Of a stretch of 64,000 bases of DNA, positions 1 to 64,000 are shown in pieces; positions within the stretch are counted from its first letter, which is position 1; each line of letters opens with the position of its first letter. The notes beneath the pieces are model-generated. The model saw only the letters and a program-made list of their open reading frames with translations. It was not told where the DNA came from and ran no database searches. A program made the translations under genes and the position numbers. The stretch is from Sporosarcina oncorhynchi (GTDB taxonomy: Bacteria; Bacillota; Bacilli; Bacillales_A; Planococcaceae): positions 2,600,001 through 2,664,000 of the forward strand of contig NZ_CP129118.1 in NCBI RefSeq assembly GCF_033304615.1, read 5' to 3'.

Positions 1-590
1 GCCAATTGATCCTTTGCAGGGTAATCATAAATCGTCGTGCGGTAGACAAGAAGAATGCCCAACAGCAAAATGAGACACGCGATAATTGTGAGTCCGACTG
101 ACAGCCGATTGTCCAAGTCTGTCGCAAGCAGCAGACCATAGAAGAAGATGAACAAGTGGACGAGCAATAGCCCATTCATCCACAGGCGGCGGTTTAACGA
201 AGTGACAGGACGTACTGTCACATAAAGAATTGCAGCGCTGACGATAACAGCGGCAACAAGCCAGATAATATGCGCATCTCCCATGACAAACAACTGACTT
301 GCATACACACTATAGGCGTATAACAGAGATGCTACAGCGAGTCCCAACATCATGCCTTTGCGTTTCGGATACATCGCTTCTTGCAACTGATTACCGACTT
401 CCTGTTCAGTTCCGAAATTTGTCATAGCTGTTCGCATAGCCTCCTCTTCCGAATAGCCCTCATTCTTATAGTCAATGAACGAGCACTCCAAATGCGAGAG
501 CAATTCTTCATATAAATCTTCACGTTCTTCCCGGTTGCAGTCCGTTTGGCGAACGATACCGGTAACAAATCGTTCAAACGCAGGTTTCAT
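1..590 (-). CDS. HAAS/permease-prefix membrane protein, 3' end outside window
   Basis: The frame opens at an ATG ending at 590 and runs off the left edge, giving about 196 codons. The first ~80 residues are a charged helical domain (ERFVTGIVRQTDC, then EELLSHLECS and AMTNFGTEQEVG) of the HAAS/permease-prefix type usually found with PadR regulators. At least four hydrophobic segments follow. The ATG overlaps the stop of the upstream PadR gene as ATGA, so translation is coupled and the regulator probably controls this gene. The substrate or role is unknown. The C-terminus cannot be seen. Confidence 0.8.
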   Translation of the reverse strand, partial: MKPAFERFVTGIVRQTDCNREEREDLYEELLSHLECSFIDYKNEGYSEEEAMRTAMTNFGTEQEVGNQLQEAMYPKRKGMMLGLAVASLLYAYSVYASQLFVMGDAHIIWLVAAVIVSAAILYVTVRPVTSLNRRLWMNGLLLVHLFIFFYGLLLATDLDNRLSVGLTIIACLILLLGILLVYRTTIYDYPAKDQL

Positions 591-910
591 ATCAAACCTT
601 CCGTGCTTTTCCGCACAAGCCCAGTCATCCATTTCCAGTTTTCCTGTTTGCTTTGCAAAGCAGTTCCACCTTCATCCGTCAGGCGGTAATATTTTCGTCT
701 CCCACCTTCGCCTTCTTGCCAATAAGAAGTAACCCACTCTTTCTTTTCCAGACGCTTCAATGCAGCATACAGCGTTCCTTCACCCATTTCATACGTATCA
801 TCACTTAGTTCTTTCAGCACTTTCACAATTTCGTATCCATACAAATCCCGCTTCGCAATTAATGACAAGAGGATTAAATCAATACTGCCTTTCATCATTT
901 CATTATCCAT
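587..910 (-). CDS. PadR-family transcriptional regulator
   Basis: A 107-residue protein with the PadR winged helix: KGSIDLILLSLIAKRDLYGYEI at the N-terminus (residues 7-28), the recognition-helix region GEGTLYAALKRLEKKEW and the wing GGRRKYYRLTDEG. It starts at ATG 910 behind GAGGTGG. PadR proteins bind as dimers and usually repress their own operon, which here includes the overlapping HAAS membrane gene. A second PadR/HAAS-like pair lies at 46285-47632. The effector is unknown. Confidence 0.9.
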   Translation of the reverse strand: MDNEMMKGSIDLILLSLIAKRDLYGYEIVKVLKELSDDTYEMGEGTLYAALKRLEKKEWVTSYWQEGEGGRRKYYRLTDEGGTALQSKQENWKWMTGLVRKSTEGLI

Positions 911-931
911 ATAAACCCACCTCTTTTTTAC

Positions 932-960
932 ATCGTATCACGTGGTACAACGCAATGCAA
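932..960 (-). promoter_or_regulatory. PadR operon promoter with embedded dyad
   Basis: On the minus strand TTGCAT (955-960) and TACGAT (932-937) are separated by 17 nt. The near-perfect 14-bp dyad GTACCACGTGATAC (935-948) lies in the spacer and overlaps the -10, the expected place for an autoregulatory PadR operator. Sequence reading only. Confidence 0.5.
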
Positions 961-971
961 TGTATATCATT

Positions 972-1015
972 AAAAAAAGCAGGCACCTTGACAATCATCC
1001 TGTCAGAGTGCCTGC
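972..1015 (-). terminator. Rho-independent terminator of yfmM
   Basis: A GC-rich inverted repeat (GCAGGCAC paired with GTGCCTGC, plus an inner TGACA/TGTCA) is followed on the minus strand by seven T residues, just after the ABC-F stop codon. Confidence 0.85.
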
Positions 1016-1026
1016 AATTACTATCA

Positions 1027-2583
1027 TTAGAACATTTTTGTCGTCCAGTTTTCACCGTTCCAAATATCCGTCACGACACCTTCATAGAAATCCGGTTCGT
1101 GAGAAATGAGTAGAACGCTGCCTTTGTATTCCTTTAAAGCACGTTTTAATTCGTTTTTAGCATCGACGTCAAGATGGTTTGTCGGCTCATCTAGCACAAG
1201 CAAATTCGTTTCTCGATTGATCAATTTGCATAACCGTACTTTCGACCGTTCTCCCCCGCTCAATACTTTCACTTTACTTTCGATATGCTTCGTCGTCAGT
1301 CCGCATCGGGCAAGTGCCGCACGCACTTCATATTGAGTGAAATGCGGGAACTCTTCCCACACTTCTTCGAGACAAGTATTGTTGGAATCTGTTTTCGACT
1401 CCTGTTCAAAGTATCCAATTTCCAAATGATCGCCAAGTTCGACGGATCCTGCAAGAGACGGAATTTCGCCAAGGATACTTTTCAGCAATGTCGTTTTTCC
1501 GATGCCGTTTGCACCAGACAGCGCAATCTTTTGACCGCGTTCCATTGTCAATTCCAACTCCCTGGACAATGGCTCATCATATCCGATAATCAGATCTTTC
1601 GTTTGGAATAAATACCTGCCGGGCGTCCTCGCTAACTTGAAGTCAAATTGCGGTTTCGGCTTTTCGGCATCCAGTTCAATAATCTCCATTTTGTCTAATT
1701 TCTTCTGGCGTGACATAGCCATACGGCTTGTTGCGGCATTCGCTTTATTGCGTGCTACGAAATCTTTCAAGCTCGAGATTTCTTTTTGTTGCTTCTTAAA
1801 AGCCGCTTCCACTTGCTGCTTTTTCATCTCATGCACACGAAGGAATTCGTCATAATCTCCTGGATAGCGTGTAATCTGCTGATTCTCCATATGATAAATC
1901 AGGTTAATAACACTGTTTAAGAATGGGATATCATGCGAAATGAGTATGAATGCATTATCATAGTTCTGCAAATAATTCCGCAGCCATTCAATATGCTCCA
2001 CGTCCAAATAGTTTGTTGGTTCATCGAGCAACAGAATGTCAGGTTTCTCCAGCAACAGTTTGCCAAGAAGTACTTTTGTCCGCTGCCCACCACTTAAATC
2101 ATTCACATCGCGGTCCAAGCCAAATTCATCTAGTCCGAGACCATTCGCTACTTCATCGACTTTCGAATCGATAATGTAAAAGTCGTTATTCGTTAAATCA
2201 TCTTGCATCTGCCCTGTTTCTTCAAGCAGTTTCTCCAATTCATCCGAATCGACTTCGCCCATCTTGGCGAACAGCATATTCATTTCCGTCTCGATATCAT
2301 AAAGATATTGAAAAGCGGTACGCAATACGTCACGAATGCTCAAACCTTGCTTCAAGACGACATGCTGATCTAGATAGCCAACACGGACTCTCTTCGCCCA
2401 GCCAACTGTTCCAGCGTCCGGTTCCAGCTTGCGCGTGATGATATTCATGAACGTGGATTTCCCTTCGCCATTCGCACCAACAAGACCGATATGCTCGCCC
2501 TGCAATAGACGGAACGAAACGTCATCGAAAATCGCGCGATCCCCGAAGCCGTGACTTAAATTTGTTACTGTTAATAAACCCAT
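1027..2583 (-). CDS. yfmM: ABC-F family ATPase, YfmM-like
   Basis: A 518-residue soluble protein with two ABC ATPase halves and no membrane segments. Half one has Walker A GANGEGKST (~37-45), signature LSGGQ and Walker B DILLLDEPTN. Half two has GANGIGKTT, LSGGERSK and LLVLDEPTNHLD. The linker between them is helical and rich in Lys/Gln. Length and sequence match Bacillus YfmM. ABC-F proteins bind the ribosome and resolve stalled or drug-bound states; whether this one gives antibiotic resistance cannot be told from sequence. It is a single-gene unit with its own terminator. Confidence 0.92.
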   Translation of the reverse strand: MGLLTVTNLSHGFGDRAIFDDVSFRLLQGEHIGLVGANGEGKSTFMNIITRKLEPDAGTVGWAKRVRVGYLDQHVVLKQGLSIRDVLRTAFQYLYDIETEMNMLFAKMGEVDSDELEKLLEETGQMQDDLTNNDFYIIDSKVDEVANGLGLDEFGLDRDVNDLSGGQRTKVLLGKLLLEKPDILLLDEPTNYLDVEHIEWLRNYLQNYDNAFILISHDIPFLNSVINLIYHMENQQITRYPGDYDEFLRVHEMKKQQVEAAFKKQQKEISSLKDFVARNKANAATSRMAMSRQKKLDKMEIIELDAEKPKPQFDFKLARTPGRYLFQTKDLIIGYDEPLSRELELTMERGQKIALSGANGIGKTTLLKSILGEIPSLAGSVELGDHLEIGYFEQESKTDSNNTCLEEVWEEFPHFTQYEVRAALARCGLTTKHIESKVKVLSGGERSKVRLCKLINRETNLLVLDEPTNHLDVDAKNELKRALKEYKGSVLLISHEPDFYEGVVTDIWNGENWTTKMF

Positions 2584-2736
2584 ATATTTTACACCTTATC
2601 CTTCATTCAGAATGATTCTTTTTTAACGGCTATCTCCGCAATGCGGATAACCGAATCCATTCTATAGTATATCGGCAATTGCTCGATACGGATAGAGATT
2701 AAATCAATAATTCCCCAATCTCTTTCCAGTAATCAT

Positions 2737-3252
2737 TCAAATCTCGCTCAACACTTGTAATGTTACGAGCACATGGTCTACGAACTCTTCTAACTCCCCC
2801 ATATTCCCTTCGTTGATTTTCTGCTTGAATCGGACATCGATAACATCCAAATAGCCTTTCAGCTCTTGTCCATACACACAGCTCACTGTTTGTTTTAAGC
2901 GAACGTCTTCTTCCCAGATGGCAAGTACTGCTTCTTTCACTTCTCTACATTGATCATCGATATTATTTATCGGCTTAGTGATTCGCAATGCAACAAGACA
3001 GCCAGGATTTCCGTCTGGCGCTTCCAGTATTTCATCCGCCAGTTCCTGTAGAGAAGCTTCCAATATAATCTCTGCAGATAAATCCCGTTGTCCTTGCAGT
3101 TCAAATTGAATCGCAAACTTCCTTGCTAGCACAGCAAAATCCATCTGGTCGATGCGATTTACAATCGTGATTTTACGATCCAGATTATCTAAATCATATA
3201 GATGATTTTCAAAAGCGACTTTTAGATTGTCAAACACGGTCGGGTCATACAT
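2737..3252 (-). CDS. conserved protein of unknown function, 171 aa
   Basis: An acidic soluble protein with no signal peptide or membrane segment, starting at ATG 3252 behind GGAGGTATTCAC. The predicted content is mixed alpha/beta, with conserved-looking Trp (residue ~120) and two Cys residues. I recognise no family motif. It is transcribed away from pbpC; the 153 bp between its stop and yfmM contain one short hairpin (2631-2652) without a T-run. The function is unknown. The strong ribosome site and coding-like codon use support a real gene. Confidence 0.75.
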   Translation of the reverse strand: MYDPTVFDNLKVAFENHLYDLDNLDRKITIVNRIDQMDFAVLARKFAIQFELQGQRDLSAEIILEASLQELADEILEAPDGNPGCLVALRITKPINNIDDQCREVKEAVLAIWEEDVRLKQTVSCVYGQELKGYLDVIDVRFKQKINEGNMGELEEFVDHVLVTLQVLSEI

Positions 3253-3425
3253 GTGAATACCTCCGATGAAAGTTCATACTCTAATTCCTTTGTATCAGTA
3301 TAGCCGTGAACAGTAAAGTGAAACTGTAGCGCGAAGTAAATTTACGCTATACGGTTTGAGTCCAATTACGATATAGTGATAGCAAAGAGAACTCGAAAAA
3401 ACATTTGCAGAAAGGATGTATTTGA

Positions 3426-5453
3426 ATGAAAAGAAGATGGCTCTCCGCATTATTCGTATTATCGATTATTTTAGTCACAGGCTGTACGAAAGAAGAACCG
3501 GCAACACCTGACGATAGATTGCAAGAATACGTAGCGCTTTGGCAAAATAACGACTTTACAAAGATGTACAATGAATATTTGACCGGAGGAACGACAGCGA
3601 CTTTTAATACGGATCATTTCATTGACCGGCAGGAAAAGTTACAAAAAGATCTTGGAATTGAAAACATAATCGTTACATACGATCCACCGGCAGCGGATAA
3701 AGAATGGAATACAGAAGAGCCAGCACCATTCACTGTCCATATATCCATGGATACTGCAGCAGGACCGTTAGCATTTGATAAGGAATTGGTGATGCTCCAT
3801 GAATTACGTGAGGAAGAAGAGAATTGGTATGCCGAATGGGATCCTTCATTCATCTTGCCTGGACTTGGCACAAAAGAAACTGTCGGCATATCAACGATTT
3901 TATCCAAACGTGGAGAGATTGTTGACCGGAATGGTTTGCCAATCGCGATCAATGGAGCTGGCTATGAAATCGGTCTAGTACCTGAAAGATTCACGGACAG
4001 TTCAAACAAACAGGTGGTTGCTGATCTTCTCGGCGTATCCACGGATTATATCGATAAGCAATTGAATCAAAGCTGGGTGAAACCTTCTTATTTCGTACCG
4101 CTCAAAGTCTTATCCAACACAAAGAAAGATTTGGTCGATCGACTCATTGAATTGCCAGGCGTGACGTACCAGAAATCTGAAATGCGGGAATATCCTTTCG
4201 GTGAAGCTTTGGCACATGTTTCAGGGTACGTTGGGAAGATTACGGCTGAACAATTGGAAAAACTTGAGGGCAAAGGATATACCGAAACCGATCTAATCGG
4301 CAGACAAGGCTTGGAACGCGTACTGGAAGAACGACTTCGCGGGCAGGATGGCATTCGTATCTATATGAAAGAAGCGGAAGCAGGGGCTACACCGATTACC
4401 ATTATCGAGCAGCCTGCTAAAGACGGGGAAATCATTTCATTGACGATTGACGCCAAATTGCAGAAGGCATTATTTGACTCCATGAAAGGTGAACCGGGTG
4501 CAAGTGCGGCAGTCGATCCACAAACAGGCGAGACATTGGCACTTGTAAGTTCTCCTAGTTTTGACCCGACGGAGTTCATGCTTGGTGTCAGTTCAGCACG
4601 ATACAACGAACTTGCCGAAGATCCATTGAAACCTTTGTTCAACCGGTATGCAGCTTCATACGCTCCTGGATCGACATTAAAACCAATCACAGCTGCGATT
4701 GGCATGGAAATCGGCAAACTGAACCCTGAGGAAGGATTGAATATAACCGGAAGAACGTGGCAAAAAGACGCCTCGTGGGGGAATTATCGCGTATCGAGAT
4801 TGCATCCTGAAGCACCGAATCCTATCAACTTGAACAATGCGCTCATCTACTCAGATAATATTTATTTTGCGCAACAAGCTCTGGCAATGGGTCGCCAGAC
4901 ATTCATCGATGGATTGACACGGTATGGATTTGGAGAGGACATCCCTTTCATTCTCAACATCGCTTCTTCACAGATTTCAAATGACGGAAAGATTAGCTCA
5001 GAAGGACAGCTTGCCGATACATCATTCGGTCAAGGGCAGATGCTGACAAATATTGTGCATCTGGCGGCGATGTATGAACCGATTGTTAACGGTGGCACGA
5101 TGTATAAGCCGACACTTCTGCTTGAAGATAAGCATAGTGAAGTTTGGAAAGACGGATTACTTTCGAAGGAAAACGCACAGATTTTACGCACGAACTTGCG
5201 GGATGTTGTCGTCAAAGGCTACGCTCAATCTGCAAACCTTCCTACCATTGCATTTGCTGGGAAAACGGGGACTGCAGAACTAAAAGCAGCGGGCGCAGAC
5301 AGAGGCCATGAAAACGGATTTTTCGTAGCATACGACTCCGATGATCCAGCATATATCATCGCGATGATGATTGAAGGTATCGAAGATGAAGGCGGAAGTA
5401 ACTATGTCGCCGCCATGGTCGCCGATGCGGTAACACTCCATAGAGGACAATAA
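3426..5453 (+). CDS. pbpC: class B penicillin-binding protein, PBP3/MecA-like lipoprotein
   Basis: A 675-residue D,D-transpeptidase acting in peptidoglycan cross-linking outside the membrane. The N-terminus is a lipoprotein signal (lipobox LVTGC near residue 21), followed by an NTF2-like MecA_N domain (~30-145), a dimerisation domain and the transpeptidase domain. Catalytic motifs are complete: S416-T-L-K (SxxK), S476-D-N (SxN) and K613-T-G. The architecture is that of Bacillus PBP3 (pbpC) and staphylococcal PBP2a, so low beta-lactam affinity is possible but cannot be inferred from sequence. Start at ATG 3426 behind AGAAAGGATG. It ends in a terminator shared with the convergent sat fragment. 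Confidence 0.92.
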   Translation: MKRRWLSALFVLSIILVTGCTKEEPATPDDRLQEYVALWQNNDFTKMYNEYLTGGTTATFNTDHFIDRQEKLQKDLGIENIIVTYDPPAADKEWNTEEPAPFTVHISMDTAAGPLAFDKELVMLHELREEEENWYAEWDPSFILPGLGTKETVGISTILSKRGEIVDRNGLPIAINGAGYEIGLVPERFTDSSNKQVVADLLGVSTDYIDKQLNQSWVKPSYFVPLKVLSNTKKDLVDRLIELPGVTYQKSEMREYPFGEALAHVSGYVGKITAEQLEKLEGKGYTETDLIGRQGLERVLEERLRGQDGIRIYMKEAEAGATPITIIEQPAKDGEIISLTIDAKLQKALFDSMKGEPGASAAVDPQTGETLALVSSPSFDPTEFMLGVSSARYNELAEDPLKPLFNRYAASYAPGSTLKPITAAIGMEIGKLNPEEGLNITGRTWQKDASWGNYRVSRLHPEAPNPINLNNALIYSDNIYFAQQALAMGRQTFIDGLTRYGFGEDIPFILNIASSQISNDGKISSEGQLADTSFGQGQMLTNIVHLAAMYEPIVNGGTMYKPTLLLEDKHSEVWKDGLLSKENAQILRTNLRDVVVKGYAQSANLPTIAFAGKTGTAELKAAGADRGHENGFFVAYDSDDPAYIIAMMIEGIEDEGGSNYVAAMVADAVTLHRGQ

Positions 5454-5458
5454 CAAAG

Positions 5459-5490
5459 CAAAGCGGCCAGGAGTAATCTCCGGCCGCTTT
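5459..5490. terminator. bidirectional terminator between pbpC and sat
   Basis: The inverted repeat AAAGCGGCC (5460-5468) / GGCCGCTTT (5482-5490), with an inner GGAG/CTCC, sits between two convergent genes. A/T-rich flanks allow use from both sides. Confidence 0.8.
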
Positions 5491-5499
5491 ACTCATTTC

Positions 5500-6528
5500 T
5501 TACTCTTCATCACTTCCACGGTATCTCTTATAAGGCAGCACATTCCATGTACGGTAATCAAAATCGTCGGCCCGGAGCACTTTCGGAATGTCTCCAAGAA
5601 TTTTCGTTGCGACATTCAACTCTTTCTCCGCTTCTTCCTTGTCTTGATACATGAACTCATCCGATGCTGACTTTGGCGCCTGTTTCACTTTCTCCTTTAG
5701 ATCTTCTACAACCATCTGTTGCTGATGATGTAGAGTCTCACGCGCATCCATCACCCACTCAGGTTGCAAATTGCGGTTCGTATCCCCAACACTCGTATAC
5801 TCGTCGAAAATGTCCTGATAGATTTTATTTGCATTTGCCCGCACATCTAAGTTTACTGCCTCTAGATCCCGGTTTGTCAGCTCCTCGACCGTCAAAGGAT
5901 TTGTGCGTTTGGGTCCTCCGAGCCTTGTCCTGTTTAAATAGAACGGGAAAATGCTCTTGATTGTCTTTCCTACTGGAGAGATTGCGTTCTCAAATTCATC
6001 CAACCCTTTCGGCTGGACGCCTTGTATTGCAATCCTCGCTGATTCCGGACGCACGATTTCCTTTGGTGGCATGATTCCGTGCCGTAGCATCTCCCTTATC
6101 CCTGTACCAGATATGTTGATGCGGTACTGTTCATCATGTGGACAAGATTGTTCCGTCGCTTGCGTATCGCATCTCGTACAATAAAACACTTCGTGAAACA
6201 ACCGGATATCGATACCAAGCTCTTCAGGTTTGAATTGGTCAAAGATCGTGTGGCTCGCATATTTATCATAATAATCCCCTATTCCTGCATGATCCCGCCC
6301 AATAAGCGCATGTGTACAGCCGTAATTCTTCATAATTAGTGCATGCAAAACCGTTTCCCGCGGACCTGCAAAAATATAGGTGACACGAAGCGGAGCTAGA
6401 ATCGATCTGCCCTTCGGATAATAGGTTTCTAGCACACTACGATAAGAAAGCATCCGGAACTCATGACGTGTATACTCCCTCTTTGCCATCTCTACAAGAG
6501 GTTGCAAAAGTAACCCATCAATTTCTTC
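5500..6528 (-). pseudogene. sat: sulfate adenylyltransferase, 3' fragment (disrupted by IS)
   Basis: This is the C-terminal part of an ATP sulfurylase, which makes adenylyl sulfate from ATP and sulfate. It keeps AGPRETVLHAL, the nucleotide-binding GRDHAG, the CTRC...CPHD cysteine pair and SGTGIREMLRHG, followed by a ~170-residue charged C-terminal extension longer than in the 380-residue Bacillus subtilis Sat. An in-frame ATG at 6507 could start a 335-residue fragment, but no ribosome site is visible. The N-terminal third, including the HxxH nucleotide-binding segment, lies beyond the insertion at 8400-9094. Removing 6518-8399 restores one frame of 570 residues. Confidence 0.92.
6518..6528. 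repeat. target-site duplication, left copy
   Basis: TCAATTTCTTC is identical to 8400-8410 and flanks the insertion sequence. Removing the element and one copy rejoins sat in frame. Confidence 0.85.
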
Positions 6529-6563
6529 GACGGCACTGAAAAAGTCCCCTTAGGCAGATCATC

Positions 6564-6606
6564 GCGAGAATGAAAACGACTTGTCGTTTTCCATTCTCGC
6601 TTTTTT
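6564..6606 (+). terminator. inward-facing terminator at left IS end
   Basis: GCGAGAATG (6564-6572) pairs with CATTCTCGC (6592-6600), with an inner AAACGAC/GTCGTTT, followed by six T. It would stop rightward transcripts entering the element before they reach the transposase. Confidence 0.8.
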
Positions 6607-6619
6607 CATCTTGGAAGCC

Positions 6620-6744
6620 GTGGATTTCCGTTCCAGGCAGACGCTTTCCGCGGGCACGGCTTCAATCTCCTCGTCACTGCGTTCCTGCGGGGCTTTCAGC
6701 TCGCGCTGTTCCCGCTGGAGTCGCTGCCTTCCACTCCAATCCAC
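6620..6744. repeat. GC-rich dispersed element inside the IS
   Basis: The ends are short inverted repeats, GTGGATT (6620-6626) and AATCCAC (6738-6744). The core GCTTTCCGCGGG followed by CTCCTCGTC is shared with 21110-21277 and, more weakly, with 33606-33796. It has no plausible coding content. Similar GC-rich stretches recur in Bacillales intergenic DNA (recalled, not checked). Confidence 0.6.
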
Positions 6745-6837
6745 TACAATCTATTTCGAAAATAATCACTTTAACCCCTAAAAATCACGGTCCATTTCCT
6801 ATATACTAAAATTAAGTAAATGTAGGTGGTGCGCCCA

Positions 6838-8292
6838 ATGATTTCAAACCAGGAAACCCTAAATTTAAGTCCTTACATGGCGATTTATGATATCGTCGTG
6901 CCGAAAGATAATATGCTTCGCCAAATAAATGAACTTGTTGATTTTTCCTTTATTTTAGAAGAGCTTAAAACCAAATACTGCTTGGATAATGGGCGTAAAG
7001 CAATTCCGCCCATCCGTATGTTCAAATACTTATTATTAAAAGCTATCTTTGATGTATCTGATGTTGACTTAGTGGAACGCTCCAGATACGACATGTCCTT
7101 TAAATACTTTCTAAATATGGCTCCAGAAGATGACGTCATCGACTCAAGTACCCTTACAAAATTCCGTAGACTACGTCTCAAAGACGTCGGTCTTTTAGAT
7201 ATGTTAATCAAGAAGACGGTTGAAATCGCACTTGAAAAGAAAATCATTAAGAGTAATACAATCATTGTGGACGCAACACATACCAAGGCACGTTACAATC
7301 AGAAATCACCGATAGAATTCCTACAAGAAAAGTCGAAGAATGTCCGAAAAGCTGTCTATAAAATTGATGAATCAATGAAAGATAAATTCCCTGCGAAGTC
7401 CACTTCTAACGAAGTGGATGATGAATTGGCATATTGTGAAAAAGTCATTGAGGCAATTGAAAATGAACCACAAATCTCTCAAGTACCAGCCGTTAAAGAA
7501 CGACTAAATACATTAAAGGAAATAGTGGGGGATACTCAACATCATCTTCAATATTCCGTTGATTCCGATGCACGTGTAGGTCATAAATCAGCGGACTCCT
7601 CTTTCTTCGGTTATAAAACGCATATCGCTATGTGTGATGAGAGAATTATTACAGCGGCAACCGTAACGACAGGCGAAAAAAGTGATGGACAGTACTTACA
7701 GGAATTAATCGAGAAAAGTAAAGCGACTGGAATGAAGATTGATACAGTATTAGGAGACGCTGCATATTCTGGAAAAGATAATCTAATTTATACAAATCAA
7801 GAACAAATTCAATTAATCGCTAAACTCAATCCCATCGTTACAACCGGAGGACATGCGAAAGAATTTGATTTTAATAAAGATGCGGGAATGTTTGTATGCC
7901 CGGCCGGGCATATGGCAACTCGAAAAGCCCGCACGGGCAAGAAGGGACAAAAGAGGAACCAAACAATGACGTTTTATTTTGATGTTGAAAAATGTAAAAC
8001 GTGTCCATTGAGGGAAGGTTGTTACAAGGAAGGAGCTAAAAGTAAAACGTATTCCGTATCGATCAAGTCCACGGAACATGTAGAACAGGCAGCCTTTCAG
8101 GAAACAGAGGAATTTAAAAGGCTTGCACGAAATCGATATAAAATCGAAGCGAAAAATAGTGAGTTGAAAAATCCGCATGGGTACGATCAGGCCCAATCAG
8201 CGGGTTTATTTGGCATGGGCATCCAGGCCGCGACTACCATATTCGCAGTCAATCTGAAACGGATAATAAAACTGGTGAACGAAAAAGAATGA
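6838..8292 (+). CDS. IS1182-family DDE transposase
   Basis: A 484-residue transposase that cuts and joins the ends of its element. The N-terminal ~130 residues are a DUF772-type DNA-binding domain (PPIRMFKYLLLKAIFDVSD, then SSTLTKFRRLRL). The catalytic triad can be placed at D145 (IVDATHTKARY), D307 (VLGDAAYSG) and E437 (KIEAKNSELKN). A cysteine-bearing insertion (FVCPAGHMA, CKTCPLREGC) precedes the Glu, as in this family. ATG 6838 is preferred over the upstream GTG codons because AGGTGGT lies 7-8 nt ahead. The frame is intact, so the element may be active. Confidence 0.93.
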   Translation: MISNQETLNLSPYMAIYDIVVPKDNMLRQINELVDFSFILEELKTKYCLDNGRKAIPPIRMFKYLLLKAIFDVSDVDLVERSRYDMSFKYFLNMAPEDDVIDSSTLTKFRRLRLKDVGLLDMLIKKTVEIALEKKIIKSNTIIVDATHTKARYNQKSPIEFLQEKSKNVRKAVYKIDESMKDKFPAKSTSNEVDDELAYCEKVIEAIENEPQISQVPAVKERLNTLKEIVGDTQHHLQYSVDSDARVGHKSADSSFFGYKTHIAMCDERIITAATVTTGEKSDGQYLQELIEKSKATGMKIDTVLGDAAYSGKDNLIYTNQEQIQLIAKLNPIVTTGGHAKEFDFNKDAGMFVCPAGHMATRKARTGKKGQKRNQTMTFYFDVEKCKTCPLREGCYKEGAKSKTYSVSIKSTEHVEQAAFQETEEFKRLARNRYKIEAKNSELKNPHGYDQAQSAGLFGMGIQAATTIFAVNLKRIIKLVNEKE

Positions 8293-8304
8293 AAATAAAG
8301 GTAG

Positions 8305-8350
8305 AAAAGAGGCACTTTCTGTTCAGATTTGAACAGAAAATGCCTCTTTT
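8305..8350. terminator. terminator hairpin at right IS end
   Basis: AAAAGAGGCA (8305-8314) pairs with TGCCTCTTTT (8341-8350), with an inner TTCTGTTC/GAACAGAA. It can act on both strands, ending transposase transcription and stopping the truncated sat transcript. Confidence 0.85.
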
Positions 8351-8399
8351 TCATTCCGAAAAACTTCTTTATCTAAAAAACGTAAGTTTTTCAGTGCCC

Positions 8400-8410
8400 T
8401 CAATTTCTTC
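8400..8410. repeat. target-site duplication, right copy
   Basis: The same 11 bp as at 6518-6528, directly outside the right end of the insertion sequence. Confidence 0.85.
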
Positions 8411-9094
8411 CAATGCGTTTTTATGAATGTATTCATGACCTCGATGCAAAGGGTTTGCACCTGTTATGAAACCTGCGGCAGAACGGAACTTTTTCACCTC
8501 ATAAAATTCATGCCATGTATCTTTTGGTTCCAACCTAAGCTTTTCAAATGGTCCCCAATCGATGCGTTGCAATAATCGAATCGGGCCAGCTAGCGCGGTA
8601 TCTCCCATCCTTCTATAAATGGCATCGACTCCCGGATGATTGCGGTCTGTTGTGCCGAACAAGTGGGAAGCCCTGTATTCTTTATCATAAGCAAAGATGT
8701 CTTCCAGTTGTAAAATGGCTACCGGTTCGTTATTTTCATCAGCAAGCGTCACTTCGTCTCCAACAGTTAATGTAGCTATAATTTCTCTATTTTTGGAACC
8801 TGTCGGCGCGAAACTGAGCGGCACCGGCCAAACGGTACCGTTTGAGAGGCGGCCTTTTTCAAGCACAGATTTATAATCTTTTTCGTTCATAAAACCATCA
8901 TTAGGCGACAAAACTCCTGTCGCAATCATCTCCAGTGTTATAACCGCTTCCATATCAACCATAATCACTGGCAATTGTCTCGCTCTTTTTAAATCGGCAT
9001 CCCGTTCTTTTCCTAACACAACCTTGTCCACTAACTTGCCGCCATGGGGCTGTTGCGGGTATGACGCAAACTTGTTTTCCGTTGCATTTACCAT
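8400..9094 (-). pseudogene. sat: sulfate adenylyltransferase, 5' fragment (disrupted by IS)
   Basis: The N-terminal 231 residues of ATP sulfurylase: the PUA-like domain (VITLEMIATGVLSPNDGFM) and the start of the catalytic domain with NPLHRGHEYIH, the HxxH that binds ATP phosphates. The usual QTRN before it reads ITGAN here. Translation would continue ten codons into the IS and stop at 8369. ATG 9094 lies behind GGAGGCGTATGA, so promoter and start look healthy. The product lacks the GRDHAG half and should be inactive. No second copy or other sulfate-assimilation gene is in the window. Confidence 0.92.
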
Positions 9095-9211
9095 TCATAC
9101 GCCTCCTTATCCTATTCAACTAGTCTATTTTAAAAGTGACCATTCTATTCTGAATGTTAACATACTTTATGGGCAGTTACGTAAGGAGTTTTCAGATTTC
9201 AATATTAAAAT

Positions 9212-9241
9212 AAAAAAAGACGCACGATAAAATCATGCGTC
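9212..9241 (-). terminator. terminator of the YjcZ-like gene
   Basis: GACGCATGAT / ATCGTGCGTC on the minus strand, followed by seven T (9212-9218). Confidence 0.85.
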
Positions 9242-9269
9242 CAGCATTTCTATTAATTTGATTCAAAGT

Positions 9270-9389
9270 TCAACAAAAACCGCCACCTGCAAACGACGCT
9301 CCAACGATGATCAATAAAATAAACAGCACGACAATCAATGTAAATCCGCTGCCTTCGTTACCACAATGTCCTCCAACATTTCCTGACAT
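9270..9389 (-). CDS. YjcZ-family small hydrophobic sporulation peptide
   Basis: A 39-residue peptide: a short Gly/His/Cys-containing head (MSGNVGGHCGNEGSG) and one hydrophobic segment ending GGGFC, the pattern of YjcZ-type peptides in Bacillus, several of which are made during sporulation. The frame extends upstream, but ATG 9389 is chosen because GGAGGTGTTGAG lies directly ahead and the family starts there. The two Cys residues are unusual for the family. It is a single-gene unit between sat and brnQ with its own terminator. Confidence 0.8.
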   Translation of the reverse strand: MSGNVGGHCGNEGSGFTLIVVLFILLIIVGASFAGGGFC

Positions 9390-9489
9390 TCTCAACACCT
9401 CCAGAGCCCTTGATGATGTTAGTTTATGCCGTAATATGATTACGTAAAGGGCGAACACCCAAATTCCAACGGGATACTTGTTTTGCAAC

Positions 9490-9518
9490 TTGACAGAACA
9501 TTGGAATTTATATATAGT
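9490..9518 (+). promoter_or_regulatory. sigma-A promoter of brnQ
   Basis: TTGACA (9490-9495), a 17-nt spacer and TATAGT (9513-9518), about 50 nt ahead of the brnQ ribosome site. The leader is too short for a T-box. Confidence 0.7.
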
Positions 9519-9570
9519 GACGACTGACAGGCTTTGAGTGAAATCGGATACAAGTGTCGGAGGTATACAT

Positions 9571-10902
9571 ATGAATCAATTCAAACCAGGTGACACTATC
9601 AAACTAGGACTAGTCGTGTTTGCACTGTTTTTCGGGGCTGGAAATATGATTTTCCCTCCTTTGGTCGGACAGCAAGCAGGGACGGCGGCATGGATGACAA
9701 TCGCAGGTTTTCTTTTGACAGGCGTTGGGCTACCTTTCCTTGGTGTCGTCGCAGTCGCAAGAAGTGGGGACCAGCTAAGCGATTTGGCCGGTAAAGCCCA
9801 TCCGTTATTCGGCATCGTCTTTACAGTCGCGGTCTATTTGTCAATTGGACCACTTTTCGGAATTCCACGAACAGCGACTGTCGCGTTCGAAATTGCGGCT
9901 TCCCCATTCGTTTCAGCTTCTTACGAAAACTTGACATTAATGCTATTTACAATCTTATTTTTCGGCGTCACCGCATGGCTTGCATTAACGCCGAACAAAA
10001 TAGTCGACCGTATTGGTAAGATATTGACGCCGATCCTTTTAGTAATCGTCGCTACGATTGTCATAATTGGCATTTTAAAGCCTGCTGGCGTGAGCGGCCC
10101 ACCGCAAGCTGAATATCTGACTAATCCTTTTGCAAGCGGGTTCATTAAAGGCTACCTGACAATGGATGCGATTGCAGCGCTTGTATTTGGTATCATTGTC
10201 ATTAATGCTATTAAGGCAAAAGGGATTACGGATAGGAAAGTCATTACAAAATTGACGATGAAGTCCGGTTTTATCGCTGTCACCGGGCTGAGCCTAGTCT
10301 ATATCGGGCTGGCATACTTAGGAATGACGAGTCGGACGGTCGCACCGGATGCTGAAAACGGTGGCATCATCTTGGCAAAACTTGCCTATGAATTGATGGG
10401 AACTAACGGTCAATTATTGCTTGGAGCAGCTGTACTTCTTGCGTGTCTGACAACTTCAGTCGGCCTTGTGTCAGCATGTGCTACATTTTTCTCAATGACA
10501 TTCCCGAAGATTTCTTACAAATGGGTAGTACTCGTTATAAGCATTTTCAGCACATTCATTGCAAATATTGGATTGACGCAACTTATCTCGATTACACTGC
10601 CAATCCTTATCGGGATCTACCCGTTAGCAATTGTCCTAATCTGCTTGAGTTTCTTCCATTCTTTGTTTAAAGGCTATCCATTTGTCTATTTGTTCGCGCT
10701 AGCAGGAGCAGGCGTTATCGGATTCTTCGATATGCTGAAGGAGTTTGGAATCATAATTGCTCCTGTCACACGCATCCTGACTTATCTTCCCCTTTACGAA
10801 GAAGGAATCGGATGGATTGTACCTGCCATCCTATTGGCAGTCGTCGGCTACATTTACGGTTTGACTACGCACACAAAGAGACGGCAAGCGCCTAGACAGT
10901 AA
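9571..10902 (+). CDS. brnQ: branched-chain amino acid:cation symporter BrnQ
   Basis: A 443-residue integral membrane protein with about 12 hydrophobic segments, importing Leu/Ile/Val with Na+ or H+. The N-terminal signature GLVVFALFFGAGNMIFPP (residues ~11-28) is diagnostic, and SIGPLFGIPRTATVAFE follows. ATG 9571 is chosen over an in-frame upstream codon at 9538 because GGAGG stands 8 nt ahead and the family starts MNxF/K. It is monocistronic, from the promoter at 9490 to the hairpin at 10882. Confidence 0.93.
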   Translation: MNQFKPGDTIKLGLVVFALFFGAGNMIFPPLVGQQAGTAAWMTIAGFLLTGVGLPFLGVVAVARSGDQLSDLAGKAHPLFGIVFTVAVYLSIGPLFGIPRTATVAFEIAASPFVSASYENLTLMLFTILFFGVTAWLALTPNKIVDRIGKILTPILLVIVATIVIIGILKPAGVSGPPQAEYLTNPFASGFIKGYLTMDAIAALVFGIIVINAIKAKGITDRKVITKLTMKSGFIAVTGLSLVYIGLAYLGMTSRTVAPDAENGGIILAKLAYELMGTNGQLLLGAAVLLACLTTSVGLVSACATFFSMTFPKISYKWVVLVISIFSTFIANIGLTQLISITLPILIGIYPLAIVLICLSFFHSLFKGYPFVYLFALAGAGVIGFFDMLKEFGIIIAPVTRILTYLPLYEEGIGWIVPAILLAVVGYIYGLTTHTKRRQAPRQ

Positions 10903-10928
10903 CCTGTCCAAGGCACTTGCCGCTTTTT
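10882..10928 (+). terminator. terminator of brnQ
   Basis: CGGCAAG (10882-10888) / CTTGCCG (10916-10922), with inner GCCT/AGGC and GACAG/CTGTC, followed by five T. The 5' arm lies inside the last brnQ codons. It may also serve the convergent hydrolase gene. Confidence 0.85.
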
Positions 10929-10932
10929 GTCT

Positions 10933-12321
10933 TTATCCCATTTGTTTGATAATATGTCTTCCACCATAGACGATCCGTTCAATCGTCCCATCTTCACCTG
11001 CAATAAACTGAAGAATATCCGAGTCATCTTGTTCTGCGACAAAGATATTATTCCCTATATACTGCAGCCGTTTAAATGCCCCATTGGATTCGACACCGAA
11101 TAGACCATTTCTTCTTTGTGCAATGACATGCATCCCTTCACCGGAAATATAGACACCTTCATAGGTAACAAGTTCTTCATCGCTGATAGGTACTGTTTCC
11201 ACTTTGAAGGGAGATGTCTCATATTCTCTAGCATGAATGCTGTTCAACGCTCCCATAAGGATATCCCCCGCAGACACATCCGCGACATTTGTCAAAATGA
11301 CACCCGCAAGTTTCTTATCGGGAATGGCACACATAAAGGAAGAGACACCCTTTAACCCGCCCCCGTGACTGATTAGTTTGGAACCGAAATAGTCAGGGAT
11401 GATGCGTAATCCATAGCCATAACATCTGCCCGGTTCATATTCGATATGCGGCGTCATCATCTGCTCGACACTTTCTTTGGATAAAATGCGCTTTTCATTG
11501 ATCGTCCCTTCATTCCAGAAAAGCTCCAAATAACGGATTATGTCATTTGCGGTCGACTTCAAATAGCCAACTGCTCGCATCGATGGTGCATCCCACCAGA
11601 TTGGCGCTTCATAAACGTCCGATCCATCTTTTGTTTTCATATAGAGCGTTGTGACATTGTCCGTCGTGTCCAACCGATTCATATCGAAAAAGCTTCTTGT
11701 CATGCCGGCCGGTTCTAAAATATGCTGTTCGATGAAGGACTCATAAGATTGACCGCTCACCCGGTGGATAATGATACCAAGTAACCCATAAGAGTCGTTG
11801 GAATAACTGTAATAATCTCCGGGCTTTCCGAGCCATTCGAATTCATCATTCGCCATGAAAGCGAGCATTTCATCGTACGTTTCGATATGCGGTCCAGGAT
11901 TATTGAGTAAATCTAGTCCGTAATCTTTTGAAGACGGATCTTTTTCGATGCTGTTTTTGCGTGCATAGACATGTGTTGCAAGCGGTGGATAGCCAGAAGT
12001 ATGGGTCATCAGATGATGGATGGTAATCTCGCTTGCTTGTGATTTCGTTTTCAACTCCGGGAGATACGAAACAATTGGGTCATGTACCGACAGTTTTCCA
12101 GCTTCTTGCAACTTCATAATTCCAACGCAAGTAAAAGATTTTGTCATGGATGCAATGCCAAAGACAGTGTCCCCATTTACTGGAAGCTGCTCTCTCACAT
12201 TTCTGAACCCGAAATTCTTATCAACAATCGTCTTATTATTTTCAGCAACCTCAAGCATCGCACCAGGTATGAGTTCTTTAGTGATAAATGTCTGCGCCTG
12301 CTCTTCAAATCCAACTTTCAT
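10933..12321 (-). CDS. beta-lactamase/class C penicillin-binding-like serine hydrolase
   Basis: A 462-residue protein of the class C beta-lactamase fold. It has the active-site S-x-x-K in GIASMTKSF (Ser ~60), Tyr-x-Asn in YYSYSNDSYG (~169) and the third motif as HGG in ISHGGGLKG (~318). The C-terminal ~100 residues form an extra beta domain. There is no signal peptide, so it is probably cytoplasmic. Relatives hydrolyse D-amino-acid peptides or esters; true antibiotic hydrolysis is less likely. Start at ATG 12321 behind AAAGGGG. The 240-bp upstream gap holds only the next gene's terminator. Confidence 0.85.
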   Translation of the reverse strand: MKVGFEEQAQTFITKELIPGAMLEVAENNKTIVDKNFGFRNVREQLPVNGDTVFGIASMTKSFTCVGIMKLQEAGKLSVHDPIVSYLPELKTKSQASEITIHHLMTHTSGYPPLATHVYARKNSIEKDPSSKDYGLDLLNNPGPHIETYDEMLAFMANDEFEWLGKPGDYYSYSNDSYGLLGIIIHRVSGQSYESFIEQHILEPAGMTRSFFDMNRLDTTDNVTTLYMKTKDGSDVYEAPIWWDAPSMRAVGYLKSTANDIIRYLELFWNEGTINEKRILSKESVEQMMTPHIEYEPGRCYGYGLRIIPDYFGSKLISHGGGLKGVSSFMCAIPDKKLAGVILTNVADVSAGDILMGALNSIHAREYETSPFKVETVPISDEELVTYEGVYISGEGMHVIAQRRNGLFGVESNGAFKRLQYIGNNIFVAEQDDSDILQFIAGEDGTIERIVYGGRHIIKQMG

Positions 12322-12520
12322 GTAAACGCCCCTTTACTAGAAGTCCTAAAAGTATGTATAACGACTGAATCTTCGCCATATAGCAATATTCGCTATTATT
12401 TCAGTTTCCCCTGCTAAAACGAAAAAGAAATTACTCATCGATGAACCAAGCACAACATGTGAACTAGATTCGATTCTGGATTAAGAAAGACGCTATTACT
12501 CTTGTCGTATAAGCAAGTAT

Positions 12521-12556
12521 AAAAAAGTCCCAGGAAGAGGTATACTTCCCGAGACT
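12521..12556 (-). terminator. terminator of the HD-GYP/cyclase operon
   Basis: On the minus strand AGTCTCGGGAAG pairs with TCTTCCTGGGACT around a TATACC loop, followed by six T. Confidence 0.85.
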
Positions 12557-12561
12557 TTTCA

Positions 12562-14358
12562 CTATTTCACCACTGTCAAACGGTATAATGATTGATTGTT
12601 ATCAACTCCATGTAAAGTTACTACAAACGGCTCCACATCACATGGCAGTACTTTCATACCTTTTCTTGAGAGTGTTTTATATACCTCTTCTGTTATAACG
12701 ATGTCATCACCAGTACTTTGCTGCTGTACGCGCGCTGCCATATTTACTGTCCTGCCGAAATAATCAAGCACGTCATTTGCATTGACAGCTATGACAGGAC
12801 CTGCATGAAAACCAACTTTGATGGACACTGGATGCGACAACGTTTCATTCAGATCAGGCATTTGTTGTTGAATGGCAATCGCCGCATCCAGCGCATCTTC
12901 ATTTTTAATAAATACCGCCATAACGGAGTCTCCTATCGTTTTTACGATAGACCCGTGGTGTGTAGAAATTTGCTTTTCAAGATAATCAAAATGTCGTTTA
13001 ACGTCAGCGTAGGCAAGCGAGTCACCGATTTCCTCATATAAACGGGTTGAGTCTTTTAAATCGGTGAACATTACTGTCAATGTACTGACACCAATCTCAA
13101 TACCGGGGGCAAGTACTTCAGCCGGCAATAGATTCCGGAATAACTGCAAGGATGTTACTTCCCTGGCGGTCAATGCAAATGAATCCCAATCCACTTTTTC
13201 AACCGCCAATACAATCTCTTCTTCTGATTCATTGATGATTCTAAATTGCTGCGCCTGATTGAATCTTTCTCCGACGAATCCTAAGGAATTATAAATGATC
13301 ACCTGCTCTTGTAAGTCCTCGACATTTCCAAGTTGCACCTGTAAATTATCTTTTAACACCCGCATGCGTAGATTTTCCGTCATCGGTGTCCAATCAACAA
13401 CCTTCTCTTCATTCGGTCCGATACGGAACTGCCCGACAATATGTGGTGAATTAAACGGACCATTTAAGCAAAATACTTCATTACTCACTTTTCGGATACT
13501 TGGATGGACTGTAAATATCATTTCTATATATTTATCGAAATCCATCTCGAAATCGACTCCACATAAATCACAATGGACAGTCGTTTTCACCAGTCTCAAG
13601 CTTGTCACTCGATTTTTAGGAACTCGGCAATTTGGACACATCATATTCCATTCATAATTTACGAGCCCGACTTCATTGGCCAGCAGAAAAAGTTCAATTG
13701 TTTTTCCACGGTCGAATCCAAAATCCTCCGCCCATTTGTAGGGCTGTAGCTTTTTGACAAGATCATCCGGAGCCATTCGCAACGTGAATAGTAGACGTTC
13801 AATCATCCGTTGTTCATCTAGGATTTCGCCTAATTGTTTAGCCAGCTCAGTCAATCGCTTTTCATCCACTTGCGCTAATGGTGTAAAATGTGCTGTTTTC
13901 CGATAATTCTTTTCCGTTTTTTCAAACATACTTACATAATTGAACATCTTTCGCAATTGAGGAAGCGTCTCTATATGCAACGCAGCTTTACCGAAGAGAT
14001 TCTGATAGGTAAACCGACCGTCCAGCTTCATGATTGTATGATTTTCATTTACTTTTTCGACGATTACTTTCCAGATGACTCGTTTTAATGGTCCTTTTGT
14101 ATAAATTCGTTCAACGGAGTAATGTGACTCATTCACCCATTCGAACACATTTTCAATCCATTCAATCGGCACTACGCCGAAAGCCGTCGCTTTTCCTTTT
14201 CGTATAATCTGCTTCGCGTCTTTTTGAAAGGGAGTAAAATTCACGGCAAACAAGCCGGCGTATCGATTTAACTGGTTTGTATCCGCTACCGCTTCCCATA
14301 CTTCATGGACAGGCAAACCGAACTCCCTTTTTTCAGTAAATTTGTATGTTTTATCCAC
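12562..14358 (-). CDS. class III adenylate cyclase with N-terminal SRPBCC and zinc ribbon
   Basis: A 598-residue soluble protein. Residues 1-160 look like an SRPBCC/START-type pocket. The middle (DUF5939-like) has a four-Cys knuckle (C241, C244, C263, C266). The C-terminal class III cyclase domain (~425-598) keeps metal residues D433 and D477, and transition-state N539 and R543. The substrate-choosing positions K473 and D532 match ATP, so the product should be cAMP. The start is GTG 14358 behind AGGTGAA, 13 bp after the HD-GYP stop, so the two are co-transcribed. The pocket ligand and the cAMP receptor are unknown. Confidence 0.85.
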   Translation of the reverse strand: MDKTYKFTEKREFGLPVHEVWEAVADTNQLNRYAGLFAVNFTPFQKDAKQIIRKGKATAFGVVPIEWIENVFEWVNESHYSVERIYTKGPLKRVIWKVIVEKVNENHTIMKLDGRFTYQNLFGKAALHIETLPQLRKMFNYVSMFEKTEKNYRKTAHFTPLAQVDEKRLTELAKQLGEILDEQRMIERLLFTLRMAPDDLVKKLQPYKWAEDFGFDRGKTIELFLLANEVGLVNYEWNMMCPNCRVPKNRVTSLRLVKTTVHCDLCGVDFEMDFDKYIEMIFTVHPSIRKVSNEVFCLNGPFNSPHIVGQFRIGPNEEKVVDWTPMTENLRMRVLKDNLQVQLGNVEDLQEQVIIYNSLGFVGERFNQAQQFRIINESEEEIVLAVEKVDWDSFALTAREVTSLQLFRNLLPAEVLAPGIEIGVSTLTVMFTDLKDSTRLYEEIGDSLAYADVKRHFDYLEKQISTHHGSIVKTIGDSVMAVFIKNEDALDAAIAIQQQMPDLNETLSHPVSIKVGFHAGPVIAVNANDVLDYFGRTVNMAARVQQQSTGDDIVITEEVYKTLSRKGMKVLPCDVEPFVVTLHGVDNNQSLYRLTVVK

Positions 14359-14371
14359 CGTTGCGGTTCAC

Positions 14372-15514
14372 CTAACCTTCTTTGAACTGATCACGGATTG
14401 CAATGAACTTCTCAATATGTTCCAGAAATAACTTAACAAGAAATGGATCGAACTGGTGTCCCGATTGCTCCGACATATAGTCAATAATCTTCTCAAGCGG
14501 CCACGCTTTTTTATAAACTCGATCACTTCCAAGTGCGTCGAATACATCCGCAATCGCTGTAATTCGTCCAAACAAATGAATATCTTCACCTGCCAGGCCG
14601 CGTGGATACCCGGTACCATCCCATCGTTCGTGATGCTCATATGCAATTAACGCAGCTGTTTTTAGCAGTGCCCTTTGTGACTTGCGGAACACTTCATAAC
14701 CAATTAGCGTATGGGTTTTCATCTCTTCAAATTCCAAATCTGTCAATTTCCCTGGTTTTAAAAGAATCCTATCCGGAATTGCCACTTTTCCGATATCGTG
14801 CATCGGTGAAGCATATTTCAACATCTTAGCTTGTTTATCAGGTACACCTGCCAAGCTTGCAAGTAAATAGGAATATTGTGCAACACGTTTCACATGATAA
14901 CCTGTTTCAAGCGAACGACTTTCACCGATTTCCCCCATCGTCGTTATCATTTCTTTTTGTGTTTCTACAAGTTCTTCGCGCAAAATGAACGCTTCTAACG
15001 ACTTTCCCGCATAAGTAGATGCAAACGTGAGGTATTCTTCATCTTGCGGTGTGAATTGCTCCGAATCACTCTTTTTATTAATCGCTTGGAAAGCGCCAAT
15101 CACTGTTCCTTCGCTATTTCTAAACGGTATACATAATAGTGACTTCGTTTTGTAACCTGTTTTGCGGTCAATTGCATCGTTGAACCGAGGATCCGCATAT
15201 GCATCCAATACACGAATGGTTTCCTCTGTCTGGATGCTAAGTCCGACGATTCCACTACTCTCATCCACCGTAACCTTTTCCAGTCCATGACCCGCGACTG
15301 TCCAAATACTCTTCTCAGTCGGTTCATGCAACCATACGGAGCAACGGTCGGCATTCACCATCTTCTGCCCAAGATCCGCCAATACCTGAAGAATATTATG
15401 TATATTCGTTTCCAACGACATTTTCGTCATATATTCAAAAATCATTGCCAGCATCTTATCTGCCCGGCGTTCTAAATCGAATTTCTCATCGTTACTGTCT
15501 TGCGAAAAAGGCAT
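14372..15514 (-). CDS. GAF-HD-GYP protein, putative c-di-GMP phosphodiesterase
   Basis: A 380-residue soluble protein. The N-terminal GAF sensor (~25-180; ADRCSVWLHEP, LCIPFRNSEGTVIGAFQAINK) is joined by a short helix to an HD-GYP domain with H239-D240 (MHDIGKVAIPD) and GYP at 302-304 (HHERWDGTGYPRG). HD-GYP enzymes hydrolyse cyclic di-GMP or related dinucleotides. The residues are complete, so activity is expected. It is the first gene of a two-gene operon with the adenylate cyclase. The GAF ligand is unknown. Confidence 0.9.
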   Translation of the reverse strand: MPFSQDSNDEKFDLERRADKMLAMIFEYMTKMSLETNIHNILQVLADLGQKMVNADRCSVWLHEPTEKSIWTVAGHGLEKVTVDESSGIVGLSIQTEETIRVLDAYADPRFNDAIDRKTGYKTKSLLCIPFRNSEGTVIGAFQAINKKSDSEQFTPQDEEYLTFASTYAGKSLEAFILREELVETQKEMITTMGEIGESRSLETGYHVKRVAQYSYLLASLAGVPDKQAKMLKYASPMHDIGKVAIPDRILLKPGKLTDLEFEEMKTHTLIGYEVFRKSQRALLKTAALIAYEHHERWDGTGYPRGLAGEDIHLFGRITAIADVFDALGSDRVYKKAWPLEKIIDYMSEQSGHQFDPFLVKLFLEHIEKFIAIRDQFKEG

Positions 15515-15642
15515 TTCAACGATTCCTTCCCTTATTAAAATAGTTTACCCTTCCCTTGTTACTATTTTATCACTTATAATGATAGAAACATACATTTTTT
15601 CTCACCACCACAATCTTTTATAGCCAGAATGGAGCATGTTTG

Positions 15643-15996
15643 ATGGGCATTTTCTCATACTTATTAGCCGGTCATCTCGTCGGTGATTATCTCCTTCAGA
15701 CGAACTGGATGGCTGTAAACAAAAGAACGAACTGGCTTGCATTGATTGTGCATAGTGCAGTCTATACAATTTGCATCACTCTAGCGTTATTCATCGGTTC
15801 TGGGGATTTTCCCATCGCTGCAATCCTACTTGTATTTGTAAGTCATATTTTTTTGGACAGACATCGGTTCGTCGCCTGGTGGGCAAAGAGCATCATGAGT
15901 GTCGATGAAAAGAAGGCCGGTTGGCTACTCATAATGGTAGACCAAACTTTTCACATTCTACTCTTAGCTGTCGTGGGACATTTCTGGTTTACTTGA
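15643..15996 (+). CDS. DUF3307 membrane protein
   Basis: A 117-residue protein with three or four hydrophobic segments and the DUF3307 pattern: HLVGDYLLQTNWMA near the N-terminus and VSHIFLDRHRFVAWW in the middle. ATG 15643 is taken instead of the TTG three bases earlier because GGAG at 15631 is then 8 nt away. The function of the family is unknown. It is convergent with the germination operon and shares its terminator. Confidence 0.85.
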   Translation: MGIFSYLLAGHLVGDYLLQTNWMAVNKRTNWLALIVHSAVYTICITLALFIGSGDFPIAAILLVFVSHIFLDRHRFVAWWAKSIMSVDEKKAGWLLIMVDQTFHILLLAVVGHFWFT

Positions 15997-16001
15997 CAGA
16001 T

Positions 16002-16046
16002 AAAAAAGGCAGCTCCTTTACAAACGCAAAGGGGACTGCCTTTCAC
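16002..16046. terminator. bidirectional terminator, DUF3307 / germination operon
   Basis: AAAGGCAGCTCCTTT pairs with AAAGGGGACTGCCTTT around a short loop. The right arm covers the stop codon of the GerC-type gene. Confidence 0.85.
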
Positions 16047-17191
16047 TCTTCAATCGTTGGTTTTATTGACTTTCTATCAGAGGCTATTTTATCCAACTGG
16101 ATCGTTATGTTCCGGATCGATGATTCAGTTAGATTTATTTTCCCATCTGTATGTTGCTCTTTCCACACTTTCACATTTTCCCGATATAATACATTTGAGA
16201 ATCCGTATATATCGATATCTTTTTTTAGGGCTTCTTCGTATGTTTTCATAATTTCTTTTTCAGCTTCTTCTATTACATGCTTTCTTATCTCTTGATAAGA
16301 AACTTCTCCTACTATAACACTGACATAGACAGTCATGTTGACATTAATATCAAACCTTGCGTCCCCTGTGCCTAAAACCGGCTTAATCTTCCTATTTACT
16401 TTCTCAATGATTGCCGAAATATACTCCCCGTTCGACAATTTAAAAGTGAGCTGTCCTCTCTTCGTATCGTTGGACATCCACTGAAGTCCTCTAGCCTTAT
16501 CATCCAGTATTTCCCCTTGTAATCCTTTCGGAGTTACAACCGCTACCCCATTTACGGAAATCGAATTAATTGTTTCCTTCGAGGACTTCCAATTATCGAT
16601 TAACGTGACAACCGGGATCTTCGCTTCGTACCCCGGCTCATTCATATCGATGATAAGTCTGCGAATATCGATAGGTTCAACATAGGATTCCTGTTTAAAA
16701 GAGTTTTCAGGGTCCGACAGTTTGGACAGGGAAACGGTTTTATTCAACACCGGTTTTACCAATAACACCTCTTCCACAGAATCTTTTGTTGCGTAGACCC
16801 ATATCTTATATCGGGTTTCTCTAAAGCGAATAAATGTGTCTATTATTGGACTAAGCTTTGTATTTTTCAATACTTCTTCAGATACGACTAAGTAAGATAA
16901 ATGGCCCCAATATACTTTTTCATCCATCGAATGATACAAATTATGAATGGCTTCATCTATCGTTTCGCCCGTTTCATAACCGACTTCAGCTTGCGGAAGA
17001 TCGGATGGTGGCATTTCCGATTTCGCGGTATTTGCAAAACTGATAATTTGCGCGTACACTTCATATTTTCCGTCTTTGTAATCGACACCCATTCCGTGTA
17101 TATACAACATGCGCTCCGGTTCATCAACATCCCAGCAGCCTGAGAGAAGGACAAGCGGTAAAAGTATAATCACCCAAAATTTCCTATTCAT
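16043..17191 (-). CDS. Ger(x)C-family germinant receptor lipoprotein
   Basis: A 382-residue lipoprotein (lipobox LLSGC, Cys ~19, followed by WD), the C subunit of a GerA-type nutrient receptor anchored outside the inner spore membrane. The mature N-terminus has the family pattern WDVDEPERMLYIHGMGVDY, and a three-domain beta-rich body follows. Its ATG overlaps the A-subunit stop as ATGA, so the subunits are translationally coupled. It is the third gene of the operon. Which nutrient it serves cannot be read from sequence. Confidence 0.92.
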   Translation of the reverse strand: MNRKFWVIILLPLVLLSGCWDVDEPERMLYIHGMGVDYKDGKYEVYAQIISFANTAKSEMPPSDLPQAEVGYETGETIDEAIHNLYHSMDEKVYWGHLSYLVVSEEVLKNTKLSPIIDTFIRFRETRYKIWVYATKDSVEEVLLVKPVLNKTVSLSKLSDPENSFKQESYVEPIDIRRLIIDMNEPGYEAKIPVVTLIDNWKSSKETINSISVNGVAVVTPKGLQGEILDDKARGLQWMSNDTKRGQLTFKLSNGEYISAIIEKVNRKIKPVLGTGDARFDINVNMTVYVSVIVGEVSYQEIRKHVIEEAEKEIMKTYEEALKKDIDIYGFSNVLYRENVKVWKEQHTDGKINLTESSIRNITIQLDKIASDRKSIKPTIEE

Positions 17192-18642
17192 TTTTCAGCC
17201 TCATTGCTACGTGTTTTATCTTTCGTATTCAACTGCTCGGGACGTCTAGTATATTGGGAAGGGGTTAAGCGAAAGATCGCTTTCTTTATCGTGCTCCAGC
17301 TTGGATTAGTTGTAATGCTTATATAAGGTACGCCGAATATACGGATGTTGGACAAATAGATAATGGTAAAATACAGAGACATGAAAAATCCGAACAATCC
17401 TAAAAATGATGTCAGCAGGATGAATACAATGCGTAACACCGAGACAGCCATTACTAGCGACTGATTGACCAATGTAAATGCGGCGATCGTTGAGGTCGCA
17501 ATAATAACAATCATGGCCGGACTCGTGATGCCCGCCCGAATGGCTGCATCTCCAATAATTAACCCGCCCACTACGCCGATTGTTCCTCCAAGCGCCGTTG
17601 GCAACCGCAAGCCCGCTTCACGGAATAGCTCAAACATGATGAGCATAATGAGCATCTCAAGCGCTGAAGGTAACGGAAGCTCTGTGTTCGCTTGCACAAT
17701 TGTCGCCAATAACTGAAAAGGCAACTGATTTTGATGAAACGTCGTCAACGCTAGCCAGAATGCGGGCAATAATAAGCCAATTACCATTCCTCCCAAACGC
17801 AAAATCCTTTCAAGTGAGCTGAAGATCGATGGTGTTTCAAAATCATCACTTGTTTTTAAAAGAAGAAATAGGTCCACTGGCGTTATGATTGCATAAGCAA
17901 CTCCATCAACTAATATGATAAAACGTCCTCTGACAAGTGCCTGTATGACATTGTCCGCTCGGCCAGTTGTATCATTGAACGGGAACAATTTTGAATTTCT
18001 ATTGACTCTTTCCATCAGAAAGTCTCCACTGAAAATGATATCCGCATCTACTTTCTTTAATTGCTTTTTGATGCCATAGAGTATTTCCTTACTTGCGATG
18101 TCATCAAAATAAAGTAACGCTACAGCTGTTTTGGAACGGCGACCTAATTCGAATTTCTCAACACATAACGAATTAGTAGGAAGCCTTTTTCGTATCAATG
18201 CGATATTTACAGAAATATCCTCGATGAAATTGTCTCGTGGCCCTTTGACGGGAACGCCTAATTTTGTTTCCTCGGGCTTGCGATTCGGTTTTTGGGAAAT
18301 ATCGCTCGCATAGAGCAGTTCAGTTTCCACAAAATACAAAATTAGCTGACCAGAGTAAACGAGCGTGATGATTTCCTCTTCTATATCGACTACTTTCAAA
18401 TTGGGTAAGTGAAGTGTGTTAATAAAGTTCTGATTTGAATGTTCATCTTCTCTCTCTTCAAACGCCCGTTCCAAACTGGGAATTACCGAATCAGACAGCT
18501 GCTGTTTATCAATCATTGCATCACAAGTTATGAAGACAACTTGCTTTTGATGGAATGTATACACCTGAAACTGAACGTCTGCAGACTTTTGGAAAAGTTG
18601 TTCGAGTCTGGTAAGCGTAATCCTGTTTTCCGCCGAGTGCAT
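17188..18642 (-). CDS. GerA-family germinant receptor subunit A
   Basis: A 484-residue protein with a soluble N-terminal half (~1-240) holding the GerA signature (LGVPVKGPRDNFIEDISVNIALIRKR split over ~127-153; VALLYFDDIA; the PFNDTTGRADNVIQALVRGR stretch) and a C-terminal half with about five membrane segments. It forms a receptor with the B and C subunits that starts germination when a nutrient binds. Start at ATG 18642 behind GAGG, 32 bp after the B-subunit gene. Confidence 0.92.
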   Translation of the reverse strand: MHSAENRITLTRLEQLFQKSADVQFQVYTFHQKQVVFITCDAMIDKQQLSDSVIPSLERAFEEREDEHSNQNFINTLHLPNLKVVDIEEEIITLVYSGQLILYFVETELLYASDISQKPNRKPEETKLGVPVKGPRDNFIEDISVNIALIRKRLPTNSLCVEKFELGRRSKTAVALLYFDDIASKEILYGIKKQLKKVDADIIFSGDFLMERVNRNSKLFPFNDTTGRADNVIQALVRGRFIILVDGVAYAIITPVDLFLLLKTSDDFETPSIFSSLERILRLGGMVIGLLLPAFWLALTTFHQNQLPFQLLATIVQANTELPLPSALEMLIMLIMFELFREAGLRLPTALGGTIGVVGGLIIGDAAIRAGITSPAMIVIIATSTIAAFTLVNQSLVMAVSVLRIVFILLTSFLGLFGFFMSLYFTIIYLSNIRIFGVPYISITTNPSWSTIKKAIFRLTPSQYTRRPEQLNTKDKTRSNEAEK

Positions 18643-18674
18643 TAATCCTCACCATTTCCTTTGTAAGAATCGAT

Positions 18675-19763
18675 TCAGACCTTCTTAGATGCTTTTTTTG
18701 AACGTAAAGCGATTATTGTTAATAATAATGATAAAAGGATCATGAAGACGAAAGTCGCTATTAATAAATACTGCCCTTTGATCGCCAAAAATATGCGGTC
18801 ATTCAAGAGAATTAAGACCGCATTCATAAAGAAAAATGGGGGAGCTAGGATTCTCCATATCCGCTTTCGATCTCCTGTCATTTTCAATAAATCGGCCGCG
18901 ACGTATAGAATGACTGCCCCCCGTATGAATGCACCGGTGAGCCATTGGTAAATAGATAAGAAGTCCATATGATCGATTAGCCTGCCAAGTGACACAAGAC
19001 TCCATTCCTCGTAGGCGGGAAAACGTTGCTTCGTCGCCTCATCGGGACCAAATTCCGTAATTGCCCCACTTGTCGGCCCCAACGTCAATCCCATTATGAT
19101 GAACAACATGATGGTAAAATGATACCATTTAAGAGGTTTTTTTACTTTATGCTGTATGAACAAGAACATCAGAAGCTCGACGTATCCCGATGCCGGATAA
19201 ACCATAGAAGTCATGACAGGCTGTAAACCATGTTCAAAAAACGGCCTCAACAGATTATAGTCTTTCACTTGCAAATTGGTAAACGCTACAAAAAAACCGA
19301 AAATGACAACCCAAAACAAAACGAATGCATTTACCATTACAATTGTCTGTAAGTTCGTTGAAGCGAGCAAGATACATAGAACTGAGTAAATGATCAACAT
19401 GAGCACTATAGGTGTTTCAGGAAGAAATGTCGCCGAAATCCAGTACAATGTCTCTCCAAGCGTGAAGACGGCCAGAATGAGCAAGAAAATGGCGATTGTA
19501 TACCGTACAACACTTGAAATGGTGTTGCCTAGCGACCGATCTAACCACTCAACAAGAGGCTCGCCGTTCGTCTTCTTATTGATAAACGCTAGTAAAAATA
19601 CCCACGGTAGAATGGCAAAAAAAGAAGCGATGACGGTTATCCAGCTATCTCTTCCCGCCACATTTAAAATTGACGGTATAATGGTTACATGGTTTTTCAA
19701 CCCGATTACTGTCATAGATAAGAAGATTACGTGTAAGACACTTATAGATCCGACTTTGTTCAC
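18675..19763 (-). CDS. GerAB/ArcD/ProY-family germinant receptor subunit B
   Basis: A 362-residue membrane protein with about ten hydrophobic segments, related to amino-acid permeases and thought to bind the germinant. The frame is open to 19805, but GTG 19763 is chosen because AGAGGG lies 7 nt ahead and the first membrane segment then starts ~8 residues in, as in the family. It is the first gene of the operon, giving the order B-A-C instead of the usual A-B-C. Confidence 0.9.
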   Translation of the reverse strand: MNKVGSISVLHVIFLSMTVIGLKNHVTIIPSILNVAGRDSWITVIASFFAILPWVFLLAFINKKTNGEPLVEWLDRSLGNTISSVVRYTIAIFLLILAVFTLGETLYWISATFLPETPIVLMLIIYSVLCILLASTNLQTIVMVNAFVLFWVVIFGFFVAFTNLQVKDYNLLRPFFEHGLQPVMTSMVYPASGYVELLMFLFIQHKVKKPLKWYHFTIMLFIIMGLTLGPTSGAITEFGPDEATKQRFPAYEEWSLVSLGRLIDHMDFLSIYQWLTGAFIRGAVILYVAADLLKMTGDRKRIWRILAPPFFFMNAVLILLNDRIFLAIKGQYLLIATFVFMILLSLLLTIIALRSKKASKKV

Positions 19764-19841
19764 TGAAAGACCCTCTAACGTATTAATATCCAACAGCTTG
19801 GACAAGAATGGATGAATTTATAAGTTTCATATGCATTTAAA

Positions 19842-19945
19842 CGACAAAAAGCATCTACGCCCATGAAGGTATAGATGCTTTCAATATGCTATTTATGCCT
19901 GAGTCCACCGTAGGCTGTTTCTGCAAGTTTATTCAGAGTAGTTAC
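19842..19945 (-). repeat. ~100-bp repeat, copy A, with terminator
   Basis: This stretch aligns with 21389-21489 in the same orientation. Shared blocks on the minus strand are GTAACTAC, GGTGG, AAATAGCAT and AGCATCTATACC, then a hairpin and T-run. Copy A follows the HxlR gene and would end its transcript. The perfect stem AGCATCTA/TAGATGCT with TTTTT lies at 19846-19881. Confidence 0.75.
19846..19881 (-). terminator. terminator of hxlR-type gene (inside repeat A)
   Basis: AAAGCATCTA / TAGATGCTTT stem with five T on the minus strand, between the HxlR gene and the germination operon. Confidence 0.75.
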
Positions 19946-19965
19946 TAGGCCGTTCATTAGCAATC

Positions 19966-20322
19966 TTATTTTTGAAGATCTGTCGGGCAACCATTCGCTT
20001 TTATCCATTTCAAAATGGAAACAATGACATCTTCGAGTTCTTTGCCGACTTTTGTCAATTCGTATTCCACTTTTCTAGGGGTCGGATCTAGTACATTTTT
20101 CGAGACGATTCCATGTGATTCCAGTTCACGTAGTCTTTCTATTAACAAGCGATCGGAAATCCCATCGATTTCAGTCGACAACTCATGATAGCGCTTCGGA
20201 CCATCCAATAAACGGTAAATAATGACTCCCGTCCACCGCTTTCCAATGAATTCAATCATCTCGTGGAATCTGTTACAGTTTCTCTGGTCGTTTGTATGAT
20301 TCAATTTTTCATTCATTTGCAT
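19966..20322 (-). CDS. HxlR-family transcriptional regulator
   Basis: A winged-helix regulator of about 118 residues with the HxlR pattern: IEFIGKRWTGVIIYRLLDGPKRYHEL, then GISDRLLIERLRELESHGIV and the wing PRKVEYELTKVG. ATG 20322 is preferred over an upstream in-frame codon at 20376 because GGGG lies 8 nt ahead. A Cys near the N-terminus (RNCNRF) could sense thiol or electrophile stress, as in the related HypR and YodB regulators. It is divergent from a nitroreductase; two palindromes between them are likely operators. Confidence 0.9.
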   Translation of the reverse strand: MQMNEKLNHTNDQRNCNRFHEMIEFIGKRWTGVIIYRLLDGPKRYHELSTEIDGISDRLLIERLRELESHGIVSKNVLDPTPRKVEYELTKVGKELEDVIVSILKWIKANGCPTDLQK

Positions 20323-20369
20323 GTCTAAAACCCCACTCTTCTCATATTTCCACTTTACCATACACTTAC

Positions 20370-20425
20370 TTGACAAACAAACTTACTAATAGTAACCTTG
20401 TTAACGTACTTACTTAAAGTAAGTA
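20370..20425. promoter_or_regulatory. divergent promoter region with two HxlR-type palindromes
   Basis: TTGACA (20370-20375) faces the nitroreductase gene. Two palindromes share the half-site TTACT: TTACTAATAGTAA (20383-20395) and the perfect 19-mer TACTTACTTAAAGTAAGTA (20407-20425). TACTTAC/GTAAGTA is the type of site bound by HxlR regulators. The second palindrome ends 25 bp before the nitroreductase ATG, fitting repression. Confidence 0.65.
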
Positions 20426-20449
20426 AATCGCCATTAGGAGAGTGCAATA

Positions 20450-21076
20450 ATGCCAGAAAAATATACAATTCTATCTGAGATCATTCATGAAAGAAAATCA
20501 GTTAGAAAGTTCGATTCATCCTATACGATATCGAGGGAAGAAATAGAGGAGATGCTCATTGAGGCAACTGAAGCTCCTTCATCAAGCAATCTACAACCAT
20601 GGCGTTTTATGGTCATCCAAGATGAGGAAACTAGAAAAAGGCTAAAAGAGTTTTCTTACAATCAACAACAGCTTGATACGGCATCTGCAATTATTGCTGT
20701 TATCGGTGATACAGAAATGTACCACAATATCGATGAGATCTATCAAGCGAATTTCGAAGCGGGCTATATGGATAAAGCAAATATGGAAAACCAAATTTCA
20801 AACGCTAAAGCGCTCTATCCGAAAGCACCGGTTGAAGCTAGATTGAATATCGCCGCTTTTGACGCGGGTCTAATTTCCATGCAACTGATGTTAATTGCCA
20901 AGGCAAAAGGGTATGACACAGTTACAATGGGTGGATTCGATAAGCAACAATTCGTAAAAGAATTCGACTTAGAAGATAGATATGCACCACTTGTGTTAAT
21001 CGGAGTAGGTAAGGCCGCGGCTCCCGCTTACGGTTCAAGTCGTTTACCTTTAGAAAAGATTGTGACGTTTATCTAA
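20450..21076 (+). CDS. FMN-dependent nitroreductase-family protein
   Basis: A 208-residue protein with the nitroreductase fold: IIHERKSVRKFD at the N-terminus (Arg-Ser-x-Arg contacts FMN), APSSSNLQPWRF (residues ~42-53) and a C-terminal GVGKAAAP. It resembles Bacillus YdgI/YodC, which reduce nitroaromatics or quinones with NAD(P)H. It starts at ATG 20450 behind AGGAGAG. Pairing with an HxlR regulator points to induction by electrophiles. The gene pair lies between the two ~100-bp repeats. Confidence 0.9.
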   Translation: MPEKYTILSEIIHERKSVRKFDSSYTISREEIEEMLIEATEAPSSSNLQPWRFMVIQDEETRKRLKEFSYNQQQLDTASAIIAVIGDTEMYHNIDEIYQANFEAGYMDKANMENQISNAKALYPKAPVEARLNIAAFDAGLISMQLMLIAKAKGYDTVTMGGFDKQQFVKEFDLEDRYAPLVLIGVGKAAAPAYGSSRLPLEKIVTFI

Positions 21077-21109
21077 TAGCAAGTTGAAACACTTCATAGT
21101 TACCGACAG

Positions 21110-21277
21110 GAGGCTGGGACAAAACTAAAATATAGTCCGTTCCCCTGCGCTCCAAAAGGCACGCTTTCCGCGGGGCGCGCTTGAGCCTCCTCGTCGCTGA
21201 AGCTCGCTAACAAATAACATACAAAAAGCGTAAAGGATCATATCCTCTACGCTTTTTGCATGTTATGTCCCAGCCTC
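21110..21277. mobile_element. MITE-like dispersed element, 168 bp
   Basis: The ends are perfect 12-bp inverted repeats, GAGGCTGGGACA (21110-21121) and TGTCCCAGCCTC (21266-21277). Inside are the GC-rich core GCTTTCCGCGGGGCGCGCTT next to CCTCCTCGTCGCT, and a long hairpin (CAAAAAGCGTA pairing with TACGCTTTTTG) that can stop transcription in both directions. There is no coding frame and no clear target duplication. The core is shared with 6620-6744 inside the IS. Confidence 0.7.
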
Positions 21278-21388
21278 TTATTTTTAATTTAATTTATTGA
21301 AGATGAGAAAATTTAAAGGTATAACTAGTCAATTAGCGACGTCATTTATTGATACTATACGAAATCGGATTGCGAAAATAAATTGAAC

Positions 21389-21489
21389 ACAAAAAGCACC
21401 TACACCCATTAAGGTATAGATGCTGTTAACATGCTATTTGTCCCCGAACCCACCCTCGCTGCCTCCACAAATTAGTACATGGTAGTTAC
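21389..21489 (-). repeat. ~100-bp repeat, copy B, with terminator
   Basis: Partner of copy A (19842-19945), same orientation. The terminator stem is AGCATCTA paired with TAGGTGCT, so the one difference from copy A keeps pairing as G-U only in minus-strand RNA, followed by five T. This supports minus-strand transcription and selection on the structure. It forms the 3' end of the transcript carrying DIP1984 and the tRNA-like RNA. Confidence 0.75.
21391..21425 (-). terminator. terminator of the DIP1984 / tRNA-like RNA transcript
   Basis: Stem-loop AGCATCTA...TAGGTGCT followed by five T on the minus strand. It lies ~95 nt past the tRNA-like core. Confidence 0.75.
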
Positions 21490-21520
21490 AATGACAATCT
21501 ATTTGTACAACTGTTACAGT

Positions 21521-21599
21521 ACTGGGCGTCAGTAGTTCATGACGGATTCGAACCGAGTGGTATCGCCCCAATACCTACCACTAGTCCAACTTACCCAGT
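21521..21599 (-). ncRNA. tRNA-like structured RNA next to DIP1984 gene
   Basis: On the minus strand a 79-nt segment is closed by a 7-bp stem (ACTGGGT with GCCCAGT, one G-U). Inside are the T-arm-like CGG-TTCGAAT-CCG (21543-21555) with a perfect seven-base T-loop, and a 5-bp stem with 7-nt loop GGTAT/ATACC (21559-21575) in the anticodon-arm position. The D-side reads AGTTGGACTAGTGGT. It is not a normal tRNA: the T-stem pairs over only 3 bp, position 33 of the loop is not U, a 15-nt stretch that can form its own GTCA/TGAC hairpin separates the T-arm from the 3' acceptor strand, and there is no discriminator/CCA end. The RNA starts within 70 nt of the DIP1984 stop codon, on the same strand. Confidence 0.6.
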
Positions 21600-21665
21600 T
21601 GGCGGGTTTGTACTCACCTTTGCGGATAACAGCTACCGACTAGCATACTTATGTGTTACTTCTTT

Positions 21666-22121
21666 TTACAGTAAATCTGTCGTCCAGTTCAAACCTTGAA
21701 TTTTCGTATCGATTTCCCGGAATTCTTTTGATAATTGATCGACCTGTTTCTGAATGGAAACAACATCTACCGTACTCAGTACTTTGATTTCCGTTCTGCT
21801 GTAACGATCGTTTCGAATGGACGCTTCCTCTGCGACTTTCGCTAGGAGTAGACGTTTGTCCCAAATTTGATCGCGTTCAGTTAGTGCATCAGCCAGTGTC
21901 CAATTTTCATCATACTGGATTGTGCAATTTGTTTTGTTAATACGCTTAATAAGAGCCGTCAATTCTTCCATAATATCATCAAGTTCAGCCAACAACACAT
22001 TTGGATCTTCTGCAGGCTCTTCTCCTTCTTGCGTTTTAACGTTGACGCTAATTCGACTTTTCAACTGTTGGATTCTTTTTTGATAATCAGCGCGTGTGAT
22101 TAATGCTTCAGCTAGTTTCAA
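21666..22121 (-). CDS. DIP1984-family protein
   Basis: A 151-residue, highly charged, mostly helical protein. It opens LKLAEALITRADYQKRIQQL, the family N-terminus, and has the Asn/Thr-rich centre LIKRINKTNC and a C-terminal coiled coil. The frame is open upstream, but the TTG at 22121 is the likely start: AAAGGAG lies 9 nt ahead and the family begins M-K-L-A-E-A-L. DIP1984 proteins have no established reaction. I recall them being discussed with RNA-repair gene sets, but cannot check this here. A tRNA-like RNA follows on the same strand. Confidence 0.85.
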   Translation of the reverse strand: MKLAEALITRADYQKRIQQLKSRISVNVKTQEGEEPAEDPNVLLAELDDIMEELTALIKRINKTNCTIQYDENWTLADALTERDQIWDKRLLLAKVAEEASIRNDRYSRTEIKVLSTVDVVSIQKQVDQLSKEFREIDTKIQGLNWTTDLL

Positions 22122-22301
22122 ATTCAACATCTCCTTTATGTACATATTCAAACGAGTCTAAAACTCTATTATCAATACATTCCTCGTAGAAATCATAATC
22201 CCCTTCTTTTATATCCAGTAAACTCATTTCCTTCACTGTAAGAAGTGCTATACTGTCTTTAATTGTAATTTAAACTAGTGACTTTGGAAAGGAATTAACA
22301 A

Positions 22302-22823
22302 ATGAAAACTGACACAGCAGCTTACTGGGTTTCCAAACTTGGATTACTCCCTCACCCCGAAGGCGGATTTTATAAGAGTACATACGCTTCACAAGAAGAG
22401 ACGACAGATGAGCAACTTAGCGTTGACTTTGAAGGAACGAGAAAGCTCTATACGAGTATTTACTTCCTTCTGACGTCCGAAAATGTCTCCCATTTTCACC
22501 GGTTGAAATCGGACGAGTTATGGTATTATCATGCCGGTAGCTCACTAACCGTCCATGTCATAAAAGAAGATGGCACGTACGCAGAAATTCAGCTTGGTAT
22601 GGATCTTGAAAAAGGTGAAGTGCCGCAAGCGCTTGTTCCGAAAAACTCGATATTCGCTTCTTCTGTCAAAGAAGAAGGTACTTGCTCGCTCGTCGGGTGC
22701 ATGGTATCACCAGGTTTCGAGTTCAAGGATTTTGAACTATTTACGCAAAAAGAGTTGTTGGAGACGTATCCACAACATGAAGCAATCATTATGAAATTGG
22801 CTTACGAAACTCTTCCTGAATGA
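22302..22823 (+). CDS. cupin-superfamily protein, DUF985 type
   Basis: A 173-residue single-domain cupin. It has HPEGGFYKSTYAS near the N-terminus, YFLLTSENVSHFHRLKSDELWYYH split around residues 52-75 (metal-type His/Glu set), and GCMVSPGFEFKDFELF at the end. DUF985 proteins have a cupin barrel and unknown biochemical activity, possibly sugar or small-molecule binding. Start at ATG 22302 behind GGAAAGG. It is alone and divergent from DIP1984. Confidence 0.88.
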   Translation: MKTDTAAYWVSKLGLLPHPEGGFYKSTYASQEETTDEQLSVDFEGTRKLYTSIYFLLTSENVSHFHRLKSDELWYYHAGSSLTVHVIKEDGTYAEIQLGMDLEKGEVPQALVPKNSIFASSVKEEGTCSLVGCMVSPGFEFKDFELFTQKELLETYPQHEAIIMKLAYETLPE

Positions 22824-22867
22824 ACAATTCTAAGACAGTTGGCGACGTACTAGTTGCTGACTGTCTT

Positions 22868-23419
22868 TCATTTCTTTCCTTTCCATGGATGGATAGAAAA
22901 ATAAATGACATACACAATAATCCAGGCAACTGCCCAAACTGCATATTTTAACCACATTATTAAATCTGGAAATAACACTACTGATAGAAACCATGCAAGC
23001 ATGCTTGTCAAAAAAAATCGGATGAACCGAGCTGGAATGCTGGCGATGAGAAATTTAATCATCCCGATGCCTGTATGTGGTGCGTAAATGGCATAAACTT
23101 TATAGGGGATACCGCGAATGGGTCCGAGAATCATCGCAATGAGTCCATTTTGCTTTAAACTGCATTCAACGTCCTTCATCATCTTGCCCTGAATAGAAGG
23201 GATACTTTCTACAAATCGCATGGCTGTGGTTCTTTGCTTATATGACCAAACATACATGATCACCCCACCAATCATTGCTCCAGCCAAAGCATACAAACTA
23301 CTTGTAAAACCGATAGTAAACCCATGAATGACGATGAACGTCAAAATGACATCCGGAATGATAAAAAAGAACGTCGCCTCTGCCAAACCCCAGATGAATG
23401 CGAGCACCATCAATCCCAT
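22868..23419 (-). CDS. YqaA/DedA-like membrane protein
   Basis: A 183-residue protein with four to five hydrophobic segments and the loop GPIRGIPYKVYA (~98-109), which resembles the re-entrant R-x-x-P loop of VTT/DedA-type lipid scramblases. Its start overlaps the acyltransferase stop by 10 bp, making it the last gene of the phospholipid operon. A role in moving lipid or lipid precursors across the membrane is an inference from family and context. Confidence 0.75.
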   Translation of the reverse strand: MGLMVLAFIWGLAEATFFFIIPDVILTFIVIHGFTIGFTSSLYALAGAMIGGVIMYVWSYKQRTTAMRFVESIPSIQGKMMKDVECSLKQNGLIAMILGPIRGIPYKVYAIYAPHTGIGMIKFLIASIPARFIRFFLTSMLAWFLSVVLFPDLIMWLKYAVWAVAWIIVYVIYFSIHPWKGKK

Positions 23420-24045
23420 GTCGGAAAACTCCCTTCAGCCGCAAGTGACTTCATGTTCATTTCTACCATCTCCATGAACTCTTTACGATCTTCTGTCCAA
23501 TACATTTCATCGCCGACAAATACATCACAAAAGAACGGAACAAACATCGCTTCCCCTTTTGGAAGAGACTTCCCCAATCCGTGCATAAAAACAGGATAGA
23601 CAGGCACGGATGGACGCTCTTTTAACAAATGATAAATCCCTGACTTTAAACGTGCGATTTTCTCAGGCTCACCGCGGGATCCTTCTGGAAACAATATGAC
23701 AATATGATTGTTATCCAGCGCTTCATAGACGCCGTTGAATAGGTTTTCCACATCGGTACTGCCTTTGCGATCAAGAGGAATAATATGAATAATATTCAAT
23801 GAAAACCATGCGAGCACTTTATTGCGCAAAAAATAATCAGCTGCTGCAATTGGTCTCACGGAATGAATGACCTTCCCTCGGAAAAGTGTCATGAGCACTA
23901 GCGTATCAAGATGGCTATTATGATTAGCGATAATCACCGCAGGTCCTATCTTCGGCAAGTTCTCTTGACGCCGGACGTTCAAACCGAGCACTATTGTAAT
24001 GAATGGGCGAACAAAAAAATTATAGAACATCCACCTGAGAATCAT
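23410..24045 (-). CDS. 1-acyl-glycerol-3-phosphate acyltransferase-like (PlsC family)
   Basis: A 211-residue membrane-associated acyltransferase. The catalytic H-x4-D is in NHNSHLDTL (~38-46), and the glycerol-phosphate-binding motif is FPEGSRGEPEK. PlsC proteins add the second acyl chain to make phosphatidic acid. In this operon the acceptor may be a different phospho-alcohol, because the neighbours are atypical head-group enzymes. It lies 15 bp after the CDP-diglyceride synthase-like gene. Confidence 0.88.
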   Translation of the reverse strand: MILRWMFYNFFVRPFITIVLGLNVRRQENLPKIGPAVIIANHNSHLDTLVLMTLFRGKVIHSVRPIAAADYFLRNKVLAWFSLNIIHIIPLDRKGSTDVENLFNGVYEALDNNHIVILFPEGSRGEPEKIARLKSGIYHLLKERPSVPVYPVFMHGLGKSLPKGEAMFVPFFCDVFVGDEMYWTEDRKEFMEMVEMNMKSLAAEGSFPTWD

Positions 24046-24060
24046 TTGCTTTACCCCCCT

Positions 24061-24999
24061 TTACGTAAAGTAGAAATAGCGGATAAAGTGAAAAAACAAA
24101 GGTGCTGTGTATGTCAGACTGTCGACCCGGTCTAAGATCCCTCCGTGGCCCGGAATAGCGCTCCCCGTGTCTTTAATATTCAAATCCCGCTTCAACGATG
24201 AAATGTTCACATCACCAATAAAGCCCGTCAGCCCAATGAGCAAACCTGCAAACAGCGCACTACCAACTGTTAATGGTGTTAGGAGCGGAGCAAGCAAATA
24301 GGATAGTAATACCGTTGTCGCTACACCGCCAAGCAATCCTTCCCATGTCTTGTTTGGGCTCACCTTCGGAATGACTTTATGTCTCCCCAATAATTTTCCC
24401 CAGATGAACTGTGCGACATCGTTGCATTGCGTCAAAATGACAACGAATAGGACAAGTCCAGCGCCCCCCAGCTTGGCCGTGCCAGGAAGGACTAGTAAAT
24501 ATGCTAAATGACTGAGGCCGAAAACCATGATCATCAGTCCCCAATGGACAGATCCCATCGTCCGCAAGAACCCTTTATTCTCCCCAATCAGAATCATTTG
24601 AATGGGCAAAAACAAGAACAAATATACGGGAATGAAAACAATGAACATGCCATACCATCCGATATAAATCCAGTAAAACTGAATCGGTATTGCCAAATAC
24701 GCCCAGAAAAGAATTTTTCGATGCGCCCGGTTCGTTGGGATTAACGACAGATACTCCTTTAACGCTAAGTAACATAAAAACGCCAAGAAGAATAATGACA
24801 CGGTATGATTTACGAGAATCGCCAAGAGGAAGACAGCTGCCATCACCCACCACGACTTGATGCGCGCATTCAGTTCAGTAAAATCCTTCTCTTTTTTTGA
24901 AATCGTCAAGATGAACGCGATGATACTCGAGACGATTAACAATCCCAAAATCCCCGCTAACACAATCCCAATTTCAGTTGAAAATATGCCATTTGACAC
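24061..24999 (-). CDS. phosphatidate cytidylyltransferase-like (CdsA family)
   Basis: A 312-residue protein with about eight membrane segments and the CdsA signature near the C-terminus: SPNKTWEGLLGG, then KRDLNIKDTGSAIPGHGGILDRVDSL spread over ~262-287. CdsA enzymes make CDP-diacylglycerol from phosphatidic acid and CTP. The start is GTG at 24999, directly abutting the TGA of the upstream gene (TGAGTG). Probably a second, specialised copy, since the housekeeping cdsA normally sits with dxr and uppS. Confidence 0.9.
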   Translation of the reverse strand: MSNGIFSTEIGIVLAGILGLLIVSSIIAFILTISKKEKDFTELNARIKSWWVMAAVFLLAILVNHTVSLFFLAFLCYLALKEYLSLIPTNRAHRKILFWAYLAIPIQFYWIYIGWYGMFIVFIPVYLFLFLPIQMILIGENKGFLRTMGSVHWGLMIMVFGLSHLAYLLVLPGTAKLGGAGLVLFVVILTQCNDVAQFIWGKLLGRHKVIPKVSPNKTWEGLLGGVATTVLLSYLLAPLLTPLTVGSALFAGLLIGLTGFIGDVNISSLKRDLNIKDTGSAIPGHGGILDRVDSLTYTAPLFFHFIRYFYFT

Positions 25000-25605
25000 T
25001 CACTTCAACTCCTTCAAAGATTGTTTTATCCGAATGAAGATATTCATGATGATGAGCAACAATATCGCACTTAAAAAACCTGTGATCCAACTGGCAGGCA
25101 ACAGTTGAAAGGCTTGAAGCAACGCAAGCAGCCCAAAGGCAAACGCCCGGTCACTCTTTCCCATCGGCCCGTCATAGCGACGGCTTGCACCAATTACTTC
25201 ACCTAGAACACCGGTCATCTCACTGATGATAGCAAATAGAACGATTCCTACAATGAGTGGAGGAGAAAAGTCCGAGATAAATGCGAAAGGCAGATACAGA
25301 AACGCATCTGATACAACATCTCCGATTTCATTTAGTAGATTGCCGAGCGTTGTTTTCATATCATGTTCTTTTGCCAGCATACCATCGATTGCATTCAACA
25401 CCATCCGGACAAACATCACAATCGGTATAAGAAGTAGTACAAAGGAATTTTCGTGGAATAAATACAGAAGTCCACCTGTTATCAATGACAATACGATTGC
25501 CGCCACTGTCACCTGATTAGGTGTTACACCCGTTTTCGCCAGCCGCCTTACGATTGGTCGAAGCAGATTCTGAAATTGCGGTTTTATATCATAAATACTG
25601 ACCAA
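25000..25605 (-). CDS. CDP-alcohol phosphatidyltransferase family, variant active site
   Basis: A 201-residue protein with about six membrane segments. The family motif is present as NAIDGMLAK...LGNLLNEIGDVVSD. The first and third Asp of the usual D-x2-D-G-x2-A-R...G-x3-D-x3-D are Asn, and the Arg is Lys. The same pattern occurs, as far as I recall, in the YnbA-like subfamily, so it is probably a subfamily trait and not decay. It is the first gene of a four-gene operon (transferase, CdsA-like, PlsC-like, DedA-like). The product lipid is unknown. Confidence 0.85.
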   Translation of the reverse strand: MVSIYDIKPQFQNLLRPIVRRLAKTGVTPNQVTVAAIVLSLITGGLLYLFHENSFVLLLIPIVMFVRMVLNAIDGMLAKEHDMKTTLGNLLNEIGDVVSDAFLYLPFAFISDFSPPLIVGIVLFAIISEMTGVLGEVIGASRRYDGPMGKSDRAFAFGLLALLQAFQLLPASWITGFLSAILLLIIMNIFIRIKQSLKELK

Positions 25606-25852
25606 ACGACTTCACCTCTTAACGGATTAGTAGGTAACTAGAAAACCTACAACTATCTGAACTTTCTACAAGTCTAATTGAAGATGCGTGATATATCAAA
25701 ATATTCAACGTAGATTGTTCTAAGTTACGACGCGTAAATTTGTACAAATAAGGTTTTTCTTCCACTGTTTGAGGCTAATGATAGAGGATCGCTTCTATTA
25801 CCATTCTATAATTTTTCTTGTAATCAATTGGATTTTGAAAGGGGTAAAGGAC

Positions 25853-26797
25853 ATGATTCGTTTTGAAAACGTCTCCAAATCATACGACGGCGATACGCGT
25901 GTAGTGGATTCATTAGATATGGAGATTGCGCGTGGAGAATTTTTTGTTTTGATTGGGCCGAGTGGTTGTGGGAAAACAACGATACTGAAGATGATTAACC
26001 GCCTCATTCCATTATCAGAAGGCTATATTAGAATCGATGGAAAGAAAATTAGCGAGTACCCCATCCACGAATTACGCTGGCGCATCGGATATGTACTCCA
26101 ACAAATTGCTTTGTTCCCTCACATGACAATCGAGGAGAATATTTCGATTGTCCCCGAATTGAAACAATGGAAAAAAACGCGCATTCGAAATCGTGTAACG
26201 GAGTTGATGGAAATGGTTGGTCTAGATCCGGATACGTATCGCGGACGAAAACCCAGTGAGTTATCTGGCGGGCAACAACAGCGTATCGGTGTCATCCGGG
26301 CACTTGCGGCAGATCCTGATATCATTCTGATGGATGAACCATTTAGTGCACTTGATCCGATCAGCAGATTGAAGCTTCAAGATGATTTATTGCATCTTCA
26401 AAAGACCATTAAGAAGACCATCGTCTTTGTCACACACGATATCCAAGAAGCGATGAAATTGGGAGATCGAATTTGCATATTAAAGAACGGTCAGATTGAG
26501 CAACTTGGCACTCCTGAACAGATTATTAAAGCTCCTGCAACACCATTCGTTCGGGAGTTCATCGATAGTGCAGGACCGAATCCTTTTGCAATATCCGAAC
26601 ATCTATCACCTATCACTTCTGACATATCCGAATTGGAAATAGTATCCATTGATGCGGAGTGGAGTGAAATACTCGATGCGCTCGTCACTGCAGACCGAAT
26701 CGCTATCCAAAAAGATAGCCAGGTCATCGGAACTTTGTCGCGTGAAGATATTCTTAGCTTTCTTGCAGCAGATGCTAAAGAGAGGGTGGGAGAATGA
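25853..26797 (+). CDS. OpuB/OpuC-type ABC transporter ATP-binding protein
   Basis: A 314-residue ATPase energising import of a quaternary amine-type solute. It has Walker A GPSGCGKTT (~36-44), signature LSGGQQQR, Walker B DIILMDEPFSALDP and the H-loop FVTHD. A C-terminal regulatory part of ~90 residues resembles a degenerate CBS region. ATG 25853 (GAAAGGGGTAAAGGAC ahead) is preferred over the upstream codon at 25769. The last codons overlap the permease start as ATGA. The 247 bp upstream show no clear promoter and one 6-bp hairpin. Confidence 0.92.
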   Translation: MIRFENVSKSYDGDTRVVDSLDMEIARGEFFVLIGPSGCGKTTILKMINRLIPLSEGYIRIDGKKISEYPIHELRWRIGYVLQQIALFPHMTIEENISIVPELKQWKKTRIRNRVTELMEMVGLDPDTYRGRKPSELSGGQQQRIGVIRALAADPDIILMDEPFSALDPISRLKLQDDLLHLQKTIKKTIVFVTHDIQEAMKLGDRICILKNGQIEQLGTPEQIIKAPATPFVREFIDSAGPNPFAISEHLSPITSDISELEIVSIDAEWSEILDALVTADRIAIQKDSQVIGTLSREDILSFLAADAKERVGE

Positions 26798-28314
26798 TGC
26801 GTGAATTCCTTTCCGTTTTCCAAGACCGTAAAGCTGAATTGGCGAACGCTCTGCTTGAGCATATCCAAATCTCGTTAATCGCTCTCTTTTTTGCTGTTCT
26901 CATAGCCATTCCTATCGGGATTTATTTGACAAATAAACAACGGATTGCAGAACCTGTCATTGGTGCCAGTGCGGTATTACAGACGATACCATCACTCGCA
27001 TTACTTGGTTTGCTAATACCCTTGTTTGGCATCGGGAAAGTCCCTGCCATCATTGCTCTTGTAGCATATGCGTTATTGCCAATTTTGCGCAATACGTACA
27101 CAGGCATTAAAGAAGTGGATCCTTCCTTAAGGGAAGCAGCTACCGCTATGGGTATGAACAATCGAAAACGCCTCACAAAAGTTGAGCTTCCACTCGCTAT
27201 GCCTATCATCATGGCAGGTATTAGAACTTCGATGGTGCTCATCGTTGGCACAACGACTCTTGCTGCATTAATTGGAGCAGGCGGACTTGGTGACCTGATA
27301 TTGCTTGGTATCGATCGTAATAACACTTCATTAATCATACTTGGAGCAATTCCAGCAGCACTGCTTGCACTTGCCTTCGATTTTTTATTAAAAAAGTTCG
27401 AAGGGCTCTCATTTAAAAGCGCGACGATTGCACTCATTTCGTTTTTCATCATTGCTTTGCTTGTCATCGCTATACCGTTTCTATCTGGTAATTCAAACAA
27501 GCATCTCGTAATCGGTGCGAAGCTAGGAGCAGAACCTGAAATTCTTATTAATATGTACAAACTTCTCATCGAAGAGGAAACAGATCTCACTGTTGAATTA
27601 AAGCCAGGTCTTGGCAAGACATCATTTGTCTTTAATGCATTGCAATCTAAAAGCATAGACATCTATCCGGAATTTACGGGTACCGCATTATCGGAGTTCT
27701 TAAAAGAAGAGGCCGTCAGCAATGATCGTAAAGAAGTTTATGAGCAAGCACGTACGGGACTTGATGAACAATTCGAGCTTGTCTTATTGGAACCGATGGA
27801 TTTCAACAATACGTTTACGCTCGCTGTTTCAAAAGCTTTCAAGGAGCAATTTAACGTAACATCTATCTCTGATCTGCAATCTGTAGAAAATGCGGTTAAA
27901 GCAGGCTTCACACTTGAATTCAATGATCGTGAAGATGGATACCGCGGCATTAAGAAGTTATATGGAGTCGACTTTCCATCCGTTCAAACAATGGAACCTA
28001 AATTACGCTATCAGGCAATCGCTACTGGTGATATCAATCTTATGGATGCGTATTCGACAGACAGTGAACTGCAAGAATATGAAATGTTTGTATTGGAAGA
28101 TGATAAAGAACTCTTCCCGCCTTATCAAGGTGCTCCATTACTACGCAAAGAGACATTGGCGAAACACCCTGAATTGAAGGGCATCTTGAACAAACTTGCT
28201 GGACTGGTCACTGATGACGAAATGCGGGATATGAACTTCAAAGTCAATGCAGAAGGAGTAAATGCGGAAGAGGTTGCGCGACAATTTTTACAGCAAGCCG
28301 GGTTGTTAGAATAA
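26794..28314 (+). CDS. fused ABC permease/substrate-binding protein (OpuB/EgtU type)
   Basis: A 506-residue fusion. Residues ~15-215 are the permease with five to six membrane segments and the EAA loop (REAATAMGMNNRKRLTKVELPLAMP). Residues ~235-506 are an OpuAC-type binding domain outside the cell (IGAKLGAEPEILINMYKLL...PEFTGTALSEF...YQAIATGDINLMDAYSTD, in pieces). Such fusions import glycine betaine/choline-type solutes. The GAEPEI start and DAYSTD segment remind me of EgtU ergothioneine importers, so ergothioneine is a serious alternative. It is coupled to the ATPase by a 4-bp overlap. Confidence 0.9.
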   Translation: MMREFLSVFQDRKAELANALLEHIQISLIALFFAVLIAIPIGIYLTNKQRIAEPVIGASAVLQTIPSLALLGLLIPLFGIGKVPAIIALVAYALLPILRNTYTGIKEVDPSLREAATAMGMNNRKRLTKVELPLAMPIIMAGIRTSMVLIVGTTTLAALIGAGGLGDLILLGIDRNNTSLIILGAIPAALLALAFDFLLKKFEGLSFKSATIALISFFIIALLVIAIPFLSGNSNKHLVIGAKLGAEPEILINMYKLLIEEETDLTVELKPGLGKTSFVFNALQSKSIDIYPEFTGTALSEFLKEEAVSNDRKEVYEQARTGLDEQFELVLLEPMDFNNTFTLAVSKAFKEQFNVTSISDLQSVENAVKAGFTLEFNDREDGYRGIKKLYGVDFPSVQTMEPKLRYQAIATGDINLMDAYSTDSELQEYEMFVLEDDKELFPPYQGAPLLRKETLAKHPELKGILNKLAGLVTDDEMRDMNFKVNAEGVNAEEVARQFLQQAGLLE

Positions 28315-28377
28315 CTAGACAGCTTGCGCTACGCATAAATGGTATATTGAAAGTACGCAAAAACGAGGAGTGGGACG

Positions 28378-28869
28378 ATGCAAATCAATGAGGAAGCACG
28401 TGTAAAATTACTAGACGCATTTGATGGATTGTCAGATGAGGAATTGAACCGCTTGCCAACTGATGGCGGTTGGTCTATAGCCCAGATCATCGAACACCTA
28501 TACTTAATGGAAGGCGGTATTGCCAAGACGATACAACATCAACTCGCTACTGGTCCAACACAAGAAACGCCTAAGAAACCGATTGACCGGACAATTGATC
28601 GTTCCGTAAAAGTGGATGCACCTGAATTCGCTGTACCTAAAGCAGATTTCGCTTCATCGCAAGAGTTGAAAGCAAAACTTGCCGCATCCCATGGATTACT
28701 TCGTCAACTAGCCGAAACTGTTCCGGCAGAGCAATTAGAGTCAAAAGCATATCCGCATCCGGTATTCGGCGACATGAGCTTGAAGCAGTGGATTCCTTTC
28801 GTCGGCTATCACGAACTGCGTCATATCGAACAATTATTGGAGACAAAAGAAGCGGTCAGTCATCGTTAA
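28378..28869 (+). CDS. DinB-family protein
   Basis: A 163-residue four-helix-bundle protein of the DinB/YfiT superfamily. The metal-binding His residues are visible in IAQIIEHLYLMEGG (~37-50) and FVGYHELRHIEQL (~138-150). Relatives are thiol-dependent S-transferases or hydrolases; the substrate is unknown. Start at ATG 28378 behind GAGGAGTGGG. It lies 63 bp after the transporter and may be read with it, ending in the hairpin at 28885. Confidence 0.88.
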   Translation: MQINEEARVKLLDAFDGLSDEELNRLPTDGGWSIAQIIEHLYLMEGGIAKTIQHQLATGPTQETPKKPIDRTIDRSVKVDAPEFAVPKADFASSQELKAKLAASHGLLRQLAETVPAEQLESKAYPHPVFGDMSLKQWIPFVGYHELRHIEQLLETKEAVSHR

Positions 28870-28884
28870 TACTATCTCTATCCC

Positions 28885-28912
28885 CCCTCCGCCTGAACAA
28901 CTAGGTGGAGGG
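28885..28912 (+). terminator. terminator after dinB-family gene
   Basis: CCCTCCGCCT pairs with AGGTGGAGGG, followed by ATTATTTT. The next ~120 bp contain no gene I can support. Confidence 0.75.
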
Positions 28913-29037
28913 ATTATTTTATGCCTACTATTGTTTTGAAGTTGTGTGAACCTCTGCGTCACGGCTATATTCATTGTACGTCTAAAAGTGCAATACAAGT
29001 TGTCAATAAACCGCTTGTTCAACTTAGTAAATAGCAG

Positions 29038-29076
29038 TGAAAAGGGGCTGTCCTGCCAACTCGTCAGGATAGGCCC
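29038..29076 (-). terminator. terminator of FAD dehydrogenase gene
   Basis: On the minus strand GGGCCTATCCTG pairs with CAGGACAGCCCC, followed by TTTTC. It lies ~100 bp past the stop codon; the sequence between (29077-29173) shows nothing else. Confidence 0.65.
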
Positions 29077-29173
29077 ATTCTATTAAACCCTCATACGAAA
29101 CTTTAGAAAAGCTCATGTAGATCCCTAAAAGTTCATACTCGCTTATAATTTTGCAGACCGAAATTCAAACCGA

Positions 29174-30895
29174 TCAACCATGCGGCGTACCCGCACTTAC
29201 ATATCCCTTATCCTGCTCAACTCCGGTACGATCCACTTCAGACGGCACAAACATTGCCATTGACCGACCAATCACCCTTCCGCCGAATAGACATCCGCCA
29301 AGGAAAGTCCCTTCAAGCGCTCGGTACCCATGCATTCCGCCACCACCAAAACCCGCAACTTCCCCAGCTGCATATAAGCCTGAAATCGGTATCCCCACAT
29401 CATTCAGTACTCTGCCATCTAAGTCGGTCTGTAAGCCGCCTAATGTTTTCCGTGTCAACAGATTCAGTCGTACTGCAATTAGTGGACCGTTTTTCGGATC
29501 GAGTATTTTATGTGGTTTGGCGACCCTTATGAACCGATCCCCTTTATAATTCCGGGCGCCGCGCATAGCCGTAATTTGTAAGTCTTTGCTAAAAGTATTA
29601 TCCATTTCGCGATCTCGTGCAATTAGTTGCCGTTTAATCTTTTCCAAATTAATCAATCCTGATCCCGTCAAGTCGTTCATCCCATCGACAAGCTCCTCCA
29701 ATGTATCCGCTACGATAAAATCTTCACCATGATCCATGAAAGCTTTAACAGGTGCAGGTGGTCCCGGTAATACGCGAGACAGCACTTTGCGTATACTTTT
29801 ACCTGTCAAATCGGGATTCTGTTCAGATCCCGACAAAGCGAATTCCTTTTCAATCATTTTTTCTGTAAGGATGAACCATGAATAGTCATACCCCGTTTCC
29901 TGAATTGCCTGCAACGTGCCCAATGTATCGAATCCTGGGAAGTTCGGTGCGGGGAAACGGTTCCCTTCCGCATCTAGCCAAATCGAAGATGGTCCGGGCA
30001 AAATTCGAATTCCGTGCAACGGCCAAATCGGATTCCAATTTTTGATGCCTTCTGTGTAATGCCACATTCGATCTTCATTGACAATACGTCCTCCCGCCTG
30101 TTTCGTAATCGCAAGCATCCGACCGTCGACATGCGCCGGTACGCCTGAAATCATCCTTTCAGGTGCCTTACCTAGGCGTGCAGGCCAATTCTTCTTCACC
30201 AATTCAATATTCGCTCCAATCCCCCCACTAGTCACAGCTATTGCATCGCCTTCAAACGAAAATTCACCGATACTAACTCTTGAACTCGATTCTCCTCGTT
30301 GCGCGTCGCTATCTTCCAATACCGCACCTTTTACACCGACGACAGCGTCATTTTTCACAATCAATTCATCCACACGATGCCTTGGTCTGTAATCGACGTC
30401 CCCCTCTTCGATTGCCTTTCGTACTTTGTCCGCAAACGGCTTCACTATTTCCGGGCCAGTTCCCCAAGTAATATGGAACCGTGGAACAGAATTGCCATGT
30501 CCATCTGCCAAATAGCCACCACGTTCCGCCCAACCGACGACCGGGAAAAAGCGGACACCTAACGAATGCAACCAATCTCTTTTCTCACTTGCTGCAAATT
30601 CGATGTACGCTTCTGCCCATTTTCTTCCCCAACTATCTTCATCCTGTTCTCTATCAAATCCAGCACTGCCAAGCCAATCCTGCCAAGCAAGCTCTTTGGA
30701 ATCGTTAATTCCCAACCTTCGCTGTTCAGGCGAATCAATCAAAAACAGTCCTCCAAACGACCACCACGCCTGTCCGCCCAATGATGATGCAGGTTCCTGG
30801 TCTACAAGCAACACCCGCTTGCCTTTCTCCACCAATTCAACCGTCGCAACCAAACCCGCCAATCCTGCCCCTATTACGATCGCATCGTATTTCAT
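29174..30895 (-). CDS. FAD-binding dehydrogenase (fumarate reductase/ketosteroid dehydrogenase-like)
   Basis: A 573-residue flavoprotein. The N-terminal Rossmann motif is YDAIVIGAGLAGLVATVELVE (split around residues 3-23), GGQAWWSFGGLF follows, and the C-terminal FAD motif is GLYAAGEVAGFGGGGMHGYRAL (in parts ~522-543). The middle substrate domain carries RMWHYTEG and SSIWLDAEGNRFP. ATG 30895 is chosen over the upstream codon at 30931 because GAGGGGG precedes it. Family members transfer hydride between FAD and enoate- or ketosteroid-like substrates; the substrate here is unknown. Confidence 0.88.
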   Translation of the reverse strand: MKYDAIVIGAGLAGLVATVELVEKGKRVLLVDQEPASSLGGQAWWSFGGLFLIDSPEQRRLGINDSKELAWQDWLGSAGFDREQDEDSWGRKWAEAYIEFAASEKRDWLHSLGVRFFPVVGWAERGGYLADGHGNSVPRFHITWGTGPEIVKPFADKVRKAIEEGDVDYRPRHRVDELIVKNDAVVGVKGAVLEDSDAQRGESSSRVSIGEFSFEGDAIAVTSGGIGANIELVKKNWPARLGKAPERMISGVPAHVDGRMLAITKQAGGRIVNEDRMWHYTEGIKNWNPIWPLHGIRILPGPSSIWLDAEGNRFPAPNFPGFDTLGTLQAIQETGYDYSWFILTEKMIEKEFALSGSEQNPDLTGKSIRKVLSRVLPGPPAPVKAFMDHGEDFIVADTLEELVDGMNDLTGSGLINLEKIKRQLIARDREMDNTFSKDLQITAMRGARNYKGDRFIRVAKPHKILDPKNGPLIAVRLNLLTRKTLGGLQTDLDGRVLNDVGIPISGLYAAGEVAGFGGGGMHGYRALEGTFLGGCLFGGRVIGRSMAMFVPSEVDRTGVEQDKGYVSAGTPHG

Positions 30896-31004
30896 CGAGC
30901 ATCCCCCTCGCAGCTTTCTATAATTAATCATTTCGACATATTTTCAGAATTACCTGCCTCCTTCTTGATATCTCTTACTATGCATACTAAAGTAATTTCA
31001 CTCA

Positions 31005-31040
31005 AAAAAAAGACACCATCCATTGCTGGAATGAGGTCTC
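31005..31040 (-). terminator. terminator of 3-hydroxybutyrate dehydrogenase gene
   Basis: An imperfect stem (GAGACC...GGTGTC with an inner CAT/ATG) is followed by eight T on the minus strand. Confidence 0.6.
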
Positions 31041-31044
31041 ACTT

Positions 31045-31812
31045 TCATTGAACCGTATAACCGCCATCTAATACAATCGCCTGTCCTGTAATCCCATTTG
31101 CGCTCTCACTTGCTAAATAAAGGGCAAGGTCAGCAATCTCTTTTACATCCAACAACCGTTTTTGCGGCACTAACGGATAGATCACTTCTTCTAAAACCGA
31201 CTCTAGTTGCACGCCACGGACTTCTGCTAAGTCTTTCAACTGATTCCGGACAAGTGGAGTATCGACATATCCCGGACAGATGGCATTGACAGTAATGCCA
31301 TCAGCAGCCGTTTCCAAAGCTGCAACTTTTGTCAAACCGATCACACCGTGTTTAGATGAGTTATAGGCCGCTTTGCCCGCAAATCCGACAAGTCCATTAA
31401 TGGAAGCCATGTTCAAAATCCTACCGAATTTCTGTTTCCGCATATGTGGCAAAACGAGCTTTGTTGTTATGAAAGGCGCAGTGAGCATTACTTTCACAAG
31501 CAGTTCGAACTTCTCGGTCGGAAAATCTTCAAGCATCGCCACATACTGTAAGCCTGCATTGTTAATGAGAATATCGATTCTACCGAAGTGTGCCATAGTT
31601 TCGTCGATTGCCTGCTGGATGTCCTCCTCGCTCGTGACGTCACATTTCAGACCGATTGCACGACCGCCAATTGACAAAGCCGCCTCTTTCACCTTCTCCT
31701 CTTCCAAATCAGTCAGCACAATATTGGCACCTGCTTGGGAAAACGCTTTTGAAATCTCAAAACCGATTCCTTGTGCTGCCCCTGTGATGAATACCACTCG
31801 ATCTTTGACCAT
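31045..31812 (-). CDS. 3-hydroxybutyrate dehydrogenase (SDR family)
   Basis: A 255-residue classical short-chain dehydrogenase. It has the NAD-binding TGAAQGIG (residues 10-17), NNAG (~87), catalytic Ser in NMASINGLVG, Tyr-x3-Lys in AAYNSSKHGVIG (~153-164) and NAICPGYVDTPLVRNQ. The last stretch and the C-terminal GQAIVLDGGYTVQ match D-3-hydroxybutyrate dehydrogenases, which convert 3-hydroxybutyrate to acetoacetate in ketone-body/PHB use. Start at ATG 31812 behind AAAGGAGGGTGG. No acetoacetate-CoA transferase is adjacent. Confidence 0.88.
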   Translation of the reverse strand: MVKDRVVFITGAAQGIGFEISKAFSQAGANIVLTDLEEEKVKEAALSIGGRAIGLKCDVTSEEDIQQAIDETMAHFGRIDILINNAGLQYVAMLEDFPTEKFELLVKVMLTAPFITTKLVLPHMRKQKFGRILNMASINGLVGFAGKAAYNSSKHGVIGLTKVAALETAADGITVNAICPGYVDTPLVRNQLKDLAEVRGVQLESVLEEVIYPLVPQKRLLDVKEIADLALYLASESANGITGQAIVLDGGYTVQ

Positions 31813-32026
31813 ACTCCACCCTCCTTTACTTTAATGTTGGACATAGTCCATCGAATTATAAGACATATTCAATCAAGCAAACGTTGAGTTCCAAGCTAGT
31901 AACGAAGAACTTCCTTTGCCGTATTTGTGTACACTTCAGAAATCAAGGCATCATTCCTGGATCTCTAGGCAAGAACAAAGATATGCCTGAAAGTTGTACT
32001 AAACAATCGTCACCGATTACAAAGAG

Positions 32027-32536
32027 TTAAAATGAATACAGTTCCACCATTTTTTCTTCAGTTAATAGATTTGGTTTACTCATATCAATAAAATAGGGTA
32101 ACTGCCATTCCTGTGTTTTCATCGCTTGTTTACTAGTGGGACTATCCCAGCTTGGATAAACTCTTATTGCCATTTTCCCTTTTGTCGAACAGGATCTAAG
32201 AATATTCTGTTTGAAAATAACTTCCTTTGGAAAGATAAATTGTCCAAACTCACTATCATTTTTAAAAGTAGTTATAACTAACAAGTCTGGTGCTTCTTCA
32301 TATGAATAGGGTTGATTTTTATTGTTTTCATCTTTTTCCCAAAACGCAACAAATTGACCTACTTTCGTAGGCGTTATATTCGCTACTCTGAATCGAACTG
32401 TTTTAGACGATAATTGAAATGTACCAGCACCATACTTAGAATTTTGCTGTTCTTCTTGAACCGATTTTAAAGTTAAATTCTTCGGCTCATAAATCATTTT
32501 ACTTACATACGTTAATGCTGTAAAAAAATCATTCAT
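32027..32536 (-). CDS. MepB-like protein
   Basis: A 169-residue soluble protein matching the MepB family: SKYGAGTFQL, SKTVRFRVANITPTKVGQFVAFW (in parts), PYSYEEAPDLLVI and RVYPSWDSPTSKQAMKTQEWQ. In staphylococci mepB lies in the mepRAB multidrug operon and its role is unknown; here there is no mepR or mepA beside it. ATG 32536 behind AGGAGTGGAG is used instead of the TTG at 32557. It starts an AT-rich stretch of small genes. The 214 bp before the next gene (31813-32026) show nothing. Confidence 0.85.
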   Translation of the reverse strand: MNDFFTALTYVSKMIYEPKNLTLKSVQEEQQNSKYGAGTFQLSSKTVRFRVANITPTKVGQFVAFWEKDENNKNQPYSYEEAPDLLVITTFKNDSEFGQFIFPKEVIFKQNILRSCSTKGKMAIRVYPSWDSPTSKQAMKTQEWQLPYFIDMSKPNLLTEEKMVELYSF

Positions 32537-32612
32537 TTCTCCACTCCTAAATTTCAAAGAAAATGGCCCGATTGAGGCACGTTTTATAAGTATTATCTCT
32601 CAGCGGATTGAT

Positions 32613-32894
32613 TTAACCAACAGTGGTCATCAAGTTGAAAGCTAAAATACTCAAAACACCAAATAATTGAATTACAATTCCTACAATGCTACAAATCAAA
32701 CCTGCTGTTGCAAATCCGTGCCCACCCATATTTGTACTAACGATTTCCCTTGTCGCCTTTCTTGAAAATATAATACCGAAAATGCCAAGTGCTAATCCGA
32801 TAAAGGGTATCAAAATAGATAGGATTCCTAAAATTAAAGACGTGGTTGCATTACTATTAGTCACGTTGTCTTTCGAAGCTCTAACATTACTCAT
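32613..32894 (-). CDS. DUF4190 small membrane protein
   Basis: A 93-residue protein with a polar Ser/Asn/Thr-rich N-terminus and two membrane segments (SLILGILSILIPFIGLALG and a second near the C-terminus) separated by SRKATREI and a Gly-rich loop, the DUF4190 pattern. ATG 32894 is chosen over the GTG three codons upstream because AGGGTGAG lies ~4 nt ahead. Function unknown. Confidence 0.8.
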   Translation of the reverse strand: MSNVRASKDNVTNSNATTSLILGILSILIPFIGLALGIFGIIFSRKATREIVSTNMGGHGFATAGLICSIVGIVIQLFGVLSILAFNLMTTVG

Positions 32895-32998
32895 TTTACT
32901 CACCCTAACTTAATCTTTTAATAGACCCGTTATTGAAAAGGATGCAAATCTTTGTTAAAGAATTGCACCTGTTTGCAGAAATCAATAATCGCTTATTT

Positions 32999-33235
32999 TT
33001 ATTTAGTATTAAATTTAATATTACTTAATATCAATACAATAGAAAATAGTATTAGGAGTATAAAGCCAACCAATGACAATACATTAGTGATATGAATTAA
33101 CAACTCTCCTAGAACACTTCCTCCATAACCACTCTGAAAAACCCCTAGTTTTGCGTAGCTGAGCACAGGAGTATTTAATAAAGCAAGTACAGCACTGCCC
33201 AAAAGACAATAAAGTAATTTCACATTCTTATTCAT
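32999..33235 (-). CDS. small two-helix membrane protein, unknown
   Basis: A 78-residue protein with two hydrophobic segments (LLYCLLGSAVLALL and VLSLVGFILLILFSIVLIL) joined by a Gly-rich loop. ATG 33235 behind GGGGGAG. I recognise no family. It may form one unit with the neighbouring small membrane genes on the same strand. Confidence 0.65.
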   Translation of the reverse strand: MNKNVKLLYCLLGSAVLALLNTPVLSYAKLGVFQSGYGGSVLGELLIHITNVLSLVGFILLILFSIVLILSNIKFNTK

Positions 33236-33277
33236 CAAAACTCCCCCTTCCAGCGCCACCGATTTATGCAGAATGGA

Positions 33278-33514
33278 CTAACGTTGTTCTAGTTTTACAA
33301 TTGGAGATTCTTGTTTTTTCCATTCAGTCGATTCCTCGCTTTCCTCAATGAGCTTCTGCCAATAATTACCTGTTTTCTTATCAAATATGATTATGTTCCG
33401 TTGATTTGCTGAAATAAACTCATATCTATACTGACCTGACTTGTTGTTATCAAGCGAATGAGATATGAACCAAGAACCTATAATTATACATAAACCTAGA
33501 AAAACAATACTCAC
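33278..33514 (-). CDS. small single-helix membrane-anchored protein, unknown
   Basis: The proposed start is GTG 33514, behind AAGGAGAAGGAG. It gives 78 residues: one N-terminal membrane segment (SIVFLGLCIIIGSWFIS) and a polar domain outside or inside (YRYEFISANQRNIIIFDKK). The open frame continues to 33793, but that extension runs through a GC-rich dispersed element with arginine-rich low-complexity translation, so I reject it as coding. No family recognised. Confidence 0.6.
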   Translation of the reverse strand: MSIVFLGLCIIIGSWFISHSLDNNKSGQYRYEFISANQRNIIIFDKKTGNYWQKLIEESEESTEWKKQESPIVKLEQR

Positions 33515-33605
33515 ACTGTCACTCCTTCTCCTTAAAATTGGTCCATTAATGGCATAATTCTTATTCAAGAATTGCATCCTTATATGGTACATTGTTAAAC
33601 ACATT

Positions 33606-33796
33606 GATTTGCGTTCCAGCCGTTCGGTTTCCGGAGGGCGTGGCTTGAGCCGCTTCCTTCGCTTCGCTACGTCCAGGGTCTCAAGGCGAGTGCAAAGATA
33701 TGCTCGAAAAGCTATCGCTTTATCTCGCAAAAGCCGTTCTACGTTACGGCTTTCGCTAATCCTCCCGGAGTCGAAGGCTTGCACTCCACTCAACTA
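33606..33796. repeat. GC-rich dispersed element, diverged copy
   Basis: It begins GATTTGCGTTCCAG (compare GATTTCCGTTCCAG in the IS) and ends near TTGCACTCCACTC. Internal pairs include CCGGAGG with CCTCCCGG and AGCCGT with ACGGCT. GC content is far above the AT-rich genes around it. It lies between two small membrane genes and has generated a false N-terminal extension on one of them. Confidence 0.6.
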
Positions 33797-33813
33797 AAAG
33801 TACTCGTTAGTGG

Positions 33814-34014
33814 TTAACCATACATAGGAGCAGTTACTCCAGCTAAAATTATTAAAAGAGATATGGAGGCAATAAGGGTATATTTCACTGATACTTTATC
33901 ATCTCTTACTAAAGAATAAATTGCAGAAATCAATGAAGTAATGAATATAAAAGGCCAGATAAACCAAAAATCATAATACAGAGAACCTAATTCTTGCATC
34001 ACACTATGAAACAT
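33814..34014 (-). CDS. small two-helix membrane protein, unknown
   Basis: A 66-residue protein with two hydrophobic segments (FWFIWPFIFITSLISAIY and YTLIASISLLIILAG) around a short charged loop. ATG 34014 behind GGAGGGATATTGT is a strong start. No family recognised. Confidence 0.65.
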   Translation of the reverse strand: MFHSVMQELGSLYYDFWFIWPFIFITSLISAIYSLVRDDKVSVKYTLIASISLLIILAGVTAPMYG

Positions 34015-34177
34015 ACAATATCCCTCCTGTCTTATCGAAAAATAAAATGATCATCAGGTTCCCAAATGTGTGTGTCATCGCAAACGTACCCTTGAAGCCA
34101 AAGTGTTCGAGCATTCCTGCCTTAATTTCTGTAAAGAACACAAAAGTTAACGCAAAGCAACAGTATGCACGCAACAT
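34004..34177 (-). CDS. possible 57-aa ORF, or gene remnant
   Basis: An ATG-initiated frame of 57 residues that overlaps the start of the next small gene by 11 bp. It has one hydrophobic start (CCFALTFVFFTEI) but no good ribosome site, so it may be the end of a decayed gene. The remaining 34178-34404 show no gene. Confidence 0.25.
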   Translation of the reverse strand: MLRAYCCFALTFVFFTEIKAGMLEHFGFKGTFAMTHTFGNLMIILFFDKTGGILYVS

Positions 34178-34404
34178 AGTGGCTCATTTCAAAACTCGCA
34201 TAGTTCTACTATTCATATAGCGTGGCTGTTGTCGTTAGTAATTGAATAAAAGCACCGCGAAATGCGATGCTCATTAGTGCTCAAATTCGAAGTTCACTTG
34301 CTCGGTATTTCAATCGAATACCACTTATCTGAACGTATCGCCTTTCTCCAAGCAACATTGCCTGGATAGAGTCCACGTACCTATTCAATCACATCGTTAT
34401 CCTA

Positions 34405-35979
34405 TCAATTCACAAATTGATTGAGAAAATGTTGTGGGTTTAATTTCTCGCCTGTCGCTCTTTCAATCTTCTCATTCCAAGGATAACGCGCACCTGGTTT
34501 GAAGAACTCTTCGATTAAGAATTCTCCCACTTTTTCTGTAAACAGATCTGCAGATATTTCCTTTTCGATATATGCTTGCAATTGGGATGTTGTCAACTCG
34601 CCAAGCAAATAGTTCTGGTAATAAACAGGAACGAGGGTGAAATGAATTTTTGCTGCCCAATGTGGATAATCCTGATTGTCAGGCGGATTCACAAATTGTG
34701 TGTCCTTGACGAGTTTCCACCAAAGTTTGTTCAAATCCTGATCGGGATTTTCATACAATTCCCGCTCAAAGAAGGAGAATGTCATCATCCAACGGCCTGC
34801 GATGAGCATTTGCCAACGCAATGACTTTTCGATAAGCGGCGTTAATTGTTCAGTTTGTGCTTTCTCCAAACCGACGAAACGCTCGAGCCATGCCGGATTC
34901 TTACTGAAACGGCCATACAGCATCGCAATCGCTTCAGTCGTCAATGTATGGGCAGGACTGCGTAAAGTGTAAGGTAGTTCCCCGTCAATATATTTAAAAT
35001 ACACCGCATGTCCGAATTCATGCAGCATTGTTGTCGACCAATAATCTGAAAGTGTGTTATTGCACAGGACACGCACATCCCCTTCACGATCTATATCCGT
35101 ACAGAAAGCGTGCTGATTTTTGTTTTCACGGGGGTACAAATCGCTATTCGCAAGCATCTCTGTAATATCCATACCTGTGCTCTTGAATGTTTCAATCGTC
35201 AATTTCTCGAGATCTTTTCCTTCATAGAAAGGGTCAAGATCCAATCCTTTTAACGCGGGTGCCTCTTGGAAAAACGGATCCGCGTAATGCCATGGTCTAA
35301 GATCAGCAACAGCTAGGCCGAATCGTTCCGCCAAGTCTGTATCGATTTCTTGCTTTAACTCACGGAATGGTTCATCAGATAGTTCTTTCATTTGATGGAA
35401 AATCGAGAATACTTCATCGCGATCCAAATCTTGTAAAGCGAAACTCATTTCGTGATAGTTTTCATATCCTAATGACCGTGCTACTTCATTTCTTTTCTTC
35501 ACGAGTACAAGCAGTTTTTCTTCGACTTCTTTGCCAATTTGCTTGCTCGCTTCCCACGCCTTTTTCCGTTCAGCGGAGTCATTACTTTTCACTAGAATTT
35601 GTCGAACGTCGTTTTCTGTAACCGTCTGTCCATCCATTTTCGCCCGATATGTATTGAAAATCCCAATCAATTCCGTTGATAGTTCGACCATCTCTTTCAA
35701 ATCCGCTTCAGGAATTTGATTTTGAGCCATTCCGTTATGTATCATTTCAAGCTGTCGACGCTCGATATCCGTCAAATCATTTTGTTCCAAATACGCCTTT
35801 ACTTGTTCGAAACGATTTTTGTCAGACAAATAGATTTTGAATGCCGTTTGTGCTTCCGCCGTTTTCTTACTCCATTGTTCCTCACCTGTCGTAGAAGCCT
35901 TCCATGAATTGCTTGCACTTTCGATATGGAGTTTTTGGACTTCCTCATTGTATGTATTCAAAAACTGTTGAACTGTCAT
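34405..35979 (-). CDS. M3-family zinc metallopeptidase
   Basis: A 524-residue, largely helical cytoplasmic oligopeptidase. The zinc site is H320-E-F-G-H324 with the third ligand E349 in TTEAIAML, the spacing of the M3/gluzincin clan. The N-terminal half is a helical lid. No signal peptide. Start at ATG 35979 behind an AGGGG-like site. Such enzymes clear short peptides; the PepF/oligopeptidase relationship is likely but the exact subfamily is uncertain. It stands alone between the small membrane genes and yqhG. Confidence 0.88.
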   Translation of the reverse strand: MTVQQFLNTYNEEVQKLHIESASNSWKASTTGEEQWSKKTAEAQTAFKIYLSDKNRFEQVKAYLEQNDLTDIERRQLEMIHNGMAQNQIPEADLKEMVELSTELIGIFNTYRAKMDGQTVTENDVRQILVKSNDSAERKKAWEASKQIGKEVEEKLLVLVKKRNEVARSLGYENYHEMSFALQDLDRDEVFSIFHQMKELSDEPFRELKQEIDTDLAERFGLAVADLRPWHYADPFFQEAPALKGLDLDPFYEGKDLEKLTIETFKSTGMDITEMLANSDLYPRENKNQHAFCTDIDREGDVRVLCNNTLSDYWSTTMLHEFGHAVYFKYIDGELPYTLRSPAHTLTTEAIAMLYGRFSKNPAWLERFVGLEKAQTEQLTPLIEKSLRWQMLIAGRWMMTFSFFERELYENPDQDLNKLWWKLVKDTQFVNPPDNQDYPHWAAKIHFTLVPVYYQNYLLGELTTSQLQAYIEKEISADLFTEKVGEFLIEEFFKPGARYPWNEKIERATGEKLNPQHFLNQFVN

Positions 35980-36111
35980 ATTCTCTACCCCTTTTGTTTT
36001 TGGTCATATCAGTCTATATTCTATACACATTGTCATAAGCCCTCTTTTTTTCTCAAATTTTCAAAATGAAAACCCAACTACGAATAGTCGGGTTTTCATT
36101 TTACTATAGGT

Positions 36112-36912
36112 CTATACTTTATAAGGAACACCTTTCAAATAGAACATTCCACCGTTAATAATATCGATTTTAATTTTTGGTGTGTACTGTTCTTCCATCG
36201 CCTGTCTTTCCACTTCGTAGCTTTCTGGCTTATTCTCGACTCCTTCATAAAAATACTCCAATACTTTGCAGTCTTTCTTCCATCTTTTATTCACTTCTTC
36301 AATCCAACTATGATCATCTTGTTTAATCAAATCAATTACAGTCAATTCCATCCGCCCCAATGCGCGCAGCGGTTTAATTGTATACGGTAAGTTGAATGTA
36401 CCAGGTGACATTTCCTCATTCAGTGAGATGCTGTTAAGGTGTTCCTGGAATCCGTCGATCATCTGTCCTGTCATTAAGTTCATCCCTAATGAGTAAAGGG
36501 TTTCTTTCGTCTGATCGCTTGAATAAGTCACTTTGAAATTCACCCCTAACCAAGGCGTTAAAATCGTTTTTACTTCATACGCATTGTGGATTGATTCGTA
36601 CATCTTAACGACAGCACCTTGTTGCCTCGTCACTTGAAATAGCTGATTGAGACGACGAGAACCAAAATGGACGATTTCTCCACTAACCTCGTTTTGAAGC
36701 TTTGTTGCATCGGTAATGAAGGTCAGTTGTGCAGGGTACGGAACTGCATCCGTACTTTCTACGTACTGCCAATAAAATGGACGGTTCATAATCTTCTTGT
36801 CCATTTCAATCGTCAATTGAACACTTAAGTAGTGACCTTGGTCATTGATGATTTGACAGTTGTTTTCATTGAAGAACCGGCTTAGATAACGATGGATTTG
36901 ATGAGGAAGCAT
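36112..36912 (-). CDS. yqhG: YqhG-family protein
   Basis: A 266-residue soluble protein matching Bacillus YqhG along its length (LPHQIHRYLSRFFNENNC at the start; a C-terminal YTPKIKIDIINGGMFYL). The function is unknown. It follows the SNF2-type gene yqhH by 16 bp in the same order as in Bacillus subtilis, so the pair is conserved and probably works together. No membrane segment or catalytic motif is visible. Confidence 0.88.
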   Translation of the reverse strand: MLPHQIHRYLSRFFNENNCQIINDQGHYLSVQLTIEMDKKIMNRPFYWQYVESTDAVPYPAQLTFITDATKLQNEVSGEIVHFGSRRLNQLFQVTRQQGAVVKMYESIHNAYEVKTILTPWLGVNFKVTYSSDQTKETLYSLGMNLMTGQMIDGFQEHLNSISLNEEMSPGTFNLPYTIKPLRALGRMELTVIDLIKQDDHSWIEEVNKRWKKDCKVLEYFYEGVENKPESYEVERQAMEEQYTPKIKIDIINGGMFYLKGVPYKV

Positions 36913-36928
36913 TGTATTTCTCCCTTCC

Positions 36929-38461
36929 TTAAATGGTCATTTTATAAGACGACAAAATAGCATCCAGTTCCCCGACGACTTTTTCGAATACATTGATTTT
37001 CGTGTACAACAACTCGACGATATGATCATCGATTGTTGAGTTAACCGCCAAGTTATAAATGTGCACATCATTCTGTTGCCCTAATCGATGGACTCGCCCA
37101 ATTCGTTGTTCGAGTTTCATCGGGTTCCATGGTAGATCGAAGTTAATCACGTTATGGCAAAATTGAAGGTTAATCCCTTCACTTCCTGATTCCGTGGCGA
37201 TGAGTACTTGTGCTTGTTGTTGGAAGAGATGTTTCATCCACTCGCGTTTACTTTTGCTGAATTTCCCGTTAAACAGTACGCTTGTAATCCCTTTTTCATA
37301 CAAATAAGACTGTAAATACATTTGCGTTGCACGGTACTCTGTGAAGATGATCACTTTATCATTTGCTTGCTTGATTAATTCAAATGCCTTTTCAGCTTTT
37401 GAATTCATCTCAAGCAGCGTTAATTTTTGAAGTATCTCGTCTACAACGACCAATTCGTCTTGCTGAATACACTTTTCACGCATCTTGATTAACGTAGTGT
37501 ACACGGCTTCCTTACTGCTACACATTTCCCGTTGAAGTGTGATGACGGAGAATGCATCTGAGAACGCAGCTGAACTATGTTTCAATTCGGATATTAAGTC
37601 ATACACGTGACGTTCTTCTTTGGTAAATTCAATTGGAATAATTTCGACATGCCGATCTGGCCATTCGATACCTGTTGCCTCCCTAGTGTTCCGTACCATC
37701 ACTTGATTGACGAGTTCTCTTAGGAACTCCTCATGCTCCACATTATGCTTACTCGCAGAAAATGCCGCTTGAAATGTTTCATAATTGCCAAGATGTCCCG
37801 GTTTTAACAACGTGATTAAATAGAACAATTCAAACACATCATTCTGAATAGGAGTCGCCGTCAACAACAGACAAAACTTCTTTTTTAAATGTTGGACGAA
37901 CTCGTAATTTTTCGTTTGATGATTTTTTAATTTATGGGCTTCATCGATAATAACAAGATCAAAATCCTGTTCATAAATCTTTTCCTTATGCGGACTCCTC
38001 TTTGCCATATCAATACTCATAACGACAATATCGCAATGTTGCAAGTCGTATTTTTTATTAAACTGCATGGCCGGTATATGGAATTTCCGATTCAACTCGT
38101 CGATCCATTGATTGACGAGAGAAGCCGGTGCAAGAATAAGTGCTTTTTTCACAAGGCCTCTTATTAAATACTCTTTTAAAATCAAGCCCGCTTCAATTGT
38201 TTTGCCAAGTCCCACTTCATCTGCAAGGATCGCTTTACCGTTCATCCGTTCGATGACCGTTTCAGCTACTTCCAATTGGTGGGCAAATGGCGTTAGATTA
38301 GGCAAGTATTTCGTGGACTGTAAGCCACGGAAGTCCGTTATCATAGTGGACTTGGCAACTTCATACGCCATTTTGTAAAGTGTCCAATTATCCCAGGCTT
38401 CCTCTTTTTCGAGACGGTCCATGAAACTTTCCTTCCAATCGGAAGACCGTTCAATGCGCAT
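36929..38461 (-). CDS. yqhH: SNF2-type DEAD/DEAH helicase-like ATPase, YqhH
   Basis: A 510-residue two-domain ATPase. Motif I is DEVGLGKT (81-88), motif II DEAH (173-176), motif III LTATPIQND, and the C-terminal half has EGINLQFCHNVINFD and QRIGRVHRLGQ (motifs V, VI). SNF2 proteins move along or remodel nucleic acid-protein complexes. The track is open to 38530, but ATG 38461 behind GAGGGG is the likely start. First gene of the yqhHG pair. Confidence 0.9.
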   Translation of the reverse strand: MRIERSSDWKESFMDRLEKEEAWDNWTLYKMAYEVAKSTMITDFRGLQSTKYLPNLTPFAHQLEVAETVIERMNGKAILADEVGLGKTIEAGLILKEYLIRGLVKKALILAPASLVNQWIDELNRKFHIPAMQFNKKYDLQHCDIVVMSIDMAKRSPHKEKIYEQDFDLVIIDEAHKLKNHQTKNYEFVQHLKKKFCLLLTATPIQNDVFELFYLITLLKPGHLGNYETFQAAFSASKHNVEHEEFLRELVNQVMVRNTREATGIEWPDRHVEIIPIEFTKEERHVYDLISELKHSSAAFSDAFSVITLQREMCSSKEAVYTTLIKMREKCIQQDELVVVDEILQKLTLLEMNSKAEKAFELIKQANDKVIIFTEYRATQMYLQSYLYEKGITSVLFNGKFSKSKREWMKHLFQQQAQVLIATESGSEGINLQFCHNVINFDLPWNPMKLEQRIGRVHRLGQQNDVHIYNLAVNSTIDDHIVELLYTKINVFEKVVGELDAILSSYKMTI

Positions 38462-38605
38462 AGAAATCCCCTCACAAATCGTTTTCTTTCCCATTAGAAT
38501 GTCCACAATCAGCGTTCCTATGATAATCATTTTGAAATGGCTTCCGTGTACATGAAAACGTATAAAACGTTCATCCTATTTGTTACGATAATGAAGGAGA
38601 GTGAA

Positions 38606-38794
38606 ATGATCATGCCTGATATAACACCGATTCCGAATGATTCCGCAGATGACATCGAAAGATTGAAAAAGACGATTGATAACAAACAAGCTGCAATGGA
38701 AGCGATGAAGTATGCAGAAGGTGACGAGTTGACAGCGATTAAAGAGAAAAACGAACGTCGGGAACAAGCGTTGAAAAACTTTGGTAAATATTGA
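38606..38794 (+). CDS. tlp: Tlp-like small acid-soluble spore protein
   Basis: A 62-residue acidic/basic helical protein. The segment ADDIERLKKTIDNKQAAMEAM followed by KEKNERREQAL matches the Tlp spore-protein pattern, although the Tlp C-terminus is shorter here. ATG 38606 is chosen because AAGGAG lies 6 nt ahead; upstream in-frame ATGs lack a site. Expected to be made in the forespore; a CATCCTA about 40 nt upstream could be a forespore -10, with no convincing -35. The family call is tentative. Confidence 0.65.
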   Translation: MIMPDITPIPNDSADDIERLKKTIDNKQAAMEAMKYAEGDELTAIKEKNERREQALKNFGKY

Positions 38795-38815
38795 ATACTT
38801 ACTATAAAAACAAAG

Positions 38816-38853
38816 AATTCCTTCCGCACTTATATTTGTGGAAGGAATTTTTT
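38816..38853 (+). terminator. terminator after tlp-like gene
   Basis: AATTCCTTCC (38816-38825) pairs with GGAAGGAATT (38840-38849), followed by six T. Confidence 0.85.
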
Positions 38854-38981
38854 CCTTCTTTTCAAATGATAGCGAAATCATTTTATAGCGTTTTTAAATT
38901 GTAATAAAAGTAATTAATTAGCTCGATTAGCTTTACACTAAGGCTTTCTCAAAAAAAGCTACTAGTTTTATATTTTTTCAT

Positions 38982-39006
38982 GTTTGAATTCTCTCTATGC
39001 GGTTAT
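38982..39006 (+). promoter_or_regulatory. sigma-B-type promoter of gsiB-like gene
   Basis: GTTTGA (38982-38987), a 13-nt spacer and GGTTAT (39001-39006) match the general-stress consensus GTTTAA-N12-15-GGGTAT. The next gene is a GsiB homologue, a classic sigma-B target. Confidence 0.7.
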
Positions 39007-39053
39007 ATAGTGACTGTACGATAAAATCATAAAAAAAAGGAGAGATTTTCATT

Positions 39054-39383
39054 ATGGCACAAGACAGAGATAACAGGTATCAGAATCAGAATCAGAACCA
39101 AAATCAAAGTCCGAATAACCGTAGTAAAATGTCCCAAGAAGAAGCTGGTCGTATGGGTGGAGAAGCAACCGCTCAAAACCACAATCAAAATTTTTATGAA
39201 GAAATCGGACGTAAAGGCGGAGAAGCTACTGCCCAAAACCATAATAAAGATTTCTATGAAGAAATTGGTCAAAAAGGCGGAGAGGCTAGAAGCCAACAAA
39301 GCAACAATTATAACTCCAGAAATCAACAGCAAAATGAAAACAATAACAACAGCAACAGAAATAACAATAACGACTATAATTAA
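39054..39383 (+). CDS. gsiB: GsiB-like general stress protein with KGG repeats
   Basis: A 109-residue, very hydrophilic protein. The centre has three ~20-residue repeats of the form F-Y-E-E-I-G-x-K-G-G-E-A-x-A-Q-N-H-N (approximately 27-90), the KGG/LEA-like repeat of GsiB. Both ends are low-complexity Asn/Gln/Arg tracts. Probably disordered and protective during desiccation, heat or salt stress. ATG 39054 behind AAAAGGAGAG. Bacillus GsiB has more repeats (about five); here the array is shorter and the tails longer. Confidence 0.88.
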   Translation: MAQDRDNRYQNQNQNQNQSPNNRSKMSQEEAGRMGGEATAQNHNQNFYEEIGRKGGEATAQNHNKDFYEEIGQKGGEARSQQSNNYNSRNQQQNENNNNSNRNNNNDYN

Positions 39384-39426
39384 TTGTTTTGCAAGTGATG
39401 CGGACAAGTTGAACAACTCAATTAGA

Positions 39427-39467
39427 ACAGGTGAAAGTAGCTCTGAGAGCCGCTTTCACCTGTTTTT
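39427..39467 (+). terminator. terminator of gsiB-like gene
   Basis: ACAGGTGAAAG (39427-39437) pairs with CTTTCACCTGT (39453-39463), followed by a T-run. Confidence 0.9.
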
Positions 39468-39599
39468 AGTTCAAGTCTCATTTTTCATAAATCGGTTAAG
39501 ATGTGATCATTGCATTTTAGTAAAATACGAAGTATACTTTTTCAAGACTTATAAAACTAATATCGTTCCACCAGTTTACACCCGAGGAGGATTCATTAT

Positions 39600-40160
39600 A
39601 TGAAAGCCAGAATCATGAAAGCGTTCTTGGAGGAAATACATGAAAAGAGTATGAAGTTCACGATGGATGATCTAGCTAAGCGCCTTGGGATCAGCAAAAG
39701 AACATTGTATGAACACTTTTCCTCAAAGACCGAAATTCTCGATGCCATCATCGATTCGACATTGCTTGAATTTGATGAGAAAACAGCCATTATCGTCAAT
39801 GATCCACAGCTTTCACTGATTGAAAAGATAAAAGGCGCCATTACAGTCATTCCTAAATACAACGACTTCTATAGTTGGACAATTCTCGAACAGATGAAAA
39901 AGTCTTATCCTGATCAGTGGAAACGGGTTCATGATGCCATTAATGAATGGGATGCTTTACGCGAATTGATTGAGCAAGGAATTAGAGACGGTGAGATTGC
40001 CGATCAGAATGTTGCTTTGCTTATGAAATTAATTATTGATGCGTCAAACTCTACGATGGATCGCAAATTTTTCTACGAGAATAGCATTACTGTATCTGAA
40101 GCGTTGGACTCAATTGTTGATATTTTATTGTTCGGCTTTATTAAAAAGAATAATGGATGA
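39600..40160 (+). CDS. TetR-family transcriptional regulator
   Basis: A 186-residue regulator with an N-terminal TetR helix-turn-helix (FTMDDLAKRLGISKRTLYEHFSSKTEIL, in parts ~19-46) and a helical ligand domain. Start at ATG 39600 behind GAGGAGG. It is followed after 103 bp by an acetyltransferase and a MATE exporter on the same strand, which it probably regulates. A weak hairpin (AAACCG/CGGTTTTTT) at ~40163-40190 may separate the transcripts. Confidence 0.9.
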   Translation: MKARIMKAFLEEIHEKSMKFTMDDLAKRLGISKRTLYEHFSSKTEILDAIIDSTLLEFDEKTAIIVNDPQLSLIEKIKGAITVIPKYNDFYSWTILEQMKKSYPDQWKRVHDAINEWDALRELIEQGIRDGEIADQNVALLMKLIIDASNSTMDRKFFYENSITVSEALDSIVDILLFGFIKKNNG

Positions 40161-40263
40161 CGAAACCGACGATACAAAGAGCGGTTTTTTCCAGGCGTTT
40201 GTAAACTGATAAAACAATTATAGTTTTTATGTTTTAACAAATTTTAGAAAGCGAGATGGAATT

Positions 40264-40731
40264 ATGAGCCTCCACATACGTGAGGTTACTGCTGAAAATT
40301 GGTTGGATATCGCCTCTTTATCAGTGGATGAAAACCAGAAAAATTATATTGAAAGCAATTCATTCTCCTTGGCCCAATCAAAATTCGAGCCTGAATGGAA
40401 ATCTGTCGGTTTGTATGATGGAAACGTACTAATCGGCTATGCCATGCACGGGTATGATAAATCCAATGGCGATGTGTGGTTGGATCGTTTTATGATCGAT
40501 TCGACATTTCAGGGGCAAGGCTATGCTAGTCGCTTCCTGCCAATTTTACTTCGTCATATGAGAGAGCTATATGCTTGTGACCGGATCTACCTCAGTATCT
40601 ATCCTGATAACAGTAGAGCACAGCATTTATATGAAAAGTTTGGCTTTACATTAAACGGTCAAGTGGATGATGTCGGAGAATTCCCATGTCTTGTCATGGA
40701 ATTAGATACAGATAAGGGTGACAATAAATGA
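40264..40731 (+). CDS. GNAT-family N-acetyltransferase
   Basis: A 155-residue acetyl-CoA-dependent transferase with motif A in LDRFMIDSTFQGQGYASRFL (residues ~78-97) and motif B SIYPDNSRAQHLYEKFGF (~117-134). It resembles the diamine (spermidine/spermine) acetyltransferase branch, which is only a suggestion. Its TGA overlaps the MATE start (ATGA), so acetylation and export may act on the same compound. Confidence 0.88.
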   Translation: MSLHIREVTAENWLDIASLSVDENQKNYIESNSFSLAQSKFEPEWKSVGLYDGNVLIGYAMHGYDKSNGDVWLDRFMIDSTFQGQGYASRFLPILLRHMRELYACDRIYLSIYPDNSRAQHLYEKFGFTLNGQVDDVGEFPCLVMELDTDKGDNK

Positions 40732-42086
40732 GCTCCAACACTTCGAGATTTACCGATTTAGATACGCAACCAGTCGGACGTATTTTTCTACGCTATCTCA
40801 TTCCATCGATGATCGGAATGGGGTTAATGGCAGCAAATATTGTAGCTGACGGGATCATGGTCGGCAATCGACTAGGCGAAGAAGCACTCGCAGGCGTTGG
40901 AATCGCTTCCCCCGTCTATACACTATTCTTCGCGATTTCGCTGTGGATTGGAATTGGTGCAGCGACAAAATATTCAATTGCAATGGGGCAAAAAAATACT
41001 AAAGAGAGTCGCATCATTTTCACACATGCGATCCTGTCTATTTTCGTTTTCACATTGCTGATTGGGTTAACTGCATTTATGTTTCGAGACGAATTGGCTT
41101 ACGCACTCGGTGCCAATGCGACCACATTCCCATTTGTCTCTGATTATTTATATGTGATTTTGTTGTTCGGCTTTATCTTTACGGTTGAAAATACATTCAG
41201 TGTCTTCATCCGAAATGATGGCGCACCGAAGCTTGCGATGTCAGGGCTTATCGTCACTTCCGTCGTCAATATTATATTGAATTACATCTTTTTATTCATT
41301 TTCGATTGGGGCGTAAGCGGTGCAGCTTTTGCGACCATTCTCGCTTCATTCCTAGGCATGCTTGTATTGTGCAGTCATTTTTTCAGAAAAACGAATAATT
41401 TGAAGCTCGTACGAATTTCATTTGATAAAAAATTATTTGGCGCTATCCTTGTCGTCGGGTTTCCAAGTTTCCTTTCGGAAGTCGGTATTTCTGTATTTAC
41501 GATTTCCCATAATATCGCCTTTGAACGGGCGGCCGGAACAAAAGGCGTTGCAGCCTTTTCCATTTTGAACTATGTACACGGCGTCATGCTGATGATGTTC
41601 CTCGGAATGGGGAGCGCCATTCAGCCGTTAGTAAGCTATTATCACGGAGCAAAAAACGCAAGCCGAATGCGAGAGACCGTTATTAAAGCGACAATTACTG
41701 TCGTTTCCGCAGGCACGCTCTTCTTCCTTTTAGGTCAGTTTGCCGCTGGATCGATTGTTTCCATATTCGGTGATTTCCCTGAGGAAGTCACATCACTTGC
41801 GACGACAGGTATTCGGCTATTCTTCATCGCGTACTTGTTCACTGGGACAAACTTCGTCATGATGACGTACTACCAATCCGTCGGCAATGTGCGGATTGCA
41901 ACGATGATGACAGCCTCACGTGAAATTATTGTTATGTTCATCTTCTTGCTTCTTTTGCCACCATTTTTAGGATTAAACGGAATTTGGTTATCCATTCCTG
42001 CTTCTGAATTTGTCGTCTTTGTGAGTGTGTTCATTTATCAGATGATAGTAGTAAAAACACCATCTCACAAACTGAACTCAAATTAA
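40728..42086 (+). CDS. MATE-family multidrug/metabolite exporter
   Basis: A 452-residue protein with 12 hydrophobic segments in two MatE halves: RYLIPSMIGMGLMAANIVADGIMVGNRLG (in parts, N-terminal), and a second half beginning GFPSFLSEVGISVF (~240). It exports cationic compounds in exchange for Na+ or H+. Translationally coupled to the acetyltransferase and preceded by a TetR regulator. Confidence 0.9.
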   Translation: MSSNTSRFTDLDTQPVGRIFLRYLIPSMIGMGLMAANIVADGIMVGNRLGEEALAGVGIASPVYTLFFAISLWIGIGAATKYSIAMGQKNTKESRIIFTHAILSIFVFTLLIGLTAFMFRDELAYALGANATTFPFVSDYLYVILLFGFIFTVENTFSVFIRNDGAPKLAMSGLIVTSVVNIILNYIFLFIFDWGVSGAAFATILASFLGMLVLCSHFFRKTNNLKLVRISFDKKLFGAILVVGFPSFLSEVGISVFTISHNIAFERAAGTKGVAAFSILNYVHGVMLMMFLGMGSAIQPLVSYYHGAKNASRMRETVIKATITVVSAGTLFFLLGQFAAGSIVSIFGDFPEEVTSLATTGIRLFFIAYLFTGTNFVMMTYYQSVGNVRIATMMTASREIIVMFIFLLLLPPFLGLNGIWLSIPASEFVVFVSVFIYQMIVVKTPSHKLNSN

Positions 42087-42098
42087 ATCGCTTTAACG

Positions 42099-42142
42099 AA
42101 GGCAAGCGAAGTGTATATTTACACGCTTTAGCCTGTTTTTTT
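42099..42142 (+). terminator. terminator of GNAT-MATE operon
   Basis: A composite stem (AGGC, AAGCG and GTGTA arms with their complements) is followed by seven T. Confidence 0.8.
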
Positions 42143-42223
42143 GCTATGTAATCTACTGTTCACGTTCCGTTCATGTTCAAGGTTTACACTAAGGACATCA
42201 AGAAAAAAGCGGAGGCGTGTTCA

Positions 42224-43255
42224 ATGAAAATGGCATTTAAGGAAATGAAAAAAAGTAAATCAAAATTCCTGATTTTAGGTTCCATCATTTTTCTAGTCAG
42301 TTTTTTAACTTTCATCATCTCGGGGTTAGCGAATGGATTGTCACAAGACAATGCAGCACTCATTAAGGATATGCCGAACGGACACTTCTATTTGAATGAA
42401 GATGCAAATGAGACGTATAACCTATCCAAAATAGATGAAGAGTTGCAAAAAGATGTTTTGGCGAAACATCCTGAAGCGACTGCGTTCTCCATTCAAATGG
42501 GCTTCTTTAATGACGCAGAGGATAAGCAGCATAGTGTAGCATTTGTCACTTCTACCGAATCGGATTTGTTCCAAGATGTGAAAGACGGTGAGATTGTTTT
42601 AGATCGCTCACTCGAAAAAGATGGCGTCCAAGTCGGGGATATTTTGACAAACAATATGTTCAGTGGTGAATTTAAAGTAATCGGTTTCGTTGACCAGCAA
42701 AAATATAGCCACGCACCGGTCGCTTTTATTCATCAAACAAATTATCAGGAAATATATCGGGTTATGGAATTGCAAACGATCTTTATTCCCGGAAAAGAGG
42801 CATCGGCGATTTCTGGTCTTGATTCATTTACGAACAAAGGCTTTTTGAATACAATTCCTAGTTACAACGCGGAACAGATGTCATTGAATATGATCATTTG
42901 GTTTTTAGTAATTATTAGCGGAATGTTGTTTGCGATTTTCTTCTATATGATGAATGTCCAAAAGATTGGATTGTACGGCATTTTGAAAGCGATTGGTATG
43001 AAAACCATATCCTTGTTCCAGATGATTTGGTATCAGATGATTACAATTACTGCGGTTTCGTTAGTTATTTCAATCGCATTAAGTCAGGTGTTTAACTTCA
43101 TTGCTCCTGAAGGCATGCCGTTTTCCTTAACGATGAATACCGTATTGACACTTTCAGCCGTATTTTTAGCAGTTGGATTCATCGGAGCGACCATTTCAGG
43201 CTTCCAAATTAAAAAAATCGAACCGCTTCAGGCGATTCAACAAGGAGAGATGTAA
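42224..43255 (+). CDS. FtsX/MacB-type ABC transporter permease
   Basis: A 343-residue protein with one N-terminal membrane segment (~14-36), a ~200-residue extracytoplasmic domain and a C-terminal FtsX domain with three membrane segments (~225-335). ATG 42224 behind GGAGG is preferred over the codon at 42173. It forms a pair with the ATPase starting at 43257. Such pairs export peptides or lipids or perform mechanotransmission; there is no adjacent membrane-fusion protein. Confidence 0.88.
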   Translation: MKMAFKEMKKSKSKFLILGSIIFLVSFLTFIISGLANGLSQDNAALIKDMPNGHFYLNEDANETYNLSKIDEELQKDVLAKHPEATAFSIQMGFFNDAEDKQHSVAFVTSTESDLFQDVKDGEIVLDRSLEKDGVQVGDILTNNMFSGEFKVIGFVDQQKYSHAPVAFIHQTNYQEIYRVMELQTIFIPGKEASAISGLDSFTNKGFLNTIPSYNAEQMSLNMIIWFLVIISGMLFAIFFYMMNVQKIGLYGILKAIGMKTISLFQMIWYQMITITAVSLVISIALSQVFNFIAPEGMPFSLTMNTVLTLSAVFLAVGFIGATISGFQIKKIEPLQAIQQGEM

Positions 43256-43256
43256 G

Positions 43257-43931
43257 ATGGAGACTTTTGTAATCGATGATGTCACAAAGTCCTTTCAAAA
43301 TGGTGAAGTTGAGGAGAAGGTGTTAAAAGGCGTCAATTTATCATTGAAAGAGGGCGAGATTACAGCACTCGTCGGGCCTTCAGGATCAGGGAAATCAACG
43401 ATATTGACGATTGCTGCCGGATTACAAAAGGCTTCAGGCGGCCAGATTCTGTTTGACGGTTCTGACATGACTGAAATGAGTCAAGAAGACATCCGTAAAG
43501 TGCGTTCCAGCGAATTCGGATTTGTCTTCCAATCTTCTCACCTCGTTCCTTTCTTGACGGTCGAAGAACAATTGGATCTCATGCTTGATGTTGCGGAAAG
43601 CAAGATGGATAAAAAACAGCAGAATGACGAAATCGCGCGGATATTAAAACTCGTCGGTATGGAACATCGAAAAGATGCCTACCCGCCTTCCCTGTCCGGG
43701 GGCGAAAAACAGCGTGTCGCTATTGCGCGCGCAATCATTCACAAGCCTAAGATTTTATTTGCGGACGAACCGACGGCAAGTTTAGATACAAAGCGTAAAA
43801 AAGAAGTGATGGAATTGATTCATGAATTGACGAAATCCCTTGGGTTGACGACGTTGATGGTGACGCATGATGACGAAATGTTGCCGTATGCGGATCGGGT
43901 CATTACGATGCGTGATGGGGTTATTATATAA
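43257..43931 (+). CDS. LolD/MacB-type ABC transporter ATPase
   Basis: A 224-residue ATPase with Walker A GPSGSGKST (~38-46), FVFQSSHLVPFLTVEEQL typical of the LolD/MacB branch, signature LSGGEKQR, Walker B ILFADEPTASLD and H-loop MVTHD. ATG 43257 directly follows the permease stop (TAAG-ATG); the longer open frame from 43173 is permease sequence read in another frame. Confidence 0.92.
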   Translation: METFVIDDVTKSFQNGEVEEKVLKGVNLSLKEGEITALVGPSGSGKSTILTIAAGLQKASGGQILFDGSDMTEMSQEDIRKVRSSEFGFVFQSSHLVPFLTVEEQLDLMLDVAESKMDKKQQNDEIARILKLVGMEHRKDAYPPSLSGGEKQRVAIARAIIHKPKILFADEPTASLDTKRKKEVMELIHELTKSLGLTTLMVTHDDEMLPYADRVITMRDGVII

Positions 43932-43941
43932 ATTGAAAATG

Positions 43942-43977
43942 ATCCATCCTACTAGAGCAACTCGATGTAGGATGGAT
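43942..43977 (+). terminator. terminator of the MacB-like pair
   Basis: ATCCATCCTAC pairs with GTAGGATGGAT, followed by TATTTGTG, a weak T-tract. Confidence 0.6.
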
Positions 43978-44120
43978 TATTTGTGATTTCATGTAGTATT
44001 CAGGGTACTTCCTTTACTTAGCATTCTCATCTGGCTGATGATTTCTTAAGGTTACTATTCTTGATTAAGTGGCCAATATCCTTTTATAGAGGAGAGGATT
44101 AGCTACTTTTTTTATGGAAG

Positions 44121-44290
44121 CGTTTGGTTGTGTTGCGGAACGGGTTGGTTGTCTTATCGCGAAGCTTGATTGTGTTACAAGACCGTTTGATTGTGTTGCT
44201 CTTAGTTGATTGCGCTGCGAGTCCGTTTGGTTGTGTTGCAACAGATGTTGAATGTGTTACGAGACTGTTTCGTTATGTTGCGAAAATCAG
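44121..44290. repeat. degenerate tandem array, about eight 20-21-bp units
   Basis: Units of the form GTTTGRTTGTGTTRCGARRC begin near 44122, 44143, 44164, 44184, 44205, 44225, 44247 and 44267. The period is close to two turns of DNA. There are no spacers, so it is not a CRISPR. The 64-codon frame through it (44124-44318) is a by-product with repetitive Val/Leu-rich translation. It fills most of the 367-bp gap between two convergent genes. Confidence 0.75.
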
Positions 44291-44298
44291 TTCGTTTC

Positions 44299-45123
44299 TC
44301 ACTCCCTGCTTCTCTTAACCCGTTTCAATGTAGCGACAATTAAAAAGCTGACAATGACGAGTAGTAGCCATGAGCTTAGTTTTCCTAGGCCGACCAATTT
44401 CCACACTTCAGCCTGGTTCGGATATTTCCATGCTCCGAAAAACGTGGCGATGTTTTCCGCAATCCAAATGAAAAAACCGATGAGGACAAACGACAGAACT
44501 ATAGGCATGCGGTACATTATCCCACCCACCATGTATGTAACCCATGAACGCCAAAATACGATAATCACAAACGCGGATAGCCACCAGCGGATGTCAATCC
44601 AAAAATGGTGCGTGAAGAAATTCAAGTAAATCGCATCGGCTAAGGACACAACAATCCAAAACGGCGGCCATTTAACCAGGTCCACTTGTAGCCTTCGCCA
44701 TGCCTGACAGAGATAACTTGCCACACTGGCGTACATGAAGCCACTGTACAAAGGTACGCCGAAGACTTTGGCATATCCTTCTTCTGGATACGCCCAGGAA
44801 CCCATATGTACTTTAAAGATTTCTAACGCCAGTCCAATTAGATGAAATAAAGTAATAACTTTCAGTTCATCACGTGTCTCTAGACCTGAACGCAACATCC
44901 ACCATTGTGTTAAAAGGAAAATGATAAGTAGCCAGTCATACCTCGGCAGAAAAGGTAGTTGTACAAATTTTGTTAGAGCTAATGAGGAAAAAATAACGAG
45001 AGGAAATATACAGGACAATGCCTGTTCTCGTCCAAACCGAAAAAGTTGTTGTATCGTTTTCCTAATATTCATAATGACGACACGTTCCCCGGATTGCTTC
45101 GTATAGTTGTTAAGTATGTTCAT
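44299..45123 (-). CDS. yoaT: DUF817 membrane protein, YoaT-like
   Basis: A 274-residue protein with about eight membrane segments and the DUF817 landmarks FKVHMGSWAYPEEGYAK, FGVPLYSGFMYASVASYL and THHFWIDIRWWL. ATG 45123 behind GGAAGGTGAG is used. The function is unknown. It lies downstream of yozG- and yoaS-like genes, the order of the Bacillus subtilis yoaS-yozG-yoaT cluster. Confidence 0.88.
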   Translation of the reverse strand: MNILNNYTKQSGERVVIMNIRKTIQQLFRFGREQALSCIFPLVIFSSLALTKFVQLPFLPRYDWLLIIFLLTQWWMLRSGLETRDELKVITLFHLIGLALEIFKVHMGSWAYPEEGYAKVFGVPLYSGFMYASVASYLCQAWRRLQVDLVKWPPFWIVVSLADAIYLNFFTHHFWIDIRWWLSAFVIIVFWRSWVTYMVGGIMYRMPIVLSFVLIGFFIWIAENIATFFGAWKYPNQAEVWKLVGLGKLSSWLLLVIVSFLIVATLKRVKRSRE

Positions 45124-45158
45124 CGACTCACCTTCCGATCCTCGTCAATCCACCCGAA

Positions 45159-45374
45159 CTATAAATTTTCATCACTACGGTATTCCAATATATCTCCCGG
45201 TTGGCAGTCCAGCGCGTTGCAAATAGCTTCCAATGTTGAAAAACGGATAGCCTTTGCCTTTCCATTTTTCAAGATAGAAAGATTGGCCATCGTTATTCCT
45301 ACCTTTTCCGTAAGCTCTGTTACGCTCATTTTGCGTTTTGCCAACATCACATCAATATGAATGATAATCGCCAA
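45159..45374 (-). CDS. yozG: YozG-like helix-turn-helix regulator
   Basis: A 71-residue Cro/C1-type regulator: IIHIDVMLAKRKMSVTELTEK, the recognition helix ITMANLSILKNGKAKAIRFS and CDALDCQPGD-like C-terminus (here CNALDCQPGDILEY). The start is TTG 45374, because GAGGTGA lies 5 nt ahead and the family begins at this point (AIIIxIDVML). It probably represses its own operon through the ATCGATAA-type sites upstream of yoaS. Confidence 0.9.
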   Translation of the reverse strand: MAIIIHIDVMLAKRKMSVTELTEKVGITMANLSILKNGKAKAIRFSTLEAICNALDCQPGDILEYRSDENL

Positions 45375-45384
45375 TGTTTTCACC

Positions 45385-45864
45385 TCAAACCGTTAAATCA
45401 TTTTCAATTTTTATCTCGATAGCGCTTGTTAATAACTTTTCAAGAACTGCCGCAAACACTGCAATTACGAATGACGCAAAAATAAGGACTAAGCCGATCA
45501 CTATAATTCCCGGCGCATCATCTCTTTCCGCCAGAAGATAATAAAGTGGCATGCCCAGTACATATAAACTGCTAATAAGGACGGCGCAGTATTTGATAGT
45601 CTTTAATGCTTTAACTGACCGTTCTGAGAAGGCATTCTCCATGTCAATTAAGTTTAGTAATTTGAATGTTTGATAGAGCGCAAAGTAAAAAGGGATTGCT
45701 GCCGCATACATGTTGATTAGAATAAGATATTTTATATAACTCATCTCCGGATACAATTCCGCTGCAAAGTTTGCAATGGTCGGCACGACAAATACGCATA
45801 AAGCAAGAATCGGTATCCCCATAACAACAACAGCCAACTTCAAGAACATTGTTTCACGTTTCAT
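45385..45864 (-). CDS. yoaS: DUF2975 membrane protein, YoaS-like
   Basis: A 159-residue protein with four membrane segments, the DUF2975 layout, including MENAFSERSVKALKTIKYCA between segments two and three. ATG 45864 behind GAGGTG. DUF2975 proteins are nearly always followed by a YozG-type regulator, as here (10-bp gap). The function is unknown. First gene of the yoaS-yozG-yoaT unit. Confidence 0.88.
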   Translation of the reverse strand: MKRETMFLKLAVVVMGIPILALCVFVVPTIANFAAELYPEMSYIKYLILINMYAAAIPFYFALYQTFKLLNLIDMENAFSERSVKALKTIKYCAVLISSLYVLGMPLYYLLAERDDAPGIIVIGLVLIFASFVIAVFAAVLEKLLTSAIEIKIENDLTV

Positions 45865-45905
45865 TTCCAGCACCTCACATCGTTAAAGTCCTTTTCAATT
45901 TACCA

Positions 45906-45942
45906 CGATATTTATCGTTTATCAATAAATCATTATCGATAA
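45906..45942 (-). promoter_or_regulatory. operator cluster upstream of yoaS
   Basis: Three ATCGATAA-like dyads lie in 37 bp: CGATATTTATCG (45906-45917), TTTATCAATAAA (~45918-45929) and the perfect palindrome TTATCGATAA (45933-45942). They are likely sites for the YozG-type regulator. Confidence 0.55.
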
Positions 45943-46051
45943 AGAACATTACAATGTTGTAAGTCAACTATGCTTCTCTACTAATTTAAAAGTTCCTCTC
46001 AGCAAATAAATGGTATACTACTAGCAAATTCAAACGCGAAAGGAGCTTACG

Positions 46052-46237
46052 ATGAACACGACATGCCCGATTTGCGGGAATTCCAATAACTGTTGCAACG
46101 GAATCGATAAGTCCAAGGGTATTTGTTGGTGCACACAAGAAACTTTCCCACAAGAAATTTTCGACTTAGTGTCTGATGAGGATTTACGAAAGAAATGTAT
46201 CTGTCAGGAATGCCTGCATCAATTTCCAAACAAATAA
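46052..46237 (+). CDS. small cysteine-rich CWC-family protein
   Basis: A 61-residue protein with eight to nine Cys: CPICGNSNNCC near the start, GICWC in the middle and CICQEC near the end, a CWC-type zinc-binding arrangement. ATG 46052 behind AAAGGAG. The function is unknown. It ends directly before a strong hairpin. Confidence 0.85.
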   Translation: MNTTCPICGNSNNCCNGIDKSKGICWCTQETFPQEIFDLVSDEDLRKKCICQECLHQFPNK

Positions 46238-46276
46238 AACGCCAACGCAGATTTTTCAAGCGTTGGCGTTTTACTA
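46236..46276. terminator. bidirectional terminator after CWC gene
   Basis: AACGCCAACGC pairs with GCGTTGGCGTT, with A/T-rich flanks. It lies between convergent genes. Confidence 0.85.
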
Positions 46277-46284
46277 TTAGAGCA

Positions 46285-47307
46285 TCATATTCTCATATTC
46301 GCTTTGCGGAAACTGTCAAACACTTCAATAGCGACTGCCACGACAATGGAGATGATTACTGTCCATTTCGCCCAGTTGATGAAATTGTCGAAGGAAGTGT
46401 AATCGATTTCCAGTAAGTCCACCATATATGGACCGACTGCTTCATTGATTAGAGCTGGGTTGCTTGCAATATATACAAGCACTAAAATGCTTAAAACATG
46501 CATGACTGCATTCGTTACTGCAAGCTTTCGAGTCCACAGCTTTTCTTTAAATTTATAAAGCAATACCCCGATTTGCAAAGCAGAAATGACTACGACGATT
46601 GGCCAGTAGGACAACAGGACGGGGTTATCAAATACAGGCATAACCATCCGCAACCCTTCCCCATCCATCTGTCGGTACACACCTATAAAACGGTCTGCAT
46701 TGAAATAAAATAGAAGTCCAATGACTGACCAGAAGATCCCGAATACAACTTCACTTCTCTTGATGATTTTCTTTTTAGGTATGATTTGCACGTTCTTTAA
46801 TGACAACGGATTCCATTTCTGCCCACCCATCATTTCCGACAGATTATCACTAGAACCTGCATATCTATCAATGAGGAAAAACGTCAATGTAATCCAAAAG
46901 AACACTTGTATGAGCACTTCTACAACACTTCCAATGAGCATACCCATTGTACCTGTGATTGCTGGGATAAGTGGCTCATCTACTGAGAAAGACAGCACAC
47001 TGTCCACAATTTGAACGAGTATTGCGATGAGAATTGCCCACGGGACAGCAAGCTTCATCACTTCTACATATGCATCATACACTCTCGGACCAATTAAATA
47101 CGACGGTGTATCGCGGTATTTCGCAGCAAGCTTCGCAGGATCGCCTAGCTTTTTGAGAACTTCCATCAATTCCTCTTCGGAATACGATTCTGGTAACATA
47201 TCTTCGATTGTCGATTGAAGTTCCAGCGCTATATCTTCACGATTATTCTCAGGCAATCTTCTCGTTACTTCATAAACATACACCTCAATCAGCTCCACTG
47301 TCTCCAT
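46285..47307 (-). CDS. HAAS-type membrane protein paired with PadR
   Basis: A ~340-residue protein. The N-terminal ~75 residues are a HAAS/permease-prefix domain (YVYEVTRRLPENNREDIALELQ, split; LGDPAKLAAKYRD), followed by about seven membrane segments. The start is uncertain: ATG 47307 is given, but GTG 47298 has better spacing from the G-rich site. It overlaps the upstream PadR gene by ~23 bp. It is the second such pair in the window. Function unknown. Confidence 0.82.
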   Translation of the reverse strand: METVELIEVYVYEVTRRLPENNREDIALELQSTIEDMLPESYSEEELMEVLKKLGDPAKLAAKYRDTPSYLIGPRVYDAYVEVMKLAVPWAILIAILVQIVDSVLSFSVDEPLIPAITGTMGMLIGSVVEVLIQVFFWITLTFFLIDRYAGSSDNLSEMMGGQKWNPLSLKNVQIIPKKKIIKRSEVVFGIFWSVIGLLFYFNADRFIGVYRQMDGEGLRMVMPVFDNPVLLSYWPIVVVISALQIGVLLYKFKEKLWTRKLAVTNAVMHVLSILVLVYIASNPALINEAVGPYMVDLLEIDYTSFDNFINWAKWTVIISIVVAVAIEVFDSFRKANMRI

Positions 47308-47632
47308 CCCCCTCAATCAATTTTTCCAGTTCCACAGTCATCGTTGCCCATTCGGATTTCAGCTGTTGATATAGGTCATTTCCATACTTACTAATAACGT
47401 AATATTTCCGAGGTCTGCTTTCCGTCGTATCCCATGTACTCGTCACTATTTCCTGTTTTTCCAATCGGCGAAGAAGTGGATACAACGTACTTTGTTCAAT
47501 GACGACACCCGCTTTTTCCAAACGCTGAACGAGTGAATAACCATATTGCGGAGTATGCAATTGACTTAATACGGCAAGTGTCAGCGTCCCCCTTCTCAAT
47601 TCAGTTGAAAATGTATCCAGCAAGGAATTCAT
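47285..47632 (-). CDS. PadR-family transcriptional regulator
   Basis: A 115-residue winged-helix regulator: ELRRGTLTLAVLSQLHTPQYGYSL (in parts ~11-34), STLYPLLRRLEKQEIV and RKYYVISKYG. It probably represses itself and the overlapping HAAS membrane gene. It is only distantly similar to the PadR at 587-910. Upstream (47652-47680) a TATAAT (minus strand, 47671-47676) is enclosed in an ATACT...AGTAT dyad, a possible operator. Confidence 0.9.
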   Translation of the reverse strand: MNSLLDTFSTELRRGTLTLAVLSQLHTPQYGYSLVQRLEKAGVVIEQSTLYPLLRRLEKQEIVTSTWDTTESRPRKYYVISKYGNDLYQQLKSEWATMTVELEKLIEGDGDSGAD

Positions 47633-47807
47633 AAGTTCACCTCATATCGTTATACTGTATATCGTACACTATTATAGTATGCAGAACAATACCAAATCAC
47701 AACCTCTATTTCACATATTTATACTCATATATTCCTACAGAAAATCTTAACGGTTTCATCCAGTCCACCGATAGTATGCAAACTTATATTTCTAGTAGGC
47801 ATGTCCT

Positions 47808-47836
47808 TTGACACACTGTCACGATTGCATTATCGT
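47808..47836 (+). promoter_or_regulatory. promoter of the symporter gene
   Basis: TTGACA (47808-47813), a 17-nt spacer and TATCGT (47831-47836), 60 bp ahead of the symporter start. Confidence 0.55.
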
Positions 47837-47895
47837 TTAGTTCTAAATAGATCATCCTCTATTTTAAAATCCAACAGAATGAAGGTGGGTATGCT

Positions 47896-49128
47896 GTGAA
47901 GAAAGTACTTAACTCTTATCTCCATGCATCCTTAATAGTAAAAATTACGATTGCCTTAGTTCTCGGTGTGCTCGTCGGTTTTATTTTTGGTGAACAGGCC
48001 GCCGTGCTTGCGCCACTTGGGGATTTACTGCTTCGTTTACTTACATTTCTTATCATCCCACTCATTTTCTTCACACTGATTGTCGGGGTGAATCAGACAA
48101 ATATCGGAAATCTTGGCCGTATGGGCGGTAAGGTTTTCATCTATTACACGATCAGTTCTGCATTGGCGATTATTGTCGGTTTAGTTGTCGCAAGTACTTT
48201 TCAACCCGGTACCGGCATGCATCTAACCGGAGATGAAACATTCGAAACGCCAGAAAACCCTGGAATTATTAATGTTCTCTTAAATATTGTTCCCTCCAAT
48301 ATTGTGACCGCATTTGCCGAGATGAATCTGCTCGGTATTATCTTCACCGCCTTGGCGTTCGGAATTGCGATTTCAGCTATGCGCGCATCGGAACAATTTA
48401 GCGAACTTGGAAACTCTTTATTCACAACCATCAACGCTTTGAATGAAGCCTCTCAATATATTTTGCGAGCAATTCTTCAATATGTTCCTATCGGAATCTT
48501 CGCGATTATGGCGAAAACGGTCGGCAATCAAGGGAGCGATACGCTCGTATCACTTGGGAGTATGATTGGCGTCCTCTACATTGCACTACTTCTTCAAATT
48601 GTTGTCTACATCGTTTTGCTTCTCATCTTTGGTGTAAAACCAGGCCATTTCATCAAACATGCTCGGACGCCTGTTATCACAGCATTTGTCACGCAAAGCA
48701 GTACTGGCACATTGCCACTTACTTTAACTGCAGCGAAGAATATAGGCATCTCTAAAAGTTTATATGGATTCAGCCTCCCTCTTGGTGCAACGATTAATAT
48801 GGATGGAGCAGCGATTCGAATAGCTGTTTCCGCTGTATTCGCAGCGAACATTTCCGGAAATCCGCTTAGCCTCGCGGATATGCTGATGGTCGTATTAATC
48901 GGCACACTCGCTTCCATCGGTACGGCTGGAGTCCCTGGGGCCGGAATTGTTATGATTGCTACAGTGTTCGTTCAATTGGGGCTCCCAATCGAAGCGGTCG
49001 CTTTATTAGCTTCGATTGATGCTTTGATTGGTATGGGTGCAACTGCACTGAACGTTAGTGGCGATCTCGTCGGTACCGCTTTGATTGATCAACATGAAAA
49101 AAGACGTGAACGTAAAATCGCGAAATGA
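47896..49128 (+). CDS. dicarboxylate/amino acid:cation symporter (DAACS family)
   Basis: A 410-residue transporter with eight membrane helices and two re-entrant loops. The serine-rich hairpin TQSSTGTLPLT (~260-270) and NMDGAAIRIAVSAVFAA (~297-313) match the glutamate/C4-dicarboxylate carriers GltP/GltT/DctP. The start is GTG 47896 behind GAAGGTGGG. It imports glutamate/aspartate or dicarboxylates with H+ or Na+; the exact substrate is unknown. Confidence 0.92.
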   Translation: MKKVLNSYLHASLIVKITIALVLGVLVGFIFGEQAAVLAPLGDLLLRLLTFLIIPLIFFTLIVGVNQTNIGNLGRMGGKVFIYYTISSALAIIVGLVVASTFQPGTGMHLTGDETFETPENPGIINVLLNIVPSNIVTAFAEMNLLGIIFTALAFGIAISAMRASEQFSELGNSLFTTINALNEASQYILRAILQYVPIGIFAIMAKTVGNQGSDTLVSLGSMIGVLYIALLLQIVVYIVLLLIFGVKPGHFIKHARTPVITAFVTQSSTGTLPLTLTAAKNIGISKSLYGFSLPLGATINMDGAAIRIAVSAVFAANISGNPLSLADMLMVVLIGTLASIGTAGVPGAGIVMIATVFVQLGLPIEAVALLASIDALIGMGATALNVSGDLVGTALIDQHEKRRERKIAK

Positions 49129-49170
49129 AAAAAGCCAAGTATCGGAAAACATCTCCGGTACTTGGCTTAT
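49129..49170. terminator. bidirectional terminator, symporter / LLM oxidoreductase
   Basis: AGCCAAGTA (49133-49141) pairs with TACTTGGCT (49159-49167), with inner CGG/CCG and A/T-rich flanks. Confidence 0.85.
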
Positions 49171-49176
49171 TTTCAT

Positions 49177-50193
49177 TTACTCCATCATTTCCCCAAGCAA
49201 TTCATACGAATGCAGACGGTCTTCATGGTTAAAGATTCCTGAGCTGATAATTAACTCATTCGCTTTTGTGGCGTGGACGAATGCTTCCATCTTCTCTTTC
49301 ACTGTTTCAGGACTTCCGACCATCACGGATGGCCAATTCGCTATTTCATCGAGTGTCGCTTTTTCATACGGTGAAAAGAAGGAGTCGACATCTTCGACGG
49401 GCGGTTTAAACTGTGTTGTGACACCTTTACGGATATTCAGGAACTGCTGTTGGAAAGATGTAGCGAGATATTGCGCTTTTTCATCCGTATCTGCAACAAT
49501 CGCATTCACTCCGAGCATGACATAAGGTTCCTTTAAGTCTTTTGATGGTTTAAAATTGCTGTGGTAGATCTGCAATGCTTGCATGAGGTACGCCGGTGCA
49601 AAGTGACTCGCGAATGAAAACGGAAGTCCTAGTTCTGCAGATAACCTCGCGCTGAAATCACTCGATCCCAGCAGCCAAATTGGGATATCTTGTCCTTCAC
49701 CGGGGACAGCGCGAACACGGGCTGATGGGTCGTATGTGAAGAACGACCGCAGTTCTGCCAATTGATCCGGAAAATCGTTACCACTGCTATTTAGCGTTCT
49801 TCGTAAAGCATACGCAGTCGCCTGATCACTCCCCGGAGCACGGCCCAAGCCTAAATCGATACGTCCTGGGTACAACGCATCCAATGTGCCAAACTGTTCA
49901 GCAATGACGAGTGGTGCATGATTCGGCAGCATGACACCGCCTGCTCCAACGCGAATGGTTTTCGTAGCGCCTGCCACATGACCGATAATGAGGGACGTCG
50001 CCGAACTTGCAACTCCTGGCATGTTATGGTGCTCAGCAAGCCAGTACCGGTTGAAACCCCACTTCTCGACATGCTGTGCAAGATCGACAGTGTTCTTGAA
50101 TGATTGCGATGCATCACTTCCCTCATTAATCATCGCCAGGTCAAGGATCGAAAGTGGGATGCCGTTAAACTTCTTAGATTGTGCAGTAATCAT
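49177..50193 (-). CDS. LLM-class flavin-dependent oxidoreductase
   Basis: A 338-residue luciferase-like monooxygenase (TIM barrel, FMN, no fixed partner). It has [13 protein letters not shown] at the N-terminus, [27 protein letters not shown] (in parts ~49-75), [32 protein letters not shown] and the C-terminal substrate region. It belongs to the group close to Bacillus YhbB/YceB. ATG 50193 behind AAGGAG is chosen over the upstream codon at 50271. Substrate unknown. Confidence 0.9.
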
Positions 50194-50360
50194 ATGGAAC
50201 TCACTCCTTAAGTATATGAAATAGTGGTTCAGGTCGTTTATGCTCCCCTTGAAACACTGTATCAAAATCATTTCTTCATTATCGTACTGAATGGTTGTTC
50301 ACACTCTATCATACCGTTTTGCTATTCCATCTTCCAATGAACGGTATTATTGCTGTACAT

Positions 50361-50404
50361 AAAAACACTCCCCGAAACCAGCTTTCACTGGATTTCAAGG
50401 AGTA
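50361..50404 (-). terminator. terminator of the lipoprotein operon
   Basis: On the minus strand ACTCC/GGAGT and GAAATCCAG/CTGGTTTC arms form a stem followed by five T. Confidence 0.8.
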
Positions 50405-50419
50405 TCTTTTAATAAGCTT

Positions 50420-51946
50420 TTACTCAGTCACTTCAAAACCTAATCGGATTGCCGGCATTGCGGAACCCGGATGGTCTGATGAATACGTCAATTGCGGAAT
50501 CAATGTCATATCGGTATCTTTTTCTTTTTGTCTGTAAATACCTGGATACATGTCAATGACATGGTAGCCAACATCGCCTGTTGCAATCACATCGAATGTC
50601 AACGTCCCTTGGCTGTTGAATGAACAGAGATAACCTGTATAAGCATTATCATATGTCAGATAATACGCATTATCGAACTCCGTCCAACCGCCGCCTTTGA
50701 TTGTCACTTCAATCTTCGTGCCGACGGGACCTGATGTCGGAGAGATGCTGACAAGTGTAGGCTTGATGCTTAAATAAGCTTGGCCCACGACTTTATCGCC
50801 GACTTTCGCGTCAATCCGATGCGGAATCCCACCAAGATCGTCAGGAATTTTAAAATCATACGTGAACTTTCCATCGCTATCCGTCTTGACATTATCAAGA
50901 ACGGAACTTTCTTCAGCAAAGCCCAGTCCGCTGACCCGGCTGCCTTTCATCGTATTCCAGACAAGCTCAACTTCCTTGTTTTTATCAAAACCTTCAGCTG
51001 TCATTGTAACGGGATCACCGACCGCACCGATTTCAGTATCGAGCGTCATTGTGACACCTGAATCATTTTTCAGTTCAGGCATTTCAACTCCGCCGTTTGC
51101 TGCTACTGGTGCTTCTTCTACGTGATTTTCACCAACAAATTTCTCATCGGTAATTGTAAACATGAAGTCAGGTGCAGGCTTATCTGGATACGGCGATTGT
51201 AGGTAATTGATGTACTGCATACCTAGATAACCTGTACGAAGACGAATTGCATGGTCTCCGGGATTGCCTGCGGCACGGATTTTCGCTTCCGCTTTGCCGT
51301 TTGTCGCAATCGCGGATACGAGTCCTGTGTATTTATTGTCATACGTCAATTGCCAGTTACGCATATACGTACTATGCCCAAGACCCTCTACTTCAATCGT
51401 AATTTCCGTTCCAACCGGCCCGGATTCAGGCGTCATTTTGAATGTTGGGTCAACAGTGTATGCTGTCTGACCGATTTTCTTGTTATCAGTTGCTACATAG
51501 ACCGTGTAATCGCCGCCAAATCCTTCGGGTATTGTAAATGAACCTGACCATTTTCCGTCAGCATCACTTTTCCCTGCTAGGATGACGACATCTTCCGTCG
51601 TGAATTCAGGTCCAATTACTTCATATTGATTTTCGATGGCATATGATCCGTCAACTGTCGGCCAAATCAGCTGGACATCTGCATTATCAGGAAGCTGGTC
51701 AATGGTGAACTCCACTTCATCGCCAATAAAGCCTCTCGTAGCGGATAGTTTAATATTGTTTTTCATATCTTCCGCTTTATCCATCACTTTATCGCCATTT
51801 TTCTCTTCGCCCTCTGCCGTGTCGCTATCTGTTGAAGCTTCAGATTTGTCGCCATCGCTACAACCAGCAAGAGCAATCAGTACGCCAAAGATTAGCATGA
51901 GTACGAATGACAATGGTCTTTTTGAATTTGAATGCACAACGTTCAC
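50420..51946 (-). CDS. secreted lipoprotein with two duplicated Ig/IPT-like modules
   Basis: A 508-residue lipoprotein (lipobox LAGC, Cys29), then an acidic linker (~30-62). Two homologous modules follow, ~65-243 and ~298-472. Each has a beta domain beginning (S/L)xTxxGxxGDxV, a GGxx-rich strand, then an IPT-like segment with SGPVGT (175-180 and 405-410) and LTYDNxYTG (200-208 and 430-438). I cannot name the family. The start is GTG 51946 behind GAGG. It is 12 bp downstream of the CuA lipoprotein and certainly co-transcribed; a scaffold or binding partner on the cell surface is an inference. Confidence 0.75.
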   Translation of the reverse strand: MNVVHSNSKRPLSFVLMLIFGVLIALAGCSDGDKSEASTDSDTAEGEEKNGDKVMDKAEDMKNNIKLSATRGFIGDEVEFTIDQLPDNADVQLIWPTVDGSYAIENQYEVIGPEFTTEDVVILAGKSDADGKWSGSFTIPEGFGGDYTVYVATDNKKIGQTAYTVDPTFKMTPESGPVGTEITIEVEGLGHSTYMRNWQLTYDNKYTGLVSAIATNGKAEAKIRAAGNPGDHAIRLRTGYLGMQYINYLQSPYPDKPAPDFMFTITDEKFVGENHVEEAPVAANGGVEMPELKNDSGVTMTLDTEIGAVGDPVTMTAEGFDKNKEVELVWNTMKGSRVSGLGFAEESSVLDNVKTDSDGKFTYDFKIPDDLGGIPHRIDAKVGDKVVGQAYLSIKPTLVSISPTSGPVGTKIEVTIKGGGWTEFDNAYYLTYDNAYTGYLCSFNSQGTLTFDVIATGDVGYHVIDMYPGIYRQKEKDTDMTLIPQLTYSSDHPGSAMPAIRLGFEVTE

Positions 51947-51958
51947 CTTGCTTTCCTC

Positions 51959-52762
51959 TTATTCTACGACGACTAACTTAGCAGTCATATCTGAGTGTCC
52001 TGCGCCGCAGAATACACTACAGTAAATTTTGTACTCACCTGGTTTTTCAGGTGTGAATGTCGCTTCACCGTTTGCTTCTTCAATATTTACGTCCGTATCT
52101 TCAATCGCAAGGCCGTGCATTCCTTCATCAGAAGTCAACGAAACTTTCACTTCTTCTCCTGCTTTTACATAGAAGACTTTCTCACCTTCAGGACCTTTGA
52201 ATTCGAAGTTAACAGCATGTACTTCAACATTCTGGTTTGTTTCAACTGTTGATAAGTCTACTTCCTCTTCATCTACATCTTCTTTAGGTTCAGTTGCAGC
52301 TTCTCCATCCAAATCAACAATTGACAATAAAGAAGGTGCTACGTTAAACGGACGAAATTCACCTTTTAAATCTCCAGCTTCACCCGTTACGTAATACTCC
52401 AAGCTTCCCGTAGGTGTTTCCTCCGTGACAGGATAAGCGACAACCCAGAAGTCTTCGTCTCCATGTGTGCCATAAACCATATCCAATTCATCGCCAGTAG
52501 ATAAATGAACTTTCAAATTCGCATCTTTCACTTGCTCGTTCGTTCTTGAATCCAACGCATTCATGCGGAAGACGAGTTTATCGCCTGCTGAATAACGGCT
52601 AGCCAGAACACAGCCGCCCTGTTCAGAAACTGTATCCCCTGAAATCATTAGGAATTTGTCTCCGCCTGTTTCGGCATTCTCTTTTTTGTCTTCGCTACAT
52701 GCACCTAAGACTAAAAGTGCTCCAAACAATAGCGCCAACATCATCAACTTCTTGTTTTTCAT
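51959..52762 (-). CDS. lipoprotein with C-terminal CuA cupredoxin domain
   Basis: A 267-residue lipoprotein (lipobox VLGAC, Cys22). The N-terminal beta domain (~35-145) carries a Cys51 in QGGCVLASRY, followed by an acidic linker (~160-175) and a cupredoxin domain (~178-267) with every CuA ligand of cytochrome oxidase subunit II: H216, C248, C252, H256 and M259 (C-S-V-F-C-G-A-G-H-S-D-M). No transmembrane hairpin and no oxidase genes are nearby. ATG 52762 behind GGGAGG. Binding a dinuclear copper centre outside the cell is expected; the electron partner is unknown. Confidence 0.85.
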   Translation of the reverse strand: MKNKKLMMLALLFGALLVLGACSEDKKENAETGGDKFLMISGDTVSEQGGCVLASRYSAGDKLVFRMNALDSRTNEQVKDANLKVHLSTGDELDMVYGTHGDEDFWVVAYPVTEETPTGSLEYYVTGEAGDLKGEFRPFNVAPSLLSIVDLDGEAATEPKEDVDEEEVDLSTVETNQNVEVHAVNFEFKGPEGEKVFYVKAGEEVKVSLTSDEGMHGLAIEDTDVNIEEANGEATFTPEKPGEYKIYCSVFCGAGHSDMTAKLVVVE

Positions 52763-53008
52763 ATGTTTTCCTCCCAAAACACTAAAATATGTAACTATAT
52801 GTCTATTCCCTAACACTTGTATGTCTAAAACATTAAGTTTTGTAAAATGAGGTTTAACTTTCATTTTTGCATGTACTGGTTCCAACAGAAAAACTTCGTT
52901 GTATTTTCACTTCTAAAAATCCCTATTTTAAAAAAAGACTACAATGAAACTATTGAGCTTATTCATTCGTATGATAACTAGGTAGATTATAGAAAGGACT
53001 GAAACGAT

Positions 53009-53740
53009 ATGCGCTCATCAAACCCGAGTTTAGGGGAAGATACATTCAAAGGCCTTCGCGCTGAAGGTGGTACTGTCATGACAATCCAAGGGACAGTCAA
53101 CAAGACGCTCATTCTATTCTTACTTATGTGCGCGACTGCAGCTTTTACATGGACACAGTATTTTGCAGGCAAAGACATTCAAGCCTTAATGTGGATTGGA
53201 TTTGGTGGAGGATTTGTCGTAGCGCTTATTACGATTTTCGTTAAAACAACGGCCGCATATACCGCTCCTCTTTATGCGCTGCTAGAAGGGCTAGCGCTAG
53301 GCGGACTATCTGCAATGTACGAATCGATGTATGCAGGGATTACGACACAGGCGATTCTTTTAACGTTCGGTACACTGTTCTCTTTATTGTTTGCTTATAA
53401 AACAAGGCTGATTAAAGTGACGGAGAACTTTAAACTGGGAATTTTCGCAGCGACAGGTGCTGTATTCTTTGTCTATGTTGCGGATTTCATCCTTCGTTTT
53501 TTCGGGATGCAGGTGCCCTTTATTCATGAAACAGGACTTCTCGGTATTGTCATATCTGTTGTAATTGTTGCCATTGCTGCCTTGAATCTCGTATTGGATT
53601 TTGACTTTATTGAGCAAGGCGCACAGCAACAAGCTCCAAAGTATATGGAGTGGTACGGCGCATTTGGCTTGATGATTACACTCGTTTGGTTGTACTTGGA
53701 GATTTTGCGGTTGCTCTCAAAAATTCGAAGCAATAAATAA
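53009..53740 (+). CDS. Bax inhibitor-1/YccA-family membrane protein
   Basis: A 243-residue protein with seven membrane segments. It has the family patterns GTVNKTLILFLLMCATAAFTW (in parts), APLYALLEGLALGGLSAMYE and the C-terminal LNLVLDFDFIEQGAQQQAPKYMEWYGAFGL (pieces). The DFDFIE and following acidic residues correspond to the di-aspartyl pH sensor of BsYetJ-like calcium-leak proteins. Start at ATG 53009 behind GAAAGGA. Confidence 0.9.
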   Translation: MRSSNPSLGEDTFKGLRAEGGTVMTIQGTVNKTLILFLLMCATAAFTWTQYFAGKDIQALMWIGFGGGFVVALITIFVKTTAAYTAPLYALLEGLALGGLSAMYESMYAGITTQAILLTFGTLFSLLFAYKTRLIKVTENFKLGIFAATGAVFFVYVADFILRFFGMQVPFIHETGLLGIVISVVIVAIAALNLVLDFDFIEQGAQQQAPKYMEWYGAFGLMITLVWLYLEILRLLSKIRSNK

Positions 53741-53741
53741 G

Positions 53742-53792
53742 AAAAAGATCCATCATTCACGAGCTACTATGCTCAGAACGATGGATCTTTTC
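53742..53792. terminator. terminator between YccA-family and GNAT genes
   Basis: AAAAGATCCATC pairs with GATGGATCTTTT across a long loop; convergent genes on both sides. Confidence 0.75.
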
Positions 53793-53836
53793 CAATCAGT
53801 TTCTTCTCTATTGCAGGCCGACTGCAACCAAATCAA

Positions 53837-54334
53837 TTAGCTGCGAATCCAGAATCTCCGGACGATATTGCCGTGTGCTTCGACGAAATGCTCGTCTTCG
53901 ATACCACCATTATTCAAAATTACTTTCGCAGAACCAATATTGTCTGCATTACATGTGACCAGTACTTCGACTATGCCAAGTTGGTCAGTAATCTTCAATG
54001 TTTCCGCCAGCAACTGTGTCGCATACCCTTTCCTTCGCTCAGTTGGTCGGATGCTATAGCCGATATGCCCGTCGACTTGAAGCAAATAATCATTAAGCAC
54101 GTGTCGGATCGTAACCATTCCGAGTATCCGATTATTGTCTATAAGAAAGTAATTAGACGTTGGGACTCGGTCATCAGACCCCGCTTCTTCTACTATTAGC
54201 TCTTTCAGATACTGGTCATACGAATTGTCTGTATCGAAACGAAAGTTTCTTGGCTGTAGCTTACGCCCATCCCATTCCTCGATATAGTCAAGATGTTCAT
54301 CCTGCCATTTCAGAGAAGGTCTTTCAAGATGCAT
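53837..54334 (-). CDS. GNAT-family N-acetyltransferase
   Basis: A 165-residue acetyltransferase with HIGYSIRPTERRKGYATQLLA (motif A, in parts ~93-113) and a following CNADNIGSAKVILNNGG (motif B, ~129-145). It resembles the RimJ/RimL-like group acting on free or peptide amino groups. ATG 54334 behind GGAGTG is preferred over the upstream codon. Substrate unknown; it is not linked to its neighbours. Confidence 0.88.
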   Translation of the reverse strand: MHLERPSLKWQDEHLDYIEEWDGRKLQPRNFRFDTDNSYDQYLKELIVEEAGSDDRVPTSNYFLIDNNRILGMVTIRHVLNDYLLQVDGHIGYSIRPTERRKGYATQLLAETLKITDQLGIVEVLVTCNADNIGSAKVILNNGGIEDEHFVEAHGNIVRRFWIRS

Positions 54335-54499
54335 GAAAATCACTCCACTTCTACGCTAGACGTAAAATCCTATTCATTCGATCATTGCAAATATCGTTCA
54401 AACCACCCTGTAATTATACTATCAATCTCTATCCGGGACTTATATTTTCTGTGCAACTTCCTCAACGCCATGATACCCTACTGTAAAGGAGAGGTTCTT

Positions 54500-55042
54500 A
54501 TGCAAAATGATTTCATCGTCTACAATAAAAGATTTAGAATGATTGTCTTAAGTATCTTATCTTTATTGTTTGTTCTGATAGGATTTGTCTTTATATCGAT
54601 TGCACTTAAAGAAAGTGGCCAGTTATTGTTTCTAACCATCGGACTGATTGTTGTCATCTTTTTCGGTTTTACTGCACTCTTTCTACTTCGAGAAGTCTTT
54701 GTTCGAAAACCATCTGTCATCATTTCGGATGAGGGCATTTTCGATCGATCCAGTTATATCGGAGCCGGTCTCATCACTTGGAACGAGATTGAAGCTATGG
54801 ATTTTATCAAGTATGGCAACCAACCATTCCTTGCCATCTATACTTATGATAAGAAGTTGATCATCAATCGGACGAGCGGATTGAAACGTCTGTTGAATAA
54901 TGCGAACCGTGGTCTTCTCGATTCCCAAGTCAACATCCCCGTCAAAAATCTCGCCTGTTCGATGGATAGTCTTGTAAATGCCATAAATGCAAGGTGGACC
55001 CCTAAAGAGCGCGCGCAAACAGCTGCTGATTTGGACGATTAA
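54500..55042 (+). CDS. STM3941-family membrane protein
   Basis: A 180-residue protein: two N-terminal membrane segments (~15-60), then a PH-like cytoplasmic domain with SVIISDEGIFDRSSYIGAGLITWNEIEAMDF (in parts), the pattern of STM3941-family proteins. ATG 54500 behind AAAGGAGAGG; the longer frame from 54293 is not used. The function is unknown. Confidence 0.82.
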   Translation: MQNDFIVYNKRFRMIVLSILSLLFVLIGFVFISIALKESGQLLFLTIGLIVVIFFGFTALFLLREVFVRKPSVIISDEGIFDRSSYIGAGLITWNEIEAMDFIKYGNQPFLAIYTYDKKLIINRTSGLKRLLNNANRGLLDSQVNIPVKNLACSMDSLVNAINARWTPKERAQTAADLDD

Positions 55043-55128
55043 CATTCAAAATTAAAGCTATCATCTTGCCAACTGGCGCTATCCATGATAAGTTTATCTG
55101 TAGAAAAATTTCATTATAAAAAACCATC

Positions 55129-55214
55129 TGTATAACCTCGATAATATGGTTCGAGGGTCTCTACCAGGAACCGTCAAATCCTGATTACAAAAGCTATTTT
55201 TGTAATCGGGATTT
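55129..55214 (+). promoter_or_regulatory. adenine riboswitch of pbuE, with terminator
   Basis: A purine-riboswitch aptamer: P1 from TGTAT (55130-55134) to ATTACA, P2 CCTCGA...TTCGAGG, the conserved core TAATATGG and GTCTCTACC, and P3 CAGGA/TCCTG. The discriminating base in CTGATTAC (55185) is T (U74), as in adenine-sensing members; guanine types have C. The 3' half also forms a long terminator hairpin (CCTGATTACAAAA with TTTTGTAATCGGG) plus T-run. Without ligand this ends transcription; adenine holds P1 and turns pbuE on. Confidence 0.92.
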
Positions 55215-55216
55215 TT
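55177..55216 (+). terminator. expression-platform terminator of the adenine riboswitch
   Basis: The stem ATCCTGATTACAAAA / TTTTGTAATCGGGAT overlaps the 3' strands of P3 and P1, and is followed by five T, so it excludes the ligand-bound aptamer. Confidence 0.88.
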
Positions 55217-55261
55217 CTATGTCTAAAATGGGCCTGTTAGCCTTAAGTTGGAGGAATTAAA

Positions 55262-56434
55262 ATGGATTTCAGAGTGTTTTTATTAGCCATTTCGGCTATT
55301 ACAGTAGGGTTAGTAGAATTGGTTGTCGGGGGAATTTTACCAGTCATCGCAGATGATTTAGATGTATCAATCGGTACGGCCGGGCAACTCATCACGGTAT
55401 TTGCCTTGGTGTATGCAATCGCCGGACCGGTACTGTTATCTTTGACGGCAAAAGTTGGACGAAAAAAACTTTATCTTATCGCATTAGCCATTTTCTTGGT
55501 CGGTAACGTCTTCACGTACTTCAGTCCGACGTTCACATTCATGATGGTTGCACGTATTTTCACAGCTGCCAGTGCCGCATTGGTTATCGTCCTTTCGCTG
55601 ACAATCACTGCCCGCATTGCGACTCCTCAAAAACGAGCGAAAGCATTGGGTTATATTTATATGGGAATTAGTTCGTCACTTGTCCTTGGTGTACCGATTG
55701 GAATTGTACTGACTAACGCATTTGGTTGGCGCTCAGTATTTCTAGGCATTGCCATTATGACGGTCGGTTCGATTCTGTTAATCGCCAAGTTTTTTGAAGA
55801 AATTCCGCCTGGTCATGTGCAGCCACTTGCCGAGCAATTAAAAGCGCTGGCAAACAAAAAGATCATCTTTGCCCATTTGGCAACGATGTTCATGTTGGCA
55901 GGGCACTATACGGTGTATGCGTACTTCACGCCATTCCTTGAAACGACGATGCAAATTAGCCCTTACTGGATTAGCATATTCTACTTCCTGTTTGGACTTG
56001 CTGCAGTCGGCGGTGGGGTGTTCGGCGGCAGCCTCGCTACATGGATTGGATCGACGAAAAGCATCTTGTTCATATTAGGGGCATTTGCGGTAAGTTTGTT
56101 CATTCTGCCATTTTCGACGTTCTCAATCCCTGTTTTCATCATCGTTATGATGATTTGGGGGGCGTTGAGTTGGGCACTCGCGCCGCCACAGCAAGTGTAT
56201 ATTATTGAAAGCGATCCGGTTTCATCCGATATTCATCAAAGCTTCAATAATTCCGCACTTCAAATTGGTATAGCGCTCGGCTCCGGAATTGGCGGAGTGG
56301 TGTACAGTCAGACGAACAGTGTGACAATCATGCCGCCTGTTGGTGGAGTAATTGTACTGATTGCTTTCATCTGTGCTGCGATATCATTGTCCATTCCAAT
56401 TTCGAAAAAGATTAGAGCTTCTGTGAATCAATAA
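55262..56434 (+). CDS. pbuE: adenine/hypoxanthine efflux pump PbuE (MFS)
   Basis: A 390-residue major-facilitator with 12 membrane segments: VGLVELVVGGILPVIADDLDVS (in parts at the N-terminus), GHYTVYAYFTPFLE and LSWALAPPQQVYIIE. Sequence and length match Bacillus PbuE. It exports excess purine bases. ATG 55262 behind GGAGG. The upstream adenine riboswitch confirms the assignment and explains its regulation. Confidence 0.95.
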   Translation: MDFRVFLLAISAITVGLVELVVGGILPVIADDLDVSIGTAGQLITVFALVYAIAGPVLLSLTAKVGRKKLYLIALAIFLVGNVFTYFSPTFTFMMVARIFTAASAALVIVLSLTITARIATPQKRAKALGYIYMGISSSLVLGVPIGIVLTNAFGWRSVFLGIAIMTVGSILLIAKFFEEIPPGHVQPLAEQLKALANKKIIFAHLATMFMLAGHYTVYAYFTPFLETTMQISPYWISIFYFLFGLAAVGGGVFGGSLATWIGSTKSILFILGAFAVSLFILPFSTFSIPVFIIVMMIWGALSWALAPPQQVYIIESDPVSSDIHQSFNNSALQIGIALGSGIGGVVYSQTNSVTIMPPVGGVIVLIAFICAAISLSIPISKKIRASVNQ

Positions 56435-56541
56435 AAAAAGGAAAAGACCTCCGGGTTACCAGTCCCGGAAGTCAAATGGCTTACTTTTTAGAATTATCCT
56501 TTGCAGATAATTGTTTCCTACAGGAAAGTTTGTTTCCCTTG
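56433..56541 (-). ncRNA. orphan small RNA, ~105-109 nt
   Basis: A promoter (TTGACG-16 nt-TATAAT on the minus strand, 56570-56575 and 56548-56553) is followed at once by three hairpins and no reading frame: TTTCC/GGAAA (~56516-56529), AATTATC/GATAATT (7-bp stem, 56492-56512), then the terminator GACTTCCGGG/CCCGGAGGTC (56446-56473) with TTTTCC and a T-run. The transcript ends against the pbuE stop codon, on the opposite strand. No Rfam family recognised by eye. Confidence 0.6.
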
Positions 56542-56547
56542 TACAAC

Positions 56548-56575
56548 ATTATACATTTCTTTTACCATCCGTCAA
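56548..56575 (-). promoter_or_regulatory. promoter of the orphan small RNA
   Basis: TTGACG (complement of 56570-56575), a 16-nt spacer and a perfect TATAAT (complement of 56548-56553). Confidence 0.6.
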
Positions 56576-56617
56576 CTCGGATACCATTTAGTATTTTTTT
56601 GTAGTCTTACTAACATC

Positions 56618-56661
56618 AAAAAATCCCCCAAAAGAAGTGCATCTTCACGGGGGATTTTTTT
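56618..56661. terminator. terminator of SET-domain gene
   Basis: AAAAAATCCCCC pairs with GGGGGATTTTTT, with T-runs on both strands; inner GAAG/CTTC. Confidence 0.85.
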
Positions 56662-56673
56662 CGTATAGGCTTA

Positions 56674-57078
56674 TTAATCCTTGTCATTTGCCGTTCCATC
56701 ATAGTCTTCATTGAACCATAGCTGTTCCTGATCATCCACTTCCCCATTGTAATTAATGAGGATTTCTTCTCCCGCTTTTATATCCTTATGGGCAAAGAAG
56801 TCAAATGTATGTTTTTCAAAACTAATATCATAATCCGCATTCGGTTCATATGAATGATTGAAAAGCATACCATATCCTAGAAGGATTGCTGTATGATTCG
56901 CCCCATATTCAAATGCGTAATCAGCGAGCGTTGTTTTCTCGATATATGCGTGTTCTTCGTTTGGATATGCGATAACCGGCGCCTCATGGAACACGGTTCC
57001 CTTTTCGATATCGCATGTGGCAAATACGCCTCTATTGAATTCACCGTCACTAATCGACGAAACTTTCACTTCGATCAT
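56674..57078 (-). CDS. SET-domain protein
   Basis: A 134-residue protein that is essentially one SET domain: NRGVFATCDIEKGTVFHEAP (in parts ~15-34), the pseudoknot motif LFNHSYEPNADY (~90-101) and GEEILINYNGE (~117-127, with the catalytic-type Tyr). SET proteins methylate lysines using S-adenosylmethionine. A bacterial substrate is unknown. The post-SET cysteines are missing. ATG 57078 behind AGGTGATG. Its own terminator follows at 56618. Confidence 0.85.
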   Translation of the reverse strand: MIEVKVSSISDGEFNRGVFATCDIEKGTVFHEAPVIAYPNEEHAYIEKTTLADYAFEYGANHTAILLGYGMLFNHSYEPNADYDISFEKHTFDFFAHKDIKAGEEILINYNGEVDDQEQLWFNEDYDGTANDKD

Positions 57079-57289
57079 CTTCATCACCTGCTCACTTATA
57101 AGTAGAATTCCACTATACCATTAATCTTTACCATTCGCCTGTATTTCAATTGCACTTTCTCGAACGAATATGCAGGTCTATTGACGCTTTCTTCGCTTCA
57201 TACAAAAGTAACGATTATGAAAACACATGGAAATGGATTGCCGGGCATCCAACATTTGGCTATGATAATATGAAGGGAGGGGTTTATGC

Positions 57290-57760
57290 ATGAATAATGA
57301 TAGTGGGGATTTGTTCAATAAAGAAATAAATCAAGAGCCGAAACCAAAAATGGTGAGACGCGCAGGTGAACCTACTGCCGCTTTCAAAGGGGCTGCTTTG
57401 GCAGCACTCGCAATCGGCGTCATTTCATATTTACTAGGCTTATATAACGCAGCAATGGAACTTAATGAAAAAGGCTATTATTTCGCAATTCTTATCTTCG
57501 GTCTGTATGCGGCCGTCTCATTGCAAAAAGCAGTACGGGATAAAGACGAAGGTATTCCCGTCACGAATATCTATTTCGGTATTAGCTGGTTCGCCCTCAT
57601 TATTGCCGTCACGCTAATGGCAATCGGCTTATATAATGCAGGTAGTATCGTATTGAGTGAAAAAGGCTTCTATGCAATGGCATTTGTGCTTAGTGTCTTT
57701 GCAGCGGTTACTGTCCAGAAGAATGTCAGGGATGCACAGAAAGCGCTTGAGAATGATTGA
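57290..57760 (+). CDS. YiaA/YiaB-family membrane protein
   Basis: A 156-residue protein with four membrane segments arranged as two YiaAB two-helix repeats: [37 protein letters not shown] (in parts, ~53-90) and [22 protein letters not shown]...VQKNVRD (~112-148). ATG 57290 behind GGGAGGGG. The function is unknown. Confidence 0.88.
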
Positions 57761-57771
57761 TTACTAGACAA

Positions 57772-57812
57772 AAACAGGCTATCCGGTTTTGACGGGTAGC
57801 CTGTTTTTTATG
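57772..57812 (+). terminator. terminator of yiaA-like gene
   Basis: AAACAGGCTA pairs with TAGCCTGTTT, with inner CCG/CGG, followed by a T-run. Confidence 0.88.
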
Positions 57813-57896
57813 TTGCGACTATTATCCCGAAAACTACATGCAGGCACAACGTACATCCAATGTTGTGAGCAACAGCGATTGAAAGAACAATTGCTC

Positions 57897-58389
<493 letters not shown>

Positions 58390-58458
58390 TTTAAATAGCC
58401 CCCTGTCTGTTTGTCATTTATTATAAAGCAAAGGATGAATAACGTGAAAATTGGCGAA

Positions 58459-58502
58459 CTAAAATAACATACACCAGCCATATTAAGGGGCCGGTGTATG
58501 TT
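58459..58502 (-). terminator. terminator of the 40-aa ORF
   Basis: On the minus strand TAACATACACC pairs with GGTGTATGTTA around GGCCCC/GGC, followed by TTTTAG. Confidence 0.75.
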
Positions 58503-58623
58503 ATAAGACTTCCTGTTTTAACTCTTTATGAATCTTACGGGCTTCCTGTTCAGCCGTCTTTTTTGTTTTACTGAATACAGTAATAAGTTTGTTTTCCATA
58601 ATGAAATTCCATTGTTTCTTCAT
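58501..58623 (-). CDS. small basic protein, 40 aa, unknown
   Basis: An ATG-initiated 40-residue frame: MKKQWNFIMENK at the start and a lysine/glutamate-rich helix (KTKKTAEQEARKIHKELKQ) after it. The ribosome site AGGTGA is 8 nt ahead, and a strong terminator covers the stop codon. That gives a complete small transcription unit. I cannot name a family; the size and charge recall small regulator peptides of Bacillus. Confidence 0.6.
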   Translation of the reverse strand: MKKQWNFIMENKLITVFSKTKKTAEQEARKIHKELKQEVL

Positions 58624-58683
58624 AATCAAATCACCTACCTATTTCCCTTACATTATGTATATACCCTGTTGCAGGCATGTTTA

Positions 58684-58717
58684 AACATTCACGACAAATG
58701 CGTTTGTCGTGAATGTT
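58684..58717. repeat. perfect 15-bp inverted repeat with 4-nt loop
   Basis: AACATTCACGACAAA (58684-58698), loop TGCG, then the exact complement to 58717. No proper T-run follows on either strand. It lies between the anti-sigma stop and the 40-aa ORF, so it may be a weak terminator, a processing site or an operator. Confidence 0.7.
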
Positions 58718-58746
58718 CTAAGTTACACAACATATTGATTGTGCTG

Positions 58747-60870
58747 TTATTTAGTGGAACCTGAAAACTCATTCACTTTCTTAGTTACCTGTTGTACCCA
58801 TTCACGATCATCCCAAATATCGGGGTTGTCAATCGTCTCATTTTCGCCTCGCACCATGAAATCATACGTATCTTTTCCACCCGTATACCAGTCAACTATG
58901 ATTAACTTCCCGTTTACCTTACGCACGAGAAATTCAGTGACTTCCCCATAACCACCTCCATAATGCTTTTGAATGTCCGCAGGTAATTTCAAATACAAGA
59001 ATCCTCCGTCTGCATCATCAGTGAATGTCACTTCCCAATTGGAAATTTCAATGTTTTTCACTTTACTATCCGTAAAACCCGCATGCAGATCATGTTGAGA
59101 TTGAATTTTCTTTTGCACATACTGCTTTAAGTTATCGTTCGTAATAAATGTATCCAAATTAATATTGGATCCGTTCCAGACGGCTTTATAATAGTCAGTG
59201 AGCACATTCACGCACATTTCATAAGCCATTTCAGAATCCTGAAGGGATAGTTGATCAGAAGGAACTTCTTGATACTCAACATCTCTCGTATATATCTGCT
59301 CATCCGAGCCCATCCAATCAAAGAAAGCGGTACGGTTTAAATTAAATGAATAAGAGATCTTATTCACTTCAGAATGGCGCAAGATGATTTCAGTTACCGC
59401 ATTCAACAAAGCAGACCTATCTTCCATTGAGGGTACGCCAATCAAATTCATAAACGGGACAAAATCGATGACAGCGGTCCCTTCATTATCGATATACGCC
59501 CCGTAAAGCCCGCTTTTCAAACTCGTTCCAAAAACATCATTTGTAGCAAGCCATTTCTTAAGATTTTCTTCCAATCCTTCATGACGCTCACCAAGGTCTT
59601 CTTTTTTAATCATTTTGTCCTGGTACTCATCAAATTCCGGTTTTTCTAACTCCACAACTTGCAACTTAGTACGCTCAGAACCTTCCTTTACTTGCTGCCA
59701 GATCACCGTATTGCCGCGAATGACAGGAAATTCACCGTTTCGTCCGATTTCCGTCGTTTCACGATAGGCCCATGAATACGCGTAGATTGTCTGGTCACTT
59801 TCCCAGATAACATAGTCTTCTCCAATACCAAAGGAGTTGATAGCTCCACGGAACAGCTCGACTTCCTTCGAACCTGCAATGGCACTCATCACGAGCCGAC
59901 TGTCGCTCGTTTGGGTCGCTTCCTGCCATACAGCATACGTGTCGTTCAACGATGGTGTATAAGTAACCATTGTATTGTGGAATGTAGCATCCACTTTCTC
60001 TTCTTCAATGGAGTAGACGTTAAAAACTTTCTCTCCTTCTGTCCAAAGAAGATAGTTATCCGATAACATTGTAACTGCATGCACATCCGATTCACCAACA
60101 GTTTGCAAAATCCCAGTGTCCAAATCATACAATTGGATCAATACCCTATTTTCCCCTGCAACGGGCTCTGCCCAAGCTAACCGGTTTGCTCCGCTGCTCA
60201 TCGTAATCCGCGGCTCCATTACATTGGGATTGCTATAACCAGCAACGTCACTGGATTCTCGGATACTCATTTTCTTGCCGTTTTCCCGATTGAGCGCATA
60301 AATTCTCCATTTACCAGTATCTTTGTATAACCCCGCATCCACCCAAGTAATCCAGTCTTCATTAATCTGCCCACCATATACTTCAAAGTCAAAATCAGAT
60401 GTAATGATCTCCCCGAATTCCTTAGTGCGCATATTATAGGTCACCATATCATAGCCGATTGAGCCAGATTCAGGCGTATCGTTTGTACCCGACCAGATAA
60501 CCGTATCCCCTTGGATGTCCTGATAATGGATATTGAGCATGCCTGTGTCAATTTCAAGGGGTTTATCGTTTTCATCTCTACCTATCACAGGTGGCACATT
60601 CTCTTGCGGAGGTTCGATTTGCGGTTTTTCACCCGTCGCGAAAAGACCAAGCTCTTTACCAGCCATGCCGCCCATAAGGAAGATGAACGCACTAACGGCA
60701 GCCGTTGTCAGTACAGTCGGCCAGAAACTCAAGCGTCTTTTCGTAGTTTTTACAGTTTGCATTGCCCTGATTTTCGAGCGAATTCGCTTGCGATCCTGTT
60801 CCGTGAAATATGCTGTTGGTGATATAGTCGTGTCTACATCGTTCTTTAAGTCCTTCAACTTCTTATCCAT
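58747..60870 (-). CDS. membrane anti-sigma factor with outside beta-propeller and GerMN-like domain
   Basis: A 707-residue single-pass protein. Residues 1-45 are cytoplasmic and basic, a membrane segment follows at ~48-70, and the rest is outside. Residues ~110-430 have repeated strands with W-x-D/xxxWxE blocks (DTVIWSGTND, DWITWVDAG, DYVIWESDQ, NTVIWQQVKE), fitting a TolB-like propeller. Residues ~455-560 look GerMN-like (YGAYIDNEGTAVIDF...). ATG 60870 (AGGGGTGA ahead) overlaps the sigma gene by 8 bp. Position and topology say anti-sigma; the classical zinc-binding motif is not seen. Confidence 0.75.
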   Translation of the reverse strand: MDKKLKDLKNDVDTTISPTAYFTEQDRKRIRSKIRAMQTVKTTKRRLSFWPTVLTTAAVSAFIFLMGGMAGKELGLFATGEKPQIEPPQENVPPVIGRDENDKPLEIDTGMLNIHYQDIQGDTVIWSGTNDTPESGSIGYDMVTYNMRTKEFGEIITSDFDFEVYGGQINEDWITWVDAGLYKDTGKWRIYALNRENGKKMSIRESSDVAGYSNPNVMEPRITMSSGANRLAWAEPVAGENRVLIQLYDLDTGILQTVGESDVHAVTMLSDNYLLWTEGEKVFNVYSIEEEKVDATFHNTMVTYTPSLNDTYAVWQEATQTSDSRLVMSAIAGSKEVELFRGAINSFGIGEDYVIWESDQTIYAYSWAYRETTEIGRNGEFPVIRGNTVIWQQVKEGSERTKLQVVELEKPEFDEYQDKMIKKEDLGERHEGLEENLKKWLATNDVFGTSLKSGLYGAYIDNEGTAVIDFVPFMNLIGVPSMEDRSALLNAVTEIILRHSEVNKISYSFNLNRTAFFDWMGSDEQIYTRDVEYQEVPSDQLSLQDSEMAYEMCVNVLTDYYKAVWNGSNINLDTFITNDNLKQYVQKKIQSQHDLHAGFTDSKVKNIEISNWEVTFTDDADGGFLYLKLPADIQKHYGGGYGEVTEFLVRKVNGKLIIVDWYTGGKDTYDFMVRGENETIDNPDIWDDREWVQQVTKKVNEFSGSTK

Positions 60871-61411
60871 TCGCTTCACCCCTATTCAAGAGTTCCAATG
60901 GCTTGCGCAACTTTTCCCTACCACGGTGGAGCCTCACTTTAACCGTACTTTCACCAATACCGAGAATCTCACTTATCTCCTTAATGGACAGCTCTCGATA
61001 ATAATAAAGCAGAATCACTTCCCGATACTTAACAGGCAATCGCAATACTTCTTCGACTAGTTGTGAGCCTTCCTCTTTCACTTCAAATTCCTTATCAGGT
61101 CCATTCTGTTTAGACGTCAATAAATCTTTGATATTGTCCTGCACCGTCATTTTCCTCACATGCCAACTCCGTAAATAATCTTTGCATTTATTAATGGCAA
61201 TCGCGTACATCCATGTCCGGATCGATGACTTAGCCGTAAATGAATCCAGTTTCAAATAAACCGTCAGGAAAATCTCTTGTGTCACGTCTTCCGCTGCAGC
61301 ATGGTCTTTCACATATGTATAAGTCAAACGCTTAATTTCTTCTCCGAATCGCGTCATTAGTTCTTCGATTTGTTCATCATTTGTGTTGCCGCGTAATTGT
61401 TTGTCATCCAT
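60863..61411 (-). CDS. ECF-type RNA polymerase sigma factor
   Basis: A 182-residue ECF sigma: region 2 (EDVTQEIFLTVYLKLDSFTAKSSIRTWMYAIAINKCKDYLR, in parts ~42-82) and region 4 (LPVKYREVILLYYYRELSIKEISEILGIGESTVKVRLHRGREKLR, in parts ~125-169). It belongs near SigV/SigW/SigX. ATG 61411 behind GGAGG. Cotranscribed with the overlapping membrane anti-sigma, and preceded by a promoter it should recognise itself. Confidence 0.92.
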   Translation of the reverse strand: MDDKQLRGNTNDEQIEELMTRFGEEIKRLTYTYVKDHAAAEDVTQEIFLTVYLKLDSFTAKSSIRTWMYAIAINKCKDYLRSWHVRKMTVQDNIKDLLTSKQNGPDKEFEVKEEGSQLVEEVLRLPVKYREVILLYYYRELSIKEISEILGIGESTVKVRLHRGREKLRKPLELLNRGEANG

Positions 61412-61433
61412 TCCCCCGCCTCCTTCCTACTCG

Positions 61434-61463
61434 TTAGACGAAGCTCGTCAGAAATCGGTTACA
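61434..61463 (-). promoter_or_regulatory. ECF-sigma autoregulatory promoter
   Basis: On the minus strand TGTAACC (complement of 61457-61463) and CGTCTAA (complement of 61434-61440) with a 16-nt spacer, matching the TGaAAC-N16-CGTC type used by SigW/SigX/SigV. Confidence 0.75.
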
Positions 61464-61467
61464 TATT

Positions 61468-61516
61468 AAAAAACGCCAGGTTTCCTGAACAACTTGCTGT
61501 CCAGTGAAAACCCGGC
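61468..61516 (-). terminator. terminator of rtcB
   Basis: GCCGGGTTT pairs with AAACCTGGC across a long loop, followed by six T on the minus strand. It shields the sigma-factor promoter a few bases away. Confidence 0.78.
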
Positions 61517-61521
61517 ATTCC

Positions 61522-62730
61522 TCAATCTTTATATGGATCGTACTCATTCGCACCCGCCATACATACACCGACCGGTTTTAATACATGCAGCACATCAATT
61601 GTTTCATCATGTGCGTCGAGAACATCCTGCAGTTTTCGATAGACGAATGGACTCTCGTCTGTCCCACCGCCACGTAATTCCACTCCGTAATCTCGGATTG
61701 CTTTATCCATCTGTTCCTGAGAGATCTCTCCGCCTCTTCGCTTCTTCGTTTTCCAATTCATCTTCCCAGCCGCTTGGGTTCGGCTCATAATTCTTCCCGC
61801 CCCATGAACGGTACTATAAAAAGAATCCGCGTTCGCTTCATTGTCCTTACCGCGCACGATGACAGATATGTCACCCATACTTCCGCCAATGAACCCCATT
61901 TGTCCAGGCGCAGAAGGAGTCGCTCCTTTTCGTACGACGACATAATCCTTGCCTGCATGCTTCTCTTTCCATGCATAGTTATGGTGGTTGTGCACCTCAA
62001 ATTCTGATGTTGCACCTAGAATGGACAACACTTTATCAATCACATAATTCCTTCCAGCATAAGCAAACTTTCCGCTTAACTCCATCGCGCGGTAATACAA
62101 ATCCCCAAGTTCACTATTTAAATCAATTAATGTCGGTGCCTGCTCCATACTCTCACCCGGTGCCCGGTCTGAAAACCCTCGACCGTTCGCCAAGTTCAGA
62201 AATCCACTTGCGGTCTTATGGCCAAAACCTCTACTTCCGAAATGATTGGCTACCCACACCGCACCTGTTTCCTGCTCCACTAAGAGGTCGACAAAATGAT
62301 TCCCGGCTCCGACCGTTCCGAGTTGGTCTTTCGCCAACTTCTTCAGCTTATCGTGTTCCTGTTGACCGATTTCCTTATAGACGAGCCAATCGGGATCATC
62401 GAACATCGCGTCGTCCACTCGCTCATTATTCTTACGCCCAATGCCAAACGAAATCATTGTCGCTATTTCATCCATTAGCCGCGGCAAGTCCTTTTCGATT
62501 TCATTCCACGTTAAATTGGTTCGTACTGCTTTATTGCCGCAGGCGATGTCGTATCCAACGCCAGAAGGTGAAATCTGACCGTCATAGACAATCACGCCTC
62601 CGACGGGCTGGCTGTATCCATAATGGCCATCTGCACATAACACCCCGCCCGCCACTTGACCTGTCTGTAAACAATTATCGAACTGGCGTAATGTATTGTC
62701 ATCGTGAATCCCGTAAATTTTCTTTTTCAT
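61522..62730 (-). CDS. rtcB: RtcB-family RNA ligase
   Basis: A 402-residue RNA ligase joining 2',3'-cyclic phosphate or 3'-phosphate ends to 5'-OH ends with GTP and Mn2+. Metal and active-site residues are complete: D61 and C64 (GYDIACGN), H145 (GNHFVD), H163 (ANHFGSRG), H247 (VHNHHNY) and the guanylylated H309 (VHGAGR). ATG 62730 behind AAAGGAAG is preferred over the codon at 62763. It is monocistronic here: no archease, RtcA or RtcR gene lies beside it. A DIP1984/tRNA-like RNA locus lies 40 kb away. Confidence 0.93.
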   Translation of the reverse strand: MKKKIYGIHDDNTLRQFDNCLQTGQVAGGVLCADGHYGYSQPVGGVIVYDGQISPSGVGYDIACGNKAVRTNLTWNEIEKDLPRLMDEIATMISFGIGRKNNERVDDAMFDDPDWLVYKEIGQQEHDKLKKLAKDQLGTVGAGNHFVDLLVEQETGAVWVANHFGSRGFGHKTASGFLNLANGRGFSDRAPGESMEQAPTLIDLNSELGDLYYRAMELSGKFAYAGRNYVIDKVLSILGATSEFEVHNHHNYAWKEKHAGKDYVVVRKGATPSAPGQMGFIGGSMGDISVIVRGKDNEANADSFYSTVHGAGRIMSRTQAAGKMNWKTKKRRGGEISQEQMDKAIRDYGVELRGGGTDESPFVYRKLQDVLDAHDETIDVLHVLKPVGVCMAGANEYDPYKD

Positions 62731-62880
62731 GAATGATGTCTTCCTTTCTAGAATTGAGTCCATTACCTTTCCCTTTCGCTACGACACCTTCCAAACCCTC
62801 TTTTAGCAGTACGTTCTAAATCTTGGACAGCCTCATAAACTGAAAGAGAGAAAAGCTATACGAGAAAAGGAGATTGGGAC

Positions 62881-63102
62881 ATGTTCGCTATTCATTATTA
62901 TGAGAATCGAGTATATGTATTTAACCATGCCAGCAATATCGTACCTTCCGCGCAGGAAAACGTCAGGATTAAAGGACGAAACGCAAAGGTGTTACATGTC
63001 GATCAAATAGGAGACCAAAAATACGCTGTAACTGTCGAATTTGAAAAAATCGTAGAAAAGAGAAGTACAGACCCGCGTGATTATAAAAAGAAGAAGCGCT
63101 AA
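62881..63102 (+). CDS. small protein of unknown function, 73 aa
   Basis: A 73-residue soluble protein, probably a beta-rich N-terminus (FAIHYYENRVYVF) and a very basic tail (DYKKKKR). ATG 62881 behind AAAAGGAG. I recognise no family. Confidence 0.65.
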   Translation: MFAIHYYENRVYVFNHASNIVPSAQENVRIKGRNAKVLHVDQIGDQKYAVTVEFEKIVEKRSTDPRDYKKKKR

Positions 63103-63328
63103 TCTTTTATTGCTTGTGCATGGTACTTTACTCATGATGAAAATCATGCACAAGTATTCCTTCACTCTTTTTCGTCTCCATTTCTCTCAATCCCCTTCCG
63201 TTCAATCGTATGCAATTCACGCAAACTTTTGTTTTTCCCCCTCAACTTATTTCACTTTACCCTTTCCCGAGCTGTGACATCTTCCTCAAGCACACACTTG
63301 AAGACCAACGCATTTACTCACTGTTGAA

Positions 63329-63381
63329 TTGACATTGCATGAATCTACTTATATACGCATATCACGCATATCACGTATATA
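63329..63381 (+). promoter_or_regulatory. promoter with overlapping dyad, MFS exporter
   Basis: TTGACA (63329-63334), 17-nt spacer and TATACG (63352-63357). The -10 lies in the left arm of TATATACG...CGTATATA (63350-63357, 63374-63381), with two CGCATATCA-like units between. This arrangement suits repression by a TetR/MarR-type regulator. The rest of the 366-bp gap holds nothing I can support. Confidence 0.5.
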
Positions 63382-63468
63382 TAGACGTGCAAAACGGCTA
63401 AATAACTGCTAAAGTAAATTAGCAAATCAATTCGATAGTTGCGTATATTGGAAAAGGGAGTTGCTGGA

Positions 63469-64000
63469 ATGGCAGATAAACGTAAGTTGCGACTCGTACT
63501 CGCAGGTATTTTGCTAGGTATATTAATGGCAGCAATGGATAATACGATTGTTGCAACTGCGCTTGGTTCGATATTAGGAGATTTAGGTGGCGTGGATAGT
63601 TATATATGGATTACATCGGCTTATGCAGTAGCTGTACTGGCGGGTATGCCGATTTTCGGTAAGCTATCGGATATGTATGGCCGAAAGCGATTTTTCGTGT
63701 TTGGAATCATTGTTTTCATGATTGGATCTGCACTTTGTGGTTTGGCCCAATCCGTTCCGCAACTTGCTGCTTTCCGGGCCATCCAAGGAATCGGAGGGGG
63801 CGCATTATTACCGATTGCTTTTACAATTGTATTCGACGTCTTCCCACCTGAACAAAGGGGTAAAATGACTGGTCTTCTTGGCGCGGTTTTCGGTGCTTCC
63901 AGTGTCATCGGCCCTTTACTAGGTGCATGGATTACGGAATCGATTAGTTGGCACTGGGTTTTCTATGTGAATTTGCCTATCGGATTAATCGCTCTCTTTT
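63469..64000 (+). CDS. DHA2-type MFS multidrug exporter, 3' end outside window
   Basis: The first 177 residues of a 14-helix major-facilitator of the EmrB/QacA (DHA2) group: AAMDNTIVATAL (motif D1), GKLSDMYGRKRFF (motif A), the RAIQGIGGGALLP segment and GPLLGAWITESISWHWVFYVNLP (motif C, in parts). It exports drugs by proton antiport. ATG 63469 behind AAAAGGGAG. The gene runs off the right edge. The promoter dyad ahead suggests drug-inducible repression. Confidence 0.92.
   Translation, partial: MADKRKLRLVLAGILLGILMAAMDNTIVATALGSILGDLGGVDSYIWITSAYAVAVLAGMPIFGKLSDMYGRKRFFVFGIIVFMIGSALCGLAQSVPQLAAFRAIQGIGGGALLPIAFTIVFDVFPPEQRGKMTGLLGAVFGASSVIGPLLGAWITESISWHWVFYVNLPIGLIALF

Follow-up and report, generated by a model that had tools for sequence, protein, structure and literature searches.

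The locus raises the question of whether the minus-strand gene for a DIP1984-family protein is followed by an RNA of its own, what kind of RNA this is and how protein and RNA might act. In the window, i.e., the whole stretch of 64,000 nucleotides analysed here, a first-pass annotation had placed a 79-nt tRNA-like RNA behind the gene and had proposed that the protein binds it. The identification of the gene was borne out by both the NF038048 and the PF20935 profiles, which matched the predicted protein above their cut-offs (Table 1), DUF6847 being the sole Pfam family matched, and the closest named relatives of the locus belong to Sporosarcina. Translation probably starts at the TTG at 22121, located about 9 bases 3' of an AAAGGAG sequence, whereas the ORF finder places the start at 22151. 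The AlphaFold model of the protein, which is confident (pLDDT 94.4), consists of four long helices, and Foldseek returned strong matches to the two chains of 3kdq only, the crystal structure of a family member from C. diphtheriae whose function is unknown; a profile search also matched a designed coiled coil (9r1o, E = 1e-6). The DIP1984 proteins are mostly acidic, with a median pI of 5.75 (range 4.8–8.8; 4.8 for the window protein). Since they are acidic and have 3kdq as the only strong structural match, RNA binding is not apparent from the protein itself. A distant DUF6847 paralogue of 157 amino acids (two aligned), which shares 22–23% identity with the window protein, is common in this bacterial family. 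A defence family was also considered and rejected, as PADLOC gave only PDC-S06, at 18.8 bits and over part of a 732-position profile. A PHROGs search gave weak matches only, and a scan of viral contigs with the single DIP1984 protein found no relative. The gene is frequent on Acinetobacter plasmids, which account for 342 of the 371 matching plasmid records, and it is labelled "septicolysin" in some plasmid records.

Alignment of the DNA downstream of DIP1984 genes revealed a structured RNA of about 216 nt, located on the minus strand 3' of the DIP1984 stop codon. The alignment (A7) started from 139 downstream stretches, of which 102 passed a motif filter and deduplication and 66 a further similarity filter, 44 of these rows coming from the 80 named loci described below. 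Because the filter required the 5' motif and the G-rich 3' motif, the most diverged copies are absent (among others L069, L070, L074, L076–L083, L088–L090, L092, and L174) and the conservation of these motifs is partly by choice.

Table 1. Features of the DIP1984 locus, in positions of the window.
Feature	Position	Strand	Evidence or remark
DIP1984-family gene	21666..22121	minus	NF038048 194.9 bits (cut-off 70), PF20935 190.3 bits (cut-off 27), one solved relative 3kdq
Structured RNA associated with DIP1984, full length with closing helix P1	21431..21646	minus	R1 match 21645-21433, 184.9 bits (window sequence is one of the 66 rows behind model R1); alignment; covariation
P1, 5' strand (ATGCTA + GTC)	21638..21646	minus	partners 21442-21440 and 21436-21431, AAA bulge
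Long central helix P2/P2b/P3, 5' strands	21610..21632	minus	partners within 21478-21459
Hairpin P4 (CCAAC/GTTGG)	21586..21602	minus	94.5% of cells paired, double changes in 5/5 pairs
Pseudoknot PK1, CCC 21606-21604 with GGG 21596-21594 in P4 loop	21594..21606	minus	covariation count
Anticodon-arm-like hairpin, loop GGGC used by PK2	21559..21575	minus	double changes in 4/4 pairs, 71.9% of cells paired
Pseudoknot PK2, loop GGGC 21568-21565 with GCCC 21527-21524	21524..21568	minus	94.3% of cells paired, double changes in 4/4 pairs
T-arm-like hairpin, TTCGAAT loop, peripheral	21542..21557	minus	92.9% of cells paired where present; 3 bp only in window
G-rich 3' strand GCGAGGGTGGGTTCGGGG	21442..21459	minus	highly conserved in 66 rows, rows partly picked by this motif
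Intrinsic-terminator-like hairpin	21395..21424	minus	13 pairs then TTTT; 1 found, 0.6 expected

The structure was evaluated on the 66 relatives as eight helical elements, two of them pseudoknots (the tool counts nine elements). The proportion of paired cells was 85.7% of 2504, as compared to 70.7% (sd 0.5) in shuffled alignments and to 33–41% in slid controls, over which the real structure has an advantage, being partly chosen from A7 itself. Changes on both sides were present in 39 of 42 pairs (28.0 in shuffles), compensatory double-change cells numbered 472 as compared to 155.3, and none of 500 shuffles reached the real value on any of five measures. A scan of column pairs placed the central helices on top, with some non-structural pairs also scoring high where kinship is not removed. 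The window RNA folded alone was mildly better than its shuffled versions (z = -2.17, with 5 of 200 as good). On the evidence of the aligned sequences, conservation and covariation of the RNA are overwhelming, as against the mild folding signal of its own sequence. Covariation and conservation beside other DIP1984 genes, whose absence the first-pass annotation had named as a refutation, were both found for the RNA, the conservation extending beyond Bacillota, and the terminator it had read 3' of the RNA is present as a terminator-like hairpin (Table 1).

The helices differed in their constancy. Helix P1 was poorly aligned (54.3% of cells paired) and was therefore tested apart, by comparing true with swapped flanks: the true 5'/3' combinations gave a mean pairing of 13.1 as compared to 8.9 for the swapped ones (sd 0.30; 0 of 300; 65 sequences), and P1 was little developed or absent in several copies, e.g., L062, L123, and L127. 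The 16 pairs of P2/P2b/P3 showed changes on both sides in all cases, with 90.7% (P2) and 96.7% (P2b/P3) of cells paired. P4 was gapped in 11 of the 66 relatives, two pairs of PK1 were paired in 98.2% of cells and the third in 59.6%, and the G-rich 3' strand was wholly or partly missing in L088, L089, L090, and L092. The core predicted from the alignment comprises P1, the long helix P2–P3, the anticodon-arm-like hairpin with PK2 and the strand GNGAGGGYGGG-N-GGGG, and the predicted optional parts are P4 with PK1 and the T-arm-like hairpin.

These results bear directly on the likeness to tRNA. The stretch 21599–21521, described first as a 79-nt segment, does contain a possible 7-bp stem (ACTGGGT/GCCCAGT), a TTCGAAT loop and a hairpin of 5 bp with a 7-nt loop, but the real unit is the larger RNA, closed by a different helix. 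The acceptor-like stem itself did not hold up: 61.8% of its cells were paired as compared to 63.2% in shuffles, with 6 double changes where 9.0 were expected from shuffles, and its strands overlap P4 and the two covarying pseudoknots. Of the 66 relatives, 37 had a T-arm with a TTCRA loop, 9 had one with another loop and 20 had no T-arm; among those without it were L141, L149, L159, L163, and L169, i.e., five of the seven loci with a TROVE gene. The anticodon-like loop GGGC covaries with the downstream GCCC and is thus not free for decoding, and the RNA carries no CCA. ARAGORN found no tRNA in the 64-kb window or in 16 loci, and the Rfam tRNA model gave no match at E≤10 within 21200–22400. With an acceptor stem lacking covariation, an optional T-arm and no match by tRNA finders, the RNA has a T-loop hairpin in many lineages and yet is not a tRNA; the T-arm counts, PK2 and the non-covarying acceptor stem also ruled out a 79-nt tRNA-like molecule. 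In a version of the proposal of the first-pass annotation, which spoke of a sensor or decoy for damaged tRNA, DIP1984 would use a tRNA mimic as a sensor or decoy against tRNA-damaging nucleases. The TTCRA hairpin beside an anticodon-like arm would fit such a role, as would RNA-repair neighbours in a minority of loci and the fact that plasmids, a viral contig and a phage record carry the unit. Since the mimic fails in its acceptor stem, in its dispensable T-arm, in the loop engaged by PK2 and in the missing CCA, with no tRNA match in the window, the sensor or decoy is left without direct support, and we regard it as quite improbable.

The identity of the RNA was also sought among known families. 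Rfam 15, searched at gathering score, gave no match on the RNA in the window and none in 15 loci, and a known Rfam family was rejected as its identity on this basis. The YrlA model (RF02553) did not match the RNA in the window (E≤10) or in the seven TROVE loci (E≤1). BLAST of 21665–21388 gave no match against phages, and against plasmids only a 33-nt part of the terminator (E = 0.2). Elsewhere in the window, a purine riboswitch was matched at 55108–55207 (plus strand, 76.6 bits). In the literature searched, there was no name for such an RNA and no mention of DUF6847, and DIP1984 was mentioned in one paper, in passing, as a plasmid gene. The 2016 review by Burroughs and Aravind (NAR 44:8525) reportedly speaks in its abstract of "a novel tRNA-like molecule" tied to SPFH/Band-7 proteins, which is possibly the same RNA or a cousin. 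The RNA is thus new with respect to Rfam 15 and the literature searched, and the 2016 review may have described it.

The association with DIP1984 proved to be very close. At every one of the 80 named loci, which are the best of 371 relatives, model R1 found the RNA on the same strand and 5–103 nt after the DIP1984 match; 44 of these loci had helped to build R1, and 8 more were identical to a row used. In the sample of 250 genomes near the window, a DIP1984 match above 170 bits was present in 30, and the same 30 carry the RNA (11 of the 30 are in the model); in the 30 best loci, the window's own included, the RNA sequence was visible by eye in all. Further matches in this sample came from four genomes, two being relics and two being partial, at 19–20 bits. 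Matches of 19–20 bits in G096, G111 and the second one in G164, recorded by score only, were treated as chance. At the level of the phylum, 23 of 398 genomes had a DIP1984 match over the cut-off, and R1 found the RNA beside 21 of the 23; nine of the 23 had contributed to the model, in addition to the window's own. The genomes missed by R1 (G280 and G546; loci L074 and L076) carry a diverged form of the RNA that could be read by eye, the sole model match in G280 being weak and elsewhere in the genome. Among 24 further phylum loci read by eye, 22 had the G-rich 3' end, either as such or in a closely similar form, some being strongly diverged elsewhere (L074, L076–L083); L088 and L089 in this sample are second copies without the G-rich 3' end. 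In G471, the RNA adjoins a DIP1984 fragment cut by the end of the contig.

The pair extends beyond the phylum. The loci read also included those carried by Acinetobacter, Picosynechococcus, and Streptomyces plasmids and by an Enterococcus phage record. R1 recognised the RNA at DIP1984 loci outside its alignment in Paracoccus (93.4 bits), Mycobacterium (90.7 bits), the Enterococcus phage record (51.2 bits) and a viral contig (39.6 and 36.4 bits), with weak and partial matches in Psychrobacter (30.9 bits) and Acinetobacter (23.2 bits). The RNA–DIP1984 pair was present in Bacillota, Cyanobacteriota, Actinomycetota, Pseudomonadota and a Pyrinomonadaceae metagenome bin, which we take to represent Acidobacteriota, and on chromosomes, plasmids and phage-type contigs. 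Protein and RNA distances were correlated (Mantel r 0.67, 0 of 1000 permutations), as is expected for linked genes. None of the 21 loci of the distant DUF6847 paralogue that were searched, out of 22 fetched, held the RNA (L010, L012–L031; best score 7.7 bits), which ruled it out as a partner of that paralogue. Both the existence of the RNA and its pairing with DIP1984 are virtually certain. One locus (L201, 3087–5741, minus strand) holds two DIP1984–RNA units with a gene between them that encodes, as read by eye, a 434-amino acid coiled-coil-like protein.

Linkage alone would also fit a cis-acting element, i.e., a 3'-UTR structure of the DIP1984 mRNA that serves message stability or autoregulation and does nothing in trans. 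Such an element would account for the same strand at every locus counted, for the short distance from the stop codon to the GGTA motif of the RNA (median 10 nt, range 6–98, 65 sequences) and for the fact that the RNA decays together with the DIP1984 gene. Two genomes for which no DIP1984 match was listed keep damaged copies (81.6 and 86.9 bits), at L196 2420–2679 and L197 2864–3077, the former being preceded by short remnants of the DIP1984 frame as read by eye. A fold of 200 nt with two pseudoknots, however, exceeds in our judgement the needs of a stability element, and some copies stand apart from a DIP1984 gene of their own. In genome G641, a second copy (L198, 3898–4101) lies about 760 nt after the first, behind another ORF and without its own DIP1984. 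The 178-kb viral contig L174 carries two diverged copies (4987–5184 and 5788–5989), both behind other ORFs: the first is separated from DIP1984 by 516 nt that contain two ORFs, and the second directly follows an ORF that looks HNH-like by eye. These copies are suggestive of action in trans, and we consider a cis-acting element unlikely.

The same distribution could be read as that of a ribozyme or of an RNA belonging to a selfish mobile unit, in which case DIP1984 would be a maturase-like helper or cargo. The patchy spread over several phyla, plasmids, the phage record and the viral contig is in line with mobility, as are the HNH-like ORF just before the second RNA of the viral contig and the partial duplication of the RNA 3' end in L094, where it lies together with the terminator behind an HxlR-type gene (4863–4960). 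The RNA nevertheless lies outside reading frames and has no Rfam match of any kind, and this explanation is very improbable.

Genomic context was analysed in 62 loci, i.e., all named loci except 19 from Sporosarcina, plus L174. TROVE/Ro60 was encoded upstream in 7 of the 62 loci and RlaP in 6, downstream in 5 of them, as grouped by homology clusters, all being from Paenibacillus or Cohnella; the two were the recurrent partners with constant side and strand, and 55 neighbourhoods were free of TROVE. Pfam names among the 118 nearest ORFs included TROVE 6 times and RlaP 5 times, and eight of these proteins were confirmed singly. Other clusters of three loci look clade-specific, and an ABC-transporter-type cluster (5 loci) occurs on either side, as do GNAT acetyltransferases (7 of 118 neighbours). 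The nearest downstream ORF of the RNA, by a simple ORF caller, was on the same strand in 37 cases and on the opposite one in 19, and the commonest recurrent downstream partner was RlaP. A riboswitch or leader for a downstream gene was ruled out, since no constant kind of gene lies there.

In six of the seven TROVE loci, a YrlA-like match precedes TROVE, at 38–49 bits and below the gathering score of 69, so that each of the two proteins in these loci appears to have a different RNA of its own; the matches (L141, L145, L149, L157, L159, and L169) are possible new YrlA members. The order of this gene row, as seen in part of the Paenibacillus and Cohnella genomes, is YrlA, Ro60/TROVE, DIP1984, RNA, RlaP. 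In several TROVE loci, the RNA is flanked on one side by DIP1984 and on the other by RlaP, with a common strand, a position that again argues against a purely cis-acting element. A passage of PMC7824862 describes RlaP and TROVE among RNA-repair systems, and the gene row points to RNA surveillance or repair. The RNA-repair context named in the first-pass annotation was recovered for a minority of the DIP1984–RNA loci.

Among the 398 phylum genomes, TROVE was found in 9, the RNA in 23 and both in 2 (p = 0.09). In 68 genomes of one family, probably that of Paenibacillus, the RNA occurred in 11, TROVE in 15 and both in 7, where 2.4 were expected (p = 0.0013 when kinship is ignored, 0.046 by genus), with the RNA and TROVE within 4 kb in only one of the 7. 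A search of the window's own genome found no TROVE and no RlaP; its only match to RtcB RNA ligase (233 bits) lies at 61561–62643 on the minus strand, about 40 kb from DIP1984. Because it is drawn from a minority of loci, RNA surveillance or repair is put forward as a tentative role, with the balance slightly against it.

The RNA accompanies DIP1984 across phyla and is absent from Rfam, which makes it probable that they function jointly in a single particle. The locus would then be a two-part unit, made of a small helical protein and a pseudoknotted RNA of about 200 nt encoded just past its stop codon. Gene and RNA would be transcribed together, the RNA would persist as a separate molecule after processing, and DIP1984 would bind it to give a stable ribonucleoprotein acting in trans, by analogy with Ro60 and its Y RNA; in some Paenibacillus and Cohnella, this unit would have joined the row of Ro60 and RlaP. 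Binding and expression are inferred, and we hold the ribonucleoprotein acting in trans to be the somewhat better bet. Whether it represents an undescribed bacterial class is an even call: such a class would be defined by a doubly pseudoknotted RNA of about 200 nt, mostly with a GAGGGYGGG-N-GGGG strand, that is near-obligately associated with DIP1984 across phyla, independent of Ro60, and plugged into the Ro60–RlaP row in some Paenibacillus and Cohnella. An RNA tied to one protein family and absent from Rfam 15 offers a functional handle on DIP1984, and the pairing predicts that DIP1984 binds this RNA.

Compared with known systems, the "novel tRNA-like molecule" said to be tied to SPFH/Band-7 proteins differs in context, as the 25 commonest neighbour families shown did not include an SPFH family (92 rarer families lie outside that list). 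The RtcB/RlaP systems of RNA repair are resembled by those Paenibacillus and Cohnella loci that have RlaP and TROVE nearby, whereas the genome of the window lacks both and keeps RtcB at a distance. A further comparison is with Ro60/Rsr (TROVE) and its Y RNA or YrlA (RF02553). DIP1984 differs from Ro60 in matching only DUF6847 in Pfam, and its RNA differs from YrlA in giving no match to that model, in lying after its protein gene where the separate YrlA-like match precedes TROVE, and in being encoded beside TROVE in only a minority of loci, with none in the window's genome. According to a passage of PMC7790460, the YrlA of Salmonella has a tRNA-like domain. The two units are alike in that a structured non-coding RNA is encoded next to the protein, in having tRNA-like elements, which many copies of the DIP1984-associated RNA show, and, at a minority of loci, in an RNA-repair neighbourhood; in some genomes both units stand in one gene row, where the DIP1984-associated RNA appears to add a second RNA to the Ro60 locus.
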